The position numbers were made by a program, and so were the translations under genes. Positions 1 to 64,000 of a DNA stretch of 64,000 nt are shown piece by piece. Under the pieces are notes generated by a model, which made no database searches, had not been told where the DNA came from, and was given only the letters and a program-made list of their open reading frames with translations. The DNA lies in contig DASYSS010000050.1 of NCBI GenBank assembly GCA_036003045.1, positions 124,001-188,000 of the forward strand. Reading direction: 5' to 3'. The number at the start of each line of letters is the position of its first letter. Position 1 is the stretch's first letter. The DNA is from Gemmatimonadaceae bacterium (GTDB lineage Bacteria > Gemmatimonadota > Gemmatimonadetes > Gemmatimonadales > Gemmatimonadaceae).

Positions 1-1
1 C

Positions 2-820
2 ATGCGCAACCGGCGGATCGTGGGGGCGACGCTGATCGCCCTCGGTGCCGCGATCGCGAGCAACGCGGTGCTCGGCCCATTGGTGCTCGGCGTCATTCGC
101 ATTCACGAATCGCCGGCAATGGAGACGCAACTGCTCGGCGGCGAACTGACGTCGTTGTTCATCGCGGCTCCGCTCGCGATCGCGGCCGGTATCGCCTGGT
201 GGCGGGGCGATCGGCTCGCGCCGTTTCTCGCCGCCGGCCCCTCGGCCTATGCCCTCTACACGTACGTCCAATTCGTGCTCGTTCCGGACTACTCGCGATA
301 CCCCGGCAACAACGAGAACTACTTCTTTCTGTATTTGAGTCTCGTGATCGCCGGCTGGACGATGTTGCTCGCCGCCTGCCGTGCCATCGCGGCGGGCGCG
401 CCGCGCATCGACACGCGTCTCGCTCGGACGACGGGTGCCGCCATGCTCGCGGTCGGAAGCTCGTTCGCGCTCGCGTGGGTCGGTTCGATCGTTCGATTGT
501 CGAATCCGCCGCTCCCGACGGAATATCTCGAGCATCCCACCGCGTTTTGGCTGATCCGGCTGATGGACCTCGGCTTCGTGATTCCGGCAAGCCTCACCAC
601 CGGTTGGTTGCTCGTGCGCGGTGCGGAATCGGCCGGTCGCTGGGCCTACGGCTTCATCGGCATGCAGACGCTGCTCACCTGTGCGGTCGCGGGGATGGCG
701 ATACGGATGGCGCTGCGCGACGATCCGGCGGTGACGACGCCACTCCTCGTCGTCTCGACGACGGGCGCCGGCGTGTTTCTCGTGCTGTACGTGCTCGCGC
801 TTCGCAACGCAGCCGCCTGA
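2..820 (+). CDS. Integral membrane protein, function unknown
   Basis: The 272-residue product is almost entirely hydrophobic, with about eight predicted membrane segments from residues 6-30 to 248-268 and short polar loops. I recognise no catalytic motif or named family. The ATG lies at the second base of the window, so the start could be genuine or the gene could begin further left. It converges on the cupredoxin gene, with 33 bases between the stop codons, so it is not part of the nos operon. Codon use matches its neighbours. Being a real gene is likely; function is open. Confidence 0.7.
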   Translation: MRNRRIVGATLIALGAAIASNAVLGPLVLGVIRIHESPAMETQLLGGELTSLFIAAPLAIAAGIAWWRGDRLAPFLAAGPSAYALYTYVQFVLVPDYSRYPGNNENYFFLYLSLVIAGWTMLLAACRAIAAGAPRIDTRLARTTGAAMLAVGSSFALAWVGSIVRLSNPPLPTEYLEHPTAFWLIRLMDLGFVIPASLTTGWLLVRGAESAGRWAYGFIGMQTLLTCAVAGMAIRMALRDDPAVTTPLLVVSTTGAGVFLVLYVLALRNAAA

Positions 821-853
821 GAAACAAACCGACGCGCGCCCGGGGCCCAACAA

Positions 854-1336
854 TCACTCGACGACGAGATGCCCCTTCATGCCGAGCATCGCGTGCGGGT
901 CGCATTGGAAGTAGTAGCTGCCGGCGGGCATTTTGACGGCGAGGTCGAGCGTCTGCCCGGGGAGCTGGAGCAAGTCGCTGGCCGACTGCGGATAGCTCGA
1001 GCGGCCGGCGTTGGAATCGGGAAGGAAGTGCACGTTGTGCACGCCCACCTTGAGCGTGTAGCGAATCACGTCGCCGGGTTTCGCGTGGACCTCAGCCGGC
1101 TTGAAGTAGTTGCCCACGGCGTCGGAATAGAGCTCCACGGTGACGACCTTTCCTCCCGGATCGGGCGTCAACGGCGACGTGCTGAATGCGACGGCCGACG
1201 GCGCGGCCTCCGCGGCGGTGGGAGCCTTCTCGGCGGCGGGCTTCTGCTCGCCGCCGCACGCGAGCGCGATCAGCGCGGTGGCGCATGCGAGCGCGTGTAG
1301 TCCGCGAGCGATTTGCGACGTGTGAACGGTTCTCAT
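854..1336 (-). CDS. Cupredoxin lipoprotein, last gene of the nos operon
   Basis: This 160-residue secreted protein has a type I copper fold. The N-terminus is a Sec lipoprotein signal with lipobox LALAC (Cys27), followed by an Ala/Glu/Pro-rich linker. The copper ligands are visible: a His in VHNVHF (about 100-103), then Cys145, His148 and Met150 or Met153 in CDPHAMLGM. It starts only 36 bases after the nosY stop and on the same strand, so it is probably cotranscribed with nos. By position it could carry electrons to NosZ in place of a cytochrome c, or supply copper to the CuA or CuZ site. The fold is clear; the partner is an inference. Confidence 0.88.
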   Translation of the reverse strand: MRTVHTSQIARGLHALACATALIALACGGEQKPAAEKAPTAAEAAPSAVAFSTSPLTPDPGGKVVTVELYSDAVGNYFKPAEVHAKPGDVIRYTLKVGVHNVHFLPDSNAGRSSYPQSASDLLQLPGQTLDLAVKMPAGSYYFQCDPHAMLGMKGHLVVE

Positions 1337-1372
1337 GGTCGGTTGGTCGGTTGATTGAGATGATTGTTTGAT

Positions 1373-2167
1373 TTAGAAGTCCTTTCGCCTGAACCAGCGC
1401 CAGCCCAGAGCGACGGGTGCCGCGATCCAGACGAACAGCATGCCTGCGGCGAGGCATGCCCCGGTGTTGCCGGCGAAAACCCGCTCGAACACCGCCCCCG
1501 TGTAACCGAGCAGGGCGGACGCGTCGAGACGCATGAGCAGCAGCACGCGGCCGAGGTCCACCGGGTTCGCGAACATGAGCACGAGCAGCGGACGTTCGAT
1601 CGGATAGTCACCGAGGAGTGCGACGCCCGTGAGCACAATCCCGTCGTACGCGACCGCGACGAGCAACCACACGCCGAGCGCGACGCCGACGCCTCGCAGC
1701 CGGTCTTCGGTACGCAACGCGACGCAGAAGGCGATCGCCGTGAAGGCGCACGTCAATGCCGAGCCGACGACCAGCAACACGGCGAGCGCTGCGCGAACGG
1801 CGGGATCTCCTCCCCCGCGGAGGACGAACGGCATCGCGACGCCGATGACGAACCCCGCCGTCGCGGGAAGCGACAGCCCCGAATAGAGCCCCGCGTACAG
1901 GGACGAGCGGCGAATCGGCTGCGCCAGCAGCAGCTCGGTGAACTCGCGCGTCGTGTACACGTAGATCGTGGCGAGAACCAGCGTCGCGAGCGGGATGATC
2001 ATCAGGCTCGCCGTGGCGAGGCTCAACACGGCCTTTGCCTGGTCGCCGGAAAAGCGAAGGAGGCCCTCGCTCAGCAGCAAGAAGAAGCCCGAGTACACGA
2101 GAATCCATCGACTGCGCATCACGTCGCGCGCCTGGATCGCGGCGATCGTGCGAGCGACGCTCTTCAT
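1373..2167 (-). CDS. nosY: NosY, ABC transporter permease for N2O reductase maturation
   Basis: This 264-residue membrane protein has about six helices and is the permease partner of NosF in the NosDFY complex. That complex is known from other bacteria to act in assembly of the CuZ site of N2O reductase, delivering sulfur or copper to the periplasm. I chose the ATG at 2167 because it overlaps the nosF stop in an ATGA tetrad and begins MKSVARTIAAIQARDVMRSR, the usual cytosolic lead into helix 1 of ABC-2-like permeases. A longer reading extends upstream inside nosF but is arginine-rich and out of register with the family. Confidence 0.9.
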   Translation of the reverse strand: MKSVARTIAAIQARDVMRSRWILVYSGFFLLLSEGLLRFSGDQAKAVLSLATASLMIIPLATLVLATIYVYTTREFTELLLAQPIRRSSLYAGLYSGLSLPATAGFVIGVAMPFVLRGGGDPAVRAALAVLLVVGSALTCAFTAIAFCVALRTEDRLRGVGVALGVWLLVAVAYDGIVLTGVALLGDYPIERPLLVLMFANPVDLGRVLLLMRLDASALLGYTGAVFERVFAGNTGACLAAGMLFVWIAAPVALGWRWFRRKDF

Positions 2168-2871
2168 GCGACCTCCCTGATCATCAGCGACGCGATCGCG
2201 CGCTCGAGGTTGTGCTGCCGCGTTTGTTCGGTGAGCGCCTCGATCGGACCGGCGTAGCGCACGGTCCCATCGAGGAGGAACGCGACTTCGTCGCATAGAT
2301 CCTCCAGCTCACCCATGATGTGCGACGTCACGAGCACCGTCGCGCCGGCCTCGTTGCGCGCGAGGATTTCGTCCTTGAGCGTCGCACTCGACAACGGATC
2401 GAGACCGGCCGTCGGCTCGTCGAGCACGAGCACGTCGGGACGAAACAGGAGTGCGAGTGCCGCATTGACCTTCTGCCGTGTGCCGCCAGACAGAACACGG
2501 AGCGGCTTGTCGAGATGATCGCCCAGTCCGAGGTGTTCCATGAGCTCGTCGTCGGTCACGTCTTTGCCGCGCAGAGCGCGCATCATTCGAAGGAGCTCGG
2601 CTGCAGTCAGGTTGTCGGGAAACCGCGCGATCTGCGGCATGTATCCGATGCGATCGCGATAGGAGTCGCCGCGGCGAATCGACACACCGTCGACGAGGAT
2701 GTCGCCGCCGGTCGGATGGGCGAGGCCGAGCAGCATCTTGATGAGCGTCGTCTTCCCGGCACCGTTCGGGCCGACGAGTCCGACAACCCGTCCGCGGCCG
2801 ATCGTGAGGTCGACGCCTCGCAGCACGGCGGTCTGGGCGAACCTCTTCGCCACTCCGCGGAATTCGATCAT
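2164..2871 (-). CDS. nosF: NosF, ABC transporter ATP-binding subunit
   Basis: This 235-residue ABC ATPase has a complete set of motifs: Walker A GPNGAGKT at about 34-41, the signature LSGGTRQKV, and Walker B LVLDEP followed by a D-loop (TAGLD) and a switch His in TSHI. It powers the NosDFY maturation complex together with the permease encoded immediately downstream. It overlaps nosD upstream and nosY downstream, each through an ATGA stop/start overlap, so the three are probably translationally coupled. Length and motifs are ordinary for the family, and the identification rests mainly on context (nosZ, nosD and nosL in the same operon). Confidence 0.93.
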   Translation of the reverse strand: MIEFRGVAKRFAQTAVLRGVDLTIGRGRVVGLVGPNGAGKTTLIKMLLGLAHPTGGDILVDGVSIRRGDSYRDRIGYMPQIARFPDNLTAAELLRMMRALRGKDVTDDELMEHLGLGDHLDKPLRVLSGGTRQKVNAALALLFRPDVLVLDEPTAGLDPLSSATLKDEILARNEAGATVLVTSHIMGELEDLCDEVAFLLDGTVRYAGPIEALTEQTRQHNLERAIASLMIREVA

Positions 2872-4121
2872 CGCACGGACACCGTCGTTGGGAAGGAGAT
2901 GGGCTTCATCGCCGGAGCGCTGTCGACCAACGCTTCCGGCGTGAGCGACGGCAACACCCGCTCGGCGGCGTCCAGGAGCGACGCGAACGTGCTTCGCAGC
3001 AGGATGAGCGACGCCGGCTGGTGTGCGACGATCACGGAGAAGAGCCGGACGGGACGATGCGGCACGTCACCGGTCCCGTCGCGGTTCACGTCGTAGCCGC
3101 GGTAGTCGTCCCAGTAGTTACCGGAAAAAACGGTGGACAGCGACCGGCTGTTCGTCGCGAGCTCGAAGGTGTTGGCGACGAAGTTGTTTCGCTCGAAGCG
3201 GCCATCGACGGTGCTGGCCTCGAGGCGCACGGCCCAACCGTTGTTCGTGAACTGGTTGCCGACGGCGACGATTCGGTTCGCGCCGTCGGCGACGAGCGCC
3301 GTCGTGTTGTGGTCGAAGACGTTGCGCTCGAGCCGTGCATCGCTGATCTCCTTGAGCAGGAGGCCGTACGCGGCGGGCCCCCAGTTGTCCTCGAACCGGT
3401 TGCCCGTCATCGCCACGGTCTTCGTGTACATCACGGCCACACCCGATCCGTTTCGGCGGAACGTGTTGCCGGAGTACCGGCAGCCGTCGGAGTACATGAA
3501 GTGAAGGCCGTAGCGCAGATTGCGCGCGCTCGTGTTGCCGCGGACGTCGGTGTCGTGGACGAACTCGAAGTAGATGCCGTCGCGCTGACCCGAGACGTCG
3601 TTGTTCTCGATCGTGATCCGGCGAGCGCGCCAGAGATGGATCCCGTTGCCGGCCTCGGTCTCGCGCAGGCCCTGCCCGCGGATGACGTTGTCCGCCACGC
3701 GACAGTCGGTCACGTCGGCGAGGTAGATGCCGAAGAATCCGTTCTCGACGCGGTCGTGATCCAACGAGCAGCCGCGCACGTGGCTCGCTTTGATCGCGGC
3801 CCGGTCCTCGACGAAGCTCGTCCCTACGTTGCGCAGGACGAGTCCGCGTACCGTGACGTCGTCGGCGGTGACGAGTATGAGGCCGTGATTCCCTTCCCCA
3901 TCGAGGATCGGCGTGCCTTCACCGACGAGTGCGATGCGCTTGTCGATCGTCACAAGCGGTTCGCGGTACCGACCCGCGTGAACGACGACCGTATCGCCAT
4001 TCTGCGCCGCGGCGACGCCGGCTCCGACGGTTTGATACGCTCCCCCCGGAGTGACGTCGAACCGCCGTTGCGCGGCGAGCGCCGCGGGCACGAACAACCA
4101 GATCAGCGCGAGCGTTCTCAC
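2868..4121 (-). CDS. nosD: NosD, periplasmic beta-helix copper-site maturation protein
   Basis: This protein of about 417 residues has a Sec signal peptide (VRTLALIWLFVPAALAAQ) followed by parallel beta-helix repeats rich in N, G and V (CASH/NosD type). Repeats such as RGNTSARNL, SGNTFRRNG and TGNRFEDN are spaced by about 20-24 residues. NosD is the periplasmic part of NosDFY and is needed to build the Cu-S cluster of NosZ. I prefer the GTG at 4121: it overlaps the nosL stop as GTGA and has GGAG nine bases upstream. An ATG at 4136 in the same frame is the alternative and adds five residues. Confidence 0.92.
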   Translation of the reverse strand: MRTLALIWLFVPAALAAQRRFDVTPGGAYQTVGAGVAAAQNGDTVVVHAGRYREPLVTIDKRIALVGEGTPILDGEGNHGLILVTADDVTVRGLVLRNVGTSFVEDRAAIKASHVRGCSLDHDRVENGFFGIYLADVTDCRVADNVIRGQGLRETEAGNGIHLWRARRITIENNDVSGQRDGIYFEFVHDTDVRGNTSARNLRYGLHFMYSDGCRYSGNTFRRNGSGVAVMYTKTVAMTGNRFEDNWGPAAYGLLLKEISDARLERNVFDHNTTALVADGANRIVAVGNQFTNNGWAVRLEASTVDGRFERNNFVANTFELATNSRSLSTVFSGNYWDDYRGYDVNRDGTGDVPHRPVRLFSVIVAHQPASLILLRSTFASLLDAAERVLPSLTPEALVDSAPAMKPISFPTTVSVR

Positions 4122-4576
4122 TGCAGGTCGCTCCATCGCTTGATCGTCGCCGCGTCGATGAATCCGAGCGCGGCGGCATCGCGTGCCGAGGCGACCGCCG
4201 CCCACCCGTGACTCGATCCCATCGGAGCCCGCCCTTCACCGACGTCGACGAACCGAGCCGTGCTCGCGTCGATGAGCGTGCCCGGATGGCGAAGGTCGGA
4301 GACCCACACGGAGGCGACGTCGTGCGCGGCCGCCGCCTGACGATAGTAGGCGACGAGGCATTCGATCGAGTCGAACTTGAGCGTTCGTCCATGCGCGGTG
4401 ACGATCGCCGCGGCGAATCGGCCGTCGCCGATCAGCATTCGGCAGTACGTGCACGCGTCGGCATTGACCGCGATCGGCTCGGGCTTCCCCGGTGCGCAGG
4501 CGACGACGAGCGACAGGATCGCGACGCGCATCGCGCCCTTGCGCCGGTTGCGCAGAGTCAGCCGGGCGGCGCGCAT
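4118..4576 (-). CDS. nosL: NosL, copper-binding lipoprotein of nos operon
   Basis: This is a NosL-family lipoprotein. The diagnostic segment is DACTYCRMLIGDGRFAAAI, where the CxxCxM group is the expected Cu(I) site; it is followed by DSIECLVAYY and a conserved C-terminal GWAAV region. NosL is known as a copper chaperone for NosZ. The lipobox VVAC lies in a very short hydrophobic stretch. The ATG at 4576 overlaps the nosB stop as TGATG and gives 152 residues with a longer basic n-region. The ATG at 4531 has AAGG five bases upstream and gives 137 residues, but leaves only 11 residues before the lipid cysteine. I prefer 4576, with modest confidence in the start. Confidence 0.9.
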   Translation of the reverse strand: MRAARLTLRNRRKGAMRVAILSLVVACAPGKPEPIAVNADACTYCRMLIGDGRFAAAIVTAHGRTLKFDSIECLVAYYRQAAAAHDVASVWVSDLRHPGTLIDASTARFVDVGEGRAPMGSSHGWAAVASARDAAALGFIDAATIKRWSDLQ

Positions 4577-5169
4577 CACGCGGCCGCCTCCACCGTCGCG
4601 TGCGGACGCGCGAGGTAGACGGAGAGACAGCCCACGACGAACGCGACGCCAATGAGGATGGCGCCGGTCGTCGGCCACGAGATCGCGGTGAAGTTCAGCA
4701 ACTGCTTCGACCCGATGAGCGGCGGCTGATAGCTCATCCCCGGCACCTTGATGATGGCGTGCGCGGTGTCGAGCTCGTGGCCGTACTCGTACTCCCAGTG
4801 GTAAAAGTCGCTCAGCGCGACGACGCCGAAGACGGCGAACGACGCGAGCCACCCGATCGCCATCCAGCGGCGTCCCGCCGCGGCGACGACGAACCCCAAC
4901 ACCGCGAGTCCGCCGATGCACCACGGGATCACGCGAAGCTCCGCGATCTCCTCGGGCTCGATGGCCTTCATCCCGATGTAGTGATTGAGCGAGTTGATGC
5001 TCTGGAGGTCGTGCTCCCTCGCGCCCACCACCGTGCCGGCGTGGATGTCCATCCCGAGTCCTTCGGGGTACTGCGGCGCCAGCAACCGGATCCGCCAGAG
5101 CGGCGTCGCCAGCGACACGAGCACGAGCGCGGATGCGAGCAAAATGAGGAGTCGCGAAAGCTTCGACAT
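4576..5169 (-). CDS. nosB: NosB-like membrane protein of clade II nos clusters
   Basis: This 197-residue protein has four predicted membrane helices (about 5-25, 84-103, 106-122 and 169-190) and a sizeable extracytoplasmic loop between helices 1 and 2. It sits eight bases downstream of nosZ. That is the place where clade II (atypical) nos clusters, for example in Wolinella and Anaeromyxobacter, carry nosB, a membrane protein of unresolved role. The call rests on position, size and topology rather than on a catalytic motif. A role in electron delivery or in anchoring the reductase is possible but not shown by the sequence. Confidence 0.75.
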   Translation of the reverse strand: MSKLSRLLILLASALVLVSLATPLWRIRLLAPQYPEGLGMDIHAGTVVGAREHDLQSINSLNHYIGMKAIEPEEIAELRVIPWCIGGLAVLGFVVAAAGRRWMAIGWLASFAVFGVVALSDFYHWEYEYGHELDTAHAIIKVPGMSYQPPLIGSKQLLNFTAISWPTTGAILIGVAFVVGCLSVYLARPHATVEAAA

Positions 5170-5177
5170 GTTCGGCT

Positions 5178-7178
5178 CTACTTGGCGTTGTGGTCCATTT
5201 GGGCTTGCGCCTTCTTACTCACGTTCGCCATGAGTTTCACGTTCGATCCGGCCGGGGAGACGCGGATGTAGCCTTGCATCTCCTGGTGCAACGCCGAGCA
5301 GAAGTCGGTGCAGTAGAACGGGTAGACGCCCGGCGTCTTTGGGATCCACGTCAACGAGCGCGTCTCACCCGGCTGCAGGATCAGCTCGGAGTTATTGTTG
5401 CCCAGCACGGCGAATCCGTGCAGGATGTCCCAGTCCTGCTCGATGTTGGTCACGTGGAACACCACGGTGTCGCCGACCTGCACGCCCTCGATGTTGTCCG
5501 GCGCGAAGTGGCTGCGAATGGCGATCATCTTGATGTCGACGCGCTTGCCGGCGCGCGCGATGCCGCCGTCCGACTCGCTGCGCGTGACCCACGGGCTCGT
5601 GTTCTTCGCCAGCTGGTAGAACTTGACCTGCTTCTCCTTGATCATGCTCGCCGGCAGTGCCTGCGCGTAGTGCGGCTCGCCGATCGTCGGGAAATCGAGC
5701 AGCAGTTTCATCTTGTCGCCGCTGATGTCGATCAGCTGCGCCGACTGCGCCATCTCGGGCCCCGTCGGCAGATAGCGATCCTTCGTGATCTTGTTCATGG
5801 CGACGAGGTACTTCCCCCACGGCTGTTTGCTGTCGCCGCCCGGAATCATGAGGTGGCCGATGCTGTAGTACGTCGGGATTCGGTCGACGACCTCCCACGT
5901 GCCGAGCTTCCACTTCACGACTTCCGACGAGATGAACATCGACGTGTACGCGTAGCCCTTGCCGTCGAATTCGGTGTGCAGCGGACCCAGGCCGGGCTTC
6001 TGAACCTCGCCGGCCATCACGGCGTCGTATTTGAGCACCGGAATCCCGTCGACGGTCTTCTCGAACGCCTTGTCGGCGATCGCCTTCTGCAGCTTGGTGA
6101 ACGAGTGGACCGGAATGACCGTGGCGAGCTTGCCGCCGGCGACGATGTATTCGCCCGTCGGATCCACATCGACACCGTGCGGCGACTTGGGCGTCGGCAG
6201 ATAGTAGACGACGCCTTCGCAATCGCCCGGGTTGATCATCTTGACGCCCGACTTCTTCTCCGACTTCGCGATGCGCGACGACTCGTCGACCCAGTTGTGG
6301 TAGTACTCGGCCGGCGCCGCCTTCGCCTTCCCCTGTGCCACGCACTCCTCGGCGCGCTTGTAGTTCACCGCGGCGATGAAGTCCTTGTCGTTCTGCGACG
6401 CGTTTTCTTCGAGCTTGGTGTTCGCCTGCTCGCTGTTGTACGAGGTGAAAAAGAACCAACCATTGGAGGGCCCTTTGCCGGCATGGCCGAGGTCGTAGTC
6501 GAAGCCGGGCATGAGGATCTGGAACGCGATGTCCATTTTTCCCGGTTGGTCAGCCGTCGCGAACGTCAACGTGCCGCGGAAGTTCTGCTTGTAGCTCTCG
6601 ATGGGGACGTCGGTATTGGGCACCGGAACGCTGAAGCGCGTCGCCGAGACGACGTACTTCGAGTCCGGCGTCGTGAAGGGCGACGCGTGGCCGCCCGCGG
6701 CGTTCGGGATCTGGAGAATCTCGTCCGTCTCGAACCGCGTGAGGTCGATGCGGGCGATGCGCGGCGTGTTGTTCGCGTTGATGAACAGCCAGCGTCCGTC
6801 GGGAACGCCGTTCGTCATCGACAGCTCGGGGTGATGTGAGTCGTCCCACGGCACGAAGCCGTAGGTCGTCTGGAAGAGCGGCTTCGTCTCCTCGTTGTAG
6901 CCGTAGCCGTCTTCGGCGAACTGTGAAAAAACCGGTATGACTTTGAGGAGCCGGCCGGACGGCAGCCCGTAGACGGCGATCTGCCCGCTGTACCCGCCGG
7001 ACATGAACGCGTAATACTCGTCGTAGCTGCCCGGGGCCACGTACACCTTCGACGCGGCGTCGCCGCTGACGAGCGACTGGGATGGCGCACGGTTCGCCGT
7101 GCACGCGTAAATGAGAACGATGGCGACGGCGACGGCCGCGCCCGCCAGTCTCGTGGACCATTGGCGCAAAGGCGACAT
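5178..7178 (-). CDS. nosZ: Nitrous oxide reductase NosZ, clade II type, Sec/lipoprotein signal
   Basis: This enzyme reduces N2O to N2 in the periplasm. The 666-residue protein has a seven-bladed propeller region, with candidate CuZ ligands including His115-His116 in DDSHHP. Its C-terminal cupredoxin domain has the CuA site: His587 in LHGFAV, then C623, C627, H631 and M634 in CTDFCSALHQEM. The N-terminus is a Sec signal without twin arginines, a mark of clade II NosZ, and ends in IYAC (Cys26), which resembles a lipobox. I chose the ATG at 7178 because the signal peptide begins there. It is the first gene of the operon and lies divergent from an Rrf2 regulator. Confidence 0.97.
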   Translation of the reverse strand: MSPLRQWSTRLAGAAVAVAIVLIYACTANRAPSQSLVSGDAASKVYVAPGSYDEYYAFMSGGYSGQIAVYGLPSGRLLKVIPVFSQFAEDGYGYNEETKPLFQTTYGFVPWDDSHHPELSMTNGVPDGRWLFINANNTPRIARIDLTRFETDEILQIPNAAGGHASPFTTPDSKYVVSATRFSVPVPNTDVPIESYKQNFRGTLTFATADQPGKMDIAFQILMPGFDYDLGHAGKGPSNGWFFFTSYNSEQANTKLEENASQNDKDFIAAVNYKRAEECVAQGKAKAAPAEYYHNWVDESSRIAKSEKKSGVKMINPGDCEGVVYYLPTPKSPHGVDVDPTGEYIVAGGKLATVIPVHSFTKLQKAIADKAFEKTVDGIPVLKYDAVMAGEVQKPGLGPLHTEFDGKGYAYTSMFISSEVVKWKLGTWEVVDRIPTYYSIGHLMIPGGDSKQPWGKYLVAMNKITKDRYLPTGPEMAQSAQLIDISGDKMKLLLDFPTIGEPHYAQALPASMIKEKQVKFYQLAKNTSPWVTRSESDGGIARAGKRVDIKMIAIRSHFAPDNIEGVQVGDTVVFHVTNIEQDWDILHGFAVLGNNNSELILQPGETRSLTWIPKTPGVYPFYCTDFCSALHQEMQGYIRVSPAGSNVKLMANVSKKAQAQMDHNAK

Positions 7179-7288
7179 AGGAGAACCCCGCGAGGAGAGA
7201 GAAAGCGCAACGCTCACATCGAGGTGCGAGTTGCATTGAAGATCGGGTATCGCGGAGCCGCGGTCCGTCCGATTTCCAATGGATTCGA

Positions 7289-7307
7289 CGTCGGGATTTT
7301 CCCGACG
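7289..7307. promoter_or_regulatory. Perfect palindrome between nosZ and the Rrf2 gene, candidate operator
   Basis: CGTCGGGA and TCCCGACG flank a TTT spacer, an exact 8-3-8 inverted repeat in the 220-base divergent intergenic region. It lies about 110 bases before nosZ and about 92 bases before the regulator. Rrf2 dimers bind palindromes, so it could control both genes. No FNR-type TTGAT-N4-ATCAA site is visible in this region. Role inferred from position. Confidence 0.45.
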
Positions 7308-7398
7308 CAAAGTGCGGCGAGTCGAGGACAGCGATCGACAGCGAGCGCCCACAGCTTCCACGAAATGCCGATGCATTCCGTGCGGCCGGGAGCGACCG

Positions 7399-7809
7399 AT
7401 GCTTTCGACGACCGCTGACCACGCGCTTCGCGCGGTTCTCTACCTCGGCCAGCGACCGAAGGGACAGGTCGCGTCCGCCGGCGAGATCGCCGACGCGATC
7501 GGCGCGCCGCGCAATTACCTGTCGAAGACGCTCCATGCGCTGACGAGAGCCGGCGTGACGACGAGCGTTCCCGGGAGGGGCGGCGGATTCGCGCTGGCCG
7601 TGGCACCCCATCGGCTGACGCTGGCGCGGCTCATCAACGTATTCGACGGGGCGGATGCGCCGAGGCGATGTCTGCTCGGCGATCGTCTTTGCACAGCGGA
7701 GCAGCCGTGCGCGGCGCACCTGCAATGGACGCAGATTCACCGGATGCACGATCAGGCCCTCAGCTCGACGACGATCTCCGACCTTCTTGGAGTGGGCGAC
7801 GCGCGTTAG
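7399..7809 (+). CDS. Rrf2-family Fe-S transcriptional regulator
   Basis: This 136-residue Rrf2 protein has an N-terminal winged helix (TTADHALRAVLYL, then a recognition helix around SAGEIADAIGAPRNYLSKTL and the GRGGGF wing). It also has three cysteines spaced C-x6-C-x5-C (CLLGDRLCTAEQPC), the usual Fe-S ligand set. Members such as NsrR and IscR sense NO or cluster status. I chose the ATG at 7399 because it has GGGAG six bases upstream and starts at the conserved N-terminus. It is divergent from nosZ, so control of N2O respiration by NO, O2 or Fe-S status is likely. Its stop codon overlaps that of the converging ATPase gene. Confidence 0.92.
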   Translation: MLSTTADHALRAVLYLGQRPKGQVASAGEIADAIGAPRNYLSKTLHALTRAGVTTSVPGRGGGFALAVAPHRLTLARLINVFDGADAPRRCLLGDRLCTAEQPCAAHLQWTQIHRMHDQALSSTTISDLLGVGDAR

Positions 7810-9710
7810 GCGGCGCGTCGAGGCGCGACAGGGTGGGGCTCGGTCGCCACCGGCTTCTCGTCGGTGTCAGCGCGCCGGCGTTCCGACCGTGGCGGGACCG
7901 ACGTCCGCAGCGCATTGAGGATCACGGCGACGTCGATCACCTCCTGCAGCGCGGCTCCGACGATCGGCGCCAAACCGCCGAACGCGGCGACGAGCATGGC
8001 GACGCCGCTCAGTCCGAGTCCTACGCGGATGCTCTGTCGCGCAATCCGCATGGTGCGATCGGCGATCACCTTCGTCTCGCTGACGCGTGAGAGCGAATCG
8101 ACCAGGATGATGACGTCGGCTGCCTCGGCGGCAATGCCGCCGCCGTGCGAAGCGAGCGCCACGCCGACATCCGCCGTGGACAGCGCCGGCGCATCGTTGA
8201 TGCCGTCGCCGATCATCATCACGACGCCGCCTTCGGCCCGCATGCGCTCGATGAACTGCGCTTTGTCACCCGGCATGAGATCGCCGTAGGTCTCTTCGAT
8301 TCCGACTCGCGCGGCGATGTCGCGGGCGATCGGCGCGTGATCGCCCGAAAGAAGCGCCATGCGGCGGATCCCGGACGATTCGAGAGCGCCGAGCAGGCCG
8401 GCGAGGTCGGGGCGAAGCTGGTCCGCGTACTCGAACACCGCGGCGAGCCGCTGGTCGATCGAGACGTAAGCCCGCAACGTCGCGCCGGGCCGCTCGAGTC
8501 GCGCCGCGGCGAGGACACCTCCGACGCAGTCGGGGACGATGAATGAGCGGGCGCCGACCCGCACGTAGTGGCCGTCGACGACCCCCGCAACACCCTGGCC
8601 CGGCGTCTCCAACGCTCCAGTGCTTTCGGGGACCCGTATGCGTTCGCTCTGCACCGCATCGACGAGCACGCGGGCGAGCAGATGACTCGACCGCCGCTCG
8701 ACGGCCGCCGCGTAGCCGAGCACCGTCGCCCGATCGAATCCCGTGTCGACGGCGACACGCTCCAGCATGGGCGTGCCGACGGTGAGTGTGCCGGTCTTGT
8801 CGAACACGGCCGTGTTCACTTCGCTCAACGCCTCGAGCGCCCCACCGTGTCGAATGATCACGAACCGATGGGCGGCGCGATTGATCCCGCCGATGATCGC
8901 GACCGGAGTCGCGAGAATCAACGGACAGGGTGTGGCGACGACGAGGATGGACAGCGCGCGCATCCAATCGTGCGTGAGACCCACCGCGATCCCGCAGACC
9001 GCCACGGTGATCGGCGTGAACCAGACGGCGTACCGATCCGCGAGCCGTTGCAGCGGCGCTTTGCTCGTCTGCGCGCTGCGTACCAGCTCCACGATTCGCG
9101 CGTATTGACTGCGCTCGGCCGGCGCCATCGCGATCATTCGAAACGAACCGAATCCATTGGCCATGCCGCTCATCACGCGCGTCGTGCGCGTCGCCCGCAG
9201 CGGCGCAGATTCGCCCGTGAGCGACGAGGTGTCGAGCTCGGATTCGCCATCCACGACGACGCCATCGCAGGGAACGAGATCGCCGGGCAGGATCAGAAGC
9301 GTGTCGCCGATCCGAACGTCGGCCGCGGGCACCTCGTCCACGGCTCCCTCACGGACCCGGCGCGCCTTTCGCGGAGCGGCGGCTTCGAGCGCGCGAACCG
9401 CCGCCGACGCGCGCCCCTCGGCATACCGCTCCAGCGCCTCTCCGCCCGCCTGCATGAGTACGATGACGAGTCCGGCCAACGGCTGGTCGAGCGCGGTGGC
9501 CCCGATGATCGACAAGGACGCGACGATGTCCGTCGCGAGGCGCCCGTGCGCGACCGCGCGCAGCGTACGAAAGACGATCGGCGCTCCCGTCGCGACGACG
9601 CCGAGCATCCACACGTCCCGCGCCAGATTGGGCCGGCCGAGGATGGCGCACACGCCGCCCGCCGCGAGGAAGAGCAGCGTCGACCCGAGCGAGAGGAGGC
9701 GAACGCGCAT
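7806..9710 (-). CDS. P1B-type heavy-metal translocating ATPase, TPC type
   Basis: This 634-residue P-type ATPase moves a metal ion across the inner membrane. Motifs in order are TGES (165-168), the membrane motif TPCPLIL (260-266), DKTGTLT (304-310, Asp304 phosphorylated) and GDGINDAPAL. The usual SEHP locus reads SSHLLA (342-347), and there is no N-terminal metal-binding domain or histidine tail. The metal cannot be told from this: Cu/Zn/Cd pumps have CPC and Co pumps often SPC. ATG 9710 is preferred. A GTG at 9731 in frame overlaps the sigma-factor stop as GTGA, implying an operon with that gene. Confidence 0.92.
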   Translation of the reverse strand: MRVRLLSLGSTLLFLAAGGVCAILGRPNLARDVWMLGVVATGAPIVFRTLRAVAHGRLATDIVASLSIIGATALDQPLAGLVIVLMQAGGEALERYAEGRASAAVRALEAAAPRKARRVREGAVDEVPAADVRIGDTLLILPGDLVPCDGVVVDGESELDTSSLTGESAPLRATRTTRVMSGMANGFGSFRMIAMAPAERSQYARIVELVRSAQTSKAPLQRLADRYAVWFTPITVAVCGIAVGLTHDWMRALSILVVATPCPLILATPVAIIGGINRAAHRFVIIRHGGALEALSEVNTAVFDKTGTLTVGTPMLERVAVDTGFDRATVLGYAAAVERRSSHLLARVLVDAVQSERIRVPESTGALETPGQGVAGVVDGHYVRVGARSFIVPDCVGGVLAAARLERPGATLRAYVSIDQRLAAVFEYADQLRPDLAGLLGALESSGIRRMALLSGDHAPIARDIAARVGIEETYGDLMPGDKAQFIERMRAEGGVVMMIGDGINDAPALSTADVGVALASHGGGIAAEAADVIILVDSLSRVSETKVIADRTMRIARQSIRVGLGLSGVAMLVAAFGGLAPIVGAALQEVIDVAVILNALRTSVPPRSERRRADTDEKPVATEPHPVAPRRAA

Positions 9711-9727
9711 CGATTCGGTCTCTGTGC

Positions 9728-10582
9728 TCACGCGCCGCGAAGCGTCGCCAAGGCGGGAGCGACGTCCGACTTGCGCAAACGACAAAGCGCCCGATCCTTG
9801 ATCTGCCGGACTCGTTCACGCGTCACGCCGAGTCGTTGCCCGATGCTCTCGAGGGTCATCGGGTCTCCTCCATCGAACCCGAAGTAGAGTCGCACCACCG
9901 TGGCTTCGCGGTCTCGAAGCGCGGCCAGTGCGGTCTCGATGGACTCGGCGAGATCGGCATTCACGGCTTCGTGGTCGGGCGGTTCCGACGAATCGTCGGG
10001 CATGAACTCCAGGAGGCGTGCGTCGTCGCCGACGGCCGCATCCAGCGAAACCGGCGCTCTGGCGATGTGCAACGTGACCGCCGCATCGGCCGCGTTGATG
10101 CCGGCCTCCTCGATGAGCTCGAGCTGCGTCGGCTCGCGGCCGAGCTCTTTTCGCAACACGTCGGCGTGGCGGCTGACGCGCCGCATGGCCGTGAACCTCG
10201 TCAGCGGGACCCGAACGGCGTGACCCGACTCGGCGATCGCCTGAACGATCGCTTGGCGAACCCACCAGATCGCATATGAAATAAATCTCACGCCGCGTGT
10301 CTCGTCGAATCGGTGCGCGGCGCGGATGAGACCGAGGTTTCCCTCGTCGATCAGGTCGGCGAGTGGAATGCCGTGATGCTGATACTTCTTCGCCACGGAG
10401 ACGACGAACCGAAGATTCGAGCAAATCAAACGGTCGGCGGCAGGCGCGTCTCCGCTCCGTGCCCGGCGCGCGAGATTGGCCTCGTCGGCCGGTGTGAGGA
10501 GGGGGTACGACCCGATCTCGCGCAGATAAGCGCTGAGTGAGTCGCCGGCCGATTCTCGATGACGCCGAGTGGATGCGGACAT
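9728..10582 (-). CDS. Group 2 sigma-70 factor (RpoD/RpoS-like)
   Basis: This 284-residue sigma factor has region 1.2 (DSLSAYLREIGSYPLLTPAD), complete region 2 (DLIDEGNLGLIRAAHRFD, then FISYAIWWVRQAI), region 3 and region 4 with a C-terminal helix-turn-helix (LESIGQRLGVTRERVRQIK). It lacks the acidic region 1.1 and the long non-conserved insert of the housekeeping sigma factor, so it is an alternative (group 2) factor, often used in stress or stationary phase. AAGG lies seven bases before the ATG. It is followed by the P1B ATPase with overlapping or near-overlapping signals and stands at the head of a stress-gene island. Confidence 0.93.
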   Translation of the reverse strand: MSASTRRHRESAGDSLSAYLREIGSYPLLTPADEANLARRARSGDAPAADRLICSNLRFVVSVAKKYQHHGIPLADLIDEGNLGLIRAAHRFDETRGVRFISYAIWWVRQAIVQAIAESGHAVRVPLTRFTAMRRVSRHADVLRKELGREPTQLELIEEAGINAADAAVTLHIARAPVSLDAAVGDDARLLEFMPDDSSEPPDHEAVNADLAESIETALAALRDREATVVRLYFGFDGGDPMTLESIGQRLGVTRERVRQIKDRALCRLRKSDVAPALATLRGA

Positions 10583-10722
10583 GCGGATGCCTTGGAGGTT
10601 TGATGCGGATGAAGCCTACCCATGCGTCGCGGCGGGTTTAGTCGGCGGCCGCCCGAAAAATCGTCGGGGAAACCCGCACCGTCGCGACGCGTCGGGCGTT
10701 TCCGGCGTCTCGCGCTTCGTTT

Positions 10723-10839
10723 GGCCGGGGAATCCGAGCCATCGCCGAAGAATTGAAGGTCGTGTTGCCGAACTCACACCTGCGAACGGACACCGACCTC
10801 GCGCCTGGCGTGGCGACGACGCTGAAATGGGACGTGTAG
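10723..10839 (+). pseudogene. BON-domain relic
   Basis: A 38-codon stretch on the plus strand reads GIRAIAEELKVVLPNSHL followed by RTDTDLAPGVATTLKWDV and a TAG. This matches the second half of one BON (OsmY-like transport-associated) domain and the start of the next, whose consensus is GVRAIAEE...LP...RTDADIA...AL.WD. There is no start codon or ribosome site, and the reading stops at the WDV position. I therefore read it as the remnant of a multi-BON protein. BON proteins often sit next to USP and Hsp20 genes, which fits this island. The rest of the 383-base gap holds one stem-loop and nothing else I recognise. Confidence 0.6.
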
Positions 10840-10877
10840 GTGCACGTCTGAGTCGCGCAGCGGCGCGGCGCGTTGGA

Positions 10878-10903
10878 GGCTGCCGGCCAAGCGGCCGGCA
10901 GCC
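10878..10903. terminator. Stem-loop downstream of USP gene
   Basis: A perfect 11-base-pair stem (GGCTGCCGGCC / GGCCGGCAGCC) encloses an AAGC loop, 63 bases past the stop codon of the minus-strand USP gene. There is no clear U-tract, so termination may be inefficient or factor-assisted. Confidence 0.5.
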
Positions 10904-10965
10904 GCAGGAAGCGAGCGTCGTATGGCGTTATCGCTCCAAGAGGGCGCGACCAAGCGTGTGCCCTC

Positions 10966-11946
10966 TCACTCGCCGACCAGCGATGGGAGCTGTTTCGCTA
11001 CCTCGGCTTCGTCGAGCGTCAGAGCCGTCGTCGCGCGCTCCGCAGGCCGGTAGAGCAGAACGGGAACCCGGCTGGCGCGAAGGACTTTGTCGGCGACGCT
11101 CCCCAGCAACAGGCGTGAAGCTCCGCGGCCGTGCGTCGACATCGCGATGACGTCGATGCTCCGCGTCTCGGCTTCGTCGACGATCGCGCGCGCTGCATGC
11201 TCCGCGACGACCGCACGCGCCTCGATCGCAATGCCGGTTTCCTCGTGGATGCGCTTTGCCACCAACTCGATCTCGGTGGTCGCGTCGTCGACGAGCTGCT
11301 GAGTCGCCGCCTCGTCGGGAATCACCGGGAGGGTCGTCACCGGCATCGTCGGCTCGTACGCCACCATGATCGGAATGATCGGCACGATGCGAAGCAGCGT
11401 GATCGCTGCATGCGACGCGCGCGCCAAATCCGCGGCTGCCGGTACGATGCTCTTTGCCAGGCCCGATCCGTCCAACGGAACGAGAAGCCGCTGGATCCCG
11501 CTCCGCGTCGCGCGGCGGTTCGGCGTCTCGTGCTCGGGGCGCAGCATGAGAACCGGAATCGCGGATTTCCGCATGACCGCATCGGCGACGCTCCCGAGCC
11601 ATGTGCGGCTAAAGCCCGTTCGTCCATGAGACGTCATGACGATGAGATCGGCGCCGATTTCGCGTGCTCGGCGGACGATCGTTTCCGCCGGCGCCCCGCG
11701 AAGCACCGTACGCGTCGTGGAGACGTGTGTCCCCGACTCGACGTCGGTCGCAACCGCGTCGAGATACTTCTGTTCGGCCGCCATGTCGTCCCAGGGGAGA
11801 TCGGCGTAGCCGGCGAACGGGAATGGTTCGTGAACCAGGACGAGTTCGATCGAAGCCCCGGACTCACGAGCGATGGACGCGGCGTGACCGATCGCTTGTT
11901 CAGCCAGCGATGATCGATCGAGTGGAACCAGCAGTGTGTGGAACAT
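10966..11946 (-). CDS. Universal stress protein, two tandem USP domains
   Basis: This 326-residue cytoplasmic protein consists of two UspA domains, about residues 1-140 and 150-300. Each ends in the ATP-binding signature G-x2-G-x9-G-S: SHGRTGFSRTWLGSVADAV in the first and STHGRGASRLLLGSVADKV in the second. Tandem USPs are linked to hypoxia, starvation and heat responses. Just upstream, at 11968-11980, lies TGACC-TGG-GGTCA, a small dyad. The gene appears monocistronic, followed by a stem-loop. It is one of three USP genes within 5 kb; the precise role of each is unknown. Confidence 0.93.
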   Translation of the reverse strand: MFHTLLVPLDRSSLAEQAIGHAASIARESGASIELVLVHEPFPFAGYADLPWDDMAAEQKYLDAVATDVESGTHVSTTRTVLRGAPAETIVRRAREIGADLIVMTSHGRTGFSRTWLGSVADAVMRKSAIPVLMLRPEHETPNRRATRSGIQRLLVPLDGSGLAKSIVPAAADLARASHAAITLLRIVPIIPIMVAYEPTMPVTTLPVIPDEAATQQLVDDATTEIELVAKRIHEETGIAIEARAVVAEHAARAIVDEAETRSIDVIAMSTHGRGASRLLLGSVADKVLRASRVPVLLYRPAERATTALTLDEAEVAKQLPSLVGE

Positions 11947-12183
11947 GGATGCCTCGGCGAGAGCGACTGACCTGGGGTCAATCTTGGGCTGGTGAGCTCC
12001 GTTCAGAATCGGCGAATAACCGGGTCGGAGTCGGCGTTTCGCCGACGACCACCTGCGGCGCCGGTATCGCGCTCCGCCGTGGTCGCTCGGCGACCGCCTC
12101 GAGGAACGCGTTGCCGAGGCGAACCGGACACATGTCGCCGGTCCGCCTCGGCAGTCCCCCGCGCCGTCGTCGTCGAATGCCGA

Positions 12184-13239
12184 TCAGAAGAACTGGAGGC
12201 CAACCACGATCGGGGTGAAGCTCGTGTATGTGCCGACGCCGCCGCTCACACGGTAGGCGAGGTCGGACTTCACCTGGAAGAACCGCGTCTCGACGAACAA
12301 CTCGGTGGATCCCCACTCGAGCGATGCGCCTGCTCCGACGTTCCACCCGAAGGAAGTGTTCGCATCGCTGAAGGTGAGCTTCTGCCCAGCCAACGGACCC
12401 GTCGACCCGTAGACGCCTTCGGCGACACGGTGCGCGCCGACTCCGGCGAGCGCGTACACGTGCGACCGCGTGGGTCCGCCGGGAGCGTGAGCTCTGAGCT
12501 TCACGTCGGCGTTCAGCGACCAGACCGTGATGTCGCCGCTCGTACTCGTCGTGACACCGGCCACATCGTGGATCCGAGTACCGTTCATGTGATCGACCGA
12601 AAAATCGGTGCGGAAGCCGAACGGCTGATCGGTGGCGTCCCAGCCGAATGGAATCGTCGCGTTCCAACCGCCGGTGTAGCCGTCGCGTGTATCGCGCTGC
12701 GGCGAGCTGGCGCCGCCCGCCAGGCCGAGGTAGAAGCCGCGCGCGAGGTGGCGCTGGCGCGCGAGCGACGCCTCCTCCGCCGTCTTTTTCGCGAAGGCCA
12801 CCGAGTCGAGGAAGTACTTCTGACGTTGCGCGGCCGCGATGACGCGCTCACGATCGACGGCGTCGCGCACTCGCGCCGCCGATTGTGCCGAGTCCAGGCG
12901 ACGCTGAGCCTCGCGGGCCAGTTGCTCGCGATCGTACTGCTCCCGTCGCACGGCGGCGACGGCTCGAGTGACCGAGTCTTGATCCACCGCGCACGGCGGC
13001 AGCTTCACTTCGCCGGCCGCTCCCTGCACCTTCACCGTCGGCTTCGTCTCCTTGACGATCTTCATGCGTTGGTCGGACATGACGGGCTTCTTCGCCGCGT
13101 CCTTCGCGATCTTCGCCGTGTCCTTCACGATCTTCGGCCGTGGTACTTGCGCCGCCGCACCGCGGGGAGCGCCGCCCGCGCACAGCAGCAGGCCGAACAT
13201 CGCCGCGAGCCCGCTGTTGAGTAATCTCTGACTGGACAT
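12184..13239 (-). CDS. Outer-membrane beta-barrel protein with coiled-coil stalk
   Basis: This is a 350-residue secreted protein. A Sec signal (MSSQRLLNSGLAAMFGLLLC, cleaved near AAAQ at 29-31) is followed by a lysine-rich stretch with repeats of IVKDTAKIAKDAAKK type. Next comes a charged, probably coiled-coil region at about 80-150, then a glycine- and aromatic-rich C-terminal barrel domain from GFYLGLAGG onward, ending in FTPIVVGLQFF, the typical terminal strand with a C-terminal Phe. The ATG at 13239 has AGGAGG five bases upstream. The function is unknown. It stands alone among USP genes, with a CCGTCAGG motif about 70 bases upstream. Confidence 0.8.
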   Translation of the reverse strand: MSSQRLLNSGLAAMFGLLLCAGGAPRGAAAQVPRPKIVKDTAKIAKDAAKKPVMSDQRMKIVKETKPTVKVQGAAGEVKLPPCAVDQDSVTRAVAAVRREQYDREQLAREAQRRLDSAQSAARVRDAVDRERVIAAAQRQKYFLDSVAFAKKTAEEASLARQRHLARGFYLGLAGGASSPQRDTRDGYTGGWNATIPFGWDATDQPFGFRTDFSVDHMNGTRIHDVAGVTTSTSGDITVWSLNADVKLRAHAPGGPTRSHVYALAGVGAHRVAEGVYGSTGPLAGQKLTFSDANTSFGWNVGAGASLEWGSTELFVETRFFQVKSDLAYRVSGGVGTYTSFTPIVVGLQFF

Positions 13240-13493
13240 GCTCGCCTCCTGTTGGCTTGCCAAATGCCGGAAAGGACGGCGCCGATGCGCCAAGCATCCT
13301 TTCGACACCGTCAGGCTAGCGATCGGGCACGTCGCGGTCTGTCGGCGCGGTGGCCCACGATTGTGCGGCGACCCCTGTCGTCCGGAATCCGGCGGCCGTG
13401 CGCGGAAACTCGGAAATCTGTCGGCCGGCCTCCTGACAGGCGGAAGATGTCAGTGGTCCCCGCGCCATCCGCGCGGCCTCTTTTCGCGACGAA

Positions 13494-14426
13494 CTACTTC
13501 GTCGCGGCGCCGACGTCGGGCGGCGCAATCAGGACCGAACTTGGCGCGTCGCGAACGATTCGTGTACGAACGCTGCCGATGAGAATTCGATCGATGAGCG
13601 CCAGCGGGTGACCGCCGAGCGCGATCAGATCGCAGCGTTCGCGGCGCGCGAAGCTGACGATCGCGCTACCCGCCTCCCCGGTGAGCATCGCGGCGGTCAC
13701 GCGCCGCTTGGTCCGCGTCCGTACCAGCGAAGCCACCTCGCCCAACTTCGCCCGCGCGCCCGCCCGATACAGGTCGATCAAGTCCCCGGGTTTTGCCTTG
13801 GCTTCGCCGAACGCGCACACGTGTGCGACGAACAGCGTGCCGCCCGGGCCAAGCAGCTGCGCGGCGAGTGTGGCGGCGGCCAGGCTCGCGTCCGTGAAAT
13901 CAACGGCTGCCACCGCGCGCTCGGGAAGGCCGGTCGCGCGCTTGTGAACGGCGAGGACGGGAACGCGAGCGCTGCGCATGACCGCAATGGCCGTCTCGCT
14001 CCCGAAGATCCTGTCCAGTCGGGAGTGACGCCCGGTTCCGACCACGATCATGCGTGCCTTCCACTCGTCGGCCGCGGCAGCTACCAGATCGGCGGGCGTC
14101 CCGGTGAAGGCGCGCACGATCCACGAATCTGATTGCGGAATTTCGCGCAACGATTCGCGAATTCGGTCGTGCACGTCACGCCGCGTTTTTTCGTCGATGG
14201 ACGTCGGCGGCCGCAACGTGATGCGTGCCGAGAAGTTGTGCGGGAACGGCGCGGCGACGCCCAACGCGACAACGGGAGCGTGAATCGAGGCCGAAAGCGC
14301 CGCCGCCACCCGCAGTGCGCCACGTGATTCGTCCTCGCCCGCCGTCGCGACAAGGATCGGGCGCTCGGACGACGAAGCCTTCGGCTTCGAGGCCGCGCGG
14401 CGCGAACGCGTGGCGATGGCGGTCAC
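13494..14426 (-). CDS. Universal stress protein, tandem USP domains (second copy)
   Basis: This 310-residue protein has two UspA-like halves. The first has the nucleotide-binding segment VGTGRHSRLDRIFGSETAIAV, and the second a shorter, degenerate one, GGHPLALIDRILIGSVRTRIV. A basic N-terminal tail (about 25 residues, rich in Arg, Ser and Lys) precedes domain 1. Its ATG overlaps the stop of the upstream membrane-protein gene in an ATGA tetrad, so the two are coupled. Sequence divergence from the other two USPs in the window suggests separate ancestry or ligand preference rather than recent duplication. Confidence 0.88.
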   Translation of the reverse strand: MTAIATRSRRAASKPKASSSERPILVATAGEDESRGALRVAAALSASIHAPVVALGVAAPFPHNFSARITLRPPTSIDEKTRRDVHDRIRESLREIPQSDSWIVRAFTGTPADLVAAAADEWKARMIVVGTGRHSRLDRIFGSETAIAVMRSARVPVLAVHKRATGLPERAVAAVDFTDASLAAATLAAQLLGPGGTLFVAHVCAFGEAKAKPGDLIDLYRAGARAKLGEVASLVRTRTKRRVTAAMLTGEAGSAIVSFARRERCDLIALGGHPLALIDRILIGSVRTRIVRDAPSSVLIAPPDVGAATK

Positions 14427-14929
14427 CGATGCCCCCCTCGTTCCAGCGTTCCAGTGGTCTCCGCGATGGCCGCGGACGGCGCCGCGGTCGCGCCAGCGCG
14501 AATTTCGGTGTGGCGAATTTGTCCGCCGAGGTTGGCGACGTACCCGACGACTCCGACACTCGCGACCATGGCGGCGATCGCCGTGACGGTCACCCCGCGA
14601 GGAATCGGCCGGCGGCGGTACACGACGAGCGCAATCGCGGCGAGGACGCCAATCGCCACCATCATCGCGGTCGCTACGACGGCCGCGTCCTCGTGACGCT
14701 CCATGATTTCGCGGGAAAACGCCGGAAGCTTCTCGACAGCCCCCTCAGCCGCACCGCCGGTCGCGAACACCATGAGCGTGGCGATGCCCAGCAGCGCGAG
14801 AAATCCCAACGCTACCCGCGTCAATTCGTCGCTTCTTCTCCACACGGCGACGGCGAGCAGCAGCGCGGCGAAGACGGTTCCAATGACGGGGGCGTGGTTG
14901 AGCATGAGATGAAGGTGAACGAGACTCAT
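14423..14929 (-). CDS. Four-helix membrane protein, possibly DUF2231-like
   Basis: This 168-residue protein has four hydrophobic segments (about 8-28, 38-56, 80-102 and 111-131) and conserved-looking histidines at the N-terminus (LVHLHLMLNHAPVIG). The pattern of a His-containing first helix followed by short loops resembles the DUF2231 group of small membrane proteins, but I am not certain of the family. It is coupled by an ATGA overlap to a USP gene downstream, which suggests a shared stress-related role. No export signal or enzyme motif is visible. The 170 bases upstream contain one CCTGACG motif at 15057-15063. Confidence 0.75.
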   Translation of the reverse strand: MSLVHLHLMLNHAPVIGTVFAALLLAVAVWRRSDELTRVALGFLALLGIATLMVFATGGAAEGAVEKLPAFSREIMERHEDAAVVATAMMVAIGVLAAIALVVYRRRPIPRGVTVTAIAAMVASVGVVGYVANLGGQIRHTEIRAGATAAPSAAIAETTGTLERGGHR

Positions 14930-15099
14930 GAGCTCTCCTTGTCGGCGCGGCGCGATATTCGCGCCACCGTGGGCGGCGGCCGAACGCGCGCTTCAATGTG
15001 CGCCCGTTCCGACGGCACCGGAGTCGGGGAACGACCGTCGGCGGCTCGGCGGTCCGCCTGACGACTCCGTCGCGTTTCGAAACGCCGGCCTCGGGCGAG

Positions 15100-16002
15100 C
15101 TATCGTCCCGGGAGGGGCTCCGACACGACGAACACCGAGCACGGCGCTCGATGTAACACCGTACGCAGCGTGCTGCCGAAGGGTGACGGCGCGATTACGA
15201 GCCCGCCGCTGCGCCCCATCACGATGAGATCGGCGTGCGTTGCCGCAGCGATGTCGAGGGTGACGTCCGCGACCTCCCCGTGTCTCACGATCGCCGACGC
15301 GCGCCGCCCCTGGAACCCGGCCGCCGTCAAGTCGGAAAGCCAATGCGTCGTCGCGTCGCGAATCTCTTGCTCGACCACGCGCTGCGCGGCCAGATCGTCG
15401 GAACTGCCCGCGTATGCCATCGATCCAACGTACGCGTAAAGCGACTCGCTCCACACGTGGAGCAGCTTGACCTCGGCATCGAACGTCACGGCGAACCGGC
15501 TCGCCCACGCGAGGATGGATTCCGTCAGGCGGCTTTCGTTCACGGGAACGAGCACCGTTCGCGGCGCCCGTGCCGGCGGATCGATGGCGACAAGCACCGG
15601 CATCGGTGACGTGCGGACGATTCGCTCGGCCGTCGAACCGAGCCAGCGCGACCGCGCATGGCGATCGTCATGAGGACCGACGACGATCACGTCGGCCCGC
15701 CGCTCTCGCGCCGCCGAGACGATCTCTTCGTGCGGCTTGCCGACGCGGACCTCGAATTTCGCGCGTGTCGAGATCGACCGGATCGCGTCGCTCATGCGCC
15801 GTTCGGCGCTGCGGCATGCCACCGATTCGATCGTATCGGTCGCTGGCAACAGTTGTTCGGCGAACGCCGGCCGATCGGGCAGCGAGACCGCGTGCACCAG
15901 CGTGATCTCCGCATTCGGCGCGAAATGTTCCGCGGCCCAGCGGGCGGTGACGATCGACGTCTCGCTGAAATCCATCCCGACGACGAGGGATCTGATGTGC
16001 AT
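15100..16002 (-). CDS. Universal stress protein, tandem USP domains (third copy)
   Basis: This 300-residue protein has two UspA folds. Domain 1 carries VGPHDDRHARSRWLGSTAERIV and domain 2 MGRSGGLVIAPSPFGSTLRTVL, both variants of the ATP-binding loop. The start MHIRSLVVGMDFSETS is canonical, with the Asp of strand 1 at position 11. It starts 12 bases after the AI-2E-type permease gene, so the two are probably in one operon, perhaps with the MgtC-like gene further upstream. Domain 2 has an unusual Pro-rich insertion in its glycine loop, so nucleotide binding there is less certain. Confidence 0.92.
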   Translation of the reverse strand: MHIRSLVVGMDFSETSIVTARWAAEHFAPNAEITLVHAVSLPDRPAFAEQLLPATDTIESVACRSAERRMSDAIRSISTRAKFEVRVGKPHEEIVSAARERRADVIVVGPHDDRHARSRWLGSTAERIVRTSPMPVLVAIDPPARAPRTVLVPVNESRLTESILAWASRFAVTFDAEVKLLHVWSESLYAYVGSMAYAGSSDDLAAQRVVEQEIRDATTHWLSDLTAAGFQGRRASAIVRHGEVADVTLDIAAATHADLIVMGRSGGLVIAPSPFGSTLRTVLHRAPCSVFVVSEPLPGR

Positions 16003-16014
16003 GCGCGACTCCCG

Positions 16015-17067
16015 TCAAACAACCTGCGGTGCAAGCGCGACCGGCGGATCATGTTCACGCTTCGCCTCGTCGTAGATCGAGAGCAATTCGACGAAGCAGG
16101 AAACGATCAGCGGTCCCATGAACGCGCCGACGAAGCCGAGCACGTGGACACCCGCAATCGCGCCAATCAACGTGAGCATTGGATGAATTCCGGAAACGCG
16201 GCGGTAGACGACCAGGCGCACGACGTTGTCGATGTTCGAGGCGAGCCCGCCGCCGATCAGCGCCAGCAGCGCCGCCGCGCCGAACTCGTGTTTGGCGAGC
16301 AGGACGACGATACCCGGCAACCAGACGAAGGCGCTGCCGAGAATCGGCAGCACCGCCGCACAAGCGGTGACGAACCCCCAGAGCACGGCGGGGCGAAGTC
16401 CGACGAGGGCAAACCCGATGCCGACGATCGTTCCTTGGAGCGCGCACGTCAGCATCGTGCCAAGAAGCAGCGCGTCGGTGACCGCCGCGAAGCGCGCGAC
16501 GAGAAGGTCCGCGATCTCTTCCGGAAGGGAGAGCACTCGCTTTACACGCGCCCACAAACCGGGCGCGTCGAGCAGCAGGTAGTATGCGCCGACCAGCGCC
16601 AGCAGCGCGTTGAGGACGGCGGTCGAAAGGCCGCCGAAGAACTGGACGGCGCGAGCGGAAAGCCACCCGACGACGGAGGTCACGGCCGCCGCGATTTCCT
16701 GGGACATGTCGGAGGCGACCAGGGGCATCGACGCCAACCATCGCGTGAGATCGTCGGCACTGAGGCGGTGAAGCGCGACGCGCGCTTCGGAGACGACGGT
16801 CGACGCCAGCCACACACCCGGAACGAGCAACGCGGCCGCCGCGCCGATCGAGACGATGGCCGCCGACGCGCGGGGCGAGAGATGCGACGCGAGCCGAATG
16901 TGAAGCCGGCGCGTGATCGCGAATAGAACGAGCGCCCCGACAAGCCCTGACGCGAACGGTAGAATCGCGATCAGCAGACTCACCGCGATGACGAGGAGAG
17001 GAACACGCAGTCCTCTTGTCCGCGAATCGACAATCACCGCGTCGACAACTCGATCGCCGTATCTCAT
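16015..17067 (-). CDS. AI-2E/PerM-family membrane transporter
   Basis: This 350-residue protein has about eight membrane helices and the AI-2E (PerM/YhhT) pattern. Paired N-terminal helices are followed by an amphipathic middle region with FFGGLSTAVLNALLALVGAYYLL. A C-terminal conserved block follows, with GIGFALVGLRPAVLWGFVTA, ILGSAFVWLPG and a signature PMLTLIGAIAGVHVLGFVGAFMGPL. Family members include autoinducer-2 exporters and Na+/H+ antiporters, so the substrate cannot be assigned. It lies 51 bases after the MgtC-like gene and 12 bases before a USP gene on the same strand. Confidence 0.9.
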   Translation of the reverse strand: MRYGDRVVDAVIVDSRTRGLRVPLLVIAVSLLIAILPFASGLVGALVLFAITRRLHIRLASHLSPRASAAIVSIGAAAALLVPGVWLASTVVSEARVALHRLSADDLTRWLASMPLVASDMSQEIAAAVTSVVGWLSARAVQFFGGLSTAVLNALLALVGAYYLLLDAPGLWARVKRVLSLPEEIADLLVARFAAVTDALLLGTMLTCALQGTIVGIGFALVGLRPAVLWGFVTACAAVLPILGSAFVWLPGIVVLLAKHEFGAAALLALIGGGLASNIDNVVRLVVYRRVSGIHPMLTLIGAIAGVHVLGFVGAFMGPLIVSCFVELLSIYDEAKREHDPPVALAPQVV

Positions 17068-17118
17068 CGGTCCACTCGACGCGACTGAAGTCCCGTTGCT
17101 GGCGAACGCACGACTGTC

Positions 17119-18378
17119 TCAGGCGAAGAGTAGGCCGACCGCGGTGCTCGCGGCGAGCGCGCCGAGGCCGGCGGCGGTCCGACGACGGTATGCCGAGCGG
17201 CCGACGATCGCCGCGACGGCCAGCTTCAGGATCGTGTTCGCCAGAATGCCGATCGCGATCGCGTGCGCCGCGACCGCCGTGGTCAGACTCGCCCCCTGCC
17301 GACTCATCGAGACGGTCAGCGCGTCGACGTCGGTCAATCCGAGAACCGTGGCGCCGCCGTACACCCCTGTGCTTCCCCACAGACGCTGCGCGAACATCAC
17401 GCCGAGCATCGCCGCCTGGAACACGACAGCCATCGGGATCGCCGTCATGAGGCGCAGCGGGTTCTCTGCCCGGTCGGCGGCGCCGCGGGGCGCGCCGCTC
17501 GAGCGAATTCCGAGAAATGTGAAGGCGATCCCGACGGCGAGCGGCAATGCCAGCATCGGCAGCAACGCGAGCGACACCGAGGGATTCAAGAACGCGCTCA
17601 CGATCAGCACCCGTGGAATCAACACCGTGCACGCGGCCAGCACTCCGCTCGCCAGCGACGCCCCGAGGTCGTCGTCGGCTCTGCTCATCCGCGAGAACGT
17701 GAGCGTCACGGCCGTGGACGACACCAGCCCGCCGAGCGCGCCGGTGACGCTCAGCCCACGGTTCGGACCCAGCCGTCGCCGAGCGATGAACCCGCCGAAG
17801 TTGAGTGCGGAAAAGAGCAGCACGATCGACCACAGCGCGCGGGGCTTGATCGCCAGATCGCCGAAGTACGGGCCCGGCGGCAAGAGAGGGAGCACGACCA
17901 CGGCGAGCACCGCGAACTGAACCCCGGCTCGAAACTCGGGCTCGCCGAGTTGCCGCACGAGCCAGTGGAGACGCGTCTTTTCGCTCAGCAGCAGAACGAC
18001 GATCGCACCGGCCCCCGACGCGATTCCGATCCAACCAAATCCGGCGAGCGCGCCAAGCGCGAGAATCGCGAGTGCCGCGGCTTCCGTGGTTCCATCGGGC
18101 GATGCGCCGGGCTTCCGGGCAACGACGATGTACGCCGCGACGCACAGCGCCGCGCCGCCCCCGGCCATCGCGGCGGCCAGCTCGAGTTCCGAAGACGCCG
18201 CCAGAACGCCGGCGATCCCGCCAAGCAGCCCGAGCAGGCAGAAAGTGCGGAGTCCGGCGAATCTCGCATCGGGGCCGGACGCGTGACCGGACCACTCGCG
18301 CTCGAGACCGGCCGCGAGGCCCACCAATGCTGCGATGGTCAATCTGGTCGCGATGTCTCGCTGTCCGTCCAATGGCAT
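17119..18378 (-). CDS. MgtC/SapB family protein with DUF4010 domain
   Basis: This 419-residue membrane protein has about eleven helices. The N-terminal third is MgtC/SapB-like (LTIAALVGLAAGLEREWSG, with the conserved GLERE and R of the family, then FAGLRTFCLLGLLGG). The remainder matches the DUF4010 module often fused to it (RAGVQFAVLAVVVLPLLP, then GGLVSSTAVTLTFSRMS). MgtC proteins are linked to survival under Mg2+ limitation and acid stress, but the transported solute is unproven. It is the first gene of a likely three-gene unit with the PerM-like protein and a USP. A TGTCAGGC motif lies 65 bases upstream of the start. Confidence 0.9.
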   Translation of the reverse strand: MPLDGQRDIATRLTIAALVGLAAGLEREWSGHASGPDARFAGLRTFCLLGLLGGIAGVLAASSELELAAAMAGGGAALCVAAYIVVARKPGASPDGTTEAAALAILALGALAGFGWIGIASGAGAIVVLLLSEKTRLHWLVRQLGEPEFRAGVQFAVLAVVVLPLLPPGPYFGDLAIKPRALWSIVLLFSALNFGGFIARRRLGPNRGLSVTGALGGLVSSTAVTLTFSRMSRADDDLGASLASGVLAACTVLIPRVLIVSAFLNPSVSLALLPMLALPLAVGIAFTFLGIRSSGAPRGAADRAENPLRLMTAIPMAVVFQAAMLGVMFAQRLWGSTGVYGGATVLGLTDVDALTVSMSRQGASLTTAVAAHAIAIGILANTILKLAVAAIVGRSAYRRRTAAGLGALAASTAVGLLFA

Positions 18379-18513
18379 GACGGGCTCCTCGCCTCGCCGA
18401 CACGTCTATGCCAGAAGACTGGCTCTCTCCGGGACGGGGGTCTGTCAGGCGAAGGATGTAGGACGTGAGGCGTTTCCGGACTGCGCTTGCGTGCGCGGAG
18501 AGAGAAGCTGTGA

Positions 18514-18642
18514 ACGCTGAGCCTATGCGATCGAATTCATGTGTTGTTCGACGGGCGCGTTCTCGCCGACGGATCGGCGTCCGCGCTCGTCGCTAACGAA
18601 GACGTTCGGCGGCATCTTCTCGGCGAGTCGTTCGAATTCGAC
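18514..18642 (+). pseudogene. LptB C-terminal relic (ABC ATPase fragment)
   Basis: On the plus strand, 43 codons after an in-frame TGA read TLSLCDRIHVLFDGRVLADG and then SASALVANEDVRRHLLGESF. This is the characteristic end of LptB, the ATPase of the lipopolysaccharide exporter (VRETL..CDRAY.LF.GRVL..GT...L..NE.VRR.YLGE.F). The Walker motifs are absent, no ribosome site is present, and similarity ends at about 18642. It is therefore a detached 3' fragment, not a working gene. A functional lptB copy must lie elsewhere in the genome. The remaining part of this 409-base gap has only the Hsp20 terminator. Confidence 0.6.
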
Positions 18643-18717
18643 GTCGCGCGGCGCCCCCCCCCGGAGCGCCGCTCATCCACGCGCTCCCGCTGCGGTCGTC
18701 GGCTAACCACAAGAGTC

Positions 18718-18744
18718 GGCCGCCCGGATGAATTCCGGGCGGCC
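18718..18744 (-). terminator. Terminator-like hairpin after Hsp20 gene
   Basis: An 11-base-pair perfect stem (GGCCGCCCGGA / TCCGGGCGGCC) with a five-base loop begins 43 bases past the Hsp20 stop codon. Read on the minus strand it is followed by GACTCTTGTGG, only weakly T-rich. Confidence 0.6.
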
Positions 18745-18787
18745 GTCGAAGCCGAACGAGCCGCGCGAAGCTGGAACCAGGAGCCTT

Positions 18788-19291
18788 TTAGGCCGACGTG
18801 ATCTCCACCTTGCGACCCGCCGGCTTCACGTCGCCGTTCTTCGGGATGTGCACTTTCAGCACACCCTTGCTGAAGTCGGCGTTGACCTTGGAGGCGTCGA
18901 CGCCGGTCGGCAGCGAGAACGACCGCTGGAACGACCCGTAGCTGCGCTCGTAGAGGTAGACCTTCTTGTCCGCCTCTTCCTTCCTCTCCTCGGTCTTTTC
19001 GCCGCTGATCGACAACACGCCGTCCTCGACGTTGACCGTGATGTCCTTGAGCTCCATGCCCGGCAGCTCCGCGGTCAGGGCGAACTCTTTGGGTGTCTCG
19101 ACGATGTCCATTGCCGGAACCCACCCGATGGTCTCCGGGAATGTCGCGGCGGCGAAAGGCTCGTTCAGCGCGCGTTCTATGAAACGGTTCATTCGATTTT
19201 CCACGTCGTCGAATGTCGGGAACGCCGTCGATGGAAAGAACCCCGGGAACGCGAGGCGGGGTTGACGACGGGTGAGTCTCATGAGTGCCAT
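18788..19291 (-). CDS. Hsp20 / alpha-crystallin small heat-shock protein
   Basis: This 167-residue holdase chaperone prevents aggregation of unfolded proteins. After a variable N-terminal arm (FDDVENRMNRFIERAL) comes the alpha-crystallin domain, from WVPAMDIVETPKEFALTAEL to about residue 155. It includes ISGEKTEERK, YERSYGSFQRSFSLP and the A-x-x-x-n-G-V-L motif, here ADFSKGVLKVHIPK. The ATG at 19291 has AGGAG six bases upstream. The gene appears monocistronic with its own hairpin terminator, and it belongs by position to the stress island. Confidence 0.96.
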   Translation of the reverse strand: MALMRLTRRQPRLAFPGFFPSTAFPTFDDVENRMNRFIERALNEPFAAATFPETIGWVPAMDIVETPKEFALTAELPGMELKDITVNVEDGVLSISGEKTEERKEEADKKVYLYERSYGSFQRSFSLPTGVDASKVNADFSKGVLKVHIPKNGDVKPAGRKVEITSA

Positions 19292-19761
19292 AATCGGCTC
19301 CTGGTTGGTGATCCTCGGCCGCCGATGGCGCAGCCGAACGCCGTCACAATGCATGGCTCGTCCTCGTGAGTCAGTCGGTGATCGCAGAAGAGGACGTGCT
19401 GGGGTTCCCGTCGGTCGATTGCCTGGCCAGCACCCGAACTTCCCCGATCACGCGGGGCCGGCTCGCTCCGCACTTTTTCACTGAAGCTGAGCGGATGGGA
19501 CAATGAGCCGACGTTCCCGAACTGCCGCGCGCACCGTGGTTGCGCTCACCACGGCGATCAGCGTTTGGCTGGTATCGAGCGAATCGCGTGCTCCCGCCGA
19601 TTCTCGCGTTCGTCGTCGCTTGGGATGGTAACGCAAGGCCGCAGGCGCCGGTGCGTCGCGCGCAACGCTTCGAGAAGGATGATACCGAGCCAGCGCCGCG
19701 ACGTGGCGCCGGCTGATCGGCCGTGACAACGGCCGGCGGCGGCGCAGCGGACTCTCGTCGG
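19292..19761. other. 470-base gap without a convincing gene
   Basis: Between the Hsp20 start and the response-regulator stop I see no recognisable protein. A 42-codon reading on the plus strand (19503-19631, starting MSRRSRTAARTVVALTTAIS) resembles a tiny signal-anchor peptide but lacks a good ribosome site. The first part presumably holds the Hsp20 promoter. Confidence 0.5.
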
Positions 19762-20424
19762 CTACTCGACGGTGAGCAGCCCGAGCCGCAGCGCAAACTG
19801 TACGTATTGCGATCGATGCCCCAAGTCGACCTTTTCCTGAATCCGCTGCTTGTACGTGTCGACCGTCTTCGGGCTGATTTGGAGCTGCACGCCGATCTCG
19901 GGGGCCGAGTAGCCCAGCGCAACGCGGCGCAGCACATCCCGCTCGCGGCCGGTCAGCTTTTCGTATCGCTCGCGTTCGCTCGCGGCTGGGCTTTTCGCGG
20001 CAAGCTTCTTCGCGAGTACTCGAGCGGCGGACGATTGCACGTAGACCTCGCCGTGCGCAACACCGCGAATGGCGTTCGCCAACTCTCGGTCGGCGTTCGT
20101 CTTCACCAAATATCCTGACGCGCCCGCCTCCATCGCGGGAACGAGATAGTCCTCCTCGGCATGCATGCTGAGAATGATGACGCGCGTCCCCACCCCGCTC
20201 GCGACGATTTCTTTCGTCGCGGCGACGCCGTCGAGAACGGGCATCGACAGATCCATCACGACGACGTCGGGTTTGAGACGCGCGACCGCGTCCACTGCGT
20301 CACGTCCGTTGCTCGCCTCGCCGACGACGACGACGTCCGGCGTCGCACCGAGGACCGCTTTGAGTCCTGCGCGCACGACGCTGTGATCGTCGGCGAGTAA
20401 GACACGGATTGACTCGCTTATCAT
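19762..20424 (-). CDS. NarL/LuxR-family response regulator
   Basis: This 220-residue two-component output protein has a receiver domain (about 5-125) with the acidic pair DD at 12-13, the phosphorylated Asp in VVVMDLSMPVLDG, Ser/Thr in ILSMHAEEDY and Lys in YLVKT. A LuxR-type helix-turn-helix follows (LTGRERDVLRRVALGYSAPEIGVQLQISPKTVDTYK). The ATG at 20424 lies five bases after GAGAGGGG. No partner kinase is adjacent. Three copies of CGTCAGGAG lie 69-165 bases upstream, in the space shared with the divergent VIT gene, and may be its own binding sites. It is the most likely regulator of the stress island. Confidence 0.94.
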   Translation of the reverse strand: MISESIRVLLADDHSVVRAGLKAVLGATPDVVVVGEASNGRDAVDAVARLKPDVVVMDLSMPVLDGVAATKEIVASGVGTRVIILSMHAEEDYLVPAMEAGASGYLVKTNADRELANAIRGVAHGEVYVQSSAARVLAKKLAAKSPAASERERYEKLTGRERDVLRRVALGYSAPEIGVQLQISPKTVDTYKQRIQEKVDLGHRSQYVQFALRLGLLTVE

Positions 20425-20492
20425 GGTTGCCCCTCTCGGCTTCGATTTCGTTGGTCGGCCGCCGACCGGCGCCGTCAGTGATAGTCTGTAAT

Positions 20493-20589
20493 CGTCAGGA
20501 GATCCCCGGCGTCGGCAAACCCCGGGTTTTGTGTCCGGATACTCCTGACGGCGCGCAACTCCGCGCACAATTCCGGCGTTCTCCTGACG
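20493..20589. promoter_or_regulatory. Three copies of CGTCAGGAG in a divergent promoter region
   Basis: CGTCAGGAG occurs exactly at 20493-20501 (plus strand) and, as CTCCTGACG, at 20542-20550 and 20581-20589. A fourth partial copy (CGTCAGTG) is near 20473. The set lies between the response regulator and the VIT gene. Related CGTCAGG/TGTCAGG sites occur upstream of other stress genes at 13309, 15057 and 18443. Likely operators; the binding protein is inferred. Confidence 0.5.
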
Positions 20590-20723
20590 GTGTCCGTGCC
20601 GCGATCTCGGCATGATCGAGGTGCAGCCCGCGACGGGAGAGCTCGGCAAATTCCGGCTGATGTTCGGCGATTTGCCTCGGCATCCATGGCACCCGTCGGC
20701 ACGCCCATCTACATCTTCTAACC

Positions 20724-21422
20724 ATGCGTCGGACACGTCACATTGAGCAGCACTTCACTCACCGCATCGGTTGGCTTCGCGCGGCGGTCCTGGGCGCCAA
20801 TGACGGGATCGTCTCAACCGCGTCGCTCGTCGTCGGCGTCGCGGCCGCGGAGAGCGGACGAAGCGCCATCGTACTCGCCGGACTCGCCGGCTTGGTCGCC
20901 GGAGCGATGTCCATGGCCGCCGGTGAATACGTCTCGGTCAGCTCTCAGGCCGACACCGAAAAGGCCGATCTCGCGCGCGAACGAAAAGAGCTCGCCGAGT
21001 CGCCCGAGGCGGAGCTTCGCGAGCTTCAGCAGATTTACGTCGATCGTGGGCTCGATCCCGAACTCGCGCTTCGCGTCGCGCGGCAACTCAGCGCGCGGGA
21101 CACGCTGGCCGCGCACGCCCGCGAGGAGCTGGGAATCACCGAAACGCAGGCCGCGAATCCGATTCAAGCCGCCGTCACGTCCGCCGCGACGTTTTCCGTC
21201 GGCGCGGCGCTGCCGTTGATCGTCACGGTGTTTGCACCGGCGTCGGCCGTCATCGCGCTCGTTGCCGCCGCGTCGCTGATCTGTCTGGCGGTCCTCGGAG
21301 CGCTCGCCGCCGGCGCGGGCGGCGCGAGCCGAACTCGCGGCGCGCTTCGCGTCACCTTTTGGAGCGCTCTCGCGCTCGCCGTCACGGCGTTGGTCGGACA
21401 TTTCTTCGGCACCGCGATGTAG
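20724..21422 (+). CDS. VIT1/CCC1-family iron/manganese transporter
   Basis: This 232-residue membrane protein of the VIT family has helix 1 with the signature GANDGIVSTASLVVGVAAA. The next helix has GLAGLVAGAMSMAAGEYVSVSSQADTEKADL, where Met and Glu residues line the metal path. A charged cytosolic segment (E/R-rich, about 75-135) and three C-terminal helices follow. VIT proteins export or sequester Fe2+ or Mn2+, lowering Fenton damage. There is no fused ferritin-like domain. It is divergent from the response regulator and shares its motif-bearing promoter region, so joint regulation under stress is likely. Confidence 0.93.
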   Translation: MRRTRHIEQHFTHRIGWLRAAVLGANDGIVSTASLVVGVAAAESGRSAIVLAGLAGLVAGAMSMAAGEYVSVSSQADTEKADLARERKELAESPEAELRELQQIYVDRGLDPELALRVARQLSARDTLAAHAREELGITETQAANPIQAAVTSAATFSVGAALPLIVTVFAPASAVIALVAAASLICLAVLGALAAGAGGASRTRGALRVTFWSALALAVTALVGHFFGTAM

Positions 21423-21503
21423 CCACCACCTACCTTTCCGGTCCCGGTGGAAGTACCGCGGTCGTCGGTCCAGCCCTTTCCCCCTGCCACGTCAATCGAT
21501 GGA

Positions 21504-22604
21504 ATGCGGAGCATAATTCATGGCTGGTCAGTGACGTGTCATCCACTCGCGGCGCGATCGTTCGCGATCGTCGTGCTCGCGAGCGGACGCGCGCTCGCGC
21601 AACATCCCGAGCCGGCGATCGAGCAATACCTCCGCGACTCGATCGGTGTCACCGCGAACGAGTTCGCCGATGTGCACCGCGGTAAGGTCGTCACCAAGCT
21701 GCTGCCGACGCTGAATCCGCGCGACGTCACGGTGTTCGGCATGGCGGAGATCGCGACAACGCGCGACGCGATCGCCGCGCGGCTCGCCGACCCGCGGCGC
21801 ATCATCGCACTGCGGTCGCCGACGTACGAGATCTTCGACGATCCCCCGTCAGCGGCGAACGTCGCGCGCGTCGCCGTCGATCCGTCGGAGTACCGTGGAC
21901 TGAAAGGGTGCCGCGTCGAGCACTGCGACTTCAAGCTTCCTGCCGCGACGATGCGCGACTTCTCGACGCACGTGGATTGGACGAGCGACGCCGCCAACCT
22001 CCAGGTCGATTCGATCGCGCGCGCGAGCCTTCTTCACTTTGTCGAGGATTATCGATCCGCCGGCAGCGCGGCGATGGTCCAGTACGACGATAACCACGCC
22101 GTGAAATCGTATGAAGCGTTCGTCGCGCTGCTCGCGCAGTCCGGATACCTGCGCGACTTCGTCCCCGGGCTTCGCGACTACCTCGAGTTCTACCCGACCC
22201 ACCGCCCTGCCTCCCCGCCCGAGGGCACGCGGTGGTCCGAGGTTCTGTTTTGGGAGGAGGACCGACTGCCGCATTTGCGCCCAACGCTCACGATTTCACA
22301 GATGGTGATGTACACCACACCGTCGGGCACACCGCTCGTCGCGGTCAAGCAGATCTACGCCGACCATTACTACGAGGGCGCTCTCGAGCTGACGGCGGCG
22401 TTCGACGCGCCGCCGACCTCGAAGGGCCCGGCGACGTACCTGATCACGGTGCGACGCTATCGCTTCGACGCATTGCCAAGCGGCGGTTTTCTCAACTTGC
22501 GAGGACGCGTCCGCGGACGTCTCGCCGACGCGGTTCGCGAGAGCCTCGAGCGGGAACGCCATGCGGCCGAGGACGCTAACGCCACCGGGACGTATTACAA
22601 TTGA
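21504..22604 (+). CDS. Secreted protein of unknown function
   Basis: This 366-residue product begins with a probable Sec signal (MRSIIHGWSVTCHPLAARSF, then AIVVLASGRALAQ). The mature part is mixed alpha/beta with regions such as DVHRGKVVTKLLPTLNPRDVTVFGMAEI and VMYTTPSGTPLVAVKQIYADHYYEGALELT, but no motif I can attach to a named enzyme. Two nearby cysteines (GCRVEHC) could form a disulfide. The ATG at 21504 is preferred over one 57 bases earlier because it places the signal at the N-terminus. It ends three bases before the next lipoprotein gene, suggesting cotranscription. Confidence 0.75.
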   Translation: MRSIIHGWSVTCHPLAARSFAIVVLASGRALAQHPEPAIEQYLRDSIGVTANEFADVHRGKVVTKLLPTLNPRDVTVFGMAEIATTRDAIAARLADPRRIIALRSPTYEIFDDPPSAANVARVAVDPSEYRGLKGCRVEHCDFKLPAATMRDFSTHVDWTSDAANLQVDSIARASLLHFVEDYRSAGSAAMVQYDDNHAVKSYEAFVALLAQSGYLRDFVPGLRDYLEFYPTHRPASPPEGTRWSEVLFWEEDRLPHLRPTLTISQMVMYTTPSGTPLVAVKQIYADHYYEGALELTAAFDAPPTSKGPATYLITVRRYRFDALPSGGFLNLRGRVRGRLADAVRESLERERHAAEDANATGTYYN

Positions 22605-22607
22605 ACG

Positions 22608-23240
22608 ATGCTTTCTCCACGACGCCTCCTCATCGGCCTGGCGCTGCCCCTCGCGGCAGCGCTTCTCGGCTGTCCGAACGACAATGACCTGACGGATCCG
22701 TTCGCGCCGATGGATCTCGCCATTCAGGTCTCGCCGAGTCAGGTGACCATCACCATCTCCGACACGGTGACGGCGAGTGCCAACACGCAACTCGTGCTCA
22801 GCGCGACGTCGCTCGGCTTCCCGGTCGTGACGCCGCACGCTCGCTGGACGACCTCCAACCCGAACGTTGCGCTCGTCGACTCGAGCGGCCGAGTGCAGGC
22901 GCTGACTCCCGGCGTCGCGACGATCACCGCGCGCGTGAATGGCGAGACCTCGAACTCCGTGGTGACCGTCAGCAACCAAGTCACCGGTCTCACGCTTCTT
23001 CCAACGACGGCTGCGGGCGCGGTCGGCGACAGCATCGTGCTCACGGCGACCGCCGTCGGCTCGAATGGCGTGATCGTCGGTGGAACGGTCTACACGTTCA
23101 CGGTCGCCGATCCCTCGGTCGCCAGCCTGACGCGCACGGGGAATCAGACCGTGCAGCTCCGACTCCTGAAGGTCGGGTCGACGCAAGCCATCGTGAGCGC
23201 CGGCGGCCGAGTCGCCTCCAGCTCGATCACCGTTCACTAG
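22608..23240 (+). CDS. Lipoprotein with bacterial Ig-like (BIG2) domain
   Basis: This is a 210-residue surface or periplasmic lipoprotein. The Sec signal ends in lipobox LLGC (Cys22). Two Ig-like repeats follow: the first has the BIG2 pattern WTTSNPNVALVDSSGRVQALTPGVATITA, and the second is a related YTFTVADPSVASL segment ending in an SSSITVH strand. Such domains serve adhesion or as spacers; no catalytic part is present. It starts three bases after the preceding secreted-protein gene, so they likely form one unit, closed by a stem-loop at 23267. Confidence 0.88.
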   Translation: MLSPRRLLIGLALPLAAALLGCPNDNDLTDPFAPMDLAIQVSPSQVTITISDTVTASANTQLVLSATSLGFPVVTPHARWTTSNPNVALVDSSGRVQALTPGVATITARVNGETSNSVVTVSNQVTGLTLLPTTAAGAVGDSIVLTATAVGSNGVIVGGTVYTFTVADPSVASLTRTGNQTVQLRLLKVGSTQAIVSAGGRVASSSITVH

Positions 23241-23266
23241 TCATCGCGTAAGCCGACGATCGCCAC

Positions 23267-23293
23267 GACGGCCTCCGATTTTCGGAGGCCGTC
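23267..23293 (+). terminator. Stem-loop terminator after lipoprotein gene
   Basis: A perfect 12-base-pair stem, GACGGCCTCCGA with TCGGAGGCCGTC, and a TTT loop begin 27 bases after the stop codon. The following TCTCGTCGTTCCGTT is moderately T-rich. Confidence 0.7.
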
Positions 23294-23482
23294 TCGTCGT
23301 TCCGTTGGCGATCCAGGCGGCCAATACGGCGATGTGCGCTGAGCCCGACCACGTCCCCGTGGCGCGCTCTGTGACCGCGCGGTTGACGACCCAGTTTGCG
23401 ATGTTGATGGACACGCTGTTGTCGTTCGGGGTCGACGCTTTCCCTGCTCATCAACTCTTAATCTCCTGGGCGTCAATCACGC

Positions 23483-23511
23483 TTGACGGACGCGAACGGT
23501 CGAGCGATTCT
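23483..23511 (+). promoter_or_regulatory. Putative sigma-70 promoter for padR-permease operon
   Basis: TTGACG and GATTCT stand 17 bases apart, ending 26 bases before the padR start. A CCCTC-N9-GAGGG dyad overlaps the ribosome-site region just downstream and might be a PadR operator. The -10 element is weak; assigned by eye. Confidence 0.35.
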
Positions 23512-23537
23512 TCTCCCTCCACCTGGTAGAGGGACAA

Positions 23538-23876
23538 GTGCCCCGCGACGCCAAGGACCTTCTGCACGGCACGCTCGACTTGCTGGTCCTCCACGCGCTT
23601 TCCGGCGAGCCGATGCACGGCTTCAGCCTCAGCAAGTGGATCGACGAGCGCACGAACGGTGAGCTCGGGATCGTCGACTCGGCGCTCTACAAGGCCCTCC
23701 ACCGGCTCGAAGACTCCGGCGCCGTTCGCGCCGAATGGGGCGCGTCGGAGAACAACCGCCGGGCGCGCTATTACTCGCTGACTCCCAAGGGACGGCAAGC
23801 GCTCCGCGCCGAGATCGCGAGCTGGAAGCACTACGTCGCCACCGTCACCGTCGTGCTGGAGGGAGCGGGTCGATGA
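23538..23876 (+). CDS. PadR-family transcriptional repressor
   Basis: This 112-residue winged-helix protein is of the short (subfamily 2) PadR type: LLHGTLDLLVLHALSGEPMHGFSLSKWI, then the recognition helix around SALYKALHRLEDSGAVRAEW and the wing RRARYYSLTPKGRQAL. The start is a GTG with AGAGGG four bases upstream. Its stop overlaps the start of the ADOP permease gene as ATGA. This pairing is common in Acidobacteria and Gemmatimonadota, where PadR is thought to repress the permease gene it precedes. The inducing ligand is unknown. Confidence 0.95.
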   Translation: MPRDAKDLLHGTLDLLVLHALSGEPMHGFSLSKWIDERTNGELGIVDSALYKALHRLEDSGAVRAEWGASENNRRARYYSLTPKGRQALRAEIASWKHYVATVTVVLEGAGR

Positions 23877-26686
23877 CGCCCAGATGGAACCGATTCCCAA
23901 CCCTGCCGGCGGGAGTGCGTCGTCTGTTCCGACTGCCGCTCAGCAGATCTCGCTTGATGCGCGACGCCGACGAGGAGATGCAGTTCCATCTCGACATGTG
24001 GATGGCCGAATTCCGCGCGGCAGGGTTGTCGGACGTCGACGCACTGGCGGCGGCGCGCCGGCGCTTCGGCGACGCCGACGAGTATCGCGAGTACTTCGCT
24101 CGACGGGCGTCGCGCAACGCGCGATGGCAGCGAATGGCGGACTGGCTCGCCGAGTGGAGGCAAGACGCGCGATTCGCGCGGCGCCATTTTCACAACGCAC
24201 CGGCGTTCACGGCGATCGCGGTCGTCACGCTCGCTTTGGGCATCGGCGCGAATACGGCGATCTTCAGCGTCGTTCACCGTTTGCTCATCGCGCCTCTGCC
24301 CTACCCCAACGGCGACCGCGTCGTCGCGCTCAAGACGCTCGGCGCTTCGCGCTTCACGGCCGGGCTGGTGACGATGAGCGCGAATGCGCCCGGCGATCCG
24401 CCGCGCCCGTTGATGCACGCCTGGGCCGACCGCGCAACACACGCGTTCGACGCCATGGCGGGCGTCGAACAGATCTACCTCTCGATACTCCCGAACGACC
24501 AGCAAGACACGGTCAGCCACGCGCTCATCACGGCGAATTTTCTGTCGATGCTCGGTGTTCAGCCGGCATTCGGCCGAGCTTTCCGCGCCGACGAGGAGGC
24601 GCGCGGCAACGACCACGTCGCGATGATCAGTTACGACTGGTGGCAGGCGGCATACGACGGACGGCCGGACGTACTCGGAAAGAGCGCCGAGTTCGAGGGC
24701 AACCCATATACGGTCGTTGGCGTGATGCCGAGAGGATTCACGGTTCCCATGTCGCCGCGGTTGCTCGACGGACTGTGGGTTCCCTCACCCGACGTCTGGA
24801 TGCCCGGGCGTCTTCGCGACATGGAGATGGCATTCGGCCTGTTGCGCCCGGGCGTTTCCATCCAGGACGCGACCCGCGAGCTGCAATCGATCGCCAACAC
24901 GCCGGAAGCGCGAGGCGTCGGCGGACCGTCCGGACTGATGCCGCCGCTCGACAGCGTGCGAGCGCGCGCGATGCGGGCGCAAGATTTCCTCGCGGTGCGC
25001 GAGGTGCGCACTATAGAAGTGCTCTTCGTCGCGGTCGGCGCGCTGCTGCTCATCGCATGCGCGAACGTCGCCAATCTGCTGCTCGTGCGCGCCTGGGCCC
25101 GTCGCCGCGAGTTCGCCGTACGCATGGGGCTCGGCGCCGGCCGCGCCCGACTCGTTCGGCTCGCGCTCACCGAGAGCCTGCTCCTGGCGATCGCGGCGGG
25201 CGTCGTCGGGGTGGCGATCGCATGGGAAGCGCTGCGCGCTATCGTCGCGCTTCGACCGATCACCCTCGACCAGCTCGGCGGCGTGAGCGTGGAGACGCCG
25301 ATCCTGCTCTGGACGGGGGGGATCTCCATTCTCACGGGAATTCTTTTTGGTGGAGCGGCCGCGGCATTCGTCGGCTCTCAGAACGTCGCCGACCTGCTGC
25401 GCAATGAAACGCGATCGACGTCGGGCGGCGAAACGTCGCGTCGAGTGAGGTCGTCGCTCATCGTCGCCGAGATCGCGTTGTCGGTGGCGCTGCTCGTGGG
25501 AACCGGACTGCTCGTACGGTCGTTCGCCGCGCTCCAGGAAACGCCGATTGGTTTCGACCCGCACAATCTCGTCTCCGTAGACGTGCTCGTCGGACCGAAC
25601 ATCAGACACGCCGGTCAAGACGTTCAAACGCGCGACGCGATCATCCGGCGCCTTCACGAGATTCCGGGCGTCGTCGACGCCGCGATCGGCTCCCTGCCGA
25701 CAGCGGGCTTTCGCGACCGGTCCGCGCTCGAGGTCCAGACCGACGCGGGCGCGCGGCGCGTCGACATCGGTCAATATCAAAGAGCATGGGTCAATGGCGA
25801 CTATTTTCGCACCGCCAACATTCCATTGATCGGTGGCCGCCCGCCGCGGGTTGCACCCACGGACGACGCGCCGGCGCAGACGTTCGGCCTCTCGGAGGAG
25901 ATCGTCGTCAGCAGAAGTCTTGCGCGACGCATCTCGCACGACGGCAATGTCGTCGGAATGCGCATGCGGGCGATCAACAACGCGCTCACGCGGGGTCCAC
26001 CGCCGCCTGTGGGCGGGACGACGCCGTCGGCAGCGCCGGTGGACGCATGGTCGACGATCGTCGGTGTGGCCGAAGACGTCCATCTACCGGGGCCGCGCGG
26101 CGACCTCGAGACGTATCAGGTCTACCAGATGCCGGTACGTCGGATGCCTGAGCCGATCTACGTGCTGCGTTTCGCGTCCGTTCCGCCCAACGTCGAATCG
26201 TTTCTCCGCAAAACGATCCAGACTGTGAATCCGACGATCGTCACGCGCCGGGCCCGTCTCGCCGACGACTATCTCCGCGAGGCCCTCGCGCCGACGCGAT
26301 TCTCCCTCGCGCTGCTCGGCGCCTTTGCGTTCGTCGCGCTCGTGTTGTCGGTCGTCGGACTCTACGGATCGATCGCCTATGGCGTGACGCAGCGAACGCG
26401 CGAGATCGGCATTCGCATCGCGCTGGGCGCGACGCCCCGCGTCGTCACCGCGTCGGTCGTGGGTGAGGGAGTCCGGCTCGTGGTCATCGGGCTCGCCGCG
26501 GGTGTGGCGCTCGCCTTCGCGGTGACGAGAACGCTCACGAGTCTCTTGTACTCCGTGACGTCGAGCGATCCGGCGACGTACGTAGTGATCGCGCGCGCCG
26601 TCGGCGTGATCGCTCTCGTGGCGTCGTACGTGCCGGCTCGTCGCGCGGCTCGCATCGATCCGGTGGATGCCCTGCGCGCCGACTGA
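23873..26686 (+). CDS. ADOP-type ABC permease (duplicated MacB/FtsX permease)
   Basis: This is a 937-residue inner-membrane protein. It opens with the soluble prefix typical of the acidobacterial duplicated orphan permease family (MRDADEEMQFHLDMWMAEFR ... AARRRFGD). Two copies of MacB periplasmic core plus FtsX domain follow, giving about eight helices. The first FtsX ends in LLLVRAWARRREFAVRMGLGAGRARL and the second in GVTQRTREIGIRIALGATPR, closing with the usual PARRAARIDPVDALRAD. No ATPase gene is adjacent, which is the orphan feature of the family. It is translationally coupled to padR. Substrates of ADOP transporters are not established; export of antibiotics or peptides is a guess. Confidence 0.93.
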   Translation: MTPRWNRFPTLPAGVRRLFRLPLSRSRLMRDADEEMQFHLDMWMAEFRAAGLSDVDALAAARRRFGDADEYREYFARRASRNARWQRMADWLAEWRQDARFARRHFHNAPAFTAIAVVTLALGIGANTAIFSVVHRLLIAPLPYPNGDRVVALKTLGASRFTAGLVTMSANAPGDPPRPLMHAWADRATHAFDAMAGVEQIYLSILPNDQQDTVSHALITANFLSMLGVQPAFGRAFRADEEARGNDHVAMISYDWWQAAYDGRPDVLGKSAEFEGNPYTVVGVMPRGFTVPMSPRLLDGLWVPSPDVWMPGRLRDMEMAFGLLRPGVSIQDATRELQSIANTPEARGVGGPSGLMPPLDSVRARAMRAQDFLAVREVRTIEVLFVAVGALLLIACANVANLLLVRAWARRREFAVRMGLGAGRARLVRLALTESLLLAIAAGVVGVAIAWEALRAIVALRPITLDQLGGVSVETPILLWTGGISILTGILFGGAAAAFVGSQNVADLLRNETRSTSGGETSRRVRSSLIVAEIALSVALLVGTGLLVRSFAALQETPIGFDPHNLVSVDVLVGPNIRHAGQDVQTRDAIIRRLHEIPGVVDAAIGSLPTAGFRDRSALEVQTDAGARRVDIGQYQRAWVNGDYFRTANIPLIGGRPPRVAPTDDAPAQTFGLSEEIVVSRSLARRISHDGNVVGMRMRAINNALTRGPPPPVGGTTPSAAPVDAWSTIVGVAEDVHLPGPRGDLETYQVYQMPVRRMPEPIYVLRFASVPPNVESFLRKTIQTVNPTIVTRRARLADDYLREALAPTRFSLALLGAFAFVALVLSVVGLYGSIAYGVTQRTREIGIRIALGATPRVVTASVVGEGVRLVVIGLAAGVALAFAVTRTLTSLLYSVTSSDPATYVVIARAVGVIALVASYVPARRAARIDPVDALRAD

Positions 26687-26802
26687 AAACAACTGTCCGG
26701 TCGTGGGAAACCGTGCCACGCTTCGTTCCGTATTGTGGCGACCGCGAAGCGCCTGGAGATGCTAGTCGTCCTCTGGGTGGCCCTAATCACCCAGACGAAG
26801 TC

Positions 26803-29268
26803 GTGAATACTCGATCGCTACTACTGATCTCCTTCGCCGCGCTGTTTGCCGTTCACTCTGCCGCGGCACAAAACGGCCCGCAGACCCCTCCGCGAGCCCC
26901 GCTCGGAGAGATTCGCGGCCGTCTCGCGGATTCCGTCGCCGGGCAGGCCATCGCGTCCGGCTCGGTCGCGGTCCGCCGGGTCGGCGATTCCGTCTTCGCG
27001 GGGGGGGCGCTTCCTAAGGAAGACGGCTCGTTCCGCGTGGACGGTCTGCGTCCAGGCCGCTACACGCTTCGCATCCGCGCGATCGGGTTCGCGCCGGTCG
27101 TGCGAAACGACATCGCCATCACGGCCGACCATCCGGTCGTGGATCTCGGCACGATCGGGCTCAAGGCGGTCGCGGCCAAGCTCGACGCGACGCAGACGGT
27201 CGCCGAGCGGGAGGACGTCGTGCTGGCGCCGGACCGCACCAGTTACAGCGTCAAGAATCTCCCCGCGGCGAGCGGCGGCACGGCAATCGACGTGCTGCGC
27301 AACATCCCGCTCGTCGAAGTCGACGGCTCGAACAACGTGAGCCTGCGCGGCAACTCGAACGTCGTCGTGCAGATCAACGGCCGGTCCACGCCGCTCAAGG
27401 GCGATCAGCTCGGCGCGTTCCTCGCGCAGCTTCCCGCCGGCACGGTGAAGAACGTCGAAGTCGCGACGAATCCGTCGGCGAAGGACGACCCCGAAGGCAC
27501 CGCCGGCATCATCAACATCGTTCTCAATCAAGAGGCGCAGCTCGGGCTCAGCGGCGGCGTCAACGCCGGCACGGCGTCGACCGGCATGGTCAACGGCGGC
27601 GGCAACATCGGTAAGCAGCAGGGCAAGCTTACGATCTTCGCGTCCGGCAACATCTATAAGGACCAGCGCTCGACGTCGGGCACCATTTCGCGGACGAATC
27701 TCGTCATCCCCGTGCCTGCGTACACCACGACGCGTTTGGTAGGAAGTCAGTCGCCGATCTCCGGCGGCGGCACCCTTCGGACCGAATACCGGTTCAGCGA
27801 GCGCACGACGCTCTCGTTCGACGGCTTCTTGTTCGGCGGCCACTTCGGCGGCGATCAATCGTCGGACTACACCGATCTCGATACGACGCACGCGATCATC
27901 GGCCTCTTCAACCAGGCGACGTCGCAGATCTCGCGCAACGTCTCGCAGGACTACGACATGACGTTCCGCCATCTGAATAGCAAGAAGCAACCGCTGTTCT
28001 CGACGGAGCTCGAGTACTCGACCACGAACGCAAACAACGACATCGACCTGTCAGGCACGGTGCTTCGCCCCGACGCGTCGACGCCGCTGGGCATTCCCAC
28101 GGAGCACGACCGGACCGTCGGTCGCTATCCGTACGTCAACTGGAAGGCCGACTACACCGCGCAGTTCGGCGCGACGACGAAGCTCGAAACGGGAGTCAAG
28201 GCGACTCGTCGCACCACGACGAACGACTTCGAGGCGTCCTATCGCGACTCGACCGGCGCGTTCGTGTCGGATCCCGCGCGGCGCACGGCGTTCGACTATC
28301 AAGAAGACATCGCCGCGGGTTACGCGTTGCTCTCGAACAAGCTCGGCAACTTCCAGACGCAGAGCGGCATTCGTCTCGAGGACGCCGCCACCTACTTCGA
28401 CTTGACGACGATCGGCCAGCAATACGATCGCCGCTACGCGAGCGCCTATCCGAGCGCGATCGTCTCGTACAACTTCACGCCGACGCGTTCGGCGCGGATC
28501 AGCTATTCCCGCCGCGTGAGCCGCCCGAATCCGTATCAGCTCAGCCCCATCGAGTTCCATCAGGACACGCGCAACGTGTTCCGTGGAAACCCCGAGCTTC
28601 GCGCCGAGTACACGAACGCGATCGAGGGTGCGTATCAGGAATCGCGCGGCTGGGGAACAATCTCACTGAGCCCCTACATTCGGAGCACCGACCACGCGGT
28701 GAGAAACATCCAGTTCGTGGACTCGACCGGCGTGTCGGTGAGCACGTTCGACAACGTGGCCAGTACGTTCACGGTCGGTTCCGATCTCAATCTGAATGCG
28801 CACGCCGGCCCGCTGCAATTGGGCGGCGGCGGAAGCCTCTATCATTACTCGAGCGACGCGTCGAACCTCGGCGGCAATCTCTCGGCCCACGCCATGGTGT
28901 GGTCGGCGCGCACGAACGCGACCTGGAAGTTCTCGCCGAGGTTGGACGCGCAGTTGATGACGATGTATCGCGCGCCCTTCGCGACCGAGGGCGGCTCCCA
29001 ACTCGCGTCGGTCGTGATGATGACCGCGGCGCGCTACAAGGTGTGGGGCGAGCAAGGAAACATCTCGCTCCGCGTCTCCGATCCGTTCAAGCTGCAGAAG
29101 TACGGCTACAAGACGGCGAACGGAACGGTCGTCGAGTACAGCGAGCGGTTCTTCGGCTCCCGCGCGATCTTCCTCACGGTCACACGAAATTTCGGGCAAG
29201 CGCTCAAGCTGCAGCCGAAGCAGCAGGATCCGGACGCACAGGCGCAGACCGGACCGCCTGGTCATTGA
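26803..29268 (+). CDS. TonB-dependent receptor-like outer-membrane protein
   Basis: This is an outer-membrane transporter of about 821 residues. The Sec signal (VNTRSLLLISFAALFAVHSAAAQ) is followed by a CarboxypepD_reg-like Ig domain (GEIRGRLADSVAGQAIASGS ... GRYTLRIRAIGFAP). Then comes a plug-like domain with IDVLRNIPLVEVDGSNNVSLRGN and VEVATNPSAKDDPEGTAGIINIVL, and a long barrel rich in Y, S and T (from about 260) of the OMP_b-brl_3 kind. The start is taken at GTG 26803 because the signal peptide begins there. The nutrient is unknown; no TonB box is obvious and no SusD-like gene follows. A perfect hairpin closes the transcript. Confidence 0.9.
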   Translation: MNTRSLLLISFAALFAVHSAAAQNGPQTPPRAPLGEIRGRLADSVAGQAIASGSVAVRRVGDSVFAGGALPKEDGSFRVDGLRPGRYTLRIRAIGFAPVVRNDIAITADHPVVDLGTIGLKAVAAKLDATQTVAEREDVVLAPDRTSYSVKNLPAASGGTAIDVLRNIPLVEVDGSNNVSLRGNSNVVVQINGRSTPLKGDQLGAFLAQLPAGTVKNVEVATNPSAKDDPEGTAGIINIVLNQEAQLGLSGGVNAGTASTGMVNGGGNIGKQQGKLTIFASGNIYKDQRSTSGTISRTNLVIPVPAYTTTRLVGSQSPISGGGTLRTEYRFSERTTLSFDGFLFGGHFGGDQSSDYTDLDTTHAIIGLFNQATSQISRNVSQDYDMTFRHLNSKKQPLFSTELEYSTTNANNDIDLSGTVLRPDASTPLGIPTEHDRTVGRYPYVNWKADYTAQFGATTKLETGVKATRRTTTNDFEASYRDSTGAFVSDPARRTAFDYQEDIAAGYALLSNKLGNFQTQSGIRLEDAATYFDLTTIGQQYDRRYASAYPSAIVSYNFTPTRSARISYSRRVSRPNPYQLSPIEFHQDTRNVFRGNPELRAEYTNAIEGAYQESRGWGTISLSPYIRSTDHAVRNIQFVDSTGVSVSTFDNVASTFTVGSDLNLNAHAGPLQLGGGGSLYHYSSDASNLGGNLSAHAMVWSARTNATWKFSPRLDAQLMTMYRAPFATEGGSQLASVVMMTAARYKVWGEQGNISLRVSDPFKLQKYGYKTANGTVVEYSERFFGSRAIFLTVTRNFGQALKLQPKQQDPDAQAQTGPPGH

Positions 29269-29295
29269 GCCAGGGCTCGCCCCGCGGGTCAGGCC

Positions 29296-29320
29296 GGCGA
29301 CCCCCACATCGGGGGTCGCC
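29296..29320. terminator. Stem-loop terminator after TonB-type receptor
   Basis: GGCGACCCCC and GGGGGTCGCC form a perfect 10-base-pair stem around a five-base loop, 27 bases past the receptor stop codon. There is no strong T-run after it. Confidence 0.65.
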
Positions 29321-29348
29321 GAGCGCGTGAACCAGTTTGGTCACGCGC

Positions 29349-29377
29349 TTGATTGCGAACTAGGACGCCGATAACAT
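29349..29377 (+). promoter_or_regulatory. Putative promoter just before a small secreted-protein reading frame
   Basis: TTGATT and TAACAT are separated by exactly 17 bases, one of the better sigma-70 matches in the window. The GTG at 29385 lies seven bases past the -10 element, so transcription from here would give a nearly leaderless message. Assigned by eye. Confidence 0.4.
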
Positions 29378-29384
29378 AGGCGTC

Positions 29385-29789
29385 GTGCGCGCGCTCGGGG
29401 CCGGGCTCACACCACGACGCGGCCGGCGGACAACGTTCCGGCGGCTGCGCGCACTCGCGTCGTTTCTCGCGACCCTCGGCGCCAGCGTCGGTGTGGCACG
29501 CACGGCCCTCCCGCCTCACGGGCATTTCTCGCGGGCGCGCGTCGCGATCGGCGCGACGGTCGATGCCGGATCCGCGACCGCCGACGACTCCGCGCCGAGG
29601 GTGAACGAGGCCCGCGTCCCGCGCGGCGGGATGCGCCGTGTCGCTCCGACGACCGGTCCGAGCTTTCGCGACGATCAGCGCGCGTTCGAATCGCGCGACG
29701 CGAACCGTGCGTCGAGTTGGGACCGCGACGTGCTGGTGCCGCCGAGCTTCGTTCCGCCGCCACCCTTTCATCCGCCGCGCTCACGCTGA
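29385..29789 (+). CDS. Small basic secreted protein, hypothetical
   Basis: This is a 134-codon reading frame with the strong third-position G/C bias of real genes here. The product has a basic N-terminus and a hydrophobic stretch (LRALASFLATLGASVGVART) suitable as a signal peptide. A low-complexity, Arg/Ala-rich body follows, with a proline-rich end (PPSFVPPPPFHPPRSR). I recognise no domain. There is no ribosome site, but a good promoter match ends seven bases before the GTG, which would suit leaderless translation. The alternative is a non-coding spacer between the receptor and the next gene. Codon bias favours coding, with moderate confidence. Confidence 0.4.
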   Translation: MRALGAGLTPRRGRRTTFRRLRALASFLATLGASVGVARTALPPHGHFSRARVAIGATVDAGSATADDSAPRVNEARVPRGGMRRVAPTTGPSFRDDQRAFESRDANRASSWDRDVLVPPSFVPPPPFHPPRSR

Positions 29790-29975
29790 CTCGGCGCGTT
29801 GACGCGTTTCATCGCGCAACGCCCCGAGCCTCGACGCTTCGTCGCCTGAGCGCTGAGAGTCGCGATGAGTCGTGCTACACCCGCTTTTGTGCGGGCGGGC
29901 CCGGCGCCGAGAGTGGCGCCGCCGCGGCTGGCCAACGTCCTCAGGCTCCACAGTCAACGACTCGGAGCCGCTCAC

Positions 29976-30416
29976 GTGAGCAAACACTCTTACCAGGACT
30001 CGCTCGACAGCTGGGATTGGGAAAGAATCCCCGCCGACGTGGATCAGGTGGCAATCAGATGGTGGAAAATGGTGTGTGATCGAGCCCCGTGGCAGTCGAT
30101 GCCGCCCGACGACGGCTATGGCTACATGCGCGCCGTGGTCAGTGAGCTGCTGAACGAAGCGCGGCACCCCGGCGACGGGATGCGAGAGCTGCGGCTTCGT
30201 GCCGCGGCGCGAGCGCACGGCGAGTTTCGCCGGCGCCAGCGCTGCGACTGCGCCGCGCTGGCGGACGAGCTGGCTGCCGTGAGCGGCGCGATCGAGGCGA
30301 CCATGACGTACGGCGGGCAACCGCCCAGCCTCGTTCGGGACTACCTCGTGTTGCTGGGCGCCGACATGGAAGTCGCCCGCGAACACGCTCTCCGGGGGTG
30401 GAGTTTCGTCGACTAA
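29976..30416 (+). CDS. Conserved-looking cytoplasmic protein, function unknown
   Basis: This 146-residue product starts at a GTG with GGAG eight bases upstream; a reading frame 111 bases longer exists but its added N-terminus looks non-coding. The protein opens with SKHSYQDSLDSWDWERIPAD and has a Trp-rich motif (IRWWKMVCDRAPW). A helical, Arg/Ala-rich region with a CDC motif and a short hydrophobic C-terminal part (LVRDYLVLLGADMEVAREHAL) follow. No family is recognised. A 14-base-pair hairpin follows the stop, so it is probably transcribed alone. Confidence 0.6.
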   Translation: MSKHSYQDSLDSWDWERIPADVDQVAIRWWKMVCDRAPWQSMPPDDGYGYMRAVVSELLNEARHPGDGMRELRLRAAARAHGEFRRRQRCDCAALADELAAVSGAIEATMTYGGQPPSLVRDYLVLLGADMEVAREHALRGWSFVD

Positions 30417-30463
30417 GCCCCAGCCGTTTCCCTAGTCGCCGACGCGAGCCCATCGGCCGCGCT

Positions 30464-30495
30464 GCGCCCCGAGTTGCGCCGGCAACTCGGGGCGC
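30464..30495 (+). terminator. Strong stem-loop directly upstream of the DsrE-like gene
   Basis: A perfect 14-base-pair stem (GCGCCCCGAGTTGC / GCAACTCGGGGCGC) with a GCCG loop starts 48 bases after the previous stop and ends 15 bases before the next ATG. It is most likely a terminator for the gene upstream, but it leaves no room for a separate promoter of the next gene, so read-through or attenuation is possible. Confidence 0.55.
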
Positions 30496-30510
30496 GCCAT
30501 TCTGGTGACC

Positions 30511-31203
30511 ATGACACCACCGGATGATGGATCGCTCGGGCGCACTGCTCGACGCAACTTTCTCGGGCGGCTGCTCGGCGGCGCGACCGCGTTGACACTG
30601 TTCGGCGCGCCGCATCGCGGCGCGGCCGAGGAAGTCGCCGTTGGTCAGCCGCAACCGGGCGACGACTGGATGCGTGAGCTCACCGCTCCGCATCGCGTCG
30701 CCTTCGACTGGTCGGCGCACAAGAACGGCAAGCCGCTCTCGCAAGGAAAGAACTATCTCGACGCCTGGCGCGATGCGTTCAAGACGACGGAGCACGAGGT
30801 CGATCTCGTCTTCGGCATCCACGGCGACGCGATTCCCGTCGTGCTCGCCGACGCGCTCTGGTCGCGTTACAGGATCGGCGAGCAGTACGAGGTCACCGAC
30901 GGCGGCACGAAGCTTCCCGCGATTCGCAACGTGTTCACCGCCGCCCACGCCGCGGCCGGCGGACTCGTGGCACCGGAAGAATCGGTGGAAGCGCTGCAGA
31001 AGCGTGGAGCGAAGTTCGCGGTGTGCAGGAATACCGTTGCAGGCGCGACCAAGAAGTTGGCCGCCGCCGGGTTCGGCGCGCCGGACGAAGTCCGTGCGGC
31101 AATCGTGAGCGGATTGCTGCCAGGCGTGATTCTGGTGCCGGCGATGCTCGTCACGCTGACGCAGCTGCAGGAGCGCGGAGTCAGATATTTGAAGGTCGCA
31201 TAG
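30511..31203 (+). CDS. Tat-exported DsrE-like protein
   Basis: This 230-residue protein has a twin-arginine signal (TARRNFLGRLLGGATALTLFG), so it is probably folded or cofactor-bound before export. The mature part resembles the DsrE/DsrF/YchN sulfur-relay fold: EHEVDLVFGIHGDAIPVVLAD, a central KRGAKFAVCRNTVAG with a single cysteine at the expected active-site position, and the family ending GVILVPAMLVTLTQLQERGVRYLKV. Some DsrE proteins carry persulfide on that cysteine. ATG 30511 is used; a GTG two codons earlier is also in frame. It is followed after 16 bases by a histidine kinase gene. Confidence 0.85.
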   Translation: MTPPDDGSLGRTARRNFLGRLLGGATALTLFGAPHRGAAEEVAVGQPQPGDDWMRELTAPHRVAFDWSAHKNGKPLSQGKNYLDAWRDAFKTTEHEVDLVFGIHGDAIPVVLADALWSRYRIGEQYEVTDGGTKLPAIRNVFTAAHAAAGGLVAPEESVEALQKRGAKFAVCRNTVAGATKKLAAAGFGAPDEVRAAIVSGLLPGVILVPAMLVTLTQLQERGVRYLKVA

Positions 31204-31219
31204 ACTCGGATTGTCGTGA

Positions 31220-32842
31220 TTGACCACGGCTAACGCGCCCCTCACGTCGGACTCGACCGGCCCACGATGGCCGGTTCGGGTCGATCGGCTGCTGCGCCAG
31301 CTCCCGTGGATCTGCGGCGCGCTGTCGGTCGCGATCGGCGCGCTCACGCTGTTCGGCTGGTTCCTCGGCCGCCCGGAATGGACCAGCGTTCTGCCCGGAC
31401 TTCCACCGATGGAGTCCAACAGCGCCCTCATGGCGGTCGCGGCGGGCGTCTCGCTGGTGCTGCTCGCGCCGATGGACGCATCGAGGGCGCGGACCGTGAG
31501 CGGACGGATCCTCGCCGGCGCCACGCTCCTGTTCGCGATCTTGCCGCTGGTCGAGCACGCGCTGCGAGTCGACATGTCGATCGACCGGTTGCTGAGTCAC
31601 GGCGAAACCCCGTTCCATAGCCCACCAGGACGTCCGTCGCCGCAAACCGCGGCGGCGTTCGGCCTCATCGGCGCGACGCTGCTGACGTTGAACGTCACGA
31701 TGCGACGCGAGTTTCGGCCCGCCCAGCTGCTCGCGGTCCTCGCCGCCCTCGTGCCGCTCATTTCAGTTTTGGCATATCTCTTCGGCACGGCGGAGCTCTA
31801 CGGCCCGCAAGCCGTGTATCCATTCATCGGCATGGGCATTCCCACGGCGGGGGCGCTCCTCGCGCTGAGCGCGGGCGCCCTCGCCGCGCGCGCCGGAGAG
31901 GGGCCGCTCTCCGTGCTCATCCGGCCCGACAGCGGCGGGCTTGCCTCGCGCCAACTCTTCGCGTGGCTGCTCTTCCTCGCCGCGGCGACGGGCGGCATCG
32001 AAGCGGGCGCGCGGTTCGGATTCTACGCGGCGCCGATCGGGTCGGCCGGCGTCGTTCTCTTGGGAGTCGTCGGCGGAACGGTGTTCGTGCTGCGCGTCGC
32101 GCACACTCTGAGCCGGATGGACCGAGCGGCGCAATCAGCCCTTCAGGCGCGCGACGATTTAATGGGTGTCGTCGCCCACGACCTTCGCAATCCACTGAGC
32201 GTGATCGTCATGCAGGCGGAGTATCTCCGGATGCTGCCGGCGCCGAAGGACACCGAAGCCGACGAATCCGCCGACGCGATCTCACGCTCGGCGATGCGGA
32301 TGAACCGGTTGATTCAGGATCTGCTCGACGTCAGCCGCATCGAGGCCGGGAGTCTGTCGTTGCGCTGCACCGAGTCGGACACCGCCCAGCTCCTCGCTAC
32401 CGCCGTAGACAGCCAACAGCCATTGGCGTCGGCCGGCCAGATCGACCTCGTTACCGACATCGCCGCTCCGCTTCCCAAGATCCTGGCCGATCAGGATCGT
32501 CTCATGCAGGTCTTTGAAAACCTGATCGGCAACGCGATCAAGTTCACCGACCCTGGGGGGCGGATCACCGTGGGGGCGCGCCCGCAAGCCGGCGACGTAT
32601 TGTTCTGGGTGTCCGATACCGGCGCGGGGATGCGGCAAGAGGATCTGCCGCGAGTGTTCGATCGATTCTGGCGGGCGCAGGAGGGCGCCAAGCACGGCGC
32701 CGGTCTCGGGTTGCCGATCGCCAAGGGTGTCGTCGAGGCGCACGGCGGGCGAATCTGGGTCGAGAGCGCCCTGAGCAGCGGGACCACGTTCTCCTTTACG
32801 ATTCCCGCGGTGGGCAGCCCACCGCCAGCCACCCGATCCTGA
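31220..32842 (+). CDS. Membrane sensor histidine kinase
   Basis: This 540-residue kinase has an N-terminal half with about seven helices and no recognisable soluble sensor domain, so it may sense a membrane or redox signal. Then come HisKA with the phospho-accepting His in GVVAHDLRNPLSVIVMQ, and HATPase with the N box (FENLIGNAIKF), G1 (VSDTGAGM), F box (VFDRFWRA) and G2 (GAGLGLPIAKG). The start appears to be TTG (31220); no better start was found before the first helix. It lies between the DsrE-like and DUF4239 genes with short gaps, so the three may form one unit. No response regulator is adjacent. Confidence 0.93.
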   Translation: MTTANAPLTSDSTGPRWPVRVDRLLRQLPWICGALSVAIGALTLFGWFLGRPEWTSVLPGLPPMESNSALMAVAAGVSLVLLAPMDASRARTVSGRILAGATLLFAILPLVEHALRVDMSIDRLLSHGETPFHSPPGRPSPQTAAAFGLIGATLLTLNVTMRREFRPAQLLAVLAALVPLISVLAYLFGTAELYGPQAVYPFIGMGIPTAGALLALSAGALAARAGEGPLSVLIRPDSGGLASRQLFAWLLFLAAATGGIEAGARFGFYAAPIGSAGVVLLGVVGGTVFVLRVAHTLSRMDRAAQSALQARDDLMGVVAHDLRNPLSVIVMQAEYLRMLPAPKDTEADESADAISRSAMRMNRLIQDLLDVSRIEAGSLSLRCTESDTAQLLATAVDSQQPLASAGQIDLVTDIAAPLPKILADQDRLMQVFENLIGNAIKFTDPGGRITVGARPQAGDVLFWVSDTGAGMRQEDLPRVFDRFWRAQEGAKHGAGLGLPIAKGVVEAHGGRIWVESALSSGTTFSFTIPAVGSPPPATRS

Positions 32843-32852
32843 TCGAGGCGGC

Positions 32853-33668
32853 ATGCATCGGGCGATGCCCGCGAGCATGCCGCTTCAAGCGTTGTTCGAC
32901 GAACTTCCGTTGTGGCTGCTCTTCCTTCTGACGCTCGCTCTCGTCGCGTTCTCCATCGAAGTCGGCGTCCACGTGGGCCGACGCGAGCGGAGGCACGCGG
33001 CGCACGAAGGTCCGTCGCAGGTCGGGTTGGCGACCACGTCGGTCCTCGGCCTGGTCGCATTCATCGTCGGCTTCGTGCTCGGGCTCGCCGAGGCGCGCTA
33101 CGAATCGCGCCGCGAGGCCAAGTTTTCGGAAGCGGACGCAATCGCCAGGGCGTTCGCTCGTGCGTCGTTTCTTCCCGACTCGTCGCGGACGGCGGCGCGT
33201 CGCCTACTGCAGCGAGCGGCGACTGCCGGTCTGGACCTGGAGGTTCCGCGCACCATGGACAGCGCGATGGTCGTGCTCGGAGCCGCCCGAGACTCGCTTT
33301 GGACGGTGGCAAGCGCCGAGGCGAACGCGCAACCCGAATCCGACACGAGGGCGATGTTCGTCGAATCGGTCAGTGACGTGTTCGATGCGTTCCGGCGCGA
33401 GATATTCATCGCGCGCTACGGGCGCATTCCGCCGACGATCTGGTTCGTGTTCCTCGCCCTGACCGCCCTTGGCGCCGGCATCGTCGGCTACCAGAGTGGT
33501 CTCGGCTCGGCGCGGCGACCGATGTCGGCGATGGCGGTCCTCGCCGTTTCCCTCGCGACGGTGGTTTACGTGATCACCGACCTCGATCGGCCGAATCGAG
33601 GAACGCTTCACATGAGCCGCGAGGCCATGGTCGCGCTGCACGAGACGTTCACGCCGAGAGAGCGCTGA
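32853..33668 (+). CDS. DUF4239 (bestrophin-like) membrane protein
   Basis: This 271-residue protein has two N-terminal and two C-terminal helices flanking a cytosolic helical region, the layout of DUF4239. The conserved block is GLVAFIVGFVLGLAEARYESRREAKFSEADAIARAFARA, where small residues and the R-Y-E pattern recur. The family has been compared with bestrophin anion channels, but transport is not proven. The ATG has GAGG four bases upstream and lies ten bases after the kinase stop codon, suggesting joint expression with it. Confidence 0.85.
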   Translation: MHRAMPASMPLQALFDELPLWLLFLLTLALVAFSIEVGVHVGRRERRHAAHEGPSQVGLATTSVLGLVAFIVGFVLGLAEARYESRREAKFSEADAIARAFARASFLPDSSRTAARRLLQRAATAGLDLEVPRTMDSAMVVLGAARDSLWTVASAEANAQPESDTRAMFVESVSDVFDAFRREIFIARYGRIPPTIWFVFLALTALGAGIVGYQSGLGSARRPMSAMAVLAVSLATVVYVITDLDRPNRGTLHMSREAMVALHETFTPRER

Positions 33669-33819
33669 CCGCCTCGGCAGGCGGGCGGCGACGCGACCGT
33701 CTCGTTGGTCGATGGTGCCACACGCCACTTCACATCCGCCGACGAGCGGCGCGAGGCATGTCGCCTGCCCCCCACGCCTCAGTTCAGGGACGCATTCCCG
33801 CTGAGCTGGTGGCACACAG

Positions 33820-35532
33820 ATGCTGGTCACGTTGTCGGCGCTCATCGCTGCGGCCGCGATGCCGCTTGGCCCCATCACGAGTCGCGATTCCACGCGCGCA
33901 CTCCGCGTCGCCCATCGGGCGCAGGGCGATTTCGAGGCGCTGCGGCGGCAGCTCCTGCCGCACGGGACGTTGATCGCCGCTCCCGGCTGCGACGCCGTCG
34001 TCGGCCGCTACTGTTTTCTGCAACAAGTCGCGTCCGCCGCGCCGCAGGAAGCGCCCGAGGTCGTCGCGGGGCGGCTTCGATTGCTGGCCACTCTCGACAG
34101 CGTCAGCGCGCTCATACCAGGCGATCGCTGGATCCTTGGCCAACGCGTCCGCTATCTCGTCGAGGCCGGGCACGCGCAATCGGCGGACAGCCTCGGCGTC
34201 GCGTGCGCCGCATCGGCGACGGACGCCGCAACGAAGAGCTGGTGTTTCGCGCTGGTCGGTTACACGGCGCAGCAGTACGGAAAGTTCGCGCGCGCCGACG
34301 GGGCGTTCTCTCTGGCGCTCGACGAGTTGCGCGAAGCAGAGCGCCGAAAGTTCGAAGATCTCGCGCTGTTCATCGGAGGGCGCGCCGCTCGGCCGTACCG
34401 CAACGCCGATCGTAGCTCGAGCGATTCGGCGGCGGCCGCGTTCTGGCGGCTCGTTCAACCGTTGTATCTGACCGGTGAGAACGATCTGCGCACCGAGCTT
34501 CTCGCCCGCATCACACGGATGCACATCGAGCAAGACAGCCGGACGGTGATGGGTGATTGGTTCCGCGGCGACGACCGCGAGACACTCCTTCGTTACGGCA
34601 TCGCTCTCTGGTACACGCAGGGAGACCCGCGTCCGGGTGCCCTCGGCCCGCCGCCGATCGCCGGCATCCGGCGCCAACCGTCGTTCAACTTCTTCCCCGA
34701 CGCGCACGCGTTTTCGTCCCCGGACCAACTGACGCCCGACGACTGGGCATATCAGAACGTCGACAATGGGCCGACCTACGCGCCCACGTGGGCGTGGAGT
34801 TTTCTCCCGCTCATCAATCATCAAGTCGCGCTCTTTCGCCGCGGCGACTCGGCATTCGTCGTCGCGTCGTTCGCCGTGAACGACGCGTCGCACAACACTC
34901 CGCGGGAGGCCGGCATCTTTGCCGCCACGATCGATCACGGCGGTGTGCTTCAGCCGTTCGGCACGACGATCCAGAACGCCTCGTCGAAGATCGTGTCGAC
35001 GCTCATGGCGCCCTGGCGCCCCTTGATCGTGAGCCTCGAGGTGCTGGATTCGGCGAACCACGCGGCGGAGCGCGCCCGCTTCGCGCCCAGGTTGCCGGTG
35101 CCCGGCACGCGATTGAGTCTCTCGGATCTCTTGCTGTACGCGCCGAGCGACTCCGTTCCGCTGACCTCACTCAAAGACGCCGTGCCGCTCGCGCTGCATG
35201 CCATGGAGGCGCCGAGCAACAGGCAGATCGGCGTGTTCTGGGAAACCTACGGCGTGCGGCCCGAGGGAGAGGCGTTCGATTACTCGCTCATCGTGGAGCC
35301 GGTGGACAAGGGGTTGATCCACCGCGCACTCGTCGCGGTTCACGTGGTGGACCCCGACCGCGGCCTCAGTCTTCAGTGGCGTGAGACGCCGTCGATCTCG
35401 GCCGGCATCGCGTCGCGGAGCGTGGTGGTGGATCTCTCACGCCTTCAGCCTGGACAGTACCTCGTGAGGTTGATGTTGACGTCGGGGACGGAGCTTCCGG
35501 TCGTCGCCGAGCGGAGTATCCAGGTGTTTTGA
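33820..35532 (+). CDS. Large secreted protein of unknown function
   Basis: This 570-residue product has a short Sec-type signal (MLVTLSALIAAAAMPLGPIT). The first part is helical, TPR-like and rich in Ala/Leu (ILGQRVRYLVEAGHAQSADSL, YTAQQYGKFARADGAFSLAL). The latter part is beta-rich, with repeated strands such as ADGVF/VVASFAVND and the terminal LQPGQYLVRLMLTSGTELPVVAERSIQVF, like the C-terminal part of GWxTD-type proteins common in this phylum. I cannot fix a family. It is flanked by spacers of about 150 and 140 bases with nothing recognisable, so it is probably monocistronic. Confidence 0.75.
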   Translation: MLVTLSALIAAAAMPLGPITSRDSTRALRVAHRAQGDFEALRRQLLPHGTLIAAPGCDAVVGRYCFLQQVASAAPQEAPEVVAGRLRLLATLDSVSALIPGDRWILGQRVRYLVEAGHAQSADSLGVACAASATDAATKSWCFALVGYTAQQYGKFARADGAFSLALDELREAERRKFEDLALFIGGRAARPYRNADRSSSDSAAAAFWRLVQPLYLTGENDLRTELLARITRMHIEQDSRTVMGDWFRGDDRETLLRYGIALWYTQGDPRPGALGPPPIAGIRRQPSFNFFPDAHAFSSPDQLTPDDWAYQNVDNGPTYAPTWAWSFLPLINHQVALFRRGDSAFVVASFAVNDASHNTPREAGIFAATIDHGGVLQPFGTTIQNASSKIVSTLMAPWRPLIVSLEVLDSANHAAERARFAPRLPVPGTRLSLSDLLLYAPSDSVPLTSLKDAVPLALHAMEAPSNRQIGVFWETYGVRPEGEAFDYSLIVEPVDKGLIHRALVAVHVVDPDRGLSLQWRETPSISAGIASRSVVVDLSRLQPGQYLVRLMLTSGTELPVVAERSIQVF

Positions 35533-35673
35533 TGGGGCTGCCCGGGGCCGCGACAAAACAACGAGCGGCGTGTCGAATTCGACGCGAGTCGTTCGACGTG
35601 GTAGTGAGAGGCGGATGGAGGCTCGAACGAGTCGGGCTCCAGAAGCCGCTGAAACCGCCAGGGAGAACCGATC

Positions 35674-36093
35674 ATGTCGACCTCGAGCGCCAAGACCGTC
35701 AATCGCCTGCTCTGGACCGCTCAGAGCCTCGCCGCCGCTCTCTTCCTGTTCGCCGGTTCGGTGAAATTCATCATCCCCGCCGACAAGATGCAGTCGGGCC
35801 CGATCGTTTTCCCGATCGCCTTCATCTATTTCATCGGCATCTGCGAGTGCCTCGGCGCCCTCGGGCTGCTGCTGCCGGGCCTGCTGAGAATCCGCACGTC
35901 GCTTACACCACTCGCGGCAGCGGGACTGACGATCATCATGGTCGGGGCAACGACCGTCAGCGTATTGGCAATGGGCGTCGCCGCGGGAGTGTTCCCGGCC
36001 GTCGTCGGAATCATCACCGCGTGGATCGCGTACAGCCGGGGCCGAGTCATGCCCCTCGTCGAAACACCGCGGCGCCTACTGCGCGTCGCGTAG
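35674..36093 (+). CDS. DoxX-like membrane protein
   Basis: This 139-residue protein has four helices in the DoxX-like (DUF4345/DoxX_2) arrangement: LWTAQSLAAALFLFAGSVKFI, then FIYFIGICECLGALGLLLPGL with the conserved Glu, and two C-terminal helices. DoxX relatives include subunits of thiosulfate:quinone oxidoreductase and many small proteins of unknown role. GGGAG lies eight bases before the ATG. Single gene, convergent with the second ADOP permease. Confidence 0.9.
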   Translation: MSTSSAKTVNRLLWTAQSLAAALFLFAGSVKFIIPADKMQSGPIVFPIAFIYFIGICECLGALGLLLPGLLRIRTSLTPLAAAGLTIIMVGATTVSVLAMGVAAGVFPAVVGIITAWIAYSRGRVMPLVETPRRLLRVA

Positions 36094-36135
36094 AACAAGC
36101 TCGCGGCGTGTCCCCGTCCCCCTGTCCAGCTCCGC

Positions 36136-38619
36136 CTACTCCGCCCTCATCGCCCTGACTGGATCGATGCGCGTCGCGCGCCGCGCAGGAAAGTAGGCGG
36201 CGCCGGCGGCCGTGATCAGCAAGAGTACCGACACAACGGCGAGTGTCGCAGGATCGGACGGACGAGTGTCGAACAGCATCGCTGTCAGCAACCGTGAACC
36301 ACCGAGCGCGCCGGCCAAACCGACGACGGTTCCCACCCCCGCGACGATCAGCGCCTGCTTCAGCACCATGTTTCGCACGGCACTCGGTGTCGCGCCCAGC
36401 GCGATCCGGATTCCGAACTCTCGCGTCTGTTGACTGACGGCCGAGGCGATGATGCCGTACAGTCCGACCGCGGCAAGGACGAGCGCGACGAGGGCGAACG
36501 TGGACAACAGCAGTGCGTCGAAGCGGGGGACGACGAGTTGCGGTGCGATCAAGTCGTCCATCGACTGGACGCGGACGAATGTCGCGCCGGCTCCCGCACC
36601 CTCGACGGCGCGACGCCACGCGTCCTCCGGCAGCCGGACGCCGCGAGTACGCATGACGAAGTAACCTTGGGCCAGCACTTGCCGGTACGGCCTGAAGATC
36701 GTCGGCGTGCTCTCGCGATGCAGCCGATAGTGAAAGTCGCGCACGACACCGACGACCGTGACCAACGAGTCCGGCGAGCGTTGGCCCGCCTCGTGAAAAC
36801 GTTTGCCGATCGCGCTCTCGTGCGGCCAGAGACGCCGCGCAACGCCTTCGGTGATGATGCCGACTCGCGGAGCGTCTTCCCGATCCGCGTCGGTGAACAA
36901 ACGCCCGCTCACGAGCGGCACGCCGAGGGCCCGAAAGAAATCAGGGCCCACGGCGTCGAATCCAAACCATGGATTCGCTTTCGCCTCGTCGTCCGACTGT
37001 CCCTCGGCGGCGAACGATCCCATCCACACGTTCGAGCCGAGAAACGGCGGGGCGCCCGCGGGTGACAGCGCGACGACGTGCTGTGTCTCCCGAAGCGTTT
37101 CCATCAAACGCTCGTGCGCGGCGAAGTTTCTATCACCGACGCATCTCGACCAGATCGCCGAATCGGATGCATTGAGCCGAGGCGATGCCGGCCGACATTC
37201 GGAGACATACGTCCGCCACGGCAGTGCGATCGACAGCATCGTGACGTGCTCGGTCTCGTAACCGAGATCGAGCGACGCCAGCCGCTCGAGACTACGCACG
37301 AGCAGGCCGGCTCCCGCCAGCACGATCACCGCGAGCGCGATCTGAGAGCCGACGAGCGCATGACGAACCTTGCGCATGCGCCGTCCCTCGGTTCCGCCAC
37401 GAGTATCGGATCGCAGCGGCGACGCGAGGTCGAATCGGAGTGCCACGAGCGACGGCGCGACGCCGAAGAGGAGAACCGCAGCCGCGGTCACGAGCGCGCC
37501 GATGGCGAGGGGTGTGCCCGCAAGGGCAATCACGTCAGTGCGCGGCAGGCCGTTCGGTGCCAAACGCAGGAGCGCATCGAGAATCACGCGCGCAAGCCAC
37601 ACGCCCAATCCGCCGCCGACCACGGCGAGCAGCACGCTCTCCGCCAGCAAGAGGCGCAAGAGATCGGTCGACGAGGCCCCAATCGCGCGGCGAATGGACA
37701 GCTCGCGAGCGCGTCCGGTCGCGCGCAGCAGAAGCAGGTTGCCCACGTTCACGCACGCGAGAATCAGCAGCAGAGCGACCGCTGCCGAGAGCGCGAGCAG
37801 CGCCGGACGCGCGTCACCACTCACCATCGCGTCGATCGTGTGAACCTGCGCCCCGACGGCGTTCGTGCCGAAGTCGCGCAGCTGATCGGGATCGTGCTGA
37901 AGAAAGGCCAGGAAGTCCTGGCGAGCGGCTTCGGGCGTGGCTCCGGAGTTCAGACGCCCCACGACGTCGAGGCTTCCATATTCCGACGCGATCCAGAATT
38001 CGGCGCCGCGAGGATAGTCGAGGCCGGGCGGAGCGACGCCGACGACGGTGAGTATCCAATTCAGCTTCGGCAGGGCCAAGTGCCGGCCGATGACCGACGA
38101 GTCGCCACCGAACGCGCGTTGCCATGCCGAGTAGGCGAGAACGATCGGCGCTCCGGCCGCTGAGCCGCTGCCCCAAGGCACGTTGTCGCCCGCGTGAAAC
38201 AGGCGACCCAAGGCGGGCGCTGCTCCGAGGACGCCGAAGAAGTCGTCGGTGACGACTGATTCTCGCAAAACGAGACGGCGGTCGCCGTCGGTGAGCGCAT
38301 CCGCGAGTACACGCCAATGCGCCAGCCCCGCGGCCGCGCGGAGGGAGTGCGTCCCGACGCGGAGCCGATGAAGCTGCGTCGGAGTGATCGGCACCTCCGT
38401 GGCGGCTCCGCTCGCCGTGCCCGAGAGCTCGACGACCTGGTCCGGCCCCTCGATCGGGAGGCGGCGCAGGAGCACGGACTCGAAGACACTGAACATCGCG
38501 CTCGACAGGCCGATCGCGAGACCGAGGATGAGTACGACGGTGACGCTGAGCGCCGGCGCGCGCCGCAAGGAGCGCGCGGCGAGCGACAGATCGCGACGAG
38601 TGCGGTCGAGCACCTCCAT
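36136..38619 (-). CDS. ADOP-type ABC permease, second copy
   Basis: This 827-residue permease has two MacB-core/FtsX units. It starts directly at RTRRDLSLAARSLRRAPALSV and thus lacks the soluble prefix domain seen in the copy at 23.9 kb. FtsX 1 contains LILACVNVGNLLLLRATGRARELSIRRAIGA and FtsX 2 SQQTREFGIRIALGATPSAV, ending PARRATRIDPVRAMRAE. No PadR gene and no ATPase gene are adjacent. The two copies are well diverged, so they are not a recent duplication. The transported molecule is unknown. Confidence 0.93.
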   Translation of the reverse strand: MEVLDRTRRDLSLAARSLRRAPALSVTVVLILGLAIGLSSAMFSVFESVLLRRLPIEGPDQVVELSGTASGAATEVPITPTQLHRLRVGTHSLRAAAGLAHWRVLADALTDGDRRLVLRESVVTDDFFGVLGAAPALGRLFHAGDNVPWGSGSAAGAPIVLAYSAWQRAFGGDSSVIGRHLALPKLNWILTVVGVAPPGLDYPRGAEFWIASEYGSLDVVGRLNSGATPEAARQDFLAFLQHDPDQLRDFGTNAVGAQVHTIDAMVSGDARPALLALSAAVALLLILACVNVGNLLLLRATGRARELSIRRAIGASSTDLLRLLLAESVLLAVVGGGLGVWLARVILDALLRLAPNGLPRTDVIALAGTPLAIGALVTAAAVLLFGVAPSLVALRFDLASPLRSDTRGGTEGRRMRKVRHALVGSQIALAVIVLAGAGLLVRSLERLASLDLGYETEHVTMLSIALPWRTYVSECRPASPRLNASDSAIWSRCVGDRNFAAHERLMETLRETQHVVALSPAGAPPFLGSNVWMGSFAAEGQSDDEAKANPWFGFDAVGPDFFRALGVPLVSGRLFTDADREDAPRVGIITEGVARRLWPHESAIGKRFHEAGQRSPDSLVTVVGVVRDFHYRLHRESTPTIFRPYRQVLAQGYFVMRTRGVRLPEDAWRRAVEGAGAGATFVRVQSMDDLIAPQLVVPRFDALLLSTFALVALVLAAVGLYGIIASAVSQQTREFGIRIALGATPSAVRNMVLKQALIVAGVGTVVGLAGALGGSRLLTAMLFDTRPSDPATLAVVSVLLLITAAGAAYFPARRATRIDPVRAMRAE

Positions 38620-38847
38620 CCTCAGCGCCGGCCAGTTCTGTTCATGTTAGTCCTATGACACGCTGATAGTCGTCGACCCGGCCTTAGAGGCGAAGGAGGT
38701 CGAGTCGCTCCCACACGCGATGAGCAGACACGTCACGACACCCAATGGCACGGGGCGACTCATCGACCCTCGAAGCGTTGGAGGCGATGAGCGTTCTCCC
38801 AAATCACCGCGATGGCAAGGGCCCCTCGCCGCCGGCGAGGACGCCGA

Positions 38848-39414
38848 CTAGTGGCGGCGGTGGCGTTTCGACGGCGCAAAGCGCCGATCCCGCCAGCTGA
38901 GTATCGTGCGCCAGGAAACAGTCAGAGACCCTCCGATTCCGACCTCTGACCACCGTCGTCCCGCCTCGCGGAAGGCGGCGCACATCTCCTGAACTTCCTG
39001 GAGGTTCCGCGGACGCGACTTCGCTCGATAGTCGACGCAGACGTCGAGGATCTGTCTCGATGCGCGCCAATCATGATCGAGATCGCCGTCGGTGATTTTC
39101 TGAAACGCGCTGACGAGCCCCTCGCTGCTGGAGTGGGCTTCCTCCGCCACATCGAGAATCGCTTTCGTCCGTTCGGCGCTGTGCGGCGGTCGCCGGCCCG
39201 AAAGGACTCGCATGCTGCCCCACACGGCGCCGGCGGCGATCATTCCCCACAAACCGTAGTCCGGGGCGTAGACGCGATCGACGAGGTAATGCCCGTAGTC
39301 GTGCGGCGGACTGGATCGGCCGCCATAACCGGGGACATGCACCACGCAGCCGTCGTCGCGATACGCGCGACAGACGTAGTCGCGGTAGCCGGTTCGGATG
39401 AACTGAATTTCCAT
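38848..39414 (-). CDS. Hypothetical protein with a single central helix
   Basis: This 188-residue product starts at the ATG at 39414 (MEIQFIRTGYRDYVCRAYRD). The N-terminus is a small beta-rich, Tyr/Gly-rich segment with two cysteines (VCRAYRDDGC). One hydrophobic helix follows at about 50-70 (DYGLWGMIAAGAVWGSMRVL), then a charged helical part with AERTKAILDVAEEAHSSSEGL. No named family is recognised. It lies downstream of the DUF3761 gene on the same strand, separated by a terminator-like hairpin. The 228 bases between it and the second ADOP gene contain nothing I can name. Confidence 0.6.
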   Translation of the reverse strand: MEIQFIRTGYRDYVCRAYRDDGCVVHVPGYGGRSSPPHDYGHYLVDRVYAPDYGLWGMIAAGAVWGSMRVLSGRRPPHSAERTKAILDVAEEAHSSSEGLVSAFQKITDGDLDHDWRASRQILDVCVDYRAKSRPRNLQEVQEMCAAFREAGRRWSEVGIGGSLTVSWRTILSWRDRRFAPSKRHRRH

Positions 39415-39430
39415 GGCCGAGCCCAAACCA

Positions 39431-39458
39431 AGTTGCGCGGACCTGGGTCCGCGCAACT
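39431..39458 (-). terminator. Hairpin after DUF3761 gene
   Basis: AGTTGCGCGGAC and GTCCGCGCAACT form a perfect 12-base-pair stem with a four-base loop, 48 bases after the DUF3761 stop. A smaller CCGCCGC/GCGGCGG hairpin precedes it at 39470-39489. It also lies just ahead of the next gene on this strand. Confidence 0.55.
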
Positions 39459-39505
39459 GAGCATAGCAGCCGCCGCCCGAAAGCGGCGGGGTTTCCGGCC
39501 GATGG

Positions 39506-39949
39506 TCAGGCCTTCAGCGCTCGCTGCACACCGCCGTGCCGAGCACAGGCGCCTTGCATCGATTTCGCGTGCGAGAACGTTCCGTCCTTGCACAACGCGG
39601 TCGCACCCGTCGAGTCGTGCTCCGCCTTGTTCTCCGCCTTGACCGCCTTCGACTCGGCGCGCTTTGCCTTCGAGTCGGCGGCGGCCGCCTTCGTCGAATC
39701 TCCGTGCGTCTTCGCGGCGGCGGCGCGCGCCTTGTCGGCTTTGGCCGACTTTTGTGCCGCCGCCGTGGCCAGCGTGTCCACGCCGCCGTGACTGGAGCAC
39801 GTGCCGCGGCCCGTCGCGGTGGACGTCGTGCCGTCCTTGCAGATACTCTGCGTGGTGGCCTTGGCCTTTGCCTGAGCGAGAGCCGGCGAGGACGCGAGAG
39901 CGATTCCGAATGCGATGACGACGGCGTTTGCCAGCGGTGAAGCACGCAT
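39506..39949 (-). CDS. Secreted DUF3761 protein with duplicated motif
   Basis: This 147-residue exported protein has a Sec signal (MRASPLANAVVIAFGIALAS, cleaved near ALAQ). The mature part carries the DUF3761 motif twice: SICKDGTTSTATGRGTCSSHGG near the start, and ALCKDGTFSHAKSMQGACARHGG at the end. The two are joined by a highly charged Ala/Lys/Glu segment (about 65-115) that is probably helical or coiled-coil. Each motif has two Cys and a His, suggesting a disulfide or metal site. The function is unknown. It is divergent from topoisomerase IB, with only 35 bases between starts. Confidence 0.8.
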   Translation of the reverse strand: MRASPLANAVVIAFGIALASSPALAQAKAKATTQSICKDGTTSTATGRGTCSSHGGVDTLATAAAQKSAKADKARAAAAKTHGDSTKAAAADSKAKRAESKAVKAENKAEHDSTGATALCKDGTFSHAKSMQGACARHGGVQRALKA

Positions 39950-39984
39950 AGGTTCTCCGCGAGTTTTGTGGACTTGGCCGTTGC

Positions 39985-41088
39985 ATGAACCACGCCTCTG
40001 GCACACTAAAATTCGCCGGCAGCACGCTTGTTGCTCTGACCGAGACGCTGTGGATTAAACGATTCGGATCGAAGCGCTCGGGCTTCCGCTACGTCGATGG
40101 AAAGGGCCGGCCGATTCGCGATCGCCGGACGCTCGCGCGCATCGAGGCCCTCCGGGTGCCGCCGGCGTGGCGCGGCGTACACATCGCCGCCAGCCCGCGG
40201 TCGGCGATTCAGGCGTGGGGGTTCGACGCGCGCGGCCGCCGGCAGTATCGCTATCACGAGCGGGCCGTCGAGCGGCGCGAGCTCCGGAAGTACCATCGCG
40301 TGCGCCGGCTCGCCAAGGAGCTGCCGCGCATTCGCCGCACGCTTCGTTTGGACGCGCGGCTCGACGCGCCGGCCCGCGCGGTCGACGCCGACACCGCCGC
40401 CGCCACGGTGCTGCGTCTCATCAGCGAGACGTTCTGTCGTGTCGGCGGCGAGCGTTACACGCGCGAGAACGGAACGTTCGGCATCACGACTCTGCGAAAA
40501 TCACATGTCGAGCTGTCGGGCAAGACCGCACGATTCGCGTACCGGGGCAAGGGGAAGATCCGGCAGCGACAAGTCGTGCATGATCGCGAACTGGTGCGGC
40601 TGGTCGCGCGGCAACTCCGAACCCCGGGCACGCGGCTCTTTCGCTACGCCGACGACGGAAGTTGGCGCCTGCTCACCGCGCGAGACGTCAACGAGTATTT
40701 ACGCAGGCGCGTCGGTCACTACAGCGCGAAGGATCTCCGCACCTGGGGCGGCACGCTCCGCGCGGCGACCGTCCTCGCCGAGCTCGGACCCGCGAAGACG
40801 CCGAGCGAGGCGAAGCGAAACGTGGCGCTCGCGATGCGTCTCGTGTCGTCGGAGCTGGGCAACACGGCCACGATTTGCCGGAAGTCGTACGTCCATCCGA
40901 TCGTGATCGCGCGATACCTCGACGAGGGAGAGACGATTCCGCTGCCGCGCGCGCGGCGGCGGGCATCGAACCGAGGGCAAGCGCACTCACCGGAGGAACG
41001 CGCGCTGATCGCGTTTCTCGACCGCCATTTTCCCGAGCGTCGCCGGCGGCCGCGCCAAGACGACTCGAGCCAACCACCGGGTGAGTGA
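39985..41088 (+). CDS. DNA topoisomerase IB (bacterial, poxvirus-like)
   Basis: This 367-residue enzyme relaxes supercoils by cutting one strand through a 3'-phosphotyrosine link. The N-terminal beta domain (RRSGFRYVDGKGRPIRDR-like) is followed by the catalytic domain. Arg171-Lys172 lie in TTLRKSHVEL, with Lys189/191 in the YRGKGK hairpin. Arg252 is in AKDLRTWGGT, a His is present near the end, and the nucleophile Tyr302 is in CRKSYVHP. All key residues are present. A C-terminal basic tail of about 40 residues is specific to this protein. The start shares a short divergent region with the DUF3761 gene. Confidence 0.95.
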   Translation: MNHASGTLKFAGSTLVALTETLWIKRFGSKRSGFRYVDGKGRPIRDRRTLARIEALRVPPAWRGVHIAASPRSAIQAWGFDARGRRQYRYHERAVERRELRKYHRVRRLAKELPRIRRTLRLDARLDAPARAVDADTAAATVLRLISETFCRVGGERYTRENGTFGITTLRKSHVELSGKTARFAYRGKGKIRQRQVVHDRELVRLVARQLRTPGTRLFRYADDGSWRLLTARDVNEYLRRRVGHYSAKDLRTWGGTLRAATVLAELGPAKTPSEAKRNVALAMRLVSSELGNTATICRKSYVHPIVIARYLDEGETIPLPRARRRASNRGQAHSPEERALIAFLDRHFPERRRRPRQDDSSQPPGE

Positions 41089-41139
41089 TTGGCTCGTCGA
41101 TAGCAGTCAAGGCGGAACTCGAAACCCGCGCCCCCCCGT

Positions 41140-42261
41140 TTAGCTGCGCCCCACGCGCGCGCCTCCGATCGGAGCAGGTCGGAAGCGAAGACCCGCGGCG
41201 ATGCCGCCCTCTCCGTCCAACAGCTGCGCGGCCTTGCCCGAAACCTCCTCGACCAGCGCGTCCTGATCGAGCGCTGCACGAACCGCGTCCTCCGCGTCGC
41301 GCTCGTAGCGGTCGAGGTATCGATCGGTGACATAGAGGTCGCGGACACACGCCTGTTCGAGCGCGTATTTCGTCGCGGGGGCGCCCACTGCTCCGAGTCC
41401 GTGCGCGGCCGCGGCACCGACGATCTCGCCGACGCGCTTGGCGTCCGCCGCATCTCGCAGTTCAGCCGCTCCGGCGCGGGCGGCAGCGGCGATCTCCGCG
41501 TCCGAGGCGTGCACGTCGAGCGACGCGAGGGTGATCACGCGATGCGGCGCGATGGAAGCGAGCTCTCCCTCCAACTGAGAAGTCTCTCTCTTGATTCCAC
41601 CGAGGACGACCCATGCGTCGCCGTCGGCGAGCTCGGCGACGCGCGCGGCCGCATCGGCGAGCATCCGGTCGCGGCCCTTGAGCAACGCTCGTTGAGCCAT
41701 GTCGTGGCCCGTCGTGCCCCGCGTTCCGGTGTGGAATCCCGGGCGCGGCGGCGTTCCCATGTGCTGCGGGGCATCCACCGGGTGATGCGCGTGGATTTTG
41801 TCTTTGCGTGTCAGCGTGCCCGCGCGATGGACGTAGATCGTCGCTTCCGTCGCATCCACGACGATCACGACCGTCGGCCGACTCTCTTTCAGCGCGCGAA
41901 AGTAGGGTGCGAGGTACGCACCGGTTCGCCACTTGGCCAGCGTCGGGGTTCCCGACGACAGCGGCGCCGACTCATGCACGCGGTCGGACGTGATGAAGGA
42001 CGCCCAGCCCGGCGCGCCGATCGACGGGTCCAGTCCGGCGAGGGACGAGGCGAGCAGGCCCAGGCATCGTTCGAGTCGCTCTTCCTCACCGGGCAACGTC
42101 TTGTCCAACGCGTGGCGGATCTTGTCGAGATGATGGTCGAGCTGGGTGCGCCACGATCGCTGCTCCGCCGGGTCGGCGGCTGAACCGTCGATGTAGACGC
42201 TCAGGACGCGCTCGCTACTCAGCGAGCGATGAAGGGTGAGGACTTCGGCTTGGGTAAGCAT
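41140..42261 (-). CDS. baeRF/Vms1-type release-factor-like protein
   Basis: This 373-residue cytoplasmic protein resembles bacterial homologues of eRF1 (the baeRF families, related to VLRF1/Vms1). The N-terminal domain opens LTQAEVLTLHRSLSSERVLSVYIDG. The middle domain has VVIVVDATEATIYVHRAGTL and the loop GFHTGTRGTTGHDMAQRALL, where a GGQ-like tripeptide would sit. The C-terminal domain is eRF1_3-like (APATKYALEQACVRDLYVTDRYL). The loop lacks a canonical GGQ, so peptidyl-tRNA cleavage is uncertain. The ATG at 42261 is chosen because upstream sequence in frame is Arg-rich and non-conserved. Convergent with topoisomerase IB. Confidence 0.8.
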   Translation of the reverse strand: MLTQAEVLTLHRSLSSERVLSVYIDGSAADPAEQRSWRTQLDHHLDKIRHALDKTLPGEEERLERCLGLLASSLAGLDPSIGAPGWASFITSDRVHESAPLSSGTPTLAKWRTGAYLAPYFRALKESRPTVVIVVDATEATIYVHRAGTLTRKDKIHAHHPVDAPQHMGTPPRPGFHTGTRGTTGHDMAQRALLKGRDRMLADAAARVAELADGDAWVVLGGIKRETSQLEGELASIAPHRVITLASLDVHASDAEIAAAARAGAAELRDAADAKRVGEIVGAAAAHGLGAVGAPATKYALEQACVRDLYVTDRYLDRYERDAEDAVRAALDQDALVEEVSGKAAQLLDGEGGIAAGLRFRPAPIGGARVGRS

Positions 42262-42603
42262 GTGCCCTGCCCTCGGGGAGTGGGGTTTTCTCGGATGAAC
42301 GCGCGGCTCTCCGGCCGCCCCTCCGCGGCGTGCACGATCCGTTCTCACGCGGGTCCGGAAAAGCAATCCGCATCGCGTTCCGGCCCACGCAAAATCACCG
42401 CCCGGTCTGCTGCACCGGCGCCATGCCTGGTGCAATGTCGGTGCGTCACGATAACTGGCATTAAAGAAGTCTGTCTGATGGGACTGTCGCGCCCGCTCAT
42501 ACGCGCAAGTCGTCATGTGAGAGCGCGTTGACCGGCGCGCGCAGCTCAGCGCCGACGCCGCGTTGCGCCGCCGATCGGCCCGTCTAAAAGTCGATCACGT
42601 TTC
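42262..42603. other. 342-base gap, no gene seen
   Basis: Between the baeRF-type gene start and the cupin remnant I see no convincing coding sequence, tRNA or strong hairpin. It presumably holds the baeRF promoter and, formerly, the start of the cupin gene. Confidence 0.4.
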
Positions 42604-42965
42604 TTGCCGCCGCGGATCTTTCCGGCGGGTGCTCAGTTCGCCGTCGTCGAGGGCGACCCGAGCAAGGCTCGAGAAATGTTCACCATCCGGTTGCGATTTC
42701 CGAACGGCTACGTTCTTCCGCCTCATTTCCACCCGGCGGACGAATATGTGACGGTGCTCCAGGGAACCTTCCTCGCCGGTATGGGGCAGGATTCACGACG
42801 GACTCCCTCGTTTCGTACAGAGTCGACGACTTCGTCACGATGCCGGCGAACATGGCGCACTTCGCGAGCGCGCGTGCGCGGTGGGGATCCATTTTCGTCG
42901 CGCGTTGCGGCGAGGCCTCCTGCACGATGTCGCTTTTCGAATTCGACATTCGTGCTAGCGAGTAG
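42604..42965 (+). pseudogene. Cupin-domain protein, frameshifted and lacking a good start
   Basis: Two reading frames together spell one small cupin. Frame 1 (42604 to about 42786) gives FPAGAQFAVVEGDPSKAREM ... LPPHFHPADEYVTVLQGTFLAGMG, with the metal-binding HxHx(3)E group HFHPADE. The continuation VDDFVTMPANMAHFASARAR ... EFDIRASE, with the second-motif His, lies in another frame and stops at 42965. One missing base in the G run at 42783-42786 would restore LAGMGAGFTTDSL. No ATG/GTG start or ribosome site is found upstream (only TTG 42604). It is either a recent pseudogene or a base-calling error plus an unusual start. Confidence 0.75.
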
Positions 42966-43025
42966 AGACCGGCGGCGAGAGCGCAAAGCCGCGACGCCCG
43001 TCGATCCCGTTTCAGAGAGGCGCTT

Positions 43026-44831
43026 GTGACTTGGCGAATAGCCCGATTCTCTTCCGTGGCGGCGGCCCTGCTGGCCGTCGGGGCCTGTAGCGACGCGACG
43101 AGGTCGACGGAGGCTGCAAAGCCCCCTACACCGTTCATTGCCGCGGTCTCCGACCTGTCGCAACAGGCGATCGTGGACCATGTCGTCCCATCGAGTCCCG
43201 TTGTGCGCGTCACCGACAAGAACGGTCACCCACTGAGCGGAATCAACGTGGTGTTCAGCGACGGCGGGCCACAGAGACCCACGGTCGTCACGGGGGCCGA
43301 CGGCCTGGCCTCGATGACCTGGAAGTTGGCTCGATTCGCAGGCACGCAGACGATGACGGCCATGCTCTATTCCGCGTCGATGACGCCGCTCGCGGCCGAA
43401 GTCACGTTCGTCGCGACCGCGCTGCCGGATACGCTGGCCGCTCTCAACCCCGCGACAATCAAGAATCAGGCGGGCCTGCCGCTCCAGACGGCGGGGGTGG
43501 CCCCAGTCGTCGTCACCATAGACGAGTTCTCGAATGCCAAACCTGGCATCGAGGTGACGTTTGAGGTGACGGGCGGAGGATCCGTCACTCCGGCGCGGGT
43601 GGTCACCGACGCCGGCGGGCGCGCGACCGCGAACCTGTGGACGCTCGGCCCCGACGTCGGCGTCGACACGCTGATCGCTCGTGTCGCGAATGTTCCTCCG
43701 GTGTATTTCACGGTTCACGTGGGGCTCCCCTTCGCGGCGAAGGCGATCGTCTCGGGCGACGGGAATACCTGCGCGGTCTCGCTGGACGGCGACGTGTATT
43801 GCTGGGGTCTCAACACCCAGGGGCAGGTGAATCCGGGTGACCTGACGGGGGTGTTCACGGCTCCGCAGCGCGTTCCGCTGCCGGCCAAGGCCGTGAGCAT
43901 CGCCGGTGGTTATTCGCACACCTGCGCCATCTCGAACGAGTCGCCGCCGCAAGCGTACTGCTGGGGCTTGAATTCGACCGGGCAGGTCGGCGGCTCGGTC
44001 GCCAGGGCGTCCGAACCCTTCAGGGTCCCCGTGCCCGACGGCTTGGCTGCCGTGACGACCGGCTTGGCGCACAGCTGCGGCCTGACTCCTGGGGGCGTCG
44101 CGTATTGCTGGGGGCTCGGTACGTATGGCCAGCTCGGCACCGGCGTACTTACATCGTGCGCGGTCTCCGACCGCGGAGTGGGGAGCGCCGACTGCCTCGG
44201 TCCCCGGCCCGTGGCCGGCAATCTCCGGTTCGTTGCCATCGCCGCCGGCGTTTCGCACACCTGCGGTCTCCTCGCCACGGGACAGCTGTATTGCTGGGGA
44301 CTGAACACGAACGGCCAACTCGGGGCGTCGTCGGGCAGTCCGTGCTACGACTACAGCAACGACTATTACTACTACTACTATTACGGGCCCCAGCCCGTCG
44401 CCTGCGCGCCGTCGCCCCAGCTCGTTCCGGGAGCGCCGGCATACTGGTCGGTGGCCGCCGGGTCGGACACGTGTGCGCTCACCCAGTCGGGAGCGGTCGC
44501 GTGCTACGGAGCGCCACAAGGGTCAGTCTCGAGCGCGACGGCGTTCACGAGCCTCACGTCGGACGCCAACTGCGGTATCCGCGTCGACGGCAGCGCCTAC
44601 TGCTGGAGCCAGGCCTTCGACGCGCCATCGGCCAGCTTCGCTCAGCCGGCGCCGATTGCCAGCGGGTTCGCATTCTCGGCCATCACGGCGACACAGAGCC
44701 ACCGGTGCGGTATTCGGCAAGGCAGCGGCACCGTGCTCTGCTGGGGAGCGAATGACGTGGGGCAGCTGGGCAACGGCACCCAGTCTCGCGGCATCGCCCC
44801 CTCGCTCGTTCTCGGTCCCCCGAACCCCTAA
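43026..44831 (+). CDS. Lipoprotein with Ig-like domains and a seven-bladed RCC1-like propeller
   Basis: This is a 601-residue surface lipoprotein starting at GTG 43026. The lipobox is VGAC (Cys21). Two Ig-like (Big-1 type) domains occupy about 40-235. Seven RCC1-like repeats follow, each with an H-T-C-(A/G)-(I/L) strand and a Y-C-W-G strand (HTCAIS...YCWGLN, HSCGLT...YCWGLG and so on), so every blade has a cysteine pair. Insertions after blades 3 and 4 add further cysteine pairs; the second contains seven consecutive tyrosines (codons 44364-44384). Outer-surface binding or adhesion is plausible; no enzyme site is seen. It is followed after 15 bases by the arylsulfotransferase-like gene. Confidence 0.88.
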   Translation: MTWRIARFSSVAAALLAVGACSDATRSTEAAKPPTPFIAAVSDLSQQAIVDHVVPSSPVVRVTDKNGHPLSGINVVFSDGGPQRPTVVTGADGLASMTWKLARFAGTQTMTAMLYSASMTPLAAEVTFVATALPDTLAALNPATIKNQAGLPLQTAGVAPVVVTIDEFSNAKPGIEVTFEVTGGGSVTPARVVTDAGGRATANLWTLGPDVGVDTLIARVANVPPVYFTVHVGLPFAAKAIVSGDGNTCAVSLDGDVYCWGLNTQGQVNPGDLTGVFTAPQRVPLPAKAVSIAGGYSHTCAISNESPPQAYCWGLNSTGQVGGSVARASEPFRVPVPDGLAAVTTGLAHSCGLTPGGVAYCWGLGTYGQLGTGVLTSCAVSDRGVGSADCLGPRPVAGNLRFVAIAAGVSHTCGLLATGQLYCWGLNTNGQLGASSGSPCYDYSNDYYYYYYYGPQPVACAPSPQLVPGAPAYWSVAAGSDTCALTQSGAVACYGAPQGSVSSATAFTSLTSDANCGIRVDGSAYCWSQAFDAPSASFAQPAPIASGFAFSAITATQSHRCGIRQGSGTVLCWGANDVGQLGNGTQSRGIAPSLVLGPPNP

Positions 44832-44846
44832 CGGCGGTTGCCCACC

Positions 44847-46313
44847 GTGTCCCTCCGTCCAGCCCTGCTCTGCCTCGCGACGGCCATCGCGGCCTGCGGC
44901 GACGACACAACGCAGGCGACCGCACCTGCCGCTCCCACTCCGCAGCCGCCCAGCATTTCCGCTGTCGTCGTCTCCGCGAACCCGAACAGCGCCATTTCGT
45001 TCACCGTCGCCGTCACCACGGACCGCGCGGACTCGATTCGCATCCGCTATGAGTCGGCCGACGACACGAGCCAGGCGACGCCGTTCTATCGCGTCGCCTC
45101 GCATGCGGCGACGGCGGTCGTCGTCGTCGGTCTTCGGGCGTCGACCACGTACACACTCGTCGCCGAGGCGATCGGGCAAGGCGGGCGCGTCGTTTCGACG
45201 TCGCAGTCGGCCGCCACGGGCGAGCTTCCGCCTGCGCTTCAGACGCTTCATCTCACCGGCAGCGGCAGCCCGTCAGCGGGATACACGCTCGTCGCGCCGC
45301 TCTTCGCCGACACCTCGATGACCGCGGACGGGTTCCTCGTCGCGTTCGACCAACTCGGCGTCATCCGCTGGTACCATCGCTTCCCCGGCGCCTGGCCGGT
45401 CGAAGCCAAACAGCAACCCAACGGCCACATCACGGTGTACGTCGGACGCTCGTACGGCTGGCAACCGACCACCGGCGCCTACGTCGAGCTGACCGCCGGG
45501 GGCGAGGTCGCGCGCAGCTTCGCCGTCGCGAACGGGTATTTCACGGATCCTCATGAGCTACTTCTGAGCTTCCGCGACACCGTGGTGACGGCGGCCCATT
45601 TGATCGGCTACGACGTGCAGACGTTCGACCTCACCAGCGTCGGCGGGCCACCCCACGCGCGCCTCGCGGTGCACACCATCGAGCGGCACGACGCGGCCGG
45701 CGCCTTGACGTTCCGGTGGAGCGCGGGCTCCCTGTTCTCGATCGGCGACTGGCCGCTGCCGAATCCGAACGCCGCGGACCTCGAGCATCCCAGCTCGCTG
45801 GCGGTCGATTCGGACGGCGGATACGTCGTGTCGTTCCAGGGCATGGACGAGGTCACGAAGATCGATTCGACGACCGGCGCGCTCGTGTGGCGCCTCGGCG
45901 GGCGCCACAACCAGTTCGCGATCCGCGACGATCCCCTGAACGGGTTTCGGGGTCAGCACGACGTGCAGGTATTGGCGAACGGCGACCTGCTCATGCTCGA
46001 CGACCACTTCCGCGGCGTCCCCGCGCCGGCGCGCGCGGTCGAGTATGCGCTCGACACACGCAACATGGTGGCGCGGATGGTGTGGCAATACCAGCCGTCT
46101 CCCCCAGTCATCAGTCCGATCATGGGGTCCGCACAGCGTCTAGCGGACGGATCGACGCTCGTGGGCTTCGGCGCGGCCGGCCAAGTGGACGAGGTGGGCA
46201 GCGACGGTACGGTCCGTTGGAGCGCGAGCCTGAGGTTCGACGCGGCTGCCTCAGCCGTTCCGTTTTATCGAGCGATTCGACTGCGGTCGCTCTACGAGGC
46301 GAAATCTCCCTAA
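44847..46313 (+). CDS. Arylsulfotransferase (ASST)-like lipoprotein
   Basis: This is a lipoprotein of about 488 residues starting at GTG 44847 (a TTG three codons earlier is also in frame). The lipobox is IAAC. A fibronectin/Ig-like domain (about 35-130) precedes a six-bladed propeller of the arylsulfotransferase_2 kind: GVIRWYHRFPG, DPHELLLS, LEHPSSLAVDSDGGYVVSFQGMDEVTKID, NGFRGQHDVQVLANGDLLMLDDHF, and GSAQRLADGSTLVGFGAAGQVDEV. Periplasmic ASST moves sulfate between phenols through a catalytic His. Several histidines are conserved in place, but activity is not certain. It is probably cotranscribed with the RCC1-like lipoprotein. Confidence 0.85.
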   Translation: MSLRPALLCLATAIAACGDDTTQATAPAAPTPQPPSISAVVVSANPNSAISFTVAVTTDRADSIRIRYESADDTSQATPFYRVASHAATAVVVVGLRASTTYTLVAEAIGQGGRVVSTSQSAATGELPPALQTLHLTGSGSPSAGYTLVAPLFADTSMTADGFLVAFDQLGVIRWYHRFPGAWPVEAKQQPNGHITVYVGRSYGWQPTTGAYVELTAGGEVARSFAVANGYFTDPHELLLSFRDTVVTAAHLIGYDVQTFDLTSVGGPPHARLAVHTIERHDAAGALTFRWSAGSLFSIGDWPLPNPNAADLEHPSSLAVDSDGGYVVSFQGMDEVTKIDSTTGALVWRLGGRHNQFAIRDDPLNGFRGQHDVQVLANGDLLMLDDHFRGVPAPARAVEYALDTRNMVARMVWQYQPSPPVISPIMGSAQRLADGSTLVGFGAAGQVDEVGSDGTVRWSASLRFDAAASAVPFYRAIRLRSLYEAKSP

Positions 46314-46388
46314 CCAGTGTCGGAGTCGTCGCCACGCGAAAGGGCCGTCCCCCTTTCCGCGGCGAGACCGGTCTCATATTCTGAACGA

Positions 46389-46607
46389 ATGCGCCCGTTC
46401 GAATTGTTGCCGGACCCGCAAGTAAGTCGCGAGCGGGCTTACGTCGTCGACCTCGACTCGATCGTCTTGATGAGCGAAGTCCCCGGCGCCAGGGAGTGGC
46501 ACGTCGAGTTTTCGTCGGGGAGCTACCTGAATCTGACCGAGGACGAATACGACCAGATGCTTGCCGCGTGGACGCAAGGTGAGCGCGTCGACGGCTCTTT
46601 CGCCTAG
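46389..46607 (+). CDS. Small conserved-looking protein, 72 residues
   Basis: This product has strong coding bias, starting MRPFELLPDPQVSRERAYVV. It forms alternating strands (DSIVLMSEVPG, WHVEFSSGSYLNL) and ends in a helix (TEDEYDQMLAAWTQG), suggesting a small alpha/beta fold of the kind found in peptide-binding or regulatory proteins. No ribosome site is clear. I do not recognise a family. It precedes the SNF2 helicase by 46 bases. Confidence 0.6.
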   Translation: MRPFELLPDPQVSRERAYVVDLDSIVLMSEVPGAREWHVEFSSGSYLNLTEDEYDQMLAAWTQGERVDGSFA

Positions 46608-46653
46608 ACGAGGCATGGCAGGCAGACTCGTCACCGCCGTCTAAAGAACATCC

Positions 46654-49362
46654 TTGCCCTCGACCGAGCGGCGGCTCGTCTACATCATCGACGCGCCAGC
46701 GACGTGGCAAAGCGTGGGCATCGTCGCGGAGATTGCCACCGAGCACCGAAGGCTCGACGGGTCGTGGGAGCTACCGACGTCGCTGCCGGCGTCGGCGTTC
46801 GAGCTTCGCGGCTCCGCGATCGAAGCGACGCTCCGGCACGCGTGCGAGGCCGGGCGCTGCCGGATTCGGACCGCGGCCGACGAACGGCCGACGCAGTCCC
46901 TACGCTGGGATGACGAGCCGCCGTGGCAGCTCCGGGTCCACGTGGCACGCGAAGAGCCTGAACGCTACGTCATCACCGGCGGACTCCATCGCGGCGCTGT
47001 CGAGATGCCGATCGCCGAATCGGCGCTCGTGCACTGGGAAGGATGGGTGATCGCGCGGGGCACCATCGCGCGCCTCGATTTCAACGGTGCGTTCGCGATC
47101 GCGGCACTTTTTCGCAACACGGGGCACATCGCCGTAAGCCGCGAGGAGCTTTCGGAGTTTCTCGCCGCGTTCAACACGCTGCCGCGTGTCCCGCCCATCG
47201 ACCTTCCCCATGGCGTTCCGGTCACGGAGGTCTACGCTGCTCCGATACCGGCCCTGAAAGTCCTGCCGCCCCCGCTCTCGCTCCGAAAAGTTCGTCGCCT
47301 GGCCACGGGCTTTCGCTACGGTCCGTTGGAAATCACGGGGGCCGAGCGAACGCCAACGGTGTTCGACGCCGACACACGCACCGTGCACTATCGGGACTTC
47401 GCCGCCGAAGCCGCCGCGCGCGCGCGACTCGCGTCGCACGGCGTGAAGCAGGAATCGGGGGGGGACGTCGAGCTGGGCGAACCCACCCTGGTGATCCCCG
47501 CCCGCAAGCTCGGCGCGCTCGTCGCCGATGTCGTGCGTGCCGGCTGGCAGGTCGACGCCGGCGGCGCGGAGTATCGCAGTCCCGGACCGACACGAGCAAT
47601 CGTACGGTCGGGCATCGACTGGTTCGAGCTCGACGCCGGCGTGAAGTTCGGGGAGGTCGAGGTCTCGCTCTCCGAGCTGCTCGAGGCGCGGCGAGCGGGT
47701 GCGACGAGCATCCTCCTCCCCGACGGCGCGTTTGGCCTTCTCCCATTGGAGTGGCTGGCCCGATTGGGGCCGCTCACCGCCGGCGGGAAGTCGGTCGGTG
47801 GAGTCATCCGCTATCGACCGTCGCAAATCGCGTTGCTCGACGCGCTGTTGGACGCTGTGCCCGAGGCGAACGTCGACGCGACGTTCGAGAAGGCGCGCGC
47901 CGAGCTGCGCACGTTCGAACAGGTGCGCGCCGTGGACGCCGGGCCGGACTTCAGCGGCACGCTGCGCGCCTATCAGCGTGAAGGCCTCGGCTGGTTGGAC
48001 TTTCTCCGCCGATTCGGCCTCGGGGGATGTCTCGCCGACGACATGGGCCTCGGCAAAACGGTGCAGGTGCTCGCGCTGCTCGACGTGGTGCGCGAATCGC
48101 CCGACGCGCGGCGGCGTCCCTCGATCGTCGTCGTGCCGCGATCGCTCGTCTTCAACTGGATGCGCGAGGCGGAGCGTTTTGCGCCACGACTCCGAGTGCT
48201 CGACTTCACGGGCAGCACGCGCCGTCTGAGCTCGATCAATTCCGAGACGGTCGACGTCGTCATCACGACGTACGGCACGCTGCGTCGCGATGCCGCCGCA
48301 CTCGCGGCCATTCGGTTCGACTACGCGATCCTCGACGAGGCCCAGGCGATCAAGAATCCCGACTCCGGCGCGGCCAAGGCGGCGCGGCTGCTCACCGCGA
48401 GCCACCGACTGGCGATGACCGGAACGCCGATCGAGAACCGCGTCGAGGAGCTGTGGAGCCTATTCGAGTTCTTGAATCCCGGAATGCTCGGATCGGCATC
48501 GGGGTTTTCCGAGCTCGTCCGCCTGACCGAGATGGACGGGGCACCTTCGCCGGCTCCCTCGGCACCGCGCGATCTTCTCGCGCGGGCGCTGCGACCCGTC
48601 ATTCTGCGACGCACGAAGGAACAGGTCGCGCAGGACCTTCCGCCGCGCACCGAACAGACGTTGAAAGTCGTGCTCCAAGGTGAACAGCGCGCCTTCTATG
48701 ACGGGCTGCTCGCGTCATACCGTCACAGCATTCTCGAGCAGGTCGACCGCATGGGGATCGGAAGGGTCCGGATGCACGTGCTCGAGGCGTTGTTGCGGCT
48801 GCGCCAGGCCGCTTGCCACGCGGGGCTCGTCGACCCGCGCATGATCGACGCGCCGAGTGCGAAGCTCGATGCTCTGCTCCCGCGGCTGGAGGAGATCACG
48901 GAGCAAGGACACAAGGCGCTCGTGTTCTCACAATTCACGTCCTTTCTCGCGCTCGCCCGCGACCGTTTGGATGCCGCCGGCATTCCATATGAGTACCTCG
49001 ACGGGCAGGTGCGCGACCGGCAGGTGCGCGTCGATCGGTTCCAGTCGGACCCGGCGTGTCCACTCTTTCTCATCAGCCTCAAGGCCGGCGGCCACGGCCT
49101 CAATCTCACGGCGGCGGACTACGTGTTTCTCCTCGATCCCTGGTGGAATCCGGCCGTCGAGGCACAGGCAATCGATCGCGCGCACCGGATCGGTCAGACG
49201 CGGAGCGTGCTCGCGACGCGGCTGGTGGCGCGCGACACCGTCGAGGAGAAGATCCTCGATCTCCAGGCGACGAAGCGCGCACTCGCCGACGCGATTCTGG
49301 GGCAGGATCAGGGCGTGCTGGCGGGCATTGGCCGGGAGGAATTGGAAGCGCTCCTCTCGTAG
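46654..49362 (+). CDS. SNF2-family DNA-dependent ATPase/helicase
   Basis: This 902-residue protein appears to start at TTG 46654. The N-terminal 430 residues are variable and form the kind of beta-rich SWIM/SNF2-associated region seen in bacterial HepA-type proteins. The C-terminal half is a complete SNF2 motor: motif I DDMGLGKT (about 464-471), DEAQ box (about 560, DEAQAIKN), motif III MTGTPIENR, motif IV LVFSQFTSFL, motif V SLKAGGHGLNLTAADYVFLLDPWWNPAVE and motif VI QAIDRAHRIGQTR. It probably remodels protein-DNA or RNA polymerase complexes; no methylase or nuclease partner is present nearby. Confidence 0.95.
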   Translation: MPSTERRLVYIIDAPATWQSVGIVAEIATEHRRLDGSWELPTSLPASAFELRGSAIEATLRHACEAGRCRIRTAADERPTQSLRWDDEPPWQLRVHVAREEPERYVITGGLHRGAVEMPIAESALVHWEGWVIARGTIARLDFNGAFAIAALFRNTGHIAVSREELSEFLAAFNTLPRVPPIDLPHGVPVTEVYAAPIPALKVLPPPLSLRKVRRLATGFRYGPLEITGAERTPTVFDADTRTVHYRDFAAEAAARARLASHGVKQESGGDVELGEPTLVIPARKLGALVADVVRAGWQVDAGGAEYRSPGPTRAIVRSGIDWFELDAGVKFGEVEVSLSELLEARRAGATSILLPDGAFGLLPLEWLARLGPLTAGGKSVGGVIRYRPSQIALLDALLDAVPEANVDATFEKARAELRTFEQVRAVDAGPDFSGTLRAYQREGLGWLDFLRRFGLGGCLADDMGLGKTVQVLALLDVVRESPDARRRPSIVVVPRSLVFNWMREAERFAPRLRVLDFTGSTRRLSSINSETVDVVITTYGTLRRDAAALAAIRFDYAILDEAQAIKNPDSGAAKAARLLTASHRLAMTGTPIENRVEELWSLFEFLNPGMLGSASGFSELVRLTEMDGAPSPAPSAPRDLLARALRPVILRRTKEQVAQDLPPRTEQTLKVVLQGEQRAFYDGLLASYRHSILEQVDRMGIGRVRMHVLEALLRLRQAACHAGLVDPRMIDAPSAKLDALLPRLEEITEQGHKALVFSQFTSFLALARDRLDAAGIPYEYLDGQVRDRQVRVDRFQSDPACPLFLISLKAGGHGLNLTAADYVFLLDPWWNPAVEAQAIDRAHRIGQTRSVLATRLVARDTVEEKILDLQATKRALADAILGQDQGVLAGIGREELEALLS

Positions 49363-49539
49363 GGAGATTCATCGCTCGTCTTCGGTCTCCGCACGCCGCC
49401 ACCGTACTCGTTCCAGATCTCCGCACGTCGACGAGGCCGACAAACAATGCGCTTTTCGGCGATCGGCGTCTATTTATGTGACGGAGAATCAAAACAGCCC
49501 TCGTCCAGCCGCCCCCACGACCTCCACACCAAATCGACA

Positions 49540-50187
49540 ATGCTCTTGTCCCCGGTCGAAGTCCGAATCCTCGGCGCGCTCGTCGAGAAGGAAGCGACCA
49601 CACCGGACAACTACCCGCTCTCGCTGAACGCGCTGACCAGCGCGTGCAATCAGACGTCGAACCGTGAACCGGTCATGGACCTCGACGAAACCGCGGTGCG
49701 TAACGCGGTCAACTCCTTGCGCCAACAGTCGCTCGTTCGCGCCGTGCAGCACAGCGGCTCCCGCGTCATGAAGTTCCAGCACCTCATCAACGAGCGTTTG
49801 GACCTCGACGCCCCGGCGCTGGGCGTGATGTGCGTGTTGATGCTCCGCGGTCCGCAGACGAGTGGAGAGATTCGCGGACGCACGAATCGCCTGGCCGAGT
49901 TCGCGAGTGTGGGTGACGTCGAGACGGTGCTTGAGTCGCTGAGCGGCCAAGGACTCGTCGTCCAACTCGCTCGGCGGCCGGGGCAGAAGGAAACTCGATA
50001 TGCGCATCTGCTCTCGGGAGCACCGGCGGCCGACGCCGCTGACGACGCCGAGTCTCCAACTGAGCCCGCGCCCGCGGCACGCGACGTGGACCGCATCGCG
50101 TCGCTCGAGACTGCCGTCGTTGATCTGCGCGCTGAGTTGGCGGACCTGCGCGCCAAGCTCGAGGGTCTCCTGCGGCAGTTCGAGTAG
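49540..50187 (+). CDS. yceH: YceH/DUF480 family protein
   Basis: This 215-residue protein has two winged-helix halves. The first has the DUF480 signature LSPVEVRILGALVEKEATTPDNYPLSLNALTSACNQTSNREPVM, followed by a helix with RNAVNSLRQQSLVRAV. The second wing domain includes ALGVMCVLMLRGPQTSGEIRGRTNRL. The protein ends in a charged coiled-coil (SLETAVVDLRAELADLRAKLE) that could allow oligomerisation. The ATG at 49540 begins directly at the conserved N-terminus. The role in the cell is not established. It converges on serB with a nine-base gap. Confidence 0.92.
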   Translation: MLLSPVEVRILGALVEKEATTPDNYPLSLNALTSACNQTSNREPVMDLDETAVRNAVNSLRQQSLVRAVQHSGSRVMKFQHLINERLDLDAPALGVMCVLMLRGPQTSGEIRGRTNRLAEFASVGDVETVLESLSGQGLVVQLARRPGQKETRYAHLLSGAPAADAADDAESPTEPAPAARDVDRIASLETAVVDLRAELADLRAKLEGLLRQFE

Positions 50188-50196
50188 GCGGGCGAC

Positions 50197-50859
50197 CTAT
50201 TCGACGACCAGTAGCCGCTCGAGCTCCGCAAACGACGCCACGCTCGCGTCGGCACCAGCGACGACGTTCGATCGGCTCGCGAACCCCGTGAATGCGACGA
50301 ACCGATCGGCGGCGGCGCGCATCGCGAGGTCGGTGGCGCCGTCGCCCACGGCGACGATCGGACGTTCCAGGCGCAGCGACGCGACGACGTCTCGCTTGCC
50401 GTCTCCTCGCGTGAGCGGAGCCTCGGCGTCATGTCGCAGATACGTGCCCGTGGAGTCGGGCTCGATCGCCACGGCGTGAAGATCCTCCGGAATCACACCG
50501 ACGTGCCGCGCGAGGGGCAACAAGGCTTGTCGCAGTCCGCCGCTCACGAGTACGACGTGCACCCCGGCGTCGCGCACTCGGGCAATCGTCACGACCGCGC
50601 CCGGAGCGACCGCGTCGATGTACGCCCGCGCAAGCGCGTCGAGGTCGTCGCGGGTGGGCCTGATACGCTCGAGCCGCAACGCGTACACATCTTCCAGCCG
50701 CACCCGGCCCTCCATGGCTTCCCGCGTCAGCGCCGAGACTTGCTGCGCGACCTCGGGCCCGCGGCGGGCGGCGAGCCAATCGATTCCTTCGATCCCGACC
50801 ACCGTCGAGTCGACGTCCAGCACGAGCGAGCGGCAGCGCGCATGCGGCGGCTCGCTCAT
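50197..50859 (-). CDS. serB: Phosphoserine phosphatase (HAD family)
   Basis: This 220-residue HAD hydrolase performs the last step of serine synthesis, phosphoserine to serine. Motif I is LDVDSTVV (catalytic Asp plus the general-acid Asp), motif II is LVSGG, the Lys of motif III lies in GDGKRDVV, and motif IV is VGDGATDLAM, all in the order found in SerB. A helical cap lies between motifs I and II (REAMEGRVRLEDVYALRLERI). Its start overlaps the serA stop as ATGA, so the two enzymes are made together. No regulatory ACT domain is attached. Confidence 0.92.
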   Translation of the reverse strand: MSEPPHARCRSLVLDVDSTVVGIEGIDWLAARRGPEVAQQVSALTREAMEGRVRLEDVYALRLERIRPTRDDLDALARAYIDAVAPGAVVTIARVRDAGVHVVLVSGGLRQALLPLARHVGVIPEDLHAVAIEPDSTGTYLRHDAEAPLTRGDGKRDVVASLRLERPIVAVGDGATDLAMRAAADRFVAFTGFASRSNVVAGADASVASFAELERLLVVE

Positions 50860-52499
50860 GCGTCGTTCGCCGAAGCGGCCGGCGGTTCGTCGTCGAAGTT
50901 CACGACCGTCACCGACCGCACGTCGGGCGTCGCCAACAGCCTTGTCCGCAGATCGCGATCGATCGAGGCGTCGACGGTGATTGCCGCCAGCGCGCTCCCG
51001 CCTTGCGATGTACGCGACTGGTGATACTCCGCGATGTTCACGCCGGCGTCGCCGAGAACCGTGCCGACTCGGCCGATCACGCCGGGCACGTCCGCGTTGG
51101 TGAGCACGATCATCGTGCGGCGCGGCATGACGTCGACGGTGAAGCGATCGATCCGTGTGATTCGCGGGTGGGCGCCCGGCGCGGCGACGCCGGCGATCGT
51201 GAGTTCGTTCCCTTCCCCGCGGACCGTCAGCCGCACAAGGTAGAGTTGCTCACCGGGGAGCGGCGCGACGGCGAGCGCGATGCCGCGCGCCTCCGCTTGG
51301 GAGCGTGCGTTCACGAGATTCAACCGCGCTCCCTCGATCACTGCTTCGACGATTCCGATCGCCGCCGACGAGAGGAGCACGTCGTCGCCGTGGATAAGGC
51401 CGCGCCCGATGCGGAGCGTGAGATGCTCGACCGCGCGTGCGCCGCGATCGGCAAGCAGTGCTCTCGCCATCGCCGCGGCCCGCCGCACGAGCACGATCCC
51501 TTCGCGGAGATCCTCCCAGCCGGCGCGCTCGCCGCCGGCGACGTTGATGGCGCTCGACAAGACGCCGCTGAGTAGCGCGTCGCGTACGTGCGCGCAGACA
51601 TCGACGGCGACGTTTCGCTGTCCCTCGGCGGTCGACGCCCCGAGGTGCGGCGTCAGCACCACGTTGGGCATCGCGCGCAAGGGGTGGTCGGCCGCAAGCG
51701 GCTCACGCTCGAACACGTCGAGCATGGCGCCGCGAAGGCGATCTCGCCGCAGCTCGGCGACCAGATCTTCCTCGACGATGATGCCGCCGCGGGCGAGGTT
51801 CGCCACAATGCCGCCGTCGCGTACGAGACCCAGCTCGCGTACGCGGATCATACCCCGCGTCTCGGGATTGAGCGGCGTGTGAATCGTCACGATGTCGGCC
51901 CCGGCCAAGAGCTCGTCGAGCGACTCGGCGCGTGCTGCGTGCATCCGCTCGAACCGTTCGGGCGCGACGTACGGATCGTACGCGAGCACCGTCATGTCGA
52001 ACGCGCGCGCCCGCGTGGCGACTTCCCCGCCGATTCGACCGAGACCGATGATGCCGAGTGTGCGTCCCCGCAGCTCCGTGCCGAGCAAATCGCTCCGGTC
52101 CCAGCGACCGGCGCGCATCGAGTGGAACGCGTCCGGGAGCCTTCGAACGAGAGCAATCAACGATCCGAAGAACAGCTCGGCCACTGAAACGGTGTTTCCC
52201 GCCGGGGCGTTGATGACGGCGATTCCGAGCGACGTCGCTTCGGCGACGTCGATGTTGTCGGTCCCAACGCCGGCGCGTCCCACGACCTGCAGTTTGCGCG
52301 CACGGCGCAGCAGCTCGGCTGGCAGTTGCGTCGCGCTGCGTCCGACGATCGCGTCATACTCACCGATGACGTCGAGGAGCTCGCGCCACGGCCTCGTCGG
52401 CCGCTCGTCGACCACGAATTCCGGCGTGGCACGCAGCAGCGCGACGCCCTCTGCCTCGACTTCGTCGGTCACGAGAATGGTGAGGCTGCGCGCCGCCAC
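50856..52499 (-). CDS. serA: D-3-phosphoglycerate dehydrogenase with ASB and ACT domains
   Basis: This 547-residue enzyme oxidises 3-phosphoglycerate to 3-phosphohydroxypyruvate with NAD+, the first step of serine synthesis. Its order is: substrate domain (ILVTDEVEAEGVALLRATPE), Rossmann domain (GRTLGIIGLGRIGGEVATRA), catalytic Arg/Glu/His region (ending LTPHLGASTAEGQRNVA, His about 290), ASB intervening domain (about 320-455), and a C-terminal ACT domain (MIVLTNADVPGVIGRVGTVLGDAGVNIAEYHQSR), usually the serine-feedback site. The start is GTG 52499. It is coupled to serB. A short reading frame with a strong ribosome site lies 40 bases upstream. Confidence 0.96.
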   Translation of the reverse strand: MAARSLTILVTDEVEAEGVALLRATPEFVVDERPTRPWRELLDVIGEYDAIVGRSATQLPAELLRRARKLQVVGRAGVGTDNIDVAEATSLGIAVINAPAGNTVSVAELFFGSLIALVRRLPDAFHSMRAGRWDRSDLLGTELRGRTLGIIGLGRIGGEVATRARAFDMTVLAYDPYVAPERFERMHAARAESLDELLAGADIVTIHTPLNPETRGMIRVRELGLVRDGGIVANLARGGIIVEEDLVAELRRDRLRGAMLDVFEREPLAADHPLRAMPNVVLTPHLGASTAEGQRNVAVDVCAHVRDALLSGVLSSAINVAGGERAGWEDLREGIVLVRRAAAMARALLADRGARAVEHLTLRIGRGLIHGDDVLLSSAAIGIVEAVIEGARLNLVNARSQAEARGIALAVAPLPGEQLYLVRLTVRGEGNELTIAGVAAPGAHPRITRIDRFTVDVMPRRTMIVLTNADVPGVIGRVGTVLGDAGVNIAEYHQSRTSQGGSALAAITVDASIDRDLRTRLLATPDVRSVTVVNFDDEPPAASANDA

Positions 52500-52538
52500 G
52501 ATTCGATGGCCCCGCTAGGGACGGGTCGTGTTACTCGC

Positions 52539-52607
52539 TTAGGCCGATCTGCTCGGGTCTGTCCCGCCGTGCTCCGTTCGCATGCTGGCCTCTTTGTCGC
52601 GCATCAT
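52539..52607 (-). CDS. Possible 22-codon leader peptide before serA
   Basis: An ATG at 52607 with GGGAGG four bases upstream opens a 22-codon frame (MMRDKEASMRTEHGGTDPSRSA) ending 39 bases before the serA start. Three of 22 codons are Ser, two of them close to the stop. It might be a regulatory leader or an accidental site; no convincing attenuator hairpins were found. Confidence 0.25.
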   Translation of the reverse strand: MMRDKEASMRTEHGGTDPSRSA

Positions 52608-52706
52608 TGATCCCTCCCATGCCCTCGGCATCGGAGGTGTCGCGCCGGTAAACCGTGCGGCGCCGCAAGATGCACGCCTTGAATGAGGTCGCTGAGAAAG
52701 GCCCCC

Positions 52707-53189
52707 ATGGATCAAGCAGACCGAAGCGGACATCGCGATTCCGTCATCACGCTCATCGCGGTGTTCAAGTTCGTGAAGGCCTTGCTGCTTTTCGCCATCG
52801 CGCTCGGCGCAGTCGGGCTGGTCCGCGGCGGAATGCCGCGCGCGTCGGAGCGGCTGCTGTCGGTGCTGTCCTCGGGCACCGAGCGGCGAGTGACGGAGGC
52901 GGCCCTCTCGCGCATCACGAGCATGGGGCCGACTCGCATCGCCGCGCTGGGCGTCGGTGCTTTTCTGTACGCGGCGCTCTTCCTCGTCGAGGGGACCGGG
53001 TTGTGGCTTCAACGCCGATGGGCCGAGTATCTCACCGTTGTCGCAACGGCGTCGTTCATTCCGTTCGAGGTCTACGAGGTCGTGCGCCGCGTCACGGCTA
53101 CGCGCATCGTCGCGTTGGCCGTGAACATGGCCATCCTCGTCTATCTGATCCTGCGGTTGCGCCGACGGCGCAGCGGTAGGTGCGTTTGA
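52707..53189 (+). CDS. DUF2127 membrane protein
   Basis: This 160-residue protein has four helices in the DUF2127 pattern. VITLIAVFKFVKALLLFAIALGAVGL forms helix 1. A cytosolic stretch follows, then AALGVGAFLYAALFLVEGTGLWLQRRWAEYLTVVATASFIPFEVYEVV, which carries the family's E-x2-G-L, R-W-A-E and I-P-F-E blocks, and a last helix MAILVYLILRLRRRR. The function of the family is unknown. ATG 52707 has AAAGG five bases upstream; an earlier ATG (52683) is in frame but lacks a ribosome site. The YchF-like gene follows after 58 bases. Confidence 0.9.
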   Translation: MDQADRSGHRDSVITLIAVFKFVKALLLFAIALGAVGLVRGGMPRASERLLSVLSSGTERRVTEAALSRITSMGPTRIAALGVGAFLYAALFLVEGTGLWLQRRWAEYLTVVATASFIPFEVYEVVRRVTATRIVALAVNMAILVYLILRLRRRRSGRCV

Positions 53190-53247
53190 CATCGCCCCAT
53201 GATGCATCGATACTCGTTCCCGATCGGTCAAACGCTCGAGGTCCTCA

Positions 53248-54288
53248 ATCAAAGTCGGCCTTGTTGGTTTTGCGGGCTCGGGAAAGACGACGGTCTTCAA
53301 CACGCTGACCGGCCTCGGCGTCGCCACCGGGTTCGGCGGCGAGGTGCACTTGGGCGCGGTCAAGGTGCCCGACGAGCGCATTGACCGGCTCAGTCACATC
53401 TTCAAGCCGAAAAAGACCACCTACGCCGAGATTGTTTTCAGCGACATCCCCGGTGAGCACAGCGCCGAGAGCAAGGGCCTGTCGCGGAAAGCGCTCGATC
53501 GGATTCGCGAGCAGGACGTGCTGTGCCTCGTGCTGCGCGACTTTGACAATCCCGCGCTCGAGCGCACCCCGGATCCCGCTGGCGATCTCGACGCGTTTCT
53601 CACCGAATGCATCCTCGCCGATCTGAGCATCGTCGAGCGTCGGATCGATCGAGCGCGTAAGGAGAAGGCCGATCCGCTGGAGGTCGCCATGTTCGAGCAG
53701 ATGCGGGCAACGCTCGAGCAGGAGCTGCCGATCCGCTCGCTCTCGCCCCAGCTGCTCAACCGCGAGCCGCTGCGCGGCTACGCGCTGTTGACGGACCGGC
53801 CGTTGCTCGTCGTGCTCAATCGCGGCGAACAGGAAGCGGCGAGCCCGATGCCGACCTCGATCGCGCGAACGCTGGCGCGGCACCACTCGGCGGGGATCGT
53901 CCTGTCGGCGAGCATCGAAGCCGAGATCGCGACGATGGCAAAGGACGATCAAGCGGCGTTTCTCGCCGACTACGGTCTGGCCGAATCGGCGGTCACGCGC
54001 TTCATTCGCGCGGCGTATGAGCTCCTCGATCTGATTTCGTTCTTCACGGTTGGACAAGATGAGGTGCGCGCCTGGCCCATTCGGCGCGGTACACACGCCA
54101 AGCAAGCTGCCGGCCGGATACACTCCGATCTCGAGCGCGGCTTCATACGCGCCGAGGTCATGCCGTATGAGCGGTTCATCACGTACGGGTCGGAGCACGC
54201 GCTGCGCGATGCGGGCGCGCTCAAGCTCGAGGGAAAGGACTACGCGGTCGCCGATGGCGACATTCTGAGCATCCGGTTCAACGTTTGA
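53248..54288 (+). CDS. YchF-like P-loop NTPase with TGS domain, apparent AUC start
   Basis: This protein of about 346 residues is related to the YchF/Ola1 ATPases. It opens IKVGLVGFAGSGKTTVFNTL, a full P-loop at 7-14. Then come switch II DIPGEHS, the adenine-specificity motif as NRGE (NxxE, as in YchF) and a C-terminal TGS/DUF933 domain (GFIRAEVMPYERFITYGSEH ... LEGKDYAVADGDILSIRFNV). Family members begin Met-Lys-Val-Gly, but here the matching codon is ATC (53248), with GAGG six bases upstream. The frame is closed by TGA 48 bases earlier and contains no ATG, GTG or TTG before the P-loop. Starting at the first GTG (53344) would delete the P-loop. Confidence 0.82.
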   Translation: MKVGLVGFAGSGKTTVFNTLTGLGVATGFGGEVHLGAVKVPDERIDRLSHIFKPKKTTYAEIVFSDIPGEHSAESKGLSRKALDRIREQDVLCLVLRDFDNPALERTPDPAGDLDAFLTECILADLSIVERRIDRARKEKADPLEVAMFEQMRATLEQELPIRSLSPQLLNREPLRGYALLTDRPLLVVLNRGEQEAASPMPTSIARTLARHHSAGIVLSASIEAEIATMAKDDQAAFLADYGLAESAVTRFIRAAYELLDLISFFTVGQDEVRAWPIRRGTHAKQAAGRIHSDLERGFIRAEVMPYERFITYGSEHALRDAGALKLEGKDYAVADGDILSIRFNV

Positions 54289-54371
54289 GTGTCGGCTCGG
54301 CCACTATCGTCACCGCGCCAACCAGTGAACGCCACGCTGAACCCCGTCATCGTCAGCGCGTCAGCTAGCGT

Positions 54372-55460
54372 TTACGCGCTACCCACTGTGTCGTCCCGGA
54401 GAGCACGCGGCCGTTGGACTGCCGGCGGGCAGAACTCGCACCGCCTCGGCAGGATCCGGTAGCGATGCAGCCTCACCTCCGGCGAGAGGAATCCGGGTTT
54501 CTCCGGCTCGTCCCGCATCAGATCGGTACTTAGATACTTTTTGTTCGAATCCGAAAACACCGTCGCAACGACAGCGTCTGGACTCAGGCCTTCCTGCGCC
54601 ATCAAGGCGCCGAGGAAATTCGCACCGGACGAGATTCCGACGGCCAGCCCGAGTGAGGCCGCGAGCGACTGCGCCATGCGAATCGCATCCCCGTCGTCGA
54701 CGGCGATCACGCGATCCAGAAATTCGAGATCGACGATCGCCGGGACGAATTCATCAGAGATTCCTTGGATCCGGTGCCGTCCGACCTTTCGGCCCGCGCT
54801 CAGCGTCGGCGAGTTGGACGGCTCGAGAGGATGGACGCGAACGTCGGCCCGGCGCGCGCGGAGGAAACGACCGACGCCCATCACGGTGCCACCCGTTCCA
54901 ACCCCGGCGACGAAGGCATCAGGACCTTGGATCGTGATTGATCGGAGTTGAGCCGCGATCTCGGGACCCGTCGTTCGTTCGTGGGCTTCGGCGTTGAACA
55001 CGTTGCTGAATTGGCGAGGCAAAAAGGCACCGGAAGTCGCTCGCCCGAGTGACTCAGCGCGCGCGATCGAGCTGAGGAATCCGCCCTCGTCGCGAGAGAC
55101 GAGCTCGATGTCGGCGCCGAGCGACCGAATGAGGTTGATGCGCTCGCTCGACATCCAATCCGGCATGAAGATCGTGACGGGATGTCCGAGAGCGCGGCCG
55201 AGCGCGGCAAATGAGATCCCCGTGTTGCCGCTCGTCGCCTCGATGATGCGCCCACCGGACTGGAGCTGGCCGCATTCATACGCGCGCCGCAACACGTGAA
55301 GTGCCATCCGATCTTTGACGCTGCCCGTGAGATTCATCGACTCGAGCTTGGCGTATATCGTGCGCTCGGTTCCGCGAAAGCTGAAATCGATCGCCGCGAG
55401 CGGCGTGTTACCGACGAGCGGAGCCAGCGCTTCGATCTGCGCGAGTGCGTTGGTGTCCAT
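54372..55460 (-). CDS. Cysteine synthase-like PLP enzyme with C-terminal CxxC tail
   Basis: This is a 362-residue fold-type II PLP enzyme of the cysteine synthase/cystathionine beta-synthase group. The PLP lysine is in TGSVKDRMA, the substrate loop is TSGNTGIS, the phosphate-binding loop is [12 protein letters not shown], and a Ser near the pyridine ring is in [10 protein letters not shown]. It would use O-acetyl- or O-phosphoserine to make cysteine or a related amino acid. It differs from CysK by a 45-residue extension ending [16 protein letters not shown], whose CxxC could bind metal or be redox-active. Converges on the YchF-like gene and diverges from a lipoprotein gene. Confidence 0.9.
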
Positions 55461-55752
55461 GCCCTCTGAATTTCAATCGAGATGGGGCGTTTGCCTGTCA
55501 GGGACATCCCAGGGGTTTGTCGGCGCTTCCCCCGCGCCCAACGCGGATCACCCCCCGCCGGCAAGGCTCTGTTATCGTCGGTATCTCGTCGCCGACCATG
55601 TTCCGCGCGCCGCGCCGCCAGTCTCGCGCCACGTCGCTGAATCCGCCGTACTCGGACCGGGAATTGCCCTCGCTACAGCTTTGGTAGCGAATTGCCACCC
55701 CGCAACGCCCGACACGTCGCGGTGAGCGACGTCGGCATTCGGCAGGGAGCTC

Positions 55753-56418
55753 ATGATGGTCCGCCCGTTTCATATCGTCGTCGGTGCGCTATCGCTGATG
55801 GCCGCCGCCTGCAGTGACCACGACAACGTCGTACAGGTCGCCAACACAGCCACCGTCGTCCTCGTCAACGACACGGACACGCCCATTGCGCTCACCGCCG
55901 ACGTGAGCGCCCTCGACTCGGCGAGCGCGACGCTCAATTTCGGTCAGGCCAGCGCCTGTGCATCCGTCGATCTGTCCAACGCGGTGCCGCGACTCGCCGT
56001 CAGAAACGTGCTGACCGGTGCGTCGCTCACCGTCGAACCACCCCTGTCTGCCGGCAGCAACCTGACCATCATTGCTTTCGACGATCGGACGGGCACCCTG
56101 CGGCTGGCGACGTTGGACAATCACTTCACGCCGCTGGAGACCGACGCGGGATTCCGCTTCTTCAACGGCGTCCCGAGCATCGGCGCGATCTTCGCGGAGC
56201 GACGGGGCACTCTCACGAGTTTTGTCGGCCTCGGCGAGGCGAGCCCGTTCGTCAGCGTATCGACCGACTCGGCCTCGATTCTCTTCTCAAATCGAAGCGC
56301 CATCGTTCTCGACGCCAGCGTGGTTGCGTTCCCCCACGGCCGGAACTCGACCCTCGTGGTTGGCCCGCCTGCTGTGGGGATCACTCCCCTTCGCTTCTTC
56401 ATCGTGCAGGCCTGTTGA
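55753..56418 (+). CDS. DUF4397-like lipoprotein
   Basis: This is a 221-residue lipoprotein. The Sec signal ends in MAAAC (Cys20). The mature part is an all-beta fold of the DUF4397 kind, with repeated strand pairs such as TATVVLVNDTDTPIALTADV, GFRFFNGVPSIGAIFAERRG and SAIVLDASVVAFPHGRNST. An ATG immediately downstream (55756) is an equal alternative start. Surface display is likely; no catalytic residues are evident. It is a single gene converging on the GGDEF/EAL regulator. Confidence 0.8.
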   Translation: MMVRPFHIVVGALSLMAAACSDHDNVVQVANTATVVLVNDTDTPIALTADVSALDSASATLNFGQASACASVDLSNAVPRLAVRNVLTGASLTVEPPLSAGSNLTIIAFDDRTGTLRLATLDNHFTPLETDAGFRFFNGVPSIGAIFAERRGTLTSFVGLGEASPFVSVSTDSASILFSNRSAIVLDASVVAFPHGRNSTLVVGPPAVGITPLRFFIVQAC

Positions 56419-56471
56419 GCTCAAACCGGGAAGGGAGACGAAACCCCGCTAGTATCTCACAAGTCGAGCGT

Positions 56472-58250
56472 TCAGCGCGGTTGCTCCACTGGCGACGCCG
56501 TCATGTTCGCCCCTGACCGGAGCAGCTCGGTGATCGTGTCCGCGCTCACCGGCTCCGCGAACAGGTACCCTTGTCCGAGCGCGCAGCCGAGCGCGACGAG
56601 TCGCGCACGCTGATCGGCGCGTTCGATCCCCTCGGCGACGGTGTGGAGCCGCAGATTGGTCGCGAGCCCCAGGATCGAGCTCGCCAACGCCGCGTCGCCG
56701 CCGTTGTGTGCCACGTTGGTGATGAACGACCGGTCGATCTTGAGCATGTCCACGGGAAACCGCTGGAGATAGCTCAGGTTGCAGTACCCCGTACCGAAAT
56801 CGTCGATCGCGAGTTGCACGCCGAGTGTCTTGAGCTCACGAAGGCGCTCCACCGACGACACCACGTTCGACATCAGCACGCTCTCGGTGATCTCGAGAAT
56901 GAGGCGCTCCGCCGGGAAGCGCGTGTCCGCGAGCGCCGACGCCACGTCGCCGACGAAGTTTGGATCCTGGAGTTGCCGTGCGGACACGTTCACGCTCATG
57001 GTCGGCGCCGCACGGTCGGACGATGCGAGTTGCCATTCGCGGCCCTGCCGGCACGCCTCTCGGAGAACCCAGCGCCCGATCGGCACGATGAGTCCCGTCT
57101 GCTCCGCGACGCCGATGAACGACGCAGGCACCCGGTCGCCCGGGACTCGGTCCGGGTGTTCCCAGCGCACCAGCGCCTCGAGTCCACTGATCGACCCCGA
57201 GTCCAGCTCGACGATCGGCTGGTAGACGACGCGGAACTCTCGCCGCTCGACGGCCTGACGGAGGTCCGCCTCGAGCCCCAATCGCTCGAGCAACGCCGCA
57301 TACATACTCGGCTCGAACACGGCCCAGCGGCCCTTCCCTTCATCCTTCGCGCGGTACATCGCGACGTCGGCATTGCGGAGGAGCTCATCCATGCGATCTT
57401 CCGGCCGGGCATGTGCGATGCCGATGCTCGCCGAGATGACCACCTCACGGTCGCGCAATCGGATGGGCGTCCGGAGCGAATCCGTGATGCGGCCCACGAC
57501 CGTCAACGCGTCCTCGTCGTGCTGCAGGCCCTCGAGGAGGACCGCAAATTCGTCCCCGCCGATGCGCGCCACGCTGTCGCACCCGCGCGTCGCCTTGAGG
57601 AGGCGCTCGGCGACGACCCCGAGAAGTCGGTCGCCTTCGCCATGTCCAAGCGAATCGTTGACCGACTTGAAGTTGTCGAGGTCGAGAAGCAACATCGACA
57701 CGCATTCGCCGCGGCAAACGCCCGCCAGCGCGTGCGCCGCACGGTCTCGAAAGAGCGCGCGATTGGCGAGTCCGGTGAGCGGATCGTGAAACGCTTGATG
57801 AACGAGCTTCGCCTCGAGCGACCGATTCTCGTCCTGCAGCGCCAGATGTAAGAAGCGAGTCTCCAGCAGATTCCGCGTGCGCAACAACACTTCCATGCGA
57901 TCCAGCGGCTTCGTCAAGAAGTCCTTGGCGCCCCCCGACAGGGCGCGCTCTTTGGCGTCGCGCGTGCTGTCCGCGGTGAGAACGAGGATCGGCAAATACT
58001 CGCCCGGTCCGCACTTTTCCTTGACCAGGCGGAGCATCGCGTGGCCGTCGAGGTGCGGCATGTGCAAATCCAGTATGACGAGATCGGGTCGAAGCTCGTC
58101 GAAACGCGCGAGCGCTTCACGCGGGTCCGTGATGCCGCACACCTCGCCGTACCCGCCGCTCAGCAACACGCGCTCGAGGAGGCGAACGTTCGCCGGCTCG
58201 TCGTCAACGACGAGAATCTTCGCGCGACAAAGCAGTTCCTCCTCGATCAT
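56472..58250 (-). CDS. Response regulator with GGDEF and EAL domains (c-di-GMP turnover)
   Basis: This is a 592-residue output protein of a two-component pathway. The receiver domain (about 10-130) has the phospho-Asp in LVILDLHMPHLDG and Lys in FLTKPLD. The GGDEF domain (about 160-320) is intact (RIGGDEFAVLL), so c-di-GMP synthesis is possible. The EAL domain (about 330-580) keeps EALVRWEHP, the metal-binding block MSVNVSARQLQDPNF, ITESVLM, DDFGTGYCNLSYL and KIDRSFI, so breakdown is possible too. Its start overlaps the stop of the MHYT hybrid-kinase gene as ATGA, making that kinase the obvious partner. Confidence 0.96.
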   Translation of the reverse strand: MIEEELLCRAKILVVDDEPANVRLLERVLLSGGYGEVCGITDPREALARFDELRPDLVILDLHMPHLDGHAMLRLVKEKCGPGEYLPILVLTADSTRDAKERALSGGAKDFLTKPLDRMEVLLRTRNLLETRFLHLALQDENRSLEAKLVHQAFHDPLTGLANRALFRDRAAHALAGVCRGECVSMLLLDLDNFKSVNDSLGHGEGDRLLGVVAERLLKATRGCDSVARIGGDEFAVLLEGLQHDEDALTVVGRITDSLRTPIRLRDREVVISASIGIAHARPEDRMDELLRNADVAMYRAKDEGKGRWAVFEPSMYAALLERLGLEADLRQAVERREFRVVYQPIVELDSGSISGLEALVRWEHPDRVPGDRVPASFIGVAEQTGLIVPIGRWVLREACRQGREWQLASSDRAAPTMSVNVSARQLQDPNFVGDVASALADTRFPAERLILEITESVLMSNVVSSVERLRELKTLGVQLAIDDFGTGYCNLSYLQRFPVDMLKIDRSFITNVAHNGGDAALASSILGLATNLRLHTVAEGIERADQRARLVALGCALGQGYLFAEPVSADTITELLRSGANMTASPVEQPR

Positions 58251-60550
58251 GCGGCGCGCTCCCGGCTCATGACCTCAGTGATGATTTCAATGAACGGTTG
58301 GACCGCGAGGGGCTTGGTCACGTACGCGTGCGCGCCGGCGGCACGCAGCCGCTCCACCTGGCCCGGCGTGGCATCCGCGCTGAGGATCACGACCGGAATG
58401 TTCCGGCAATCGGCGGCGTCGCGCAGTTGCTTGAGCACCTGTTCGCCGGGGATGTCGGGCAAGTGCAGATCGAGCAGAATCAGATCGGGGCGATGCAGCC
58501 GCGCCAGCTCGAGCGCCAGCCCGCCCTGCATCGCCGGGATCAGATCGAGATCGTGGTCGCGGTCGAGTATCCGCTGCACCAGCGTCAGATTCGAGAGATT
58601 GTCTTCGACGTAGAGAATCCGGCGCCGCCCGAAGTGAAGGTCGGTCGGGCGCTTCCGGAGTCCCGCGGCCGACGCGTCTTCGAGACGCGCCAACGGACTC
58701 TCGGCCTCGGCCAGTTCCACCCAGAACGTCGTGCCGACATCGATCGCGCTCTCAACGCCGATCTCGCCGCCCATGGCCTCGGCAAGGCGACGCGACAACG
58801 CGAGGCCCAGTCCTGTTCCCTCGATGCCGCGATGCTCCGCGCCGAGCCGCTCGAACGGTGTAAACAACCGGTGGAGTTTCTCGGGGACGATTCCGGCGCC
58901 CGTGTCGCGGACGAAGATCCTCAGCCGCCCGCTCGCGACGGGTTCACTGCTCACCCGTACTTCGCCCTCGGGCCGATTGTACTTGACCGCATTGGCGACC
59001 AGGTTCAGGAGAACCTGCTTGAGGCGCTGTCGATCGGCATGCACGTAGCACTCCGCCATCGCCGACGGTTCGATCGCGAGCGTCACGTGGCCGGGCGTTG
59101 CCAGCGGCGCCACCAAGTCGATGATCTCTCGCACGACTTCGTTGACGGCGACTGGTTCGGTCGACACGTGCAGGCGGCCCGATTCGATCCGCGTGATGTC
59201 CAGGACTTCGTCGATCAGCGCCAGGAGGTGTCGGCCTGCCTTGAGAATCTGATCGCCGCTCTCGCGAAGCCCTGGCGTCGTCGCGTCGAGCTCGATGAGC
59301 TGACCGAAGCCGAGAATCGCGTTCAACGGTGTGCGCAGCTCGTGGCTCATGCGCGAGAGGAATTCGCTCTTGGCGCGGCTTGCCGCCTCGGCGACCTCCC
59401 GAGCGTGACGGAGCGCTTCTTCGGCGCGCCGGCGATCGGTTACGTCGCGAATCACGCCCGCGGCGCCCGCGAAATCTCCCTCGGCGCCGCGCGACGCTCG
59501 TGCGCGGACCTCGAGCCATCGTGTCTCGTTGCCCTTGGTCGAACACCGAATCTCGAACTGGGCGTAGTCGGTGCGTCCGGCGCGGAGGGCCGCATACTGT
59601 TCGACGACCGCGGCTCGATCCTCCCCGTGCGCGCATTCGTGGATCTCGATGCCGAGCGTCTCGGCGACCGTGTAGCCCGTGATGCCGGTCCATGCGGGAT
59701 TCAAGAACGTCCATCGTCCGGAGGCATCGGTCCGAAAGATCACCTCGTCGACCTCACTGACGACGGAACGATAGCGCTCTTCGCTCTCGCGCAGCGCCTC
59801 CGCCGCGGTGAGTTGTGCGCGGACCCAGCGATCCGTCGTCGAGCCGACCATCGTCAGCGCGAGGATCACGAAAGCGCCAAGGACTACCGGCAGCGCCAGC
59901 CCCGTCGTACCGATGAGAAACTGATCGTCCATCGGTGGCATCGCGCCAGCCGATGAGAAGTGCGCGGCCGCCATCGCGGTGTAGTGCATGCCGGCGATGG
60001 CGAGGCCCATGACCACCGCGGCAATCGGGCGGAGCACCCGCCCACGTCGCGTCTCATCGTTGCGCAACCAGAGAAAGAGCCAGAGCGCTACGGTCGACGC
60101 GGCGATCGCGACGGCGACTGATGCGGCCACGAGCACGGGATCGTAGGTCAATCGCGCATCCACGCGCACCGCCGCCATGCCGGTATAGTGCATGACGACG
60201 ACGGCCACGCCGAGGCAGACACCGGCGGCGAGCCGACCCGCAATGCCCACCCGCGGTCGCCCCGCGACAAACAGCGCGAACGCGGACGCGACGACGGCCG
60301 CGAGATACGACAACGCCATGAACCACGCGTCGTACGCGATTTCGACCGGAAGATGAAACGCGAGCATGGCAACGAAGTGCATGCTCCAAATGCCGCTCCC
60401 CATCGCGACGCTTCCGCCAAGGAGCCACGCGGTGCGCGCGCGTCCGCGAGCGACCGTGACCCTGCCCGCCAGCGTGAGCGCGGTGTAGGACGCGCAGATC
60501 GCGATCAGAACGGAGAGCGCGACGAGCGGGAACTCATGAGTGCTGTGCAT
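58247..60550 (-). CDS. MHYT-domain hybrid sensor histidine kinase
   Basis: This is a 767-residue membrane kinase. The N-terminal MHYT domain has seven helices and three signature copies (SMHFVAM, MHYTGMAA, MHYTAMAA), proposed to hold copper and sense O2, CO or NO. A PAS domain follows (ERYRSVVSEVDEVIFRTDASGRW ... ITGYTVAETLG). HisKA has the His in SRMSHELRTPLNAILG. HATPase has NLVANAVKYN, RDTGAGI and GTGLGLALSRRLAE. A C-terminal receiver has its Asp in LILLDLHLPDIPG. Coupled by ATGA to the REC-GGDEF-EAL gene, it probably links gas or redox sensing to c-di-GMP. Confidence 0.96.
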   Translation of the reverse strand: MHSTHEFPLVALSVLIAICASYTALTLAGRVTVARGRARTAWLLGGSVAMGSGIWSMHFVAMLAFHLPVEIAYDAWFMALSYLAAVVASAFALFVAGRPRVGIAGRLAAGVCLGVAVVVMHYTGMAAVRVDARLTYDPVLVAASVAVAIAASTVALWLFLWLRNDETRRGRVLRPIAAVVMGLAIAGMHYTAMAAAHFSSAGAMPPMDDQFLIGTTGLALPVVLGAFVILALTMVGSTTDRWVRAQLTAAEALRESEERYRSVVSEVDEVIFRTDASGRWTFLNPAWTGITGYTVAETLGIEIHECAHGEDRAAVVEQYAALRAGRTDYAQFEIRCSTKGNETRWLEVRARASRGAEGDFAGAAGVIRDVTDRRRAEEALRHAREVAEAASRAKSEFLSRMSHELRTPLNAILGFGQLIELDATTPGLRESGDQILKAGRHLLALIDEVLDITRIESGRLHVSTEPVAVNEVVREIIDLVAPLATPGHVTLAIEPSAMAECYVHADRQRLKQVLLNLVANAVKYNRPEGEVRVSSEPVASGRLRIFVRDTGAGIVPEKLHRLFTPFERLGAEHRGIEGTGLGLALSRRLAEAMGGEIGVESAIDVGTTFWVELAEAESPLARLEDASAAGLRKRPTDLHFGRRRILYVEDNLSNLTLVQRILDRDHDLDLIPAMQGGLALELARLHRPDLILLDLHLPDIPGEQVLKQLRDAADCRNIPVVILSADATPGQVERLRAAGAHAYVTKPLAVQPFIEIITEVMSRERAA

Positions 60551-60667
60551 CGATGGCGGCAGCGTGGGGGGTCGCGGGGCGGCGGCCAGGGGGGGGCTCT
60601 CTCTGATTCAGTATTAGTATCGGCCGCGCGACTGCCGTTCTGGAGGTCGCCACCCCCATAGATGACA

Positions 60668-60696
60668 CAGCGGCATCCACTTAGTGGATGCCGCTG
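60668..60696. terminator. Stem-loop after Ig-like lipoprotein gene
   Basis: CAGCGGCATCCAC and GTGGATGCCGCTG form a perfect 13-base-pair stem around TTA, 54 bases past the minus-strand lipoprotein stop. Stable, but without a clear T-tract. Confidence 0.6.
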
Positions 60697-60749
60697 GACG
60701 ATGGAGGACGGGCTTGGACGTCGATGCTAATAGCAGGGATGGGATTCGG

Positions 60750-61823
60750 TCATCTGGCGGCGTGCGGCTCGCCGTAGATGAAGTCGTCCATCACGACGAT
60801 ATCTCGGTTCCCTTCAGCACTCGCGTTGTCGTCCACGGCAGCGTCAACCGGGGTTTTGCCCGAGGTGATCCGCACTCGTGCGACAATCGCTGCTTCGAAC
60901 ACGGCGCCGACAAATGAGAGGCCCGCTGCATCGCTCCGTCGAGGCGCCTTTACGGTCGCCAGCAGGTTTCCGGCGGCATCGAAGTACTCGATGGTGGTCG
61001 AATTCTCGAGCCCGACGTCGGCGAACACTGAACCGAATCCGGTCACCAACGCCTGCGTATTCGATCCGGCGACGACGAACTGAACATCGGTGACCGTGCT
61101 GCCCCTCGCCGTGAAGAGCTTCGGTCGGCTGAAGACGTTGAACTCGCCGGCGTAGTTCGCGTTCACGTCGACGTATCCATTGTCGCTGATCCGGAACGCT
61201 GACCCGGGCGTCGTGAATAGCACCCCGCGCGGCGAATTCACGTTGAAGAAGTTGCCGGGGAACAGGTCGTTGTTCGTGAATGCCGCGGGGACGCCGTCCC
61301 AGTTTATCTCGCGTCGCCCGTCTGCCTTCTCTCCCGCGACGTTCGGGTTGAGCGTACCAAGTAGAGCTCGATAGTCGTTGACGGAAGCGGTGATGTCGCC
61401 CGTTGCGCTCGTGATCTGCACGTTGTGCGCTGTCGCCGAAATCGTGACGGAGGTACCGTTCGCGATCGCCGCCCGCAGGGAATCAACGCCCGCCGCCGGT
61501 CCCATCGTCCACGCGATCGACGTGTTTCCGTTTGCATCCGTCTGGCTGGTCGGCGTGTTGACCGATCCGCCACCGAACGTGACCGTCCAAGTGACCACGG
61601 CGTTCGCGAGCGAGGCACCATTCTGATCCAAGACGTGCACGACAATCGGCTGAGCGAGCGGCTGGCCGACCAGGCCGACCTGTCCGTTGCCCGTGTTCAG
61701 CGTAATGCTCGTCGCGGCGAGCACCACCGCGTTGATGCCGTTGTCGTTGCAGGCCGCGCTACTCAGCAGGAGCACGCCGCCCACGGCCGGTACAAGCCAC
61801 CGCGCATAACTACGTTGTTGCAT
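60750..61823 (-). CDS. Lipoprotein with Big-1 Ig domain and a PEP-CTERM-like beta domain
   Basis: This is a 357-residue lipoprotein. The Sec signal ends in SSAAC (Cys about 25). One Ig-like Big-1 domain (about 40-135) has VVHVLDQNGASLANAVVTWTV and TDANGNTSIAWTMG. The rest is a beta-sandwich domain with INWDGVPAAFTNNDLFPGNFFNVNSPRGVLFTT, VTDVQFVVAGSNTQALVTGFGSVFADV and FVGAVFEAAIVARVRITSG, as in proteins that often precede PEP-CTERM tails; no such tail is present here. The ATG at 61823 has GGAGGGG eight bases upstream. The function is unknown; surface binding is likely. Confidence 0.85.
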   Translation of the reverse strand: MQQRSYARWLVPAVGGVLLLSSAACNDNGINAVVLAATSITLNTGNGQVGLVGQPLAQPIVVHVLDQNGASLANAVVTWTVTFGGGSVNTPTSQTDANGNTSIAWTMGPAAGVDSLRAAIANGTSVTISATAHNVQITSATGDITASVNDYRALLGTLNPNVAGEKADGRREINWDGVPAAFTNNDLFPGNFFNVNSPRGVLFTTPGSAFRISDNGYVDVNANYAGEFNVFSRPKLFTARGSTVTDVQFVVAGSNTQALVTGFGSVFADVGLENSTTIEYFDAAGNLLATVKAPRRSDAAGLSFVGAVFEAAIVARVRITSGKTPVDAAVDDNASAEGNRDIVVMDDFIYGEPHAAR

Positions 61824-62057
61824 GTTCACTACCCCTCCCTACTAGCAATGAGTCAGTTGTTGGCTTCTGCACTTGAAGACGCGCGCATCGGCGTGATCCG
61901 GACAGAGGCGCGATGTCGGTCGAGGGCATTGGACATACCGCACGCGCCGCGCTGAGGGCTGAAGCCGGAAACTCCTGTTGACGTCGATCTCACGGGAATA
62001 ACGCATCAGGTTGGGCGATCTCCTTTACGACTCTTGAGCCGTGAAGGGAGGTCGTCG

Positions 62058-62303
62058 ATGTCCCGCGAAATCGGATTGACGCAGGTGTTCATCTTCGTTG
62101 CGCTGCTCTTCACCCTCTACCGGGTTCGCAGAGGGCTGCCGCGGGGCGCACTCCGCGCCTGGCGCCAAGCGCGACGGTCGCGCGACTGGAAGGCCGCGTA
62201 TCACTTTGCGCACGGTCACCGGGAATATCGTGACCGGCGCGTCGGTCTTGGGTGGAGAGCCCCAGCGCTCACGCCACCACCACACGAGAATCGACCGCGA
62301 TGA
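62058..62303 (+). CDS. Small single-span membrane protein
   Basis: This 81-residue product starts MSREIGLTQVFIFVALLFTL, giving one N-terminal membrane helix (about 8-23). A strongly basic cytosolic part follows (RRGLPRGALRAWRQARRSRD) and a short Pro-rich end. GGGAGG lies six bases upstream of the ATG, the best ribosome site nearby, and the stop overlaps the start of the phosphoesterase gene as ATGA. That suggests production together with, or as a translational control for, the exported phosphoesterase. No family recognised. Confidence 0.7.
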   Translation: MSREIGLTQVFIFVALLFTLYRVRRGLPRGALRAWRQARRSRDWKAAYHFAHGHREYRDRRVGLGWRAPALTPPPHENRPR

Positions 62304-63643
62304 GCAACCACAACGACCGCGACAGCGACCGGTTCGACGCGCAGGGCAACACGCGTCCTACCGGATCCAACTACATCACCACCGACCAGAGCGACGACGG
62401 CATCGACCGGCGCGGCTTTCTGCGCTGTATGGCATGGGCTGGGACGGCGACGGTCTGGGGAATGGTGGGTGGAATTCCCACCTCCTTCCCCGTCAGCCGC
62501 CTGCCCTATCTCACGGACGTCCAGCGCAAGAGCATCTTCTTCGTCCAGATCAGCGACAGTCACATCGGCTTCAACAAGGAAGCGAACAAGGACGTGACCG
62601 CGACGCTGCAGGAGGCGGTGGCGAAGGTGAACGCGCTGCCGCAGCGGCCCGCGCTCGTCTTGCACACCGGTGACATCACCCAACTCGCCAAGGCGGAGGA
62701 ATTCGACACGGCGAACGAGGTATTGAAGGGACTCAAGACCAGCCGCGTCTTTTACGTCCCCGGCGAGCACGACGTCGCGACGGACAACGGCGTCACGTAT
62801 CTCAAGCGATACGGCAAGGGCACGAAGGGCGGTGGCTGGTACAGCTTCGACCACTCAGGCGTCCATTTCATCGGCCTTGTCAACGTCCTCAATCTCAAGG
62901 CGGGCGGACTCGGCTCACTCGGTGCCGAGCAGATCGCGTGGCTCAAAAAGGACGTCGCGGCGTTGCCATCGAGCGCGCCGCTCGTGCTGTTCGCGCACGT
63001 GCCGCTGTGGACGGTGTATCCGGAGTGGGGTTGGGGGACCGATGATTCGCAGCAGGCGTTGGATCTTCTCAAGCGCTTCGGATCGGTCACGGTGCTGAAC
63101 GGCCACATTCACCAGATCATGCAGAAGGTCGAAGGCAACGTGTCGTTCCACACCGCCATGTCGACCGCGTTTCCGCAGCCGACGCCCGGCACGGCGCCGG
63201 CACCGGGCCCGATGAAGGTCGAGCCGGAGCGGCTCAAGAGTGTCCTCGGCATCACCAACGTCACGTTCATTCCGGGGCGCGGCGCGCTCGCCGTCGTCGA
63301 CGCGACGCTATCCGGTGAACCGCCGGCGTTCGAGGCGGCGTCGCACGACGCGATGATGCAGCGGAAGGCGAGCCGGAAGAACTTCACGCTCGCGGCGAAC
63401 GAGATCGGGATCGACAACTTTGCGTTCGCGCCCTCACCGTTGACCGTGAAGGCCGGCACGACCGTGACGTGGATCAACAAGGACGACGTGCCCCATCTCA
63501 TCGTGAGCACGCAGGCCAAGTTCAAGCCGTCGACCGTTCTGGACACGGACCAGCGTTTCAGCGTGACGCTCGCCAAGCCGGGCACCTACGCGTACTACTG
63601 CTCGTTGCATCCGATGATGCAGGGGAAGATCGTCGTGGAGTAG
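62300..63643 (+). CDS. Tat-exported metallophosphoesterase fused to a cupredoxin domain
   Basis: This 447-residue protein has three parts. A twin-arginine signal (IDRRGFLRC, Arg37-Arg38) is followed by a calcineurin-like phosphoesterase (about 75-320) with D86-x-H88, GD 124-125, GEHD 155-158 (GNHD in most relatives), His233 in AHVPLW and GHIH 268-271. The C-terminal cupredoxin domain (about 355-447) has a His in VPHLIVS and Cys434, His437 and Met440 in CSLHPMMQG. The fusion implies a periplasmic hydrolase paired with a copper electron carrier. The substrate is unknown. The start overlaps the small membrane-protein gene as ATGA, and a strong terminator follows. Confidence 0.9.
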   Translation: MSNHNDRDSDRFDAQGNTRPTGSNYITTDQSDDGIDRRGFLRCMAWAGTATVWGMVGGIPTSFPVSRLPYLTDVQRKSIFFVQISDSHIGFNKEANKDVTATLQEAVAKVNALPQRPALVLHTGDITQLAKAEEFDTANEVLKGLKTSRVFYVPGEHDVATDNGVTYLKRYGKGTKGGGWYSFDHSGVHFIGLVNVLNLKAGGLGSLGAEQIAWLKKDVAALPSSAPLVLFAHVPLWTVYPEWGWGTDDSQQALDLLKRFGSVTVLNGHIHQIMQKVEGNVSFHTAMSTAFPQPTPGTAPAPGPMKVEPERLKSVLGITNVTFIPGRGALAVVDATLSGEPPAFEAASHDAMMQRKASRKNFTLAANEIGIDNFAFAPSPLTVKAGTTVTWINKDDVPHLIVSTQAKFKPSTVLDTDQRFSVTLAKPGTYAYYCSLHPMMQGKIVVE

Positions 63644-63665
63644 CGTCGAGCGCGGAGCCGCAACA

Positions 63666-63704
63666 CGAGAGAGGGGACTCGCGATTGGCGAGTCCCCTCT
63701 CTCG
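63666..63704. terminator. Bidirectional 17-bp hairpin terminator between convergent genes
   Basis: A perfect 17-base-pair stem from 63666-63682 to 63688-63704 with a GATTG loop, followed by TTTG on the plus strand. It lies 22 bases after the phosphoesterase stop and 26 bases after the tatC stop on the other strand, so it can serve both. Confidence 0.85.
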
Positions 63705-63730
63705 TTTGCCCGGACCTTCGCGATCTACGA

Positions 63731-64000
63731 TCAGTAGCGGCGGCGGCTCGCGACGCGCCGACCGGCGACAATGCTCAACTCGTAGAGCGCGTACAGCGGC
63801 GCGGCCATGGCGATCGTCGTCCACACCAGATCGCCCGGCGTGAGCAGCGCGCCAACCAGCACGCTGCCGAACAGCGCGACGCGACGGAGCTCGACCAAGC
63901 GTTGCGGCGTCACGATGTCCAGCCACACGAGGCCGACGACGACGATCGGGAGCTGGAAGCCAAGCCCGAACGCGAGCGCCATGTCGACGGCGAAGGAGAA
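63731..64000 (-). CDS. tatC: TatC, Sec-independent translocase subunit (partial, 3' part)
   Basis: About 89 C-terminal residues of TatC are visible, running off the right edge: FSFAVDMALAFGLGFQLPIV, then LVWLDIVTPQRLVELRRVALFGSVLVGALLTPGDLVWTTIAMAAPLYALYELSI. The Phe/Gly-rich helix with GxxFQLP and the block ALLTPGD are the usual C-terminal signature, covering the last two helices. TatC is the receptor of the twin-arginine export pathway, needed by the phosphoesterase next door and by the DsrE-like protein at 30.5 kb. The N-terminus and any tatA/tatB genes lie outside the window. Confidence 0.9.
   Translation of the reverse strand, partial: FSFAVDMALAFGLGFQLPIVVVGLVWLDIVTPQRLVELRRVALFGSVLVGALLTPGDLVWTTIAMAAPLYALYELSIVAGRRVASRRRY

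Follow-up and report, generated by a model that had tools for sequence, protein, structure and literature searches.

A Tat-type metallophosphoesterase-cupredoxin fusion gene behind an ECF26-type promoter in a Gemmatimonadaceae bacterium

The fusion gene and its surroundings

The window, that is, the whole 64,000-nucleotide stretch analysed, is G000:C50:124001-188000 from a Gemmatimonadaceae bacterium, and the contig ends 74 bases beyond it. Close to this end, on the forward strand at 62300..63643, is an open reading frame of 447 amino acids, recognised as a gene from its Pfam domains and its relatives, in which a metallophosphoesterase (MPE) domain is joined to a cupredoxin behind a Tat-type signal. 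Pfam places Metallophos at residues 81-272 (44.3 bits against a cut-off of 21.5) and, at the C-terminus, both Copper-bind (residues 368-447, 46.8 bits, cut-off 21.2) and Cupredoxin_1 (residues 367-446, 47.5 bits, cut-off 27). Near the N-terminus is the twin-arginine motif D36-R-R-G-F-L41 (62405..62422, forward strand), whose R37 and R38 are invariant in 43 aligned relatives. As in Tat substrates, RR-x-F-L stands ahead of a hydrophobic stretch, DRRGFLRCMAWAGTATVWGM, and the fusion protein is predicted to be exported by the Tat pathway to the periplasm.

The MPE domain, delimited from an AlphaFold model (mc63faacc7a88) and a structural match to GpdQ, covers residues 79-341 (62534..63322, forward strand). 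It carries the metal motifs D86-S-H88, G124-D125, G155-E156-H157-D158, H233 and G268-H269-I-H271. The type I cupredoxin domain, assigned from Pfam and a structural match, covers residues 366-447 (63395..63640, forward strand), with H399, C434, H437 and M440 giving the His-Cys-His-Met ligands of a type I copper site on a cupredoxin fold. A sequence-only reading of the locus had described complete phosphoesterase motifs with GEHD, joined to a type I copper domain behind a twin-arginine signal, and this description is confirmed in full.

The AlphaFold model of the fusion has a mean pLDDT of 69.9; the MPE core and the cupredoxin are confidently predicted, with low confidence at residues 270-275 and 286-361. 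The best structural match of the MPE domain is GpdQ (2zo9_B, Z 21.4, 221 residues, rmsd 2.8), with further matches to Rv0805 (Z 17.9) and pig purple acid phosphatase (Z 15.7), and the C-terminal domain matches the cupredoxin 5fc9_A with Z 13.7 and an rmsd of 1.4 over 82 residues. Neither domain reaches an NCBIfam equivalog: CpdA scores 45.8 bits (cut-off 225) and amicyanin 58.3 bits (cut-off 110.2). The same genome holds a second copy of the fusion (G000:C2:63176-64513), 79% identical to that in the window, and elsewhere a tandem pair of other MPE genes (G000:C7:67131-68831).

An 81-codon frame with one hydrophobic segment (62058..62303, forward strand) overlaps the start of the MPE gene as ATGA, and the sequence-only reading had taken it for a membrane protein coupled to the fusion. 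The overlap and the hydrophobic stretch (Kyte-Doolittle mean 1.89 over 19 residues) are there, as is a good ribosome-binding sequence; the coupling is not borne out. No homologue was found in 58 related genomes. GC3 is coding-like in the first 56 codons (0.79) and of non-coding composition in the last 25 (0.52), and these last 25 codons cover a conserved promoter. In a relative (G018) the frame is closed, and the sequence that aligns with its 3' part is non-coding promoter DNA. For want of a homologue, and given the non-coding 3' composition and the promoter beneath it, the frame is unsupported as a gene and rejected as an operon partner; whether orphan gene or spurious frame, it probably lies outside the conserved system.

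On the other side, the 3' part of tatC (63731..64000, reverse strand; Pfam TatC, 57.9 bits) runs convergently towards the fusion gene. Between the two is a perfect, terminator-like 17-bp inverted repeat (63666-63682 / 63688-63704, hence 63666..63704). The adjacency noticed in the sequence-only reading is real, but tatC is convergent and set off by the inverted repeat, and so is not an operon partner; it is also absent from the clustered neighbours of relatives, and a functional linkage is not supported.

Further upstream, on the reverse strand, the window contains two signalling genes with an ATGA overlap (56472-60550), whose domains were assigned by eye: one of 767 amino acids with an MHYT-like membrane region, a histidine kinase and a receiver, and one encoding a 592-residue receiver-GGDEF-EAL protein. 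They are followed at 60750-61829, also on the reverse strand, by a gene for a 359-residue secreted lipoprotein-like protein, with a weak match to Big_1 (Ig-like), under the Pfam cut-off.

Conservation of the metal sites and of the gene pair

The fusion has 20 close relatives at 61-83% identity, full-length for most; those with named records are Gemmatimonadota, among them Gemmatirosa kalamazoonensis (NZ_CP007129.1). One collection scan gave at least 570 confirmed relatives, which rules out a fusion restricted to this genome. GEHD, together with the other MPE motifs, is invariant in 21/21 close family members, and it is present in all of the best 80 among the at least 570 relatives. It is also found in actinobacterial and Burkholderia relatives, and it is kept in members from Cupriavidus, Methylocystis and Sinorhizobium at 27-34% identity. 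This conservation across phyla rules out a sequencing or lineage oddity. The other MPEs of the same genome have GNHD or GNHE where motif III is readable, several of these control loci having no clear motif.

E156 (codon at 62765..62767, forward strand) is aligned with N80 of GpdQ, a metal ligand in that enzyme, and is invariant in the relatives checked. The GNH[DE] pattern of PF00149, with Asn in motif III, is thus not found in the family: every member read has Glu. When the divergent members are included, D86, H88, D125, E156, H157, D158, H233, H269 and H271 are all invariant, as are Y240 and W243 (in aromatic loops), D249 and Q272. As judged from these alignments, the family keeps the full set of seven residues with which MPEs bind two metals, the motif III Asn always being changed to Glu. 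Because the motifs of the fusion are all invariant in relatives, we consider that they are not there by chance. Copper ligands that vary among homologues would have spoken against the sequence-only reading, but H399, C434, H437 and M440 are invariant in 19/19 close relatives with a complete cupredoxin domain.

The two domains are fused in Gemmatimonadota, where this is the rule, in some Acidobacteria and some Verrucomicrobia, and in Fimbriimonas (Armatimonadota). In Bradyrhizobium, Mesorhizobium and other Alphaproteobacteria, a separate cupredoxin gene lies directly 3' of the MPE stop codon, and on Streptomyces and Mycobacteroides plasmids the cupredoxin gene is upstream and overlaps the MPE gene, so that the order is cupredoxin-MPE in Actinobacteria and MPE-cupredoxin elsewhere. 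The other outcome named as refuting the sequence-only reading, domains that are separate in all relatives, did not occur either: they are joined in Gemmatimonadota and encoded by adjacent genes in Bradyrhizobium, Streptomyces and others. Mapped on a tree of 99 rows, the fused state has to change 7 times; well-supported branches make at least 4 of these changes unavoidable, and a single origin of the fusion is thus unsupported. Two rows of the Gemmatimonadota clade that are labelled as alone (L045, L057) are truncated by the ends of their contigs. One row (L142, JAUEPE010000001.1), labelled Frankia sp. RB7, nests in Bradyrhizobium with the same neighbours, and its label is probably wrong.

That the domains were joined or split repeatedly, and in two gene orders, speaks for MPE and cupredoxin as a functional pair. 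Within 3 kb of the MPE there is a cupredoxin in 78/80 relatives (fusions counted) and a sigma homologue in 68/80; a separate count over the 80 distant loci gives a sigma homologue in 69 and an anti-sigma homologue in 64. Since the 80 loci are not independent, many being Bradyrhizobium, these counts describe conservation and give no probability. Of 15 control neighbourhoods around this genome's other MPEs, none (0/15) contains a homologue of cupredoxin, sigma, Rieske or DUF2231 within 3 kb. Many operons hold MPE and cupredoxin as the sole genes besides sigma and anti-sigma, and a few relatives lack a sigma factor or cupredoxin match in the sequence available around the locus. MPE and cupredoxin are evolutionarily coupled, and the fusion is one form of a widespread two-domain system. 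The proposal that a hydrolase-type domain here has its own electron carrier is supported by the invariant ligands and by fusion being the rule in Gemmatimonadota. No description of a bacterial metallophosphoesterase-cupredoxin pair was found in the literature searched, and this large family is apparently undescribed.

Several relatives have further redox genes nearby. There is a cytochrome c gene beside two of them (L141, L152), a Rieske gene beside L148, a diheme cytochrome peroxidase gene beside L159 and a CuA-like cupredoxin, judged from its own sequence, beside L158; on a M. abscessus plasmid (L154) the order is sigma-Rieske-cupredoxin-MPE. DUF2231 membrane proteins and DUF420 are also among the neighbours. 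SCO, cytochrome c and cbb3 oxidase subunit genes lie near the S. fredii/Phyllobacterium relatives, soxYZ near the S. meliloti pSymA relative, and sox and sulfite-exporter genes near some relatives. On S. meliloti pSymA (L173) and a Phyllobacterium plasmid (L174), the conserved cluster around a distant GEHD MPE contains SCO, hemA, groEL, a cytochrome c and, as a separate gene, a regulatory-like domain protein of cupredoxin-like appearance, with cbb3 oxidase subunits or soxYZ nearby.

The ECF sigma switch and its promoter

Neighbour clustering shows that anti-sigma and ECF sigma genes (Pfam Sigma70_r2, r4_2 and zf-HC2) adjoin the MPE gene in most close relatives, and that the second copy, on contig C2, has them too. 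Neither a sigma nor an anti-sigma gene adjoins the window copy, and this type of anti-sigma occurs once in the genome. Given that the window copy is without a sigma gene of its own, it is probably controlled in trans from C2.

An ECF-type promoter, GGAATA-N15-CGGTCT (62222..62248, forward strand), lies 78 bp before the MPE start codon, and almost every close relative has the element ahead of its MPE gene. Among distant loci, GGAAT[AT] is found upstream of the MPE in 74/79, compared with 7.6 in shuffled sequence, and the strict form GGAATA-N15-NNGTC in 26/79, compared with 0.05 in shuffles; the spacer length peaks at exactly 15. The published ECF26 consensus is -35 GGAATA and -10 GT (PMC6180224). 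The window promoter agrees with it in both elements and in fixed spacing, and it is on this promoter match that the label ECF26-type rests, Pfam and NCBIfam profiles placing the sigma factor at ECF level only. A possible second element, GGAATA-N15-CGATCT (61995..62021, forward strand), lies before the 81-codon frame; it is weak, having ATCT in place of GTCT, and comes from sequence alone.

A stricter form of the motif has 13 matches in 98 genomes and 0 in a reversed control. By coordinates, 8 of the 13 are at MPE/sigma loci, and 2 more precede sigma genes of the same type. Across its own genome, strict promoter matches gave no convincing further target for a wider regulon. From the promoter and gene positions, the MPE-cupredoxin pair is predicted to be what an ECF sigma/anti-sigma switch, acting through an ECF26-type promoter, chiefly controls at the locus. 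The sequence-only reading was silent on this switch and its promoter, as on the second genome copy and the two-gene form. A search of the literature found no paper in which ECF26 and a phosphoesterase appear together.

Two side observations belong here. In one relative a strict ECF26-type promoter match (L220, G049:C90:8694-8720) lies just before a tatA-tatC pair; it may be chance, or Tat may be co-regulated with its MPE-cupredoxin substrate. In two related genomes (L210 in G096, L211 in G079) the same sigma type and promoter motif occur, and no full-length MPE-cupredoxin was found there.

Proposed function and comparison with known systems

The fusion is best read as a redox-coupled di-metal enzyme that belongs to an ECF26-type stress response, a reading to which we assign a probability of roughly one half. 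The enzyme would be exported by the Tat pathway and act in the periplasm, its di-metal centre, on the MPE fold, cooperating with a blue-copper electron carrier. The extra carboxylate of E156 would make metal site 2 anionic, disfavouring the binding of phosphate esters and favouring a metal with redox activity, for instance iron or manganese. The cupredoxin would shuttle electrons between the di-metal centre and the respiratory chain, a carrier role that cytochrome c or Rieske proteins could fill in relatives. On envelope stress, the anti-sigma factor would free the sigma factor, leading to transcription of the genes for sigma, anti-sigma and MPE-cupredoxin, with the sigma factor encoded next to the second copy acting in trans on the window copy. 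The enzyme might then oxidise, reduce or repair a stress-related small molecule of the periplasm. A sulfur oxyanion is our guess for the substrate, because the S. meliloti ECF26 system responds to sulfite and because sox and sulfite-exporter genes lie near some relatives.

A redox-active metal centre appears likelier in view of the neighbours of relatives (cupredoxin, cytochrome c, Rieske, diheme peroxidase, cbb3 oxidase), and the pairing across several phyla, beside a dedicated stress-response switch, suggests that a known hydrolase fold was recruited into redox chemistry. Against this, true phosphodiesterases (GpdQ, Rv0805) have the most similar fold, and the change from Asn to Glu may merely tune a hydrolase. 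The mixed-valence form of purple acid phosphatases is the active one, and on this model the protein would be a redox-gated phosphodiesterase or phosphatase of the periplasm, with the oxidation state of an iron-containing di-metal centre set by the cupredoxin. Such an enzyme would fit the structural matches, GpdQ and Rv0805 being nearest and purple acid phosphatases next, and the retention of all hydrolytic motifs save N80, and E156 could bind the second metal; the exchange of Asn80, without exception, for an anionic residue at the phosphate position tells against it, and we hold it to be rather unlikely.

More doubtful is an ordinary MPE hydrolase whose cupredoxin serves another redox protein, the two being together only through one shared stress regulon. 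The separate genes of Alphaproteobacteria and Actinobacteria would suit this, and the true partner of the cupredoxin could be among the other redox genes that some operons contain, but this view leaves unexplained the fusions in four phyla (Gemmatimonadota, Acidobacteria, Verrucomicrobia and Armatimonadota), the pairing in both gene orders and the many operons with only MPE, cupredoxin, sigma and anti-sigma. It is improbable, too, that the locus is a copper-handling module, with copper bound or delivered by the cupredoxin, and with copper or damage to the cell envelope as the signal for the ECF system. The invariant copper ligands and an SCO gene near the S. meliloti relative would suit this, but those ligands make up a site of the electron-transfer kind, most like amicyanin and plastocyanin; the clustered neighbours include neither a copper exporter nor a multicopper oxidase; and the characterised ECF26 factors respond to sulfite.

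Extending the reading of a redox-coupled enzyme to the family, we tentatively propose, with less than even odds, a new class of periplasmic oxidoreductases on the MPE fold, marked by GEHD, paired with a dedicated cupredoxin or cytochrome c/Rieske protein and switched by ECF26-type stress systems in six phyla (Gemmatimonadota, Acidobacteriota, Verrucomicrobiota, Armatimonadota, Pseudomonadota and Actinomycetota). Many proteins carry a bare metallophosphoesterase annotation, and a diagnostic change of metal ligand that travels with an electron carrier across phyla implies that this annotation may misstate their chemistry. If the centre is redox-active, a fold associated with hydrolysis would gain an oxidoreductase, and the ECF26 stress systems, which are poorly understood, would have a concrete target.

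Among known systems, the class III phosphodiesterases GpdQ (the glycerophosphodiesterase of Enterobacter aerogenes) and Rv0805 share the MPE fold and all metal ligands but one with the fusion, and differ from it at about 21% identity in that Asn80 is Glu in all family members, which have in addition a Tat-type signal and a cupredoxin partner. Purple acid phosphatases, in which a redox-active Fe centre is known, have the same fold (Z 15.7), but neither GEHD nor a separate copper electron carrier. The cupredoxin domain has the H-C-H-M ligand set of amicyanin and plastocyanin, with the C-x2-H-x2-M spacing of amicyanin; unlike these it is fused to an MPE, and no methylamine dehydrogenase is seen beside the fusion gene. 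In S. meliloti, the ECF26 factors RpoE1 and RpoE4 respond to sulfite and drive sorT-sorU-azu2, their target being a sulfite dehydrogenase with cytochrome and blue-copper (azu2) partners (PMC3511301). The present system resembles it in the promoter (-35 GGAATA, -10 GT), the sigma-anti-sigma pair, found beside the second copy and in most relatives, and a periplasmic enzyme with a dedicated blue-copper carrier (PMC3511301, PMC6180224), but its target is an MPE rather than a molybdenum sulfite dehydrogenase, and its regulon is apparently confined to the locus.
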